Virus record (IMG/VR): IMGVR_UViG_3300017962_000143
Location: 1 to 22,207 of that record
DNA length: 22,207 nt
Source of the DNA: a virus
Strand: one strand, 5' to 3'
Below, in pieces: positions 1 through 22,207 of this stretch. The position numbers and the translations under genes are program-made. Positions within the stretch are counted from its first letter, which is position 1. The number at the start of each line of letters is the position of its first letter. The notes beneath the pieces were generated by a model. That model saw only the letters and a list, made by a program, of their open reading frames with translations, was not told the DNA's origin and did not search any database.

Positions 1-59
1 AGCAAGGAAACATCATACTCATTTGCTTTATCAGTTAGTGTAGTCAGATACGATTTCAT
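1..59 (-). CDS. partial hypothetical protein (N-terminus only)
   Basis: An open frame begins with ATG at 59 on the minus strand and runs off the left edge, giving 19 residues that begin MKSYLTTLTDKANEY. It follows the zinc-finger gene in the same direction after 18 bases, which fits the tightly packed leftward gene set. There is no convincing Shine-Dalgarno sequence just upstream. The ATG lies in the 3' arm of an 8-bp hairpin (58-77), so its translation could be structurally controlled. The product is not recognisable from this fragment. Confidence is low because only 19 codons are visible. Confidence 0.4.
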   Translation of the reverse strand, partial: MKSYLTTLTDKANEYDVSL

Positions 60-77
60 ACTGCACTTATGCAGTAT
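58..77. repeat. 8-bp perfect hairpin; copy 1 of ACTGC-N6-GCAGT element
   Basis: ATACTGCA (58-65) and TGCAGTAT (70-77) are perfect inverted repeats around a 4-base loop. The core ACTGC-N6-GCAGT (60-75) matches the element at 1493-1508 at 13 of 16 positions. It lies between two leftward genes, and no T-tract follows on the minus strand, so it does not look like a terminator. An operator or a translation-control hairpin is more likely. Confidence 0.6.
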
Positions 78-278
78 TCATTCCTTGCTCGTCAATAGGT
101 AGCGTGGAATCTCTACTTCTCCTTCTCCATCACACGCATAACACTTATCCCACTTGGTATCTATGTAACCAATGTCGCAGGTAAAGCTCTGAGGTTTGTT
201 GATTTCATATTCTATTTGCCCATCGCCAACGCAGACAGGACAAAGTTCAGTAGGGGATTTCATCGTCGAGGATGTCAT
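78..278 (-). CDS. small zinc-ribbon protein with two CxxCxGxG motifs
   Basis: This is a 66-aa protein. It carries CPVCVGDG (Cys13, Cys16) and CYACDGEG (Cys46, Cys49), the paired CxxCxGxG motif of DnaJ-type zinc fingers, so one zinc ion is probably bound by the four cysteines. The rest of DnaJ (J domain, substrate domain) is absent, so this is not a chaperone; small stand-alone versions are common in phages and are of unknown role. The start is supported by GGGAG seven bases upstream of the ATG at 278. It overlaps the 3' end of the previous gene by 32 bases in another frame. A later ATG (codon 6) would shorten the overlap but lacks as good a ribosome site. The zinc motif is seen directly; the function is unknown. 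Confidence 0.75.
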   Translation of the reverse strand: MTSSTMKSPTELCPVCVGDGQIEYEINKPQSFTCDIGYIDTKWDKCYACDGEGEVEIPRYLLTSKE

Positions 279-441
279 TGTGTTTCTCCCATGCTGCTAC
301 GGCTCGTTGAATAAACTTATCACGATCAAACCGTGGGTTGGTTTCTTGAAGATCATCAGCAATCTTTTCAATTGTGATGGGCGAAAAGACTAGCGGACCA
401 AACCGATCCGCTATCCATTCAAAGTCTTTGTGTGTCATCAT
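247..441 (-). CDS. hypothetical 64-aa protein
   Basis: A leftward gene between the DUF932 gene and the zinc-ribbon gene. I start it at the ATG at 441, whose A is the last base of the DUF932 stop codon (TAATG overlap), with GGAGAG six bases upstream. An upstream in-frame ATG at 456 would bury that ribosome site inside the coding region and is less likely. The protein begins MMTHKDFEWIADRFGP, is probably mostly helical, and has an acidic tail (DILDDEIPY). It has no signal peptide, membrane segment or recognisable domain. The MTHKDFEWIAD-type start resembles short uncharacterised proteins found beside DNA-metabolism genes of other phages, but I cannot assign a role. Confidence 0.65.
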   Translation of the reverse strand: MMTHKDFEWIADRFGPLVFSPITIEKIADDLQETNPRFDRDKFIQRAVAAWEKHNDILDDEIPY

Positions 442-1268
442 TATAGACTCTCCCATTGTGTAGACTTCATTGCATTGGCAATTGAAATTTCTCTGTTGTA
501 ACGAGCAATCTCTGGCGAGCGTAACTCGTTGGTGTGTGTTGCCCAGTATGTCAGGCAGTTATACAAAGCCCACTTGTTAGAACCCAAGCCAGCTTTTTCT
601 TCGCTCCAAATTTTAAGCAAGTTTTCTAATTGCTTTTCATTGGTCTTGGTTACAGCCCGTTGGCGTGTGAAAGATTTGCAAACTGTTTTCTTGAAGAAGT
701 TTTCTACTTGCTCTTGCTCAAGTTTAGTTTGCATCCAGCTTTGCCACACTTCCTTGCGTGACATAAAGTGATCAAGGCCAGCAACAACTTTGGCTGCTGA
801 TCCTTCTACGTTGATAGATGTGGTATGCTTGTACTTACTACGCGCCACAGTATCGGCTGTCGTGCAGCCATTGAGACACCATAGCCGTAAGCCATTAGCA
901 AGCTGAGAAAAGGACCAACTGCCATCGTAGCTATTGAAGAATGAAACGCGAAACTTCACATAGTCTCCGACTGCTGGTTCGATAGTCAGATCATTAAATA
1001 AAATTTCACCTCGAAGTTTACGTCCGTTTTCAATTACGTCAACGTAAAGGTCGTAGTCTTTGGACAGATCGGCAGTCTTGATACCGTCAACCACTGAGTC
1101 CACTACGTCCTGATGTGACACGGCTTTGTATCGTGAGCCGTGAACACCAAGAGATTCATTAGTATCAGTGCGGACAATGCTTTGATGCCCTTCAATGACA
1201 TGCCCAAGCTGGTCATAGATTGGTTGGGATTCGATTGGAAAGTCCCATGAGTTTCTAAAGTCTAGCAT
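441..1268 (-). CDS. DUF932 family phage/plasmid-like protein
   Basis: This 275-aa protein matches the DUF932 family (phage/plasmid-like protein, TIGR03299) by overall pattern. It has an N-terminal segment with the GVHGSRYKAVSHQDVVD block (residues ~42-58), a central beta-rich part with FRVSFFNSYDGSWSFSQL, the LWCLNGCTT segment around residue 130, and a helical C-terminal half. The family is widespread in phages and plasmids; its biochemical role is not established. The start is firm: AAGGAG lies about seven bases upstream of the ATG at 1268. It is the largest gene of the leftward block, 11 bases after the 63-aa gene, and shares a stop/start overlap with the next gene. Length is typical and no break is visible. 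Confidence 0.85.
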   Translation of the reverse strand: MLDFRNSWDFPIESQPIYDQLGHVIEGHQSIVRTDTNESLGVHGSRYKAVSHQDVVDSVVDGIKTADLSKDYDLYVDVIENGRKLRGEILFNDLTIEPAVGDYVKFRVSFFNSYDGSWSFSQLANGLRLWCLNGCTTADTVARSKYKHTTSINVEGSAAKVVAGLDHFMSRKEVWQSWMQTKLEQEQVENFFKKTVCKSFTRQRAVTKTNEKQLENLLKIWSEEKAGLGSNKWALYNCLTYWATHTNELRSPEIARYNREISIANAMKSTQWESL

Positions 1269-1279
1269 TTGTGCTCTCC

Positions 1280-1471
1280 TTATTGTTTAGTGATTATTTC
1301 TTTATTGATTTCGTGAAAGGTATTAGCCATTGATTCTAATGCATAAGGACTGTGAAAGTCTTTAATGCATTGTTCATTCAGTTTAAAAAATTCACAGATC
1401 ATTTTTATTTCATGAGCCACAAAAGTAACTGAGACTGGTGTCTCATCAATGTCGATATAGTTAAGTTTCAT
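1280..1471 (-). CDS. hypothetical 63-aa protein
   Basis: First gene downstream of the TATAAT box and TGACG-N3-CGTCA site at 1531-1552. AAAGGAGA lies just upstream of the ATG at 1471, which makes the start secure. The protein opens with the beta-like stretch MKLNYIDIDETPVSVTFVA, followed by helical segments; it has two cysteines but no metal motif and no membrane segment. It lies 11 bases before the DUF932 gene and is probably co-transcribed with it. I do not recognise the family. Its position directly after a regulated-looking leader suggests an early, regulated gene. Confidence 0.65.
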   Translation of the reverse strand: MKLNYIDIDETPVSVTFVAHEIKMICEFFKLNEQCIKDFHSPYALESMANTFHEINKEIITKQ

Positions 1472-1491
1472 TTCTGTTCTCCTTTGTTATG

Positions 1492-1509
1492 CACTGCATT
1501 TTAGCAGTG
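1492..1509. repeat. hairpin; copy 2 of ACTGC-N6-GCAGT element
   Basis: CACTGC (1492-1497) and GCAGTG (1504-1509) are perfect inverted repeats around a 6-base loop. The 16-bp core (1493-1508) matches 60-75 at 13 positions. It lies in the 5' leader of the 63-aa leftward gene, between the likely transcription start (near 1540) and the ribosome site. No T-tract follows. A regulatory site at DNA or RNA level is likely. Confidence 0.55.
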
Positions 1510-1530
1510 ACTTTATTTAAAAAGCAATAA

Positions 1531-1552
1531 TGACGTCACGTCATATATTATA
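1531..1552 (-). promoter_or_regulatory. candidate leftward promoter (TATAAT) with overlapping inverted-repeat operator
   Basis: On the minus strand a perfect -10 hexamer TATAAT lies at 1552-1547, followed about five bases on by TGACG-tga-CGTCA (1543-1531), so the inverted repeat would cover the transcription start. That is the classic position of a repressor site. No good -35 hexamer is seen at 16-18 bases, so an activator or a phage factor may be needed. The same arms with the same 3-base spacer recur at 2787-2799. Expression of the 63-aa, DUF932 and following genes would be controlled here. Confidence 0.5.
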
Positions 1553-1573
1553 TAGCCGGACACTTTTTCGCCT

Positions 1574-1669
1574 TTAAATTGCGGCTGCAATCATTAGCAC
1601 AATTCCTATTGCAATCACAATGATGGCTAGGATTCCGATGATGTCTGCTATGATACGATAGGGATTCAT
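1574..1669 (-). CDS. 31-aa single-span hydrophobic membrane peptide
   Basis: A very short leftward frame starting MNPYRIIADIIGILAIIV. After Asp9 the remaining 22 residues are all Ile, Leu, Val, Ala, Gly or Met, enough for one transmembrane helix that reaches the C-terminus. AAAGGAAAA lies about eight bases upstream of the ATG at 1669, and the stop is at 1576-1574. It sits alone between the terminator at 1754-1784 and the 63-aa gene, filling an otherwise empty gap. Such peptides in phages act as small holins, inhibitors of host membrane proteins or superinfection factors, but nothing here tells which. Evidence is composition and ribosome site only, so the gene could be spurious. Confidence 0.55.
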   Translation of the reverse strand: MNPYRIIADIIGILAIIVIAIGIVLMIAAAI

Positions 1670-1753
1670 TTTTTATTTTTCCTTTGCTTTGTTGCCTGTA
1701 GTTGCCGCGCAATACACACTGATAGTGCGCGCCAGCCTCTGAGTTGTGAACAT

Positions 1754-1784
1754 AAAAAAAGGGCAGAGGCGTGAACCTCTACCC
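1754..1784 (-). terminator. intrinsic (rho-independent) terminator
   Basis: On the minus strand, eight bases after the stop codon of the 177-aa gene, GGGTAGAGG (1784-1776) pairs with CCTCTGCCC (1769-1761) over nine pairs, one of them G-T, with a 6-base loop. Seven T residues (1760-1754) follow at once. This is a textbook terminator and separates the 177-aa gene from the downstream leftward genes. Confidence 0.93.
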
Positions 1785-1792
1785 TGTGATGT

Positions 1793-2326
1793 TTAGGAAG
1801 CCTTCTTCTTCTTAGCTTTGGGTTCTATGAGGTCGTTGGCAACCTCGATGTTGATACCCATTGCTGCATCCATGTCCAGCAGTTCTTGCGGTATATCTAC
1901 CTCTTGCTGTGGTACGTTCTGCGTTCCGTATGAGTAGCCAATGGGTGCACCATACGGTGTGTACCATTCGCCATGTGCTGCGAACCATGCGTGTTGCAAG
2001 TCGCTGTACATCTCGTCAAGCTGTTCGTGCTTGTACTGTGCAGCTTGCGATGCTCCATATGAGCCGCGAATCCGCTGCATGCTGATCTCTGTACCATCGT
2101 ACATCTTGCGGTCTGCTTCGTAGCGGCTCTTCTTGTTGTTGGCATTGATCTCTGTATCGACACCATTCTTGCCACCATATCTGAGAAAGTACAGGCCATC
2201 GAGCATCTTCTCCATCAGGACTCTGCGCACAAAGGTCATCTCGTCGTGTGGCAAGAAGTCTTTGGTGTCGTAGTCAAAGCGGTCAAATTCAAAGGTGAGT
2301 TCATTGATCATAGTAGCGATAGTCAT
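1793..2326 (-). CDS. hypothetical 177-aa protein with lysine-rich tail
   Basis: First leftward gene after the non-coding divide. I start it at the ATG at 2326, which has AGGAGA nine bases upstream. A longer frame from 2374 would include this ribosome site in the coding region and is unlikely. The protein begins MTIATMINELTFEFDRFDYD, is rich in Tyr, Gln and Met, and has a low-complexity middle (residues ~95-140: SYGASQAAQYKHEQLDEMYSD, then tyrosine- and glycine-rich). It ends in an acidic helix and a KAKKKKAS tail, a possible nucleic-acid contact. No domain is recognised. It is a one-gene transcription unit closed by the terminator at 1754-1784; the codon pattern and ribosome site leave little doubt that it is real. 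Confidence 0.75.
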   Translation of the reverse strand: MTIATMINELTFEFDRFDYDTKDFLPHDEMTFVRRVLMEKMLDGLYFLRYGGKNGVDTEINANNKKSRYEADRKMYDGTEISMQRIRGSYGASQAAQYKHEQLDEMYSDLQHAWFAAHGEWYTPYGAPIGYSYGTQNVPQQEVDIPQELLDMDAAMGINIEVANDLIEPKAKKKKAS

Positions 2327-2438
2327 TGTTTGTTCTCCTATATTGTCTATCGAGTACACATTCTTCATGTACAAGTATAGGATCGGATACCAAATCTGTT
2401 CACTGCAAGGATCGAAGACCAGCTTTGCTGGCGGTGTG

Positions 2439-2469
2439 TTCGCAGCGTCAGCTTGCCTGATGCAGCGAA
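2439..2469. repeat. 31-nt strong hairpin
   Basis: TTCGC (2439-2443) pairs with GCGAA (2465-2469). After an A-A mismatch, GCGTCAG (2445-2451) pairs with CTGATGC (2457-2463), with one G-T pair if read as + strand RNA. The loop is CTTGC. Confidence 0.7.
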
Positions 2470-2580
2470 ACGCCGTCCTTGCGGTGGGCTGATTTGGGAG
2501 CCCAACTGGAAGTTATCATTAGAAGATGTGTGTGTGATGATAGATACATCGCTGATAAGGTGTCCTGCAGACATACAAGA

Positions 2581-2650
2581 GCCTCCTACGATCATAAGCA
2601 TCAAGCCAGCTTTGCCCAAGCAAAGTGGCAGATGTGAGGTGATCGGAGGC
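2581..2650. repeat. 70-nt long imperfect stem-loop (26 pairs)
   Basis: The stem has five blocks. GCCTCC (2581-2586) pairs with GGAGGC (2645-2650); after a 3-base bulge GATCA (2590-2594) pairs with TGATC (2640-2644); after a 3x4 internal loop GCATC (2598-2602) pairs with GATGT (2631-2635, one G-T pair); after a 2x1 loop GCCA (2605-2608) pairs with TGGC (2626-2629); after a bulged G CTTTGC (2610-2615) pairs with GCAAAG (2620-2625). The loop is CCAA. It lacks tRNA T-loop and anticodon features. This is far beyond what random sequence gives. Confidence 0.8.
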
Positions 2651-2728
2651 AGGGTCTGTGACTGCGAGGACGCCGCAGAAGCGATTGGCGCATGACACAA
2701 TAAACGATTCTTTAAAGCGTCATGCAAC

Positions 2729-2763
2729 GCAATTGGAAATGGCTCGATGCCATTGAGAATTGC
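2729..2763. repeat. 35-nt two-block hairpin with symmetric GGA/GAG internal loop
   Basis: GCAATT (2729-2734) pairs with AATTGC (2758-2763) and AATGGC (2738-2743) pairs with GCCATT (2749-2754), all perfect, with loop TCGAT. The internal loop sets GGA against GAG, which in + strand RNA allows tandem sheared G-A pairs, a common recognition motif. Confidence 0.75.
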
Positions 2764-2786
2764 TCTCCGCTCTCACAAATCTAACT

Positions 2787-2832
2787 TGACGCTACGTCAC
2801 CTCTTGACAAGCAATCTACAGATCGTGTTAGT
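2787..2832 (+). promoter_or_regulatory. candidate rightward promoter with upstream TGACG-N3-CGTCA operator
   Basis: TGACG-cta-CGTCA (2787-2799) repeats the arms and spacer of the site at 1531-1543. Five bases downstream is a perfect -35 hexamer TTGACA (2804-2809). The matching -10 region (2826-2832, TGTTAG or GTTAGT) is weak. If used, it would transcribe rightward into terS, with the repeat placed just upstream of the -35, an activator-like position. The inverted repeat is certain; the promoter is tentative. Confidence 0.4.
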
Positions 2833-2834
2833 GT

Positions 2835-2857
2835 GGGGGGGAAGAGGGAAGGGGGGG
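2835..2857 (+). other. G-rich tract with G-quadruplex pattern
   Basis: Two G7 runs (2835-2841, 2851-2857) flank a GGG (2846-2848), all on the + strand. This meets the four-runs-of-three rule for an intramolecular G-quadruplex. It lies 136 bases before terS; a second G-rich run follows the terS stop (3364-3376). Confidence 0.6.
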
Positions 2858-2992
2858 CAAGGCCAGAGGATATAGATACAATTCTTAATCCTTTGAGCAA
2901 AGAAAAACATAGCACTGTCCTTCACCACTAAGCAACTGGACTGAAAGTCTGTATCCTTATAGCTATACACGGTAGATATAGAAAGTTAACAT

Positions 2993-3364
2993 ATGCTTCC
3001 CGCTAAGAAATTGACTGATAAACAGATGGCTCTGGTGGATACACTCGTAGCAGAAGGGTGTAGTATTGCTAAGGCTGCTGAACTCGCTGGTTATGCTAAG
3101 GGCGAGAGTGGAAGAGTCAGCGCACACAGAGCACTAAAGGCTGCACATGTGCAACAGTATATGCAGCAGAGGATGAATGAGACATTTGGATTGACCGCTA
3201 CGAGTGCGCTGGCGACAGTGCGTAGGCTGTCTCAGAACGCTAAATCTGAGTATGTTCAGCTTGAAGCGAGCAAGGATTTATTGGATAGGGCTGGCTATAA
3301 ACCTATAGATAGAGCACAGGTGCAAGTTGCAGGAGATATTCGTGTTAGCATTGACCTAGGCTAG
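2993..3364 (+). CDS. terS: terminase small subunit
   Basis: This 123-aa protein has the usual small-terminase layout. It opens with KKLTDKQMALVDTLVAEG, followed by a helix-turn-helix (SIAKAAELAGYAKGES, residues ~25-40) for binding the packaging site. A helical oligomerisation segment contains the family-typical EASKDLLDRAGYKP block (residues ~92-105), and the protein ends in a beta-rich tail (VQVAGDIRVSIDLG). The small subunit binds concatemer DNA as a ring and hands it to the large subunit encoded 2.45 kb downstream. It is the first gene of the rightward block. The ATG at 2993 lacks a strong ribosome site (GAAAG only). Length is normal for phages of this type. Confidence 0.85.
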   Translation: MLPAKKLTDKQMALVDTLVAEGCSIAKAAELAGYAKGESGRVSAHRALKAAHVQQYMQQRMNETFGLTATSALATVRRLSQNAKSEYVQLEASKDLLDRAGYKPIDRAQVQVAGDIRVSIDLG

Positions 3365-3478
3365 GGGGGTAGGGGGAAAAACTGCGTACTGTGTTACTGT
3401 AATAGTCCCCAACTAGCATTTTTAGCCAAAAAGGTTTGTGCATTGTCAGAATTATTTTTTTTATAGTATAGGTTCGTT
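3364..3478 (+). other. terS-orf33 intergenic leader with second G-run and promoter-like motif
   Basis: The terS stop TAG opens G6-TA-G5 (3364-3376). Further on, an A+T-rich hairpin TTTTT-agcc-AAAAA lies at 3420-3433. Then TTTGTGCATTG (3435-3445) matches 10 of 11 bases of the motif found at 7339 and 22141, followed by a T-rich stretch and TATAGT (3462-3467). The next gene starts at 3479. This is probably a promoter for the small-gene cluster, though its -10 spacing differs from the two better copies. Confidence 0.45.
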
Positions 3479-3580
3479 ATGGCTAGATTTGCGAAACAAG
3501 CTGAGAAGGCACCACCTCGGGATGACATGTCTCGGGTTAAGTTATTATTGAAGAGTGTTGGTTATGCGAAAAGAGCATAA
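3479..3580 (+). CDS. 33-aa basic peptide
   Basis: A short frame starting MARFAKQAEKAPPRDDMSRV and ending in VGYAKRA. It is the first open frame after the promoter-like motif at 3435 and overlaps the next gene by 17 bases. The ribosome site is weak (AGG seven bases upstream of the ATG). Composition is basic (nine Lys/Arg of 33). It is not recognised. It may be a leader peptide whose translation feeds the DUF6321 gene, because that gene has no good ribosome site of its own. Confidence 0.5.
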   Translation: MARFAKQAEKAPPRDDMSRVKLLLKSVGYAKRA

Positions 3581-3836
3581 GAATCCGAAGGGTGGATTGA
3601 CTGCTGCGGGTCGTGCTTATTTCAAGCGTAAGGAGGGGGCTAATTTAAAGCCTCCTGTGAAGGGTGGTACGAATCCGAGGCGTGTTTCTTTTGCTGCTAG
3701 GTTTGCTGGCATGAAGGGTCCAATGAAGGATGAGAAGGGGCGTCCTACGAGGAAGGCTTTGGCATTGAAGGCTTGGGGATTTGGCAGTGTAGAGGCTGCG
3801 CGTAATTTTGCGAAGCGGCATAAGAAGAAGGCGTGA
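3564..3836 (+). CDS. DUF6321-like small basic protein
   Basis: This 90-aa protein starts at the ATG at 3564, MRKEHKNPKGGLTAAGRAYF. The N-terminal GGLTAAGR..F.R..GANLKPPVKGG block, the RRVSFAARFAG segment and the GRPTRKALALKAWGFG segment match what I know as DUF6321, a small family common in marine phage and metagenomic virus genomes. Its function is unknown; the high Lys/Arg content (about a third) suggests nucleic-acid binding or a virion role. An upstream GTG at 3555 would add three residues. It overlaps the 33-aa gene, so translation is probably coupled. The family call is from memory, not a search. Confidence 0.7.
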   Translation: MRKEHKNPKGGLTAAGRAYFKRKEGANLKPPVKGGTNPRRVSFAARFAGMKGPMKDEKGRPTRKALALKAWGFGSVEAARNFAKRHKKKA

Positions 3837-3839
3837 CAT

Positions 3840-4022
3840 ATGTGTTTTGGTGGCGGCAAGAGTGCTGAGAAGATGTATCAGGAGATGAAGCCTGAGTTTG
3901 GTCCTTTACCTTCTTTGTCTATGAAGAGGATTGAGCGGAAGGAGCAGACATTTAAGGATGTTCCTGAGCGGACTGGGATGCGGAAGCGTAGTTTATTAAT
4001 GCCTATGGAGAGAACGTATTGA
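3840..4022 (+). CDS. hypothetical 60-aa protein with MCFGGG N-terminus
   Basis: Begins MCFGGGKSAEKMYQEMKPEF three bases after the DUF6321 stop and ends in a basic half (MKRIERKEQTF, GMRKRSLLMPMERTY). The MCFG start is shared with the pre-portal protein at 7395, which may mean a distant relation or a common virion-targeting signal. The C-terminal RTGMRKRSLLMP resembles, weakly, the basic Arg/Gly-Ser-Leu tail of T7 gp7.3-like proteins. It overlaps the next gene by four bases. The role is unknown; a minor virion protein is a guess from context. Confidence 0.6.
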   Translation: MCFGGGKSAEKMYQEMKPEFGPLPSLSMKRIERKEQTFKDVPERTGMRKRSLLMPMERTY

Positions 4023-4258
4023 GCGAAGAGAAGCGATATGACACTCTTCTTAAGCAGATGAGTGCGTTTGACATTCCTGACAAGGTGACTGATGAGGACC
4101 AGCCGAACAAGTGGTTGCGGCGTTATCACAATGTAATGATGGATGTTGCGACTTACATTAGGAATAGGAATCCTCAGTATAAGTCTCTTCTTAGCAGAGC
4201 CAAGCGGATAGAGCGGAAGTGGGATATGGAAGGTAAGTATATCAATGGCCGTGAATGA
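4019..4258 (+). CDS. hypothetical 79-aa protein, TTG start
   Basis: A rightward frame starting with TTG at 4019 inside a TTGA overlap with the previous stop. GGAGAG lies six bases upstream, a good ribosome site, which is why I accept TTG. The protein begins MSEEKRYDTLLKQMSAFDI and has a central DQPNKWLRRYHNVMMDVATYIRNRNP segment and a basic C-terminus. It is probably all helical. I do not recognise the family. It overlaps the next gene by 14 bases. Confidence 0.55.
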   Translation: MSEEKRYDTLLKQMSAFDIPDKVTDEDQPNKWLRRYHNVMMDVATYIRNRNPQYKSLLSRAKRIERKWDMEGKYINGRE

Positions 4259-4412
4259 AGCTGGCAATTATACTAAACCTAAGATGAGAAAGTCTTTATT
4301 CCAGAGGATTAAGGCGCGGGCAACTCATGGGACTGCTGCTGGTCAGTGGTCGGCAAGGAAGGCACAGTTGCTTGCCAAGGAGTACAAGAAGCGTGGTGGA
4401 GGTTATACGTGA
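4245..4412 (+). CDS. conserved small basic phage protein (GQWSARKAQLLAKEYK family)
   Basis: This 55-aa protein begins MAVNEAGNYTKPKMRKSLF and ends KEYKKRGGGYT. The pattern N-E-A-G-NYTKP-MRK-LF...GQWSARKAQ-LAK-YK--GGGY is one I know from many phage and viral metagenome genomes, where it accompanies the other tiny basic proteins found here. Its function is unknown; the basic, glycine-tailed form suggests DNA or RNA contact. AAGG lies upstream of the ATG at 4245, and its TGA overlaps the next ATG (TGATG). The strong match in family pattern makes this a real gene despite its length. Confidence 0.75.
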   Translation: MAVNEAGNYTKPKMRKSLFQRIKARATHGTAAGQWSARKAQLLAKEYKKRGGGYT

Positions 4413-4681
4413 TGGAAAATGTAAAAACGAAGAGTGTTACTCTTTTAAAGAAGATAGACAAAGAGCTTCAGTCTATACCTTTATACAAAGGAGAGAAGGT
4501 TTACAAAACTGGAGGTCGTGATCCTTATAACTTTGCTGAGGCTACTAAAAACGCAATAACTGGTTTACGCCGTGGGATTAGAATGCTTAGAGGCAAAGAG
4601 AGTAAACCCGATCTTTTGGCTAAAAAGAAAAGGTTGGAAAATCTAATGGAGCGTGCTCAAAACTCAATTCGCGGTCTTTAA
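4412..4681 (+). CDS. hypothetical 89-aa basic protein
   Basis: Starts at the ATG at 4412 in a TGATG overlap, with GGAGG nine bases upstream. A longer frame from 4346 would run through the previous gene and is rejected. The product begins MENVKTKSVTLLKKIDKELQ, has a GGRDPYNFAEATKNA segment in the middle, and ends in two basic helices (ITGLRRGIRMLRG and KKRLENLMERAQNSIRGL). It may form a coiled coil. No known domain is seen. This gene is more A+T-rich in wobble positions than its upstream neighbours. Confidence 0.6.
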   Translation: MENVKTKSVTLLKKIDKELQSIPLYKGEKVYKTGGRDPYNFAEATKNAITGLRRGIRMLRGKESKPDLLAKKKRLENLMERAQNSIRGL

Positions 4682-4689
4682 GAAGCGCC

Positions 4690-4926
4690 ATGAAACCTTC
4701 TCAGAAATCTTTGCTGGATTGGGGAAAACAGAAGTGGCGAACCAAGTCTGGCAAGAAGTCTAGTGAGACTGGTGAGCGGTACTTACCTGCTAAGGCTATC
4801 GCTGCTCTTAGTGATTCTGAATATGCAGCTACAACCAGAGCTAAACGAGCGGGTAAGGCAAAGGGTCAGCAGTTTGTGGCTCAACCGAAAACAATTGCTC
4901 GGAAAGTAAGAAAGTATAGAACATGA
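4690..4926 (+). CDS. conserved small basic phage protein (KWRTKSGK family, DUF5872-like)
   Basis: This 78-aa protein begins MKPSQKSLLDWGKQKWRTKS. The order KPSQ-SL--W--QKWRTKSGK-S, GERYLP-KAI-ALS--EYAATT, KGQQFVAQPK-IA-K---YR is a conserved family in phages and large DNA viruses; I believe it is DUF5872, but the number is from memory. Function is unknown. The protein is strongly basic with no acidic domain. Its stop overlaps the next start (ATGA). It belongs to the run of tiny genes between terS and terL. Confidence 0.75.
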   Translation: MKPSQKSLLDWGKQKWRTKSGKKSSETGERYLPAKAIAALSDSEYAATTRAKRAGKAKGQQFVAQPKTIARKVRKYRT

Positions 4927-5087
4927 AGAAGCCGAAACTAGGAACTGGTAAACGCTTTTCTTTGCTGGTGCGAGAGTTAGAAAAGAAAGATGTTAAAGAC
5001 CCGAAGGCGCTTGCGGCTGCGATTGGCAGAAAGAAATATGGCAAGAAGCGGTTTCAAGAGATGGCAGCTAAGGGGCGTAAAGGATAA
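4923..5087 (+). CDS. conserved 54-aa lysine-rich protein (IGRKKYGKKRF family)
   Basis: Begins MKKPKLGTGKRFSLLVRELE and has the block DPKALAAAIGRKKYGKKRF (residues ~26-44), ending AAKGRKG. About 19 of 54 residues are Lys or Arg. The G-GKRF-----L---GVKDP-ALAA-IGRKK-GKK-F pattern is common in small proteins of phages and environmental viruses and has no known function. The ATG at 4923 overlaps the previous stop (ATGA), and its own TAA overlaps the next start (TAATG). Likely a nucleic-acid-binding or virion-packaged peptide. Confidence 0.72.
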   Translation: MKKPKLGTGKRFSLLVRELEKKDVKDPKALAAAIGRKKYGKKRFQEMAAKGRKG

Positions 5088-5392
5088 TGGAAAAGTTACC
5101 TAAGTCAGTTAGTGGTAAGGTTCCTTCTTGGCTAACTCGCGCTTTAAATCCTTCTACAGCTATGACAAATCAGAGTGAAACTGTTAGAACAACTTCTATG
5201 GAGTATAATGGTAAGGAGATTTTGTTTCCTACTATAAGAATGATAAATGGAAAGTTGGAAAGATTTACGCCAAGAGCTGCTTTTGAGTTAGCCCTTAGAA
5301 ACAGGGATTATATTGTATATGATACGCCAGATCAGGCAACGGCTGGAAGCAAGATGATAAGTGGGTTAATTGCTAAGGCAAGGGAAAAATAA
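5087..5392 (+). CDS. hypothetical 101-aa protein with phage virion-associated NGKEILFPTI domain
   Basis: Begins MEKLPKSVSGKVPSWLTRAL. The middle and C-terminus (residues ~40-95) follow a pattern recurrent in phage virion-linked proteins: NGKEILFPTIRMINGKL, then a helix (TPRAAFELALRNRDYI), then VYDTPDQATAGSKMISGLI. In other phages this small module is found alone or at the end of tail and lysis proteins; its function is not known to me. AAAGGA lies just before the start, which overlaps the previous stop. One of the better folded-looking products of the small-gene cluster. Confidence 0.62.
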   Translation: MEKLPKSVSGKVPSWLTRALNPSTAMTNQSETVRTTSMEYNGKEILFPTIRMINGKLERFTPRAAFELALRNRDYIVYDTPDQATAGSKMISGLIAKAREK

Positions 5393-5622
5393 TGGCTTGG
5401 TATATTAGAAATACTCAGGAGTTATGGACTGGCCCTACTCACACTCTTCATGGCTTTACTTGGACTGAAGCCACTCATATGAGTTATTCTGTTAAGTTGG
5501 AGGAAGGTCCAGAACCAGTTAAGGCCAGAACGAAACAGGGGACATTCAAGGCTGACGATCTTTCTACGCCTAATGTCGATGAATCTAAGAAGAAACCCAC
5601 TAGGAAGAAAGCAAAGAAGTGA
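5392..5622 (+). CDS. hypothetical 76-aa protein with basic tail
   Basis: Begins MAWYIRNTQELWTGPTHTLH, aromatic and probably beta-rich over residues 1-45 (TWTEATHMSYSVKL), then switches to a polar, lysine-rich tail ending KKPTRKKAKK. GGGA upstream and a TAATG overlap with the previous gene support the start at 5392. I have seen similar short phage proteins with W-Y-RNT starts but know no function. It overlaps the next gene by four bases. Confidence 0.6.
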   Translation: MAWYIRNTQELWTGPTHTLHGFTWTEATHMSYSVKLEEGPEPVKARTKQGTFKADDLSTPNVDESKKKPTRKKAKK

Positions 5623-5819
5623 GTTTTGTAAACACGCTCAAACAAGAAGAGCTTAATCTCTTGCGCAATATAGTTAAGAAGGAACACTTTAAATTCTTCG
5701 ATCAGAAGCATGGCAAGATGTTCGTAACTAATTATATGCTAGATCAGATGATTGATAGTATTGGCCCTGAGATTGCAGAGCGTATTATCAAGCAGGGTAC
5801 TGACGCAGGGTTAAGATGA
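5619..5819 (+). CDS. hypothetical 66-aa protein, GTG start
   Basis: Starts with GTG at 5619 within a GTGA overlap and ends by overlapping the terL ATG (ATGA). The product begins MSFVNTLKQEELNLLRNIVK and is helical throughout, with MLDQMIDSIGPEIAERIIKQGTDAGLR at the end. No domain is recognised. Its fixed place directly before terL and translational coupling to it suggest a packaging accessory role, which is inference only. Confidence 0.6.
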   Translation: MSFVNTLKQEELNLLRNIVKKEHFKFFDQKHGKMFVTNYMLDQMIDSIGPEIAERIIKQGTDAGLR

Positions 5820-7336
5820 TTGACTTCAAGTACAAGCCAGACGGTGACGTACTAAAATTCTTTATGAAGGATGATACCTTCTTTCGCGGGATTCGTGGTC
5901 CTGTTGGCTCTGGGAAATCTGTGGCTTGTTGTGTGGAGGTGTTCCGCCGCGCCCTTATTCAGAAGAAGGGACCCGATGGAATCCGCAAAAGCCGATGGGC
6001 TATAATCAGAAATACCAACCCGCAGCTTCGAACGACGACCATTAAGACTTGGCTTGATTGGTTTCCTGAGAATGATTGGGGGAAGTTTCATTGGTCGGTG
6101 CCATACACACACCACATTAAAAAGGGGGATATTGATCTTGAGGTTCTTTTCTTGGCTCTTGATAGGCCCGAAGATGTTAAGAAACTGCTTTCACTTGAAC
6201 TCACAGGTATATGGATCAACGAAGCGCGAGAGATTCCTAAGTCGATTATTGATGCCTGTACGATGCGTGTTGGGCGTTATCCTTCTATGCGTGATGGCGG
6301 TCCTTCTTGGACTGGCGTTATTGCCGATACCAACGCGCCCGAAGAGGATCACTGGTGGCCTATCATGGCTGGTGAGGTTCCAATCCCAGATCATATACCG
6401 CGTGAGCAAGCTAAGATGCTGGTCAAGCCAGACAATTGGAGTTTTTACACCCAACCTTCTGGAATGCTCGAAGTAAAAAACAAAGAAGGCGAGATAGAAG
6501 ATTATGAGCCTAATAAGAAGGCTGAGAATACAAAGAATATGCTTAAGACATATTATCCTAATCTTATTCGAGGTAAGACCAAATCATGGATAGATGTTTA
6601 TGTTATGAACCGATTGGGTCATATTCAAGATGGAAAGCCTGTATATCCGATGTTTGCTTCAGAAGTTCACATTGCAGAGGAAGAAATACCAATAGCAGCC
6701 AATACCCCAGTGTATGTTGGCGTAGACTTTGGATTGACTCCTGCCGCCGTTCTTGGTCAGAAGGTCAGGGGCCGATGGTTTTTGCAGTCAGAAATAGTGG
6801 CGGTAGACATGGGCATCGTGCGTTTTGCAGAAGTTCTTAGGAATGAGCTTGCAATACGTTTTGCGGCAGCGTCCGAGGTTATAATCTATGGTGATCCTGC
6901 TGGTGATTTTAGAGCGCAGACTGATGAGTCCACCCCTTTTCACATTCTGCGCGGTGCTGGCTTGAGGGCGTTCCCCGCGCCTTCCAACTCTGTTGACCTT
7001 CGACTTGAGGCTGTCTCTTCCCAGCTGACCAAGATGGTTGAAGGGAAGCCAGCACTTTTAATTGATAGGCGTTGTTCTCAGCTTATTAAAGGCTTTGAGG
7101 GTGGGTATTCCTATAAGAGAATGGAAGTATCTGGCGAGCGGTATGCTGATAAACCAGACAAGAATATGTTCAGCCACATTCACGATGCGGCTCAGTATTT
7201 ATTCTTGGGTGCTGGTGAGGGCAGGGCTTTGATGAATACTCAGAAACCCTTAAAACCTGTTGTTGCCCAGAGAAACTTTGATGTATTTACTAAGTCGCCC
7301 AAGAAAAAACGGCAGAGTGTTTGGGCAAGAATGTAA
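5816..7336 (+). CDS. terL: terminase large subunit
   Basis: This 506-aa protein is the ATP-driven DNA packaging motor and nuclease. The N-terminal ATPase has a Walker A GPVGSGKS (residues 28-35) and a Walker B-like strand ending GIWINEARE (131-139) with the likely catalytic Glu136. The C-terminal RNase H-like nuclease shows three expected acidic sites: Asp304 (VGVDFG), Asp360 (IIYGDPAG) and Asp457 (HIHDAAQY). Length is normal. The start overlaps the previous stop. It works with TerS on concatemer DNA and docks on the portal encoded downstream. No promoter is seen directly upstream; the next transcription signal follows its stop. Identification is firm from motif order. Confidence 0.95.
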   Translation: MIDFKYKPDGDVLKFFMKDDTFFRGIRGPVGSGKSVACCVEVFRRALIQKKGPDGIRKSRWAIIRNTNPQLRTTTIKTWLDWFPENDWGKFHWSVPYTHHIKKGDIDLEVLFLALDRPEDVKKLLSLELTGIWINEAREIPKSIIDACTMRVGRYPSMRDGGPSWTGVIADTNAPEEDHWWPIMAGEVPIPDHIPREQAKMLVKPDNWSFYTQPSGMLEVKNKEGEIEDYEPNKKAENTKNMLKTYYPNLIRGKTKSWIDVYVMNRLGHIQDGKPVYPMFASEVHIAEEEIPIAANTPVYVGVDFGLTPAAVLGQKVRGRWFLQSEIVAVDMGIVRFAEVLRNELAIRFAAASEVIIYGDPAGDFRAQTDESTPFHILRGAGLRAFPAPSNSVDLRLEAVSSQLTKMVEGKPALLIDRRCSQLIKGFEGGYSYKRMEVSGERYADKPDKNMFSHIHDAAQYLFLGAGEGRALMNTQKPLKPVVAQRNFDVFTKSPKKKRQSVWARM

Positions 7337-7338
7337 TC

Positions 7339-7394
7339 TTTGTGCGTTGATCTTTTCTGTTCTTTATGAATAGGAAGGCAAAAAGGAGATTGTT
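7339..7394 (+). promoter_or_regulatory. promoter/RBS leader cassette, copy A
   Basis: Right after the terL stop comes TTTGTGCGTTGAT (7339-7351), identical to 22141-22153. A 43-base stretch then leads to the ATG at 7395, including GGAAG, CAAA and a strong AGGAGAT ribosome site, all repeated in copy B. As a bacterial promoter it would be TTGTGC (7340-7345), a 17-base spacer and TTTATG (7363-7368), a poor match to sigma-70. A phage-specific promoter is the alternative. It would drive the pre-portal to capsid genes. Confidence 0.6.
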
Positions 7395-7622
7395 ATGTGC
7401 TTTGGTCCTAGTAAAAGAGAAAAACAGGCAGCAGCCGAACAACAAGTAGAAGCTGATGTTGCAAAGCGTGAAGAAGTTGAAAAGCGCGCAGAGCAAAAGC
7501 GGGAAGATATTTCACAAGCATTAGAAGCAAGAACAGAAAGACGCGGTATGCGCGGTGGTGCTGGTCGTCGTTCTTTGTTTCGTTCTGGTGGTGCTGGATT
7601 TCTTGGTAGGTTCAATTACTAA
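7395..7622 (+). CDS. T7 gp7.3-like pre-portal virion/tail assembly protein
   Basis: This 75-aa protein begins MCFGPSKREKQAAAEQQ. Residues ~5-48 form a charged helix (likely coiled coil). The C-terminus is Arg/Gly-rich, with GMRGGAGRRSLFRSGGAG near residues 51-68. That Arg/Gly-Ser-Leu tail and its place directly before the portal gene parallel T7 gp7.3, a small virion protein needed for tail assembly and adsorption. AAGGAG six bases upstream makes the start certain. It is the first gene after the copy A promoter cassette, and its stop overlaps the portal start. Homology to gp7.3 is from position and tail motif, not full-length similarity. Confidence 0.65.
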   Translation: MCFGPSKREKQAAAEQQVEADVAKREEVEKRAEQKREDISQALEARTERRGMRGGAGRRSLFRSGGAGFLGRFNY

Positions 7623-9151
7623 TGGACAAGGTAGCAAAGCGTTATATTGAAAAGTACCAAAAGGCGAAAGCCTTTCGGGAACAGTGGGTTCCTCTGTTTG
7701 AAGAGTGCTATGAGTACGCTTTGCCGCAGCGTGAATCTTTTTACTATGAAGAACACGGACAGCGCAGGGACGATAAAATCTTTGACGAGACTGCCGTTGT
7801 GGGCGTTCAAGAGTTTGCAAGTCGCCTACAATCAGGCATTGTTCCAAACTATGCGCGTTGGGCAGACTTAATATCAGGCAGTGAAATACCCCCAGAGCAA
7901 CGAGAAGCAATTGATAATGAGTTGGATGAAGTTACCGAGTATGTATTTGAGGTACTTCAGAACTCAAACTTTAGCCAAGAAGTCCATGAGTCCTTCATGG
8001 ATTTGGCTGTCGGGACTGGTATTTTGTGCGTCGAGGAAGGCGATTCACTAAACCCAGTAAACTTTTCTGCAATACCCCTACCCCATGTCGTACTTGATAC
8101 TGGCCCCGACGATAGAATAGATCACGTATTCCGTGAGCGTAAGAAGGTTAAGTTTGACCATTTGCCATTAATGTTTCCGAATGGAACCTTTGATAACAAG
8201 GTTACTTCGCAGATGGGAGCAAACAGAGAAACAACTGTTCTTGAACTGGTTTGCCGTGACTACTCAACAAAGAATGAAGAATCCTATCTTCACTATGCAA
8301 TTTGCATGAGTACAGAAACTGTATTGCATTATAAGAAACTAAGTGGTGTTGGTTCTAATCCATTTGTTTGCTTTAGATGGTCTAAGTGCGCTGGTGAGGT
8401 TTATGGACGTGGCCCTCTTATTAATGCCTTGTCTTCTATTAAAACAACCAACCTTACAATTGAGTTAATCCTTGAAAATGCCCAAATGTCCATATCAGGT
8501 ATATACCAAATGGAGGATGATGGTGTCATTAATCCAGATACCATTAACTTAGTGCCAGGGACTATAATACCAAAGGCTATGGGGTCTGCTGGATTGCAGC
8601 CTATTCAAGCGGCTGGTCGCTTTGATGTGGCGCAACTTGTATTGAGTGACATGCGATTGAATATCAAACGCGCACTTTACAACGATATGCTGGGGAATCC
8701 TGATCGAACCCCTGCAACTGCAACTGAGATTGCAGAAAGAATGGCTGATCTTTCCAGAAGAATGGGTGCTGCATTTGGTAGATTGCAAGCTGAGTTGGTT
8801 CAGCCTGTCTTGCAACGTGTTATTTATATTCTCAAGAAACAAGGGCGTATTGAGGTTCCGACTATAAATGGTCGTGAGGTTAAGGTTCGCTCTGTATCTC
8901 CGCTTGCTCAAGCGCAAGCCAATCAGGATATTTCTAGCGTTGCTAGATTTATTGAGTTGGTTGGCACTGGCTTTGGGCCAGAGATGTTGCAGCTACTTAT
9001 TGATGGTGAACAGACAGCTATTTATCTTGCTAAGAAATTTGGTGTGCCAGAGAGCTTGATTCGTGACGAAGAACAGCGTAGACAGATAGCTGCGTTAGCG
9101 CAGCAACTGGCACAACAACAGCAAGGTATGCCCATTGAGCAACAAGGTTAA
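7622..9151 (+). CDS. portal (head-tail connector) protein, T7 gp8-like
   Basis: This 509-aa protein forms the dodecameric ring at one capsid vertex through which DNA enters and leaves. The T7-type pattern is clear: YIEKYQKAKAFREQWVPLFEECYEYALPQ near the N-terminus, DETAVVGVQEFASRLQSG (residues ~53-70), the LAVGTGILCVEEG wing segment (~128-140), NPDRTPATATEIAERMADLSRRMG (~357-380) in the crown/stem region, and a Gln-rich C-terminus (AQQLAQQQQG). Length is slightly below T7 gp8 (536). Its ATG overlaps the gp7.3-like stop (TAATG). It is followed by Bbp19-like, scaffold and capsid genes, as expected. Confidence 0.93.
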   Translation: MDKVAKRYIEKYQKAKAFREQWVPLFEECYEYALPQRESFYYEEHGQRRDDKIFDETAVVGVQEFASRLQSGIVPNYARWADLISGSEIPPEQREAIDNELDEVTEYVFEVLQNSNFSQEVHESFMDLAVGTGILCVEEGDSLNPVNFSAIPLPHVVLDTGPDDRIDHVFRERKKVKFDHLPLMFPNGTFDNKVTSQMGANRETTVLELVCRDYSTKNEESYLHYAICMSTETVLHYKKLSGVGSNPFVCFRWSKCAGEVYGRGPLINALSSIKTTNLTIELILENAQMSISGIYQMEDDGVINPDTINLVPGTIIPKAMGSAGLQPIQAAGRFDVAQLVLSDMRLNIKRALYNDMLGNPDRTPATATEIAERMADLSRRMGAAFGRLQAELVQPVLQRVIYILKKQGRIEVPTINGREVKVRSVSPLAQAQANQDISSVARFIELVGTGFGPEMLQLLIDGEQTAIYLAKKFGVPESLIRDEEQRRQIAALAQQLAQQQQGMPIEQQG

Positions 9152-9395
9152 TATTGGAATAGACGGTATTCAACGTAGTTCGGACAGAGATGTCCAGATA
9201 AGTCAGAATATTGCCCAGATATTTTCTAGCGCAACAGGTCAAGAAGTTTTGAAATACTTTCGATCCGTTACCATTGAGTTGGTCAACGGCCCGAATATTT
9301 CTACGGAAGAGCTTCGCCATCTTGAGGGCCAGCGTTATTTTGTGGGAATGATTGAGCAAAGGATTGCTCATGCACATAGGAGTAAAAACAAATGA
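9135..9395 (+). CDS. Bbp19-like phage structural-module protein, TTG start
   Basis: This 86-aa product starts at TTG (9135), within the portal gene's last 17 bases, with AAGG eight bases upstream. No ATG gives a comparable product. The segment IAQIFSSATGQEVLKYFRSV...EELRHLEGQRYFVGMIEQRI matches the pattern of the Bbp19 family, a small protein usually sited between portal and scaffold genes in podoviruses. Its role is unknown, but position suggests head assembly. Its end overlaps the scaffold start by four bases (ATGA). The family call is moderate. Confidence 0.62.
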   Translation: MSNKVNIGIDGIQRSSDRDVQISQNIAQIFSSATGQEVLKYFRSVTIELVNGPNISTEELRHLEGQRYFVGMIEQRIAHAHRSKNK

Positions 9396-10117
9396 GTGAA
9401 GAAGCAGCACAGGTAGCAGAAGCCGATGGGCGCGATTTTGTAACTCAGGAAGACGTTGAGCAAGCAGCAACCCCCTCAAGACCAGAATGGTTGCCAGAGA
9501 AATACAATAGCGGAGAAGACTTAGCCAAAGCATACAAGGAGCTTGAATCCAAACTTGGCACTAAGGAAGAAGACATCCGCAATAGAATTATGGAAGAAAT
9601 ACAGTCTGAAGCATTTAGCGACAGGCCAGAAAGCGCTGGTGATTATCAGCTTCCAGAATCTATAGATGAATCTTCTGCTGTAGATAACAAGCTGCTATCT
9701 TGGTGGGCAGAGCATTCTTTTGAGAATGGGTATTCTCAGGAAGAGTTTGAGCAGGGCATTGCTATGTATGCTGAAGCTATGAATGGCTCAATGCCTGACA
9801 TTGAAGCAGAGGCAAAAATGCTTGGTGATAATGCGGATCAGCGCATTGAGGCTGCATCTTTGTTTGCCAATAAGTTTTTTCCAGAAGCAGCACTTCCAGC
9901 AATAGAAAGAATGTGTGAATCTCATGAGGGTATCATTGCATTAGAAGCTATTATGGAAGCTATGAAAGATGGTTCGTTTGCTGGCAATACTCAAGCAGTA
10001 GCGGGAACCAGCGAAAAAGAACTTAGGGAGATGATGAATGACCCAAGATACTGGAAAGACCGCGATCCACACTTCATTAAGCAAGTTACAGATGGCTTCC
10101 AGCAAATATACAAATGA
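9392..10117 (+). CDS. capsid assembly scaffolding protein, T7 gp9-like
   Basis: This 241-aa acidic protein guides procapsid assembly and is removed when DNA is packaged. It begins MSEEAAQVAEADGRD, carries SRPEWLPEKYNSGEDLAKAY (residues ~29-48), which is the typical scaffold segment, then long helices rich in Glu, Ala and Gln. It ends in MMNDPRYWKDRDPHFIKQVT, the conserved C-terminal capsid-contact helix. Position before the capsid gene agrees. The length is below T7 gp9 (about 307). The start overlaps the previous gene by four bases. The gp13-like gene overlaps its 3' end. Confidence 0.9.
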   Translation: MSEEAAQVAEADGRDFVTQEDVEQAATPSRPEWLPEKYNSGEDLAKAYKELESKLGTKEEDIRNRIMEEIQSEAFSDRPESAGDYQLPESIDESSAVDNKLLSWWAEHSFENGYSQEEFEQGIAMYAEAMNGSMPDIEAEAKMLGDNADQRIEAASLFANKFFPEAALPAIERMCESHEGIIALEAIMEAMKDGSFAGNTQAVAGTSEKELREMMNDPRYWKDRDPHFIKQVTDGFQQIYK

Positions 10118-10634
10118 GGTTAAGATTCTGCAAAGGGGCAAGTATTACCTTACCCCTTTTCTGCCTCATCATATAGAAGAGGTTCTTTTAAATCTTAGCC
10201 AAGAAAACAAGCGAGAGCTAAAACTTCTAGGGCATTTGGATATAGAAGAAGCTCTGATTGAAATGTATGAATCCTCTGAGTGCTATCTGGCACGTAAGGA
10301 GGGCGAGTCTTTCTTAATGGTGGGTGGTCTTTGGTACAATGAGGATCAAGACTTTCCGCAAATGTTCTCTATGTTTTCTAAAGACTTTGCAGATCACTTT
10401 GTGCCAATAGCGCGTGGCTCAAAAATGCTAGTCAACTTCTTTGATAAGACCCAAGACATGATGTCTATGACAATCCTGTCTGATTATGAGTTTATGGTGC
10501 AGTGGGCAACATGGCTTGGTTTTGAAGTGGTTGGGGTAATAGAAAGCAATTCTCAGAAGTATGTTGAGTTTGTGCGTTGCAATCCCAATAGAAAAAGTGT
10601 TTACGATGGCGCATCACGGCCCGTAATGCACTGA
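10089..10634 (+). CDS. T7 gp13-like internal virion protein (DUF2833, GNAT-type fold)
   Basis: Starting at the ATG at 10089 gives 181 aa and a 29-base overlap with the scaffold gene. An in-frame ATG at 10038 has GGGAG seven bases upstream but would overlap by 80 bases, and its extra residues are only a shadow of scaffold coding. The protein shows a GNAT-like order: LTPFLPHHIEEVL, EALIEMYESSECYLA, FLMVGGLW (central strand) and YEFMVQWATWLGFEVVG (C-terminal helix and strand). That pattern is DUF2833, which includes T7 gp13, a protein needed for correct core assembly. No acetyl-CoA loop (R/QxxGxG/A) is visible, so catalysis is unlikely. In T7 the gene follows gp12; here it precedes the capsid gene. 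Confidence 0.72.
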   Translation, partial: QMASSKYTNEVKILQRGKYYLTPFLPHHIEEVLLNLSQENKRELKLLGHLDIEEALIEMYESSECYLARKEGESFLMVGGLWYNEDQDFPQMFSMFSKDFADHFVPIARGSKMLVNFFDKTQDMMSMTILSDYEFMVQWATWLGFEVVGVIESNSQKYVEFVRCNPNRKSVYDGASRPVMH

Positions 10635-10714
10635 AAGGCCCGAAAGGATACCCTTGCTGACGTGAGAGAGCGGACACCCGACGATAAATCTGTAACCTCA
10701 TAAGGACTGTATAA
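10569..10714 (+). promoter_or_regulatory. pre-capsid region: TTTGTGCGTTG motif and 80-base leader
   Basis: TTTGTGCGTTG (10569-10579) is an 11-base exact match to the cassette motif, but it lies inside the end of the gp13-like gene and no -10 follows at 17 bases. The untranslated part, 10635-10714, is 80 bases with AAGG-atac-CCTT (10644-10655) as its only clear small hairpin. AAGGA eight bases before the capsid ATG serves as the ribosome site. T7 also has a strong late promoter before its capsid gene, so a promoter here is expected; the evidence is suggestive only. Confidence 0.35.
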
Positions 10715-11524
10715 ATGGCTAATACAATTGACCAAGCCTTTATCAAGCAGTTTGAGACAGAAGTTCACATGGCGTATCAGCGTATGGGTTCCAAATTCCG
10801 TAACACTGTTCGCTCTTCGAACGTAACTGGCTCAGTTGCTCGTTTCCAAGTAATTGGTAAAGGTACTGCAAGCACTAAATCTCGCAATGGTGATGTAACT
10901 GCAATGGAGCTGGTACACACTAATGTCGAAGCAACGATGACAGATCACTACGCTGCGGAGTACATCGACAAGCTGGATGAATTGAAAATCAACATCAATG
11001 AGCGTCAAGCTGTAGCGCAATCTGCTGCTGCTGCTCTTGGTCGTAAGACTGATGAATTGATTACAACAGCTATGGATGCTGGTGCTAATTCAACTCAAAT
11101 CCATGACACTTCATCTGCTCTTGAAAAAGCAGACCTTTTGTCATTGTTTGAAACATTCGGCAATGAAGACATTCCAGAAGACGGACAACGCTATCTTGCT
11201 ATGTCTCCTGCTGGTTTTGCTGACCTGTATGGAATCAATGAGTTTGCATCTTCTGACTTTGTTGGACCGCAGAATCTGCCCTACGCTGGCGGTATGACAA
11301 TGAAAGAGTTCTTGGGCTTCAAGATTTTCTCAACGTCTGCTGTTGCTGGTGGTAAGAACTTTGCATACCACACAACTGCTGTTGGACTTGGTATTAACTC
11401 TGATGTTCAGACTGAGGTAAACTATGTACCTCAGAAGGTTTCACACCTTGCAACCTCTATGATGTCAATGGGTGCTGTTGTTATTGATGACGATGGTGTC
11501 TTTGAAGTCTTAGACAACAACTAA
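10715..11524 (+). CDS. major capsid protein (Phage_capsid_2-like, HK97 fold)
   Basis: This 269-aa protein builds the icosahedral shell. It begins MANTIDQAFIKQFETEVHMA. The segments GSVARFQVIGKGTAS (residues ~39-53), EATMTDHYAAEYIDKLDELK with NINERQAVAQSAAAALGRK, and LAMSPAGFADLYG follow the pattern of the shorter HK97-fold capsids of podoviruses (Phage_capsid_2) rather than T7 gp10 itself (about 345 aa). Place between scaffold and tail tube genes confirms the role. AAGGA precedes the ATG. Codons end in C or T in a way unlike its neighbours, as expected for the most expressed gene. A strong hairpin follows the stop. Confidence 0.9.
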   Translation: MANTIDQAFIKQFETEVHMAYQRMGSKFRNTVRSSNVTGSVARFQVIGKGTASTKSRNGDVTAMELVHTNVEATMTDHYAAEYIDKLDELKININERQAVAQSAAAALGRKTDELITTAMDAGANSTQIHDTSSALEKADLLSLFETFGNEDIPEDGQRYLAMSPAGFADLYGINEFASSDFVGPQNLPYAGGMTMKEFLGFKIFSTSAVAGGKNFAYHTTAVGLGINSDVQTEVNYVPQKVSHLATSMMSMGAVVIDDDGVFEVLDNN

Positions 11525-11527
11525 GGG

Positions 11528-11547
11528 ATGGGGGCTTCGGCCCCCAT
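11528..11547 (+). terminator. perfect 8-bp UUCG hairpin after the capsid gene (attenuator, processing site or RBS bridge)
   Basis: ATGGGGGC (11528-11535) pairs perfectly with GCCCCCAT (11540-11547) around a TTCG tetraloop, four bases after the capsid stop. The position is that of the T7 terminator after gene 10, which lets more capsid than tail mRNA be made. No U-tract follows, so it is not a standard intrinsic terminator. It could be leaky, or could instead bring AAGGG (11523-11527) to six bases from the next ATG (11554), which otherwise has no ribosome site. Confidence 0.6.
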
Positions 11548-11553
11548 ACTGCC

Positions 11554-12138
11554 ATGCCAACGATAGCAAACACACCATTATTGATTTGTTCGAGAGCATC
11601 CCTCCTGATTGGCGGTGATGCTATTTCTTCATTTAGTGACTCTACTGCCGAGGCAACGGTTGCTAATGCTGTATATGAGGATATTGCTCAAGGTCTTTTA
11701 ACCAGCACAAGATGGAGGTTTGCATCTAAACAAGCGCAGCTTACTAGAAATGGTACTGCACCTTTAACACGCTGGGATGCTTCTTATGCGCTGCCAGCTG
11801 ACTCTTTGATGATTTCAGTAATTACAATCCAAGACCTGCCGATTGAATATGATATTTATGAAGGCAATGCGTTCTGTGATGCGACAACAACCGATACTGT
11901 AATTGCTGATTATATCTTTAGGGCTGATGAGGCTAACTGGCCTTCTTACTTTATTACTGGTGTTGAGCTATCTGTTGCTTCAATGCTTGCTATGTCTGTT
12001 GCTAGGGATGCTTCATTGGCGACTGCTTTTGAGGAAAAGGCAGAGCGCCAGCTTATAAAGGCAAGGCGTTTGGACTCACAACAACAGACCACCAGAAAAC
12101 TCCACACATCGAGGTTTATTGCTGAAAGGCGTAGTTGA
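11554..12138 (+). CDS. tail tubular protein A (T7 gp11-like)
   Basis: This 194-aa protein forms the adaptor ring between portal and tail nozzle. Length equals T7 gp11 (196). The family pattern is present: ANTPLLICSRASLLIGGDAI at the start, NAVYEDIAQGLLTSTRWRFASKQAQL (residues ~38-63), RWDASYALPADSL (~73-85), and the late helix ASMLAMSVARDASLATAFEEKAERQLIKAR (~143-172). The region directly upstream lacks a standard ribosome site; see the hairpin at 11528-11547. Its stop overlaps the next start (TGATG). The order capsid, tubular A, tubular B is as in T7. Confidence 0.9.
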   Translation: MPTIANTPLLICSRASLLIGGDAISSFSDSTAEATVANAVYEDIAQGLLTSTRWRFASKQAQLTRNGTAPLTRWDASYALPADSLMISVITIQDLPIEYDIYEGNAFCDATTTDTVIADYIFRADEANWPSYFITGVELSVASMLAMSVARDASLATAFEEKAERQLIKARRLDSQQQTTRKLHTSRFIAERRS

Positions 12139-15104
12139 TGCAAAAAATTAGAGTTGCTCAGAACAGCTTTCAGTTTGGAGAAGTCAGTGATTCATTAGTA
12201 ATGAGAACTGATACTGCGGTGTATCCTGCATCTGCGCAGCGCGTAGAAAATATGGTGGTTACTGCGGAAGGCTCTTTGAAAAAAAGATACGGCCTAAAAC
12301 ATATCCATAATTATGGATCAAGTTTTGTTTATCCTCCTGAAACAGAACTTTCAATTTCTAGTCCTTATGATATATTTTTTAAACCTAATGGCTTAACAAT
12401 TTATATATGTACATCTTTATCTGGAATAAATAGATACGATTTAACAACAGCATGGGATATATCGACAGCATCTTTTGATTCATTTTTATCAGTTTCTAGC
12501 CAAGATACTACGCCAACAGGTTTATTTTTTAAATCTGACGGAACTAAAATGTTTTTTTGCGGCGATCAAAATGATAACGTTTATGCTTATGATTTATCTA
12601 CTGCTTGGGATATTACCACTGCAACTCATGTAGGTACAGTTAGCGTCACAAATCCTAGGAGTTTATTTTTTAAATCTGATGGAACTAAAATGTTTGTCCT
12701 AGAAAGTGGTTTTAGTGGCAGCGTAGTAGAGTATTCTTTACCTACTCCATTTTCACTTTCTGGTATAACAGGTTCTAGCGGATATTTTTCTGTAGCTTCT
12801 CAAGAGACGAATCCTACTGGATTGCATTTTAATGATGATGGAACGAAGATGTATGTCGTTGGGAGTAATTCTGATACTATTTATTTTTACTCACTTTCAA
12901 CGGCTTGGGATATTTCTACTGTATCTTATGACAATACTTTTACTTCAGTAGTTTCTGAAGGAACTCTTCCACAAGGAGTTTTTTTTAAACCTGATAATTC
13001 TTATTTTTATGTTGCTCAATTTGGGGAATCAAAAATTTTTCAATACTCACGCTCAAGTTATTTAGAGCAATCTCATTTATTTCCTTTTGTTTTTGACCAG
13101 AATGAAGAGTATGTAATCTCTGTAGAGAATGCTAAGGTTAGATGTTTTCGACTTTTGACAGATGGTACTGTAAGTCTTGTTGCAACTATTACCGCAGATA
13201 CGAGCGCGGCTGCTTTGCCATTTGATCAAGATTACTTAAAACAATATACAGCAACACAGCGTGGCGATGTAATGTGGATATGTCATCCATTGTTTGCGCC
13301 AAGATTGCTAACAAGAACCAGCCTCACAGCTTTTGAAATTAGCACTTACACCTTCGATCAGCGACTAGATAACAGCGTTACGTTTCAGCCTTACTCTAAG
13401 TTTCAAGATCATGGAACAACGCTTGACCCTAGCGCAACAACTGGCACTGGTATTACATTAACAACCAGCACTGATTACTGGGACACCACAGGGACACAAA
13501 CTGCTGGAAATTATTTGGACTCTTTGCACGTTGGCGTAATTGTAAGATACAGTGGAAATGAAATTGAAATAACCAGTGTTCAATCTGCCACTCAAGCAAC
13601 TGGCGATGTTGTTGATGAACTATCAACGCGGTTATCTGTTTTGAATCCACTTCGCACTGATGGTAGTACAGCTAATGTAGAAGTTACTATGTTGGCTCAT
13701 GGCTTTGCTGGTGGTGAGTCTATTACTATATCAAATGCCTCTGCTGTTGGTGGAATTAATACTGGCAACTTAAATGGCCCTCAAACTGTAAGCGGTATTA
13801 TTGATGAAAATACCTTTACATTTAATGCGGGTGGGTCAGCGTCTTCTGCTGAAGATGGTGGTGGTTATGTAACGATTTCAAGCGATTCACCTACTGCAGA
13901 TTGGGACGAGCAATCATTCTCAGCAAAAAGAGGATACCCTGCTGCTGTTACTTTCCATGAGAACAGGCTTGTTTACGGCGGTACAATAGCTGAACCTGAT
14001 GCACTTTGGTTTAGTAAGATTGGAGAATACTTTAACTTTGATGTTGGTGAGGCTGCTGATGCGGATTCAATCAATCTTATTGCAGCAACAGGCGATGTTA
14101 ATGAAATACGGTATTTGATTTCCAATCGTGACCTGCAAGTATTTACCGCGTCAAGCGAACTCTACGTGCCAACATATCTTAACCAAGCTATTACACCAAC
14201 AAATGCTCAGATTAGAAAGCAAACACCATTTGGCGTTGAGTTTGTAAAGCCAGTGGAGATTGATGGCGCTACAATATTTTGTGAGTTAAACGGCAGGATT
14301 ATACGCGAATATCTTTATACCGATGCAGAGGATGCTTATAGCTCTGTTGCTGTTTCTACAATTGCTTCTCATTTAATTGATACGCCAAAGTATGCTGCTG
14401 TTGCACATAGTGGTTTTGGTCTGCCAGATTCTTATGCTGCATTTACCATGACTAATGGTGAAATGGTTTTATTTACTTCGAATAGAGCAGAGCGTAGGGC
14501 AGCTTGGACTAGAGTAACAACGGCTGGGACCTTTGGTTCTGTTTGCGCTATTGAGGATCGTATATTTGTTAATGTCTATGACTCAGATGGCAACTTGCAA
14601 CTCTGTGAGTTTGATACTGAAGTTGGCCTAGACTTCTGGCTATATGGTGCAATATCAACTAATCTTGTTGATGTAAGCGCGGTGTATTCTTCTGGGGATT
14701 CTGTTGATGTAATAGCAATCAAGGACTCTACTCAGTATTCTCTTGGTGCATTTACTGTAAATGTAAGCAATCAGGTTGATCTTTCTGCATACTCTGCTGA
14801 GAACTACACTCATGCTTATGTGGGTAAGAAGTACACAGCAAAGATAATTACAAATGCGGTTGATGCTTCTATGGGTGGTGGTCCTGCAACTGGAACGCCA
14901 AGAGGTATTACCAATATTGTTTTAGACTTAAAGAATGCAAACTCAGTAAAAGTAAATAGCAGAAAGCCTTCGATGGCTGCTGGCTTTACTGGTAAGAAAG
15001 AGTTTCGTTCTTTGGGGTATAGTCGTGATCCGCAGATTACGATTGAACAAGATGATCCGCTTACTATGCAAGTAAATGGAATAGTTACGGAGTTAATAGT
15101 TTAA
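12138..15104 (+). CDS. tail tubular protein B / tail nozzle (T7 gp12-like) with inserted beta-propeller-like repeats
   Basis: A 988-aa protein starting at the ATG at 12138 in a TGATG overlap. The N-terminus (IRVAQNSFQFGEVSDSL, ENMVVTAEGSLKKRYGLKHI) and the region from about residue 310 (LFPFVFDQNEEYVISVEN) to the C-terminus follow the gp12 nozzle pattern, including RGYPAAVTFHENRLVYGGT and SSELYVPT. Between residues ~60 and ~310 lie five repeats of the form FFKSDGTKMFV...VYAYDLSTAWDIST, beginning near 80, 129, 176, 229 and 280, a propeller-like domain absent from T7 gp12 (794 aa). Removing it leaves a normal-length nozzle. The insert is visibly richer in A+T. The nozzle seals the tail and guides DNA out; the insert may bind a receptor or hold fibres. 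Confidence 0.88.
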   Translation: MQKIRVAQNSFQFGEVSDSLVMRTDTAVYPASAQRVENMVVTAEGSLKKRYGLKHIHNYGSSFVYPPETELSISSPYDIFFKPNGLTIYICTSLSGINRYDLTTAWDISTASFDSFLSVSSQDTTPTGLFFKSDGTKMFFCGDQNDNVYAYDLSTAWDITTATHVGTVSVTNPRSLFFKSDGTKMFVLESGFSGSVVEYSLPTPFSLSGITGSSGYFSVASQETNPTGLHFNDDGTKMYVVGSNSDTIYFYSLSTAWDISTVSYDNTFTSVVSEGTLPQGVFFKPDNSYFYVAQFGESKIFQYSRSSYLEQSHLFPFVFDQNEEYVISVENAKVRCFRLLTDGTVSLVATITADTSAAALPFDQDYLKQYTATQRGDVMWICHPLFAPRLLTRTSLTAFEISTYTFDQRLDNSVTFQPYSKFQDHGTTLDPSATTGTGITLTTSTDYWDTTGTQTAGNYLDSLHVGVIVRYSGNEIEITSVQSATQATGDVVDELSTRLSVLNPLRTDGSTANVEVTMLAHGFAGGESITISNASAVGGINTGNLNGPQTVSGIIDENTFTFNAGGSASSAEDGGGYVTISSDSPTADWDEQSFSAKRGYPAAVTFHENRLVYGGTIAEPDALWFSKIGEYFNFDVGEAADADSINLIAATGDVNEIRYLISNRDLQVFTASSELYVPTYLNQAITPTNAQIRKQTPFGVEFVKPVEIDGATIFCELNGRIIREYLYTDAEDAYSSVAVSTIASHLIDTPKYAAVAHSGFGLPDSYAAFTMTNGEMVLFTSNRAERRAAWTRVTTAGTFGSVCAIEDRIFVNVYDSDGNLQLCEFDTEVGLDFWLYGAISTNLVDVSAVYSSGDSVDVIAIKDSTQYSLGAFTVNVSNQVDLSAYSAENYTHAYVGKKYTAKIITNAVDASMGGGPATGTPRGITNIVLDLKNANSVKVNSRKPSMAAGFTGKKEFRSLGYSRDPQITIEQDDPLTMQVNGIVTELIV
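12375..13050 (+). repeat. five in-frame repeats within the nozzle gene
   Basis: The repeat units encode the propeller-like insertion. At DNA level, 12521-12554 and 12662-12695 are the same except for one base out of 34 (C/T in the Asp codon of SDGT), 141 bases (47 codons) apart. The third unit shares GGAAC-AA-ATG at 12840. This points to recent duplication or recombination between units 2 and 3. Confidence 0.8.
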
Positions 15105-15595
15105 TGGCACTTGATCCACTTTCTGGCGCAGTATTTTTAAATCCAGCACTAGCAGCGCCTTTAGCTTTAGCGGGTACTGCTGTAAGTGTTTTGGGCACAG
15201 TAATGGCTGGTAAGGCTCAACAAGAAGAAGCAAGGCTTAATGCGTTTCAAATGCAAACGCAAAAAAAAGAAAATCAAGTTACTGCAATGCAGCAAGCTAG
15301 AGCAAGGCGCGAGGAATATGATCTAGCAACTTCTGCAAACCTTGCTGCATTTGCGGCACAAGGTCGTGATATTGGGGCTGATCGCAGTGTTGAAGCGTTC
15401 TTGAAGCGGCAAGAAGAAATAGCTGGTCAAGACCTTGGCAGAATAGCACGTCAAACAAGAGCAGAAGATTTACGCGCTGATATGATGGCTATGGCTGAGA
15501 AACGCCGTGGTCGTAATGCTCTTTACTCTTCTCTGTTTAGTGCAGTTGGTACTATGGCAGAGGCTGGTTATCAGTATAAGAAGGTTCAAACATAA
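15104..15595 (+). CDS. internal virion protein, T7 gp14-like
   Basis: This 163-aa protein starts with a hydrophobic, Ala/Gly-rich segment (SGAVFLNPALAAPLALAGTAVSVLGTV within residues 7-33) that could insert in the outer membrane. A long Gln/Glu/Arg helix follows (GKAQQEEARLNAFQMQTQKK onward), then AFAAQGRDIGADRSVEAFLK (~85-104), a typical gp14-like block, and a second moderately hydrophobic end. In T7 gp14 is ejected first and forms the outer-membrane pore of the DNA channel. The start overlaps the nozzle gene's stop (TAATG), as does its end with the next gene. Position and pattern agree. Confidence 0.82.
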   Translation: MALDPLSGAVFLNPALAAPLALAGTAVSVLGTVMAGKAQQEEARLNAFQMQTQKKENQVTAMQQARARREEYDLATSANLAAFAAQGRDIGADRSVEAFLKRQEEIAGQDLGRIARQTRAEDLRADMMAMAEKRRGRNALYSSLFSAVGTMAEAGYQYKKVQT

Positions 15596-18500
15596 TGGCT
15601 GTAATTAGACAGAGAACCCAAATCTTTAATCAGCCAGTCGGAGTTGTTCGAGCCGATGCTGGTGCAGCTTCAGTAGGCCAAGCCATTAGCCAAGCGGCTG
15701 GAACAATGGCTAACCTTGCATTTAGGGATGCAGCAAGGGCTGCTGAAAAAAAGGGGGTTGATGTTGCTCTTGCGGCTGAGCAAGAAAAGCTAACAACTAT
15801 TGACCCTACAACTGGCAAACCAGAGGCATATAAAGCACCACAAGGATTTGGACAGATTGCTGCTGAAGCCTATCAGCGTGTTATTGATCAGCGCTTTGAG
15901 GACTCAATAAATACTGAAATGCAGCTTAAAGCAAAAGAGCTTGCTTTAAAATATCAGTTTGCTCCTGAGTCTTATGACGAAGCTATGAGCGATTACATTG
16001 GTCAGATGTCTAATAACTCTGGCGGTAAGTATGAGGCTTACATTGAATCTACTGGCGCTAAGTATCTGGCTCTTACAAAATTAAATATTCAAGAGAAGGT
16101 TGTTGCTAGAGCGAGGGCAAATGCTTCTTCTCAGCTTTCTCTTTTTATTTCTAATAATCAAGATGAAGCAAGGTCTGCGGCTGCGGCTGGTGACTTTGAA
16201 TCTGCTATAGCAATTAAAAATAAGAATGTTGGTGCTGCGGGTGATGGTATTGCTTCTGCGCTTCCTAATTTTAATGCTGGTGATGATCAGCGTGTAGCAA
16301 GTGGTTATGATAAAGCTATTGCTCTTGGTGGCATTGACTACCTTATAAAACAAACAGCTACGCCAATGGAGCGTAGTCAACTTATTCTTTACCTTCAAAG
16401 TAATGGTGACAGAGGTATTGCTTTAGATGAGGCTGAAACTAAGAAGGTTCTTGAGTTTATTGATCCGAGCGAAAGACAGGCAATAATTAATTACGCTTCT
16501 GGTATTTCTTCTGATTATGATGCTGCTTACGCAGATGAGCAAACGGCAATACAGGCTAGTGTTGAAGAGCAAGCTAGAATTGACTTTCTTAAGTTTGAAG
16601 AATCTGTAGATACATTTTCTAATGTTTCAGCTTATGTAGCATATAATACAACTGAGGGTGCTAATCTTTTTGGTCCTCACCCACCAATTGCAATTAACAG
16701 TGCGTTTAATACAATAAAAAATCATTACAACACATTAGACCAAGGGCTTCAAAAAAATTATGAATCTGGTGTTTATGGTAAAGATGCAAGAGTTGCTGCT
16801 GGTCGTTTAAGAGAAGAGCGCAATAATGCAAAGTTAAAATTAATAGAGCCATTTCTTACAGAGCTTGGACTTGAGGGGAATATTGACTCTGCAAAGGCTG
16901 CGCTTCAAAATCCTAACTATAGTCGAGGGCTTTTAACCTCAAGGCAAAGAAGCATCATTGATGAGCTACACGCTTCTGACTTCTTAGATAATCAAGAAAT
17001 AAAAGATAAAGCCCAGTCTATTCTCAACTCAGGAAAAGATTCTCTTAAAAAGAAAAGAGACGATAGAATCCTAGAGCTTGATTTAACAAGAGAAGTTTCA
17101 AATGCAATAACGCGCGGAGTTACGCCTGAAGTTTACTCAAATCTTGAGAAAAAATTGCGGGCTAATGCTTTTGCTTTGACTGCTACTGATATTGATGGCC
17201 TTCTTTCTTCTATGCGTAAATCAATGGCTAAGAATGAAGTCACTGGTTTTATTGCACAAGGAGCATCTTCTTCTCAGTTAAATAACTTAAACTTGTATGT
17301 AGCAACAGATGGCAAAGATAGAGATCAGCTTTCTGATGCGACTATTGCTGTTGGCGATGCTATCTTAAAACTAACAACACCAGAAGATAAAGAGGCGGTT
17401 TTATCAGATATAAACTCTCTTAATGTAAGGCTTAAAGAACAAGAAAAACAAAGAGAAGATCAACTAGAAGAAGTTAATAGAAGCGTAAGAATCCTTTCTG
17501 GAAATGGTAACTCTAATATTGCTAAAGATAGACAGGCTACTGATACAATTCTAGATAGGGCAAAACTTCCTGTTGAAAACTTTTCATCTTGGACCGATGC
17601 ACAAAAGAGTTTGTATCTTCCTATTGTTGGCAGTGCTGTTTCTGATCGTCTTGTTGATGGTTTAAAAGCTATAACAAGTGGGCAGTTTAACACAAATGCT
17701 CAGTCGTTTATATCTTTATACAATGCTTTGCCCAAAAGTGCTTTTGGAGATTCTATTTCTTTTGATGATCGTGCTTTTTTAAATGATGTTATTAATCTTT
17801 CTAGGGATACAGAAACGCCCATAGCTGAAATTGCGGTTAATCTTAAGAAAATGCAGCTAAGTGAAGCTGGCAGACAAAATAGATCAAACCAATTGGTCAA
17901 TAAAAAAGGTCAAAAGATTTCTTTAATTTCTGTTGCTAATGAGATTACAGAAAATGATCCAACTTTAGCTACGGAAATAAAAAGTACGTTAGATTATTAT
18001 CTTCTATCTGGTGCTTCACTAGAAGTTGCCAAAGAAAAAGCGCAAAGAATTTTAGATGAAAAATATACTGCATCGGAATATATTGCTGATCCTGCATTGC
18101 CTATGGGTAATGTATCAAAATCAAGGCACTCATTAGAAAATTATTTTAAGGGTGATGATGAAGCAAGGATTGCTTTTCTTTCTGCGGTAAATAGACAGCT
18201 ACCAAAAAATATTGAGATTGATGGTGAGATTGTTTCTTTTGCTCTTGGCGAAATTGATGAATTGCCAGTTCCCCCATGGGAAACAGACGCAAGATCAGAA
18301 CAGAATATAAAACAAATTAAGTTGGTTCCAGTTCCAGTTGGTAGTGATGTTTTTTATCAGGCTTATTTTATTGATAAGAACAATGAATTAAGACCTTTGA
18401 TCTATAGATCAGACTCAAGAGGCAAACCTCTTAGGACTGAAGAAGAAGTTCTTAAAGCAGAAGGGGGTCAGCTTTGGCTGCCAACATTTAATAAGAATGA

Positions 18501-18645
18501 TATTTCTGATTATTACGATGCAAAGGCTGCTGAGTTAGAAGCAGAATTAAGAAAAGAAAATGAGCAAAGGCAACAGCTTATAGAAGGTCAGAAAAGATTG
18601 GACAAAGTTCCTAGTGCAATTCTTACTTCTCCGTTTGGTGGTTAA
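15595..18645 (+). CDS. internal virion protein, T7 gp15-like ejection protein
   Basis: A 1016-aa protein, longer than T7 gp15 (747). It is largely helical with few hydrophobic stretches. The N-terminus (GVVRADAGAASVGQAISQAAGTMANLAFRDAA, residues ~17-48) and the repeated helical segments (ARANASSQLSLFI, DGIASALPNFNAGDDQRVASGYDKAIALGG) fit the gp15 core-ring family. The C-terminus contains a smaller beta-rich part (IKLVPVPVGSDVFYQAYFID) and a charged helix (AAELEAELRKENEQRQQLIEGQ). gp15 forms the periplasmic tunnel with gp16 after ejection. No catalytic motif is seen. Assignment rests mainly on order between the gp14-like and gp16-like genes and on size and composition. Confidence 0.75.
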   Translation: MAVIRQRTQIFNQPVGVVRADAGAASVGQAISQAAGTMANLAFRDAARAAEKKGVDVALAAEQEKLTTIDPTTGKPEAYKAPQGFGQIAAEAYQRVIDQRFEDSINTEMQLKAKELALKYQFAPESYDEAMSDYIGQMSNNSGGKYEAYIESTGAKYLALTKLNIQEKVVARARANASSQLSLFISNNQDEARSAAAAGDFESAIAIKNKNVGAAGDGIASALPNFNAGDDQRVASGYDKAIALGGIDYLIKQTATPMERSQLILYLQSNGDRGIALDEAETKKVLEFIDPSERQAIINYASGISSDYDAAYADEQTAIQASVEEQARIDFLKFEESVDTFSNVSAYVAYNTTEGANLFGPHPPIAINSAFNTIKNHYNTLDQGLQKNYESGVYGKDARVAAGRLREERNNAKLKLIEPFLTELGLEGNIDSAKAALQNPNYSRGLLTSRQRSIIDELHASDFLDNQEIKDKAQSILNSGKDSLKKKRDDRILELDLTREVSNAITRGVTPEVYSNLEKKLRANAFALTATDIDGLLSSMRKSMAKNEVTGFIAQGASSSQLNNLNLYVATDGKDRDQLSDATIAVGDAILKLTTPEDKEAVLSDINSLNVRLKEQEKQREDQLEEVNRSVRILSGNGNSNIAKDRQATDTILDRAKLPVENFSSWTDAQKSLYLPIVGSAVSDRLVDGLKAITSGQFNTNAQSFISLYNALPKSAFGDSISFDDRAFLNDVINLSRDTETPIAEIAVNLKKMQLSEAGRQNRSNQLVNKKGQKISLISVANEITENDPTLATEIKSTLDYYLLSGASLEVAKEKAQRILDEKYTASEYIADPALPMGNVSKSRHSLENYFKGDDEARIAFLSAVNRQLPKNIEIDGEIVSFALGEIDELPVPPWETDARSEQNIKQIKLVPVPVGSDVFYQAYFIDKNNELRPLIYRSDSRGKPLRTEEEVLKAEGGQLWLPTFNKNDISDYYDAKAAELEAELRKENEQRQQLIEGQKRLDKVPSAILTSPFGG

Positions 18646-21600
18646 ATGCAAAATGGTTTAGATATAGTCAGAAGTCTTGAGGCTGGTACGCGAGTAGCCC
18701 CTTCTCCTGAGATTGATTTTATAGATACTGTTAAGGCAAGCCTTGCTTATAAGTACAATCCTGTTTTTAATTACTTTGAAGAGCGTTCTAGTTTTCCAAA
18801 TATTCCAGAAGATGGCTACAGTGCAATTGATAATATTCCTGAGAATCTAAAGCCATTTGGCTCTTATCTTCTTAGGGCAACAAATCAAGAGCATATGGAT
18901 TACCTTATTGGTAATTTAGAAGCTGGGCTTAAAACTAGAGAAACTTTAGCTCAATCTGGTGTGTTTGCTCAATTAGGCGCAGAAATCTTTGATCCTTTTA
19001 ATTGGGCTGCAATACCTTTTGCTCCTGCCGCTACATTCGCTAAAACGGCTGCTAGAGGCGCGGTAGCTACTGGCGCTATGGTCAGTGCCCAAGAAGCCGT
19101 TAGGTATCCTGTAGACCCCCTAGCAACGCCACAGGAGCTTGCTATTAATATTGGGTCTGGCGCTTTAGTCGGCGGCGTTCTTTCTGGGCTTATAACTATT
19201 CCAATGCAAAGAAGACTTGCTGCACAATTGGATGCTGAAATTGAGATTAATAATCTAAGAACTGCAATTGCGCCAGAAGGCGAGGAGCCAGATGCGCGAA
19301 TAGCTCCAAGTTTATTTACAGATTCTTGGCTTTATAAAGCAGTCCCTACGCCAATGAAGCGGATTCTTACAGACGATAATGTTCCCAACTCTGTAAAGCT
19401 AACAACATTAAAGATTGCTAATGACTCAGGCATTTTGCTTGCAGCCAATAAACAAGGTCAAAAAATAGGAAACTCAGTTTACCAAAATGCAAAGCTGCTC
19501 GAAGGCGAGTGGATTAGAGTATATGATGAAACAATAAACATTTGGGGTGAAAGCACTGGCAAGGGTGTTGTGAATCCTCTTGATTATACTTTTAATCGTA
19601 AGAGCTTTGAGACTTGGCTTGAGGGTGTTGATAGCAAAGCTATGCGCGGAATTGCACCAGCCGATGATTTTGAAGCTAGAGCAATGGCGAGTCTTAATAA
19701 GTTTTATGAGAATTGGGAGCAGCGTCTTAATGAGCAGGGATTAATTGGCTCTGCGCCCTACTATGAGAAGTTTATTCTTGGTCGTGAAAGACGAACAGAA
19801 GATGCTCAAAAGCGCTTACAAACTGCTAGATCACCTGATTATATTGCTAGATTAGAAGCGCAGGTTCGTCGTTACTCCGATGAAGTTACTGAAGCTAGAG
19901 CAATCCTTGATGATATTAAAGAAGCTGGTCCTGTCCTGCCTCCTAATGAAAAGCTATTCCGTCCTAGGTATTGGGATCAGGATGCAATTAGAGCAAACTT
20001 AGAAGACTTTAAGCGGATTCTAACAGAATGGTACACAAAGAATCCTTCTATAATTGTTCGCGGTAAAGACGGTAAATCTTCTAGGGTAATGCTAGATACT
20101 TCTGAACAGGCGATTAGAGGGCGCGTTGATGAAACTGTTGATACTATTCTTGGTATTAAGGACATCCTAGACCCAGAAATAGGATACTATGGTGCTGGTA
20201 AATCAAAGCACTTTAAACACCGCTTGGTAGATATACCGAATGAACTTGTTTTGGATTATATTCAAACGAATCCAGTTGCAGTTATGAAAGCATATACTCA
20301 GCGCACAGGTGCTAGGTATGAGTTTGCGCGTATGTTTGGCGGCGATACAATTGATGATGTTTTGGATGATGTATTTAATCAAATGATGGATGCTGGTAAA
20401 ACACAAGCACAAGCACATGCTGCTATGAAAGATATGCGCCATCTTTATAAGCGTGTTGTTGGTGGCTTGCATCGTGATCCTGATAGTTGGGATCAATCAT
20501 TTGGCAGAATATTACGCAGTCTCGCTCAATTTAATTATCTTGGTTCTGCTGGTGTTGCTACAATGACTGAACCAGCTAAAATTATGATGGAGCATAGTTT
20601 AGGCCCAACATTCCGTGGTTTGTTTTCTATAATGAAAAATAACCAGCTAAAAATGGGCGCTAAAGAAGGAAGGCTTGCGGCTGAAGGTATAGATAATCTT
20701 ATGAACTCTGCGCATCTGCGTATTGTTGATGATGTAAATAACAATCCATTTAGGTCTGATATTTTAGACAGGGCTAAAAGTCCGTTTTATCTTTTAAATG
20801 GTCTTGGTCCTATCACTAAAATCTTCAAAGACTTTGACGCTATGATGCGCTGTCATACTTTGATTGATTACTCAGTACGTTGGACTCAAAGCAAAGCAAC
20901 AAAGCAAGAACAAGAATATCTTCTTAGATATAACATTGATTTAGAAGACGCTAAGAAGATTGCCAATGCACCATGGCAGAAGTCAGAAGCTGGCTTTTAC
21001 ATGGCAAACACTGAAGCATGGACAAACACCATTGAGTTTCCTGCAACAAAAGCAGAGGTTATTTCTGGGCCAACAAATACTTTTGATGGAGACAGATACA
21101 AGCCAGCTTTCTACAGAGAATCAGAAAACAAAATATACATTGATGAAGAGCATATCATAAATGAAATGTGGCCTGAGCGTAGATGGGAAAATCCTAGAGT
21201 TGAGGGCGTAAAGCCAATTAAGAAAGGCATAATTAATAGCCCAGAAGATTATGTTACCTTCATTAAAATGCACGAGATTATGCACTCTTTAAATAGGCCC
21301 AAAGCTATGGGCTTTGATATGAGAAAGAAAGCAGACAAGGTTGCATATGAAAATGCAATAAATGATCTGGCTGTTGCTGAAATAGAAAAGCAAGCAAGGG
21401 TCGATCCCGAGACAGTACGCACATTTCGTAATGCTCTTAGCTCTGGTATTATGAATACAATCTTAATGGGTACACCTGCTGACAAACCAATAATTACAGA
21501 TGGTATTGTTTATATTCCGATGCGCGTTGCTCGTCAGTTTGGAATGAAAGAGGACAAAGAGTTTAAAGGATATGCTCGTATTGAGAATGCTCTTCTTGGC

Positions 21601-22140
21601 TTACCCTTCCAGTTCTATAGTTATAGCTTTGCTGCTTTGAACAAGATTACTGCCGCATATGGACATGGACAGTTAAAGAATCAGTGGATTGGTACTGCGA
21701 TGTCTATGGGTCTTGGCTATATGGTATTACAGTACAAAACGCCTGATTTTGTTAAGATGGATTTTGAAGATCAGTTTGCTAGAGCATTTGATTACTCAGG
21801 TGTTGCTGCTCTTTACTCTGATATTTTCTATACTGCTATGTCTACTAGCTTGGCTTTGGGTGGGCCAAATATTACTGGCGGTGTTCTTCAGCCAAGATTC
21901 CCACAGGAGCCAGACGCATTAGATGCTGCCACTGGGGTTCTTGGTGCTGGTCCTAGTATTGCTGCTGATTTAGGTCGTGGTGTTTATGATCTAACAACAG
22001 GCAATATTGGAGAAGGGACTAAGCAAATCATTCGGAATCTGCCGTTTGCGCGAATGTGGTTTTGGAAAGGTAAGATGAATGAGCTTACAAATATGATTGA
22101 AGGTGAGCTTGATGATGGGATTGGCTTTGGTCGATACTAA
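18646..22140 (+). CDS. internal virion protein, T7 gp16-like ejection protein with HEIMH metallopeptidase-like insertion
   Basis: A 1164-aa protein (T7 gp16: 1318). Residues ~103-190 hold two hydrophobic stretches (FDPFNWAAIPFAPAATFAKT, and INIGSGALVGGVLSGLITIP at ~168-186) suited to crossing the inner membrane. The C-terminal third includes ENALLGLPFQFYSYSFAALNK and is gp16-like. The N-terminal transglycosylase domain of T7 gp16 is missing; no lytic Glu motif is seen. Instead, residues ~780-920 form an apparent insertion carrying HEIMHSLNRP (His876, Glu877, His880), a zinc metallopeptidase signature, with acidic residues 20-35 positions later. The ATG follows the gp15-like stop directly. It would enter the host with the DNA and form the inner-membrane part of the channel. 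Confidence 0.82.
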   Translation: MQNGLDIVRSLEAGTRVAPSPEIDFIDTVKASLAYKYNPVFNYFEERSSFPNIPEDGYSAIDNIPENLKPFGSYLLRATNQEHMDYLIGNLEAGLKTRETLAQSGVFAQLGAEIFDPFNWAAIPFAPAATFAKTAARGAVATGAMVSAQEAVRYPVDPLATPQELAINIGSGALVGGVLSGLITIPMQRRLAAQLDAEIEINNLRTAIAPEGEEPDARIAPSLFTDSWLYKAVPTPMKRILTDDNVPNSVKLTTLKIANDSGILLAANKQGQKIGNSVYQNAKLLEGEWIRVYDETINIWGESTGKGVVNPLDYTFNRKSFETWLEGVDSKAMRGIAPADDFEARAMASLNKFYENWEQRLNEQGLIGSAPYYEKFILGRERRTEDAQKRLQTARSPDYIARLEAQVRRYSDEVTEARAILDDIKEAGPVLPPNEKLFRPRYWDQDAIRANLEDFKRILTEWYTKNPSIIVRGKDGKSSRVMLDTSEQAIRGRVDETVDTILGIKDILDPEIGYYGAGKSKHFKHRLVDIPNELVLDYIQTNPVAVMKAYTQRTGARYEFARMFGGDTIDDVLDDVFNQMMDAGKTQAQAHAAMKDMRHLYKRVVGGLHRDPDSWDQSFGRILRSLAQFNYLGSAGVATMTEPAKIMMEHSLGPTFRGLFSIMKNNQLKMGAKEGRLAAEGIDNLMNSAHLRIVDDVNNNPFRSDILDRAKSPFYLLNGLGPITKIFKDFDAMMRCHTLIDYSVRWTQSKATKQEQEYLLRYNIDLEDAKKIANAPWQKSEAGFYMANTEAWTNTIEFPATKAEVISGPTNTFDGDRYKPAFYRESENKIYIDEEHIINEMWPERRWENPRVEGVKPIKKGIINSPEDYVTFIKMHEIMHSLNRPKAMGFDMRKKADKVAYENAINDLAVAEIEKQARVDPETVRTFRNALSSGIMNTILMGTPADKPIITDGIVYIPMRVARQFGMKEDKEFKGYARIENALLGLPFQFYSYSFAALNKITAAYGHGQLKNQWIGTAMSMGLGYMVLQYKTPDFVKMDFEDQFARAFDYSGVAALYSDIFYTAMSTSLALGGPNITGGVLQPRFPQEPDALDAATGVLGAGPSIAADLGRGVYDLTTGNIGEGTKQIIRNLPFARMWFWKGKMNELTNMIEGELDDGIGFGRY

Positions 22141-22197
22141 TTTGTGCGTTGATATTTCTTTGTTTTTATACAACAAGGAAGCAAATAGGAGATAAAC
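22141..22197 (+). promoter_or_regulatory. promoter/RBS leader cassette, copy B
   Basis: TTTGTGCGTTGAT (22141-22153) starts directly after the gp16-like stop and equals copy A. A 44-base stretch (copy A: 43) leads to the next ATG, again with GGAAG, CAAA and AGGAGAT. Read as a bacterial promoter it has TTGTGC (22142-22147), a 17-base spacer and TTTATA (22165-22170). It would drive the tail fibre and later genes. Confidence 0.6.
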
Positions 22198-22207
22198 ATG
22201 GCTGTTC
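22198..22207 (+). CDS. start of next gene (probable tail fibre), cut by window edge
   Basis: Only ATG GCT GTT C is visible (Met-Ala-Val). AGGAGA (22187-22192) five bases upstream is a strong ribosome site, so a gene does start here. In T7-like order the gene after gp16 is the tail fibre, gp17. The product itself cannot be judged from three codons. Confidence 0.6.

Follow-up and report, generated by a model that had tools for sequence, protein, structure and literature searches.

A new family of large structured RNAs between a small divergent gene and terS in pelagiphage-related phages

The locus and its gene neighbours

The virus record IMGVR_UViG_3300017962_000143 comprises 22,207 bases and was analysed over its full length, hereafter the window. 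By gene content it groups with marine podovirus-like phages. The genes to the right include terS, encoding the terminase small subunit (2993-3364, + strand; PHROG 2538, E 1e-13), and those for the terminase large subunit (5816-7336), the head-tail adaptor or portal (7622-9151) and the major head protein (10715-11524). Searched against the phages collection, the portal has its best match, at 63% amino-acid identity, in Pelagibacter phage EXVC031P 'Hodr', and the terS products of the two phages share 53%. The locus tags within the EXVC031P Hodr entry, OQ414635.1, read EXVC032PBaldr, apparently a record mix-up. A leftward gene block lies at the left and a rightward block at the right, and the RNA region described here occupies a gap of ~670 bases between a leftward gene for a 177-aa protein (1793-2326, - strand) and terS. 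Farther left, 441-1268 encodes a leftward 275-aa protein with a DUF932 domain (PF06067, E 1.4e-17).

The 177-aa gene adjoins the RNA wherever a contig reaches it and belongs to no known family. The window's protein had no match in PHROG at E 0.001, and none of four members scanned from a family set of 30 sequences exceeded a curated Pfam cut-off. An AlphaFold model of the protein is fair and helical (pLDDT 77.8), with a low-confidence Lys-rich tail. Foldseek returned nothing from the PDB for this model at E 0.001 (best 0.66) and three matches among viral models at the same threshold, all unnamed or uncharacterized.

Upstream of terS, at 2804-2857, TTGACA (one mismatch allowed) precedes two G runs, the first about 25 bases further on and the second after a short spacer. 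This block is present in all 68 terS upstream regions examined, many of them near-identical, and is likely a late promoter or a G-rich signal. The palindromic TGACGNNACGTCA occurs at 1531-1543 and 2787-2799, matched on both strands (4 matches, 0.11 expected), and is possibly an operator; similar letters recur in the P2b hairpins described below. A search for a phage RNA polymerase was uninformative, since no positive control gave a signal.

A strongly folded region with nested arms

Read as + strand RNA, positions 2375-2770 fold at -177.8 kcal/mol; 100 dinucleotide shuffles give -125.9 +/- 5.7, and none of them is as low (z -9.1); the - strand gives z -7.4. An earlier note made from the letters alone had described 2419-2763 as dense in hairpins and had proposed such a comparison with shuffled controls, and the energy excess on both strands, together with recovery of the repeats that it listed, bears out that description. 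Its 26-pair stem corresponds to the inverted repeat 2385-2411/2476-2502, with 27-nt arms that are 78% complementary, and the pairs 2690-2704/2711-2725 and 2729-2743/2749-2763 have 15-nt arms with 80% (12/15) complementarity. The pair 2548-2566/2667-2685 was also detected. At low thresholds, 16 inverted-repeat pairs are found in 2300-2900, some surely by chance. The interval first proposed is structured but too narrow, the fold extending over about 2344-2690 and perhaps to 2763. Nor are the repeats laid end to end, as had been supposed; the arms are nested, a stem formed by 2344-2366 and 2522-2546 enclosing the long stem that starts at 2385-2390.

Homologs at one gene border

The starting sets were the best 80 of 122 terS relatives and 17 loci reached via the 177-aa protein, and among these the region is a mosaic between loci. 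A scan for the 15-base motif CCCAACTGGAAGTTA yielded 89 contigs, in 56 of which TGTGTG occurs 9-24 bases later; the contigs with enough flank, together with the window, gave 32 distinct sequences, which constitute family A. The motif is constant across members because they were chosen by it. It is also exact in 17/17 of the loci found via the 177-aa protein, a route independent of the motif, all of them near relatives (75-100% identity).

On every contig that is long enough, the left neighbour of the element is a homolog of the divergent 177-aa gene and the right neighbour is terS. The 78 loci that carry it are redundant, several contigs appearing under two or three identifiers. A 177-aa homolog (28-100% identity) lies at the left in 76 of them, and in the other two the contig begins 123 and 207 bases before the motif; terS lies at the right in 71, and the remaining 7 end within 36-575 bases after the motif.

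The letters of the members differ much while the folds are alike, except in three members (L086, L103 and L151) whose P2 arm has been replaced. In these three a different, longer sequence substitutes for upper P2, an exchange of RNA modules. Two of them were tested and have weak folding energy (z -1.6 for L151, -3.3 for L086), which counts against the explanation preferred below.

A model, R1, was built from the alignment of P2. Searched outside its training set in 48 sources, it found L087, L025, L096, L095 and L135 at E 2e-13 to 2e-9; the group of L025 has seven members, of which two (L089 and L094) were left out of the search and 5/5 searched were found. It also matched the arm-replaced L086 and L103 (E 3e-7 and 6e-7) and did not find L151 in these sources. 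Weaker matches, all of them upstream of terS, were obtained for L024/L026/L027 (E 6e-5) and for L057, L052, L006 and L022 (E 0.003-0.03). In L024 (3971-4770), L006 and L022, some 800 bases before terS fold strongly and include an arm like P2, with another hairpin arm of similar form further left.

Dropping the first three letters of the motif from the search pattern added four contigs, none matching R1, so the relaxed motif did not extend the family, a result that also supports the constancy of the motif independently of how members were chosen. The 33 loci with the motif and without TGTGTG were treated as chance occurrences; over these and the four relaxed-motif contigs (37 loci), R1 gave two weak, alike matches at E 0.072. 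In the phages collection, BLASTN of two family-A stretches and one stretch of the family B described below found no match, as did tblastn of two 177-aa homologs, and by these searches no family-A isolate was found. A pattern scan of genome_contigs returned 0.

Compensatory change supports the fold

Evidence from the aligned sequences shows that a three-part fold, consisting of a closing stem P1, a branched arm P2 followed by CCCAACUGGAAGUUA, and an arm P3, is kept through compensatory changes. The earlier note had held that a lack of covarying pairs among relatives would refute a structured RNA; such pairs are present in each of three alignments (A1, A3 and A4), with covariation scores that exceed 500/500 shuffles in every case.

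Alignment A1 covers P2 in 22 of the 32 sequences; the ten excluded are the three whose arm is replaced and seven whose letters could not be aligned well. In it, 90.2% of cells are paired, compared with 80.2% when the 3' letters are reshuffled (reached by 0/500 shuffles), and the score is 0.290 against 0.132 (0/500). Cells with double changes number 93, against 34.4 in shuffles, and both sides have changed in 18 pairs, against a shuffled mean of 14.3 (reached by 1/500). Sliding the partners by 1-3 columns leaves 25.6-39.7% paired. The count of further pair types in A1 shows no excess, 483/500 shuffles reaching it. Across the whole element, A4 (10 sequences) is 97.3% paired, with a score of 0.132 against 0.087 (0/500) and 14 double-change pairs against 8.0; A3 (7 sequences, including the window) is 95.6% paired, with a score of 0.182 against 0.103 (0/500) and 19 double-change pairs against 16.4, a number reached by 29/500 shuffles. 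Because the structures were derived from the same alignments, the slid controls flatter the fold, and the reshuffle controls ignore the relatedness of the sequences.

The long-range closing stem P1 pairs 2344-2366 with 2522-2546 on the + strand (duplex energy -23.8 kcal/mol), its 3' strand containing GUGUGUGUGAUGAUAGA. The duplex is found in 29/29 members examined, at -19.5 to -33.0, the three members with a swapped arm being excluded, and pairs changed on both sides number 5/23 in A4 and 0/16 in A3. When strands were swapped between members, cognate combinations averaged -24.5 and non-cognate ones -21.5, many of the latter being equally good. This result is equivocal, and P1 therefore rests on its covariation in A4 and its presence in 29/29 members.

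Repeats, energy and covariation support the P2 arm (2385-2502, + strand), in which a basal stem, 2390-2411/2476-2497, surrounds two hairpins. P2a, CCAGC-UUU-GCUGG (2419-2431, +), has double changes in 2/5 pairs and 100% of its cells paired; the P2b hairpin arm (2432-2476, +), with the apical GCGUCAG-CUUGC-CUGAUGC at 2445-2463, has them in 9/16 pairs. Between P2 and the 3' strand of P1 lies the conserved motif (2501-2515, +), which could form a small bulged hairpin with an AACU loop. The P3 arm (2548-2685, +), with the apical CUUUGC-CCAA-GCAAAG at 2610-2625, is supported by energy, by folds of sub-alignments and by A3 and A4. Hairpins P4 (2690-2725, +; GCAUGACAC...GCGUCAUGC) and P5 (2729-2763, +) are less secure as members of the RNA. 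The former is kept in the near relatives of A3, with 92.2% of cells paired and no double changes; the latter is variable (85.7% paired in A3), and its membership is uncertain.

Coding potential and known RNA classes

The absence of a credible coding frame, asserted in the earlier note, required closer inspection. One frame on each strand of the window is free of stops for 310 nt (103 and 102 codons), so the assertion is not trivial; a stop-free run of at least 80 codons is, however, found in only 5/32 family members, and the openness is thus not conserved. A conserved protein in this stretch would have refuted the proposal, and no conserved open frame exists among the 32 members.

At the gathering score, Rfam gave no match for the window or 15 related loci, and none for 2200-3500 when searched to E=5. 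The suggestion that the region might be a relative of GOLLD or ROOL consequently found no support, while the other option raised with it, a new class, is favoured by the folding energy, the covariation and the lack of an Rfam match. ARAGORN detected no tRNA or tmRNA in the 22-kb window, which is a fragment. Among the literature matches listed, judged by title and the start of the abstract, none described an RNA structure at this locus or in any pelagiphage, a weak result given that few subscription papers were covered.

The strand under selection

That the + strand is the one under selection is well supported, as far as comparison of sequences can tell. When each strand was folded separately with RNAalifold, the + strand had the lower energy in 7/7 sub-alignments, with 188 G.U cells against 72 on the - strand, although the P3 T sub-alignment hardly separates the two (27 against 24 G.U cells). 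For 16 aligned P2 sequences, the structure derived from the + strand contains 34 G.U and 0 A.C cells, and a separate + fold of 16 P2 sequences contains 39 G.U and 4 A.C cells, with 10 more A.C in mismatch columns. A first wobble count (1543 G.U against 1036 A.C) mixed in poorly aligned pairs and was repeated with members 80-98.5% identical; of the distinct single changes that fell in paired positions, 209 gave G.U and 121 gave A.C, and at 85-98.5% identity the counts are 128 and 84. Double changes run the other way, with 532 to Watson-Crick pairs, 24 to G.U and 34 to A.C. A mismatch count without G.U stands at 104 against 28, in part a matter of base composition (GG 32 against CC 5). Per-sequence z-scores (25 shuffles each) are more negative on the + strand in 9/13 family-A and 11/11 family-B members, but on the - strand in 4/13 family-A members and in EXVC031P. 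R1, which detects one full-length copy per record in 6/6 member records, the window's included, scores weakly on the opposite strand over the same place in five of the six.

Since both wobble counts and energies favour the + strand, the RNA most likely runs in the direction of terS. This weighs against an alternative put forward in the earlier note, that the structure belongs to the 5' leader of the leftward 177-aa gene; formed on the - strand, such a leader would mask the gene's ribosome-binding site. In favour of this leader, the closing stem ends at that site, the gene family stands beside the RNA wherever the contig reaches, and in L007, L033 and L044 an RNA of a second type extends over the start of a different leftward gene. 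Beyond the strand preference in all seven sub-alignments, a promoter-like site at 2402-2374 on the - strand (a like site occurs in 3/32 members) would start the mRNA inside the element, and the homologous gene of L019 is accompanied by another type of RNA. We consider such a leader improbable.

The same wobble signal bears on a DNA element devoid of RNA function, be it a replication origin, packaging site or cruciform. The region adjoins terS, both strands fold, and palindromes and G-runs lie nearby, yet palindromes in double-stranded DNA offer no reason for G.U to outnumber A.C, and the long-range P1 is equally unaccounted for. A replication origin, also raised in the earlier note, is not excluded but leaves the one-strand signal unexplained, and the DNA reading as a whole seems to us very improbable.

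A location on the same strand as terS would also suit a cis-acting leader of the rightward terS or late transcript, such as a processive antitermination or stability element, and no intrinsic terminator-like site was seen on the + strand between the RNA and terS. Against this stands the promoter-like TTGACA/G-run block that separates the two in all of the regions examined, given which the late transcript may start only after the RNA; a late leader is thus unlikely in our estimation. Promoter-like sites upstream of P1 on the + strand occur in 11/32 members scanned, scattered and with none in the window, and no intrinsic terminator-like site was found on the + strand across 2150-3050, so that the ends of the transcript are unknown.

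Different rods in sister phages

Some terS relatives that lack the motif carry a different structured rod at the same gene border. In family B (L007, L008, L013, L018, L019, L029, L033, L039, L044, L049 and L063), the start region of a leftward gene pairs with sequence on the right of that gene to close the rod, and an alignment of 10/11 members has 509 Watson-Crick, 39 G.U, 27 A.C and 55 other cells. In L007 (2440-2720), L033, L044, L018 and L019, a rod-like RNA lies over the start of the leftward gene, with a conserved apical loop near GCAAAGCGAAGCGUACC. The rod of cultured EXVC031P is ~165 nt long (L182, 4776-4940), and the enclosing stretch 4770-5110 has z -5.5. Within L182 4770-4970, the right arm of the rod resembles the ribosome-binding site and first codons of the leftward gene, copied in inverted orientation. 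A coarse scan of 20 regions, at 12 shuffles per region, showed no strongly folding stretch in other terS relatives (for example L048 and L060).

These rods share with family A the border and a long rod closed at the start region of the leftward gene. They differ in giving no match to R1 at E up to 1 and in having no CCCAACTGGAAGTTA at the border among the loci examined. Homologs of the 177-aa gene also exist without family-A RNA; in motif-less loci, one lies upstream of terS in 6/36 (L019, L009, L021, L022, L006 and L024; E < 1e-4), and in EXVC031P the homolog search reached E 0.004. In L019 the homolog accompanies a family-B RNA, from which it follows that gene and RNA type are exchangeable.

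A proposed regulatory role

Our preferred explanation, to which we assign a probability of roughly 0.6, is that the element represents a new family of large structured non-coding RNA of about 350-420 nt, encoded on the + strand of pelagiphage-related, podovirus-like marine phages, with a small divergent gene on one side and terS on the other. We suggest much more tentatively, at less than even odds, that it acts as a free-standing RNA regulator where the leftward gene block meets the rightward block for packaging and structure; this function is inferred, in the absence of transcript data. P1 starts just past the Shine-Dalgarno (ribosome-binding) site of the 177-aa gene, and the RNA may for this reason regulate that gene. 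By position, the 5' strand of P1 would be antisense to the leader of the divergent gene and would be masked within P1. Were P1 to open, this strand could pair with the leader and damp the gene, and the opening might be governed by a protein bound at the 15-base motif, a putative site. Regulation of the divergent neighbour is ranked first because three RNA types without detected similarity close at the neighbour's translation start region, which leaves the 5' strand antisense to the leader and the 3' strand resembling it. Several points count against it: any divergent transcript that overlaps the leader would be complementary to it as a matter of course, the ends of the transcript are unknown, and, as noted above, 177-aa homologs occur without the family-A RNA. 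Nor do we claim that P1 alternates with a local hairpin on the 5' side, since the hairpin that such a switch needs is barely above shuffles (9.9 against 8.5 +/- 2.0).

A rival that we regard as possible, if doubtful, is a free, ornate RNA with a trans-acting or structural role (scaffold, decoy, oligomer, or capsid- or host-directed) in the manner of GOLLD and ROOL and without action on the neighbour. The presence of one full-length copy per member record is in keeping with it, and the replacement of modules within P2 would fit a scaffold. Its size, long arms and phage location also resemble those of the ornate RNAs reported in PMC12286853. The lack of an Rfam match, the absence of a tRNA gene from the window and the restriction to one gene border speak against it.

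A broader and more speculative extension of neighbour regulation is that the clade repeatedly builds rods of unrelated sequence (family A, family B and that of EXVC031P) at one border, amounting to a new regulatory 'fold-back leader mimic'. The closing helix would start at the ribosome-binding site of the divergent small gene, whichever one is present (homology of these genes is not established), with the 3' strand of the RNA imitating the leader of that gene and the 5' strand antisense to it. Architecture and position would then be inherited while sequence is replaced wholesale.

Comparison with known systems

Few large folded RNAs are known from phages, and no function is known for either GOLLD or ROOL. 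The present family is compact and occurs in 56 contigs of one collection, at one border. Compactness, the single border, a highly conserved 15-base site and a constant protein neighbour make its function testable. SAR11 is a very abundant bacterial group of the ocean, and since a rod occupies the same border in cultured EXVC031P, whose recorded host is HTCC1062, RNA sequencing of infected SAR11 cells is feasible.

Among smaller systems, cis-antisense RNAs cover the translation start of a divergent gene, for example in plasmid copy-number control and type I toxin systems. The 5' strand of the present RNA would likewise overlap the leader of the divergent gene, but the RNA is far larger than these examples, and pairing with the target has not been shown. 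The phi29-type prohead RNA (pRNA) is also a structured phage RNA, and here too a packaging gene, terS, is the neighbour; the difference is that the present RNA has no Rfam match. ROOL is a homo-oligomeric RNA cage. The RNA described here matches neither the Rfam covariance model of GOLLD nor that of ROOL. According to PMC12286853, GOLLD is often found near tRNA islands, whereas the window, a fragment, contains no tRNA gene, and many GOLLD members exceed 800 nt, compared with the 350-420 nt estimated here. GOLLD, ROOL and the present RNA are all phage-encoded, large, many-armed, supported by covariation and of unknown function. Fitting the model of neither, and with its role as yet unproved, the element constitutes a real and new family of large structured phage RNA of the kind that GOLLD and ROOL exemplify.
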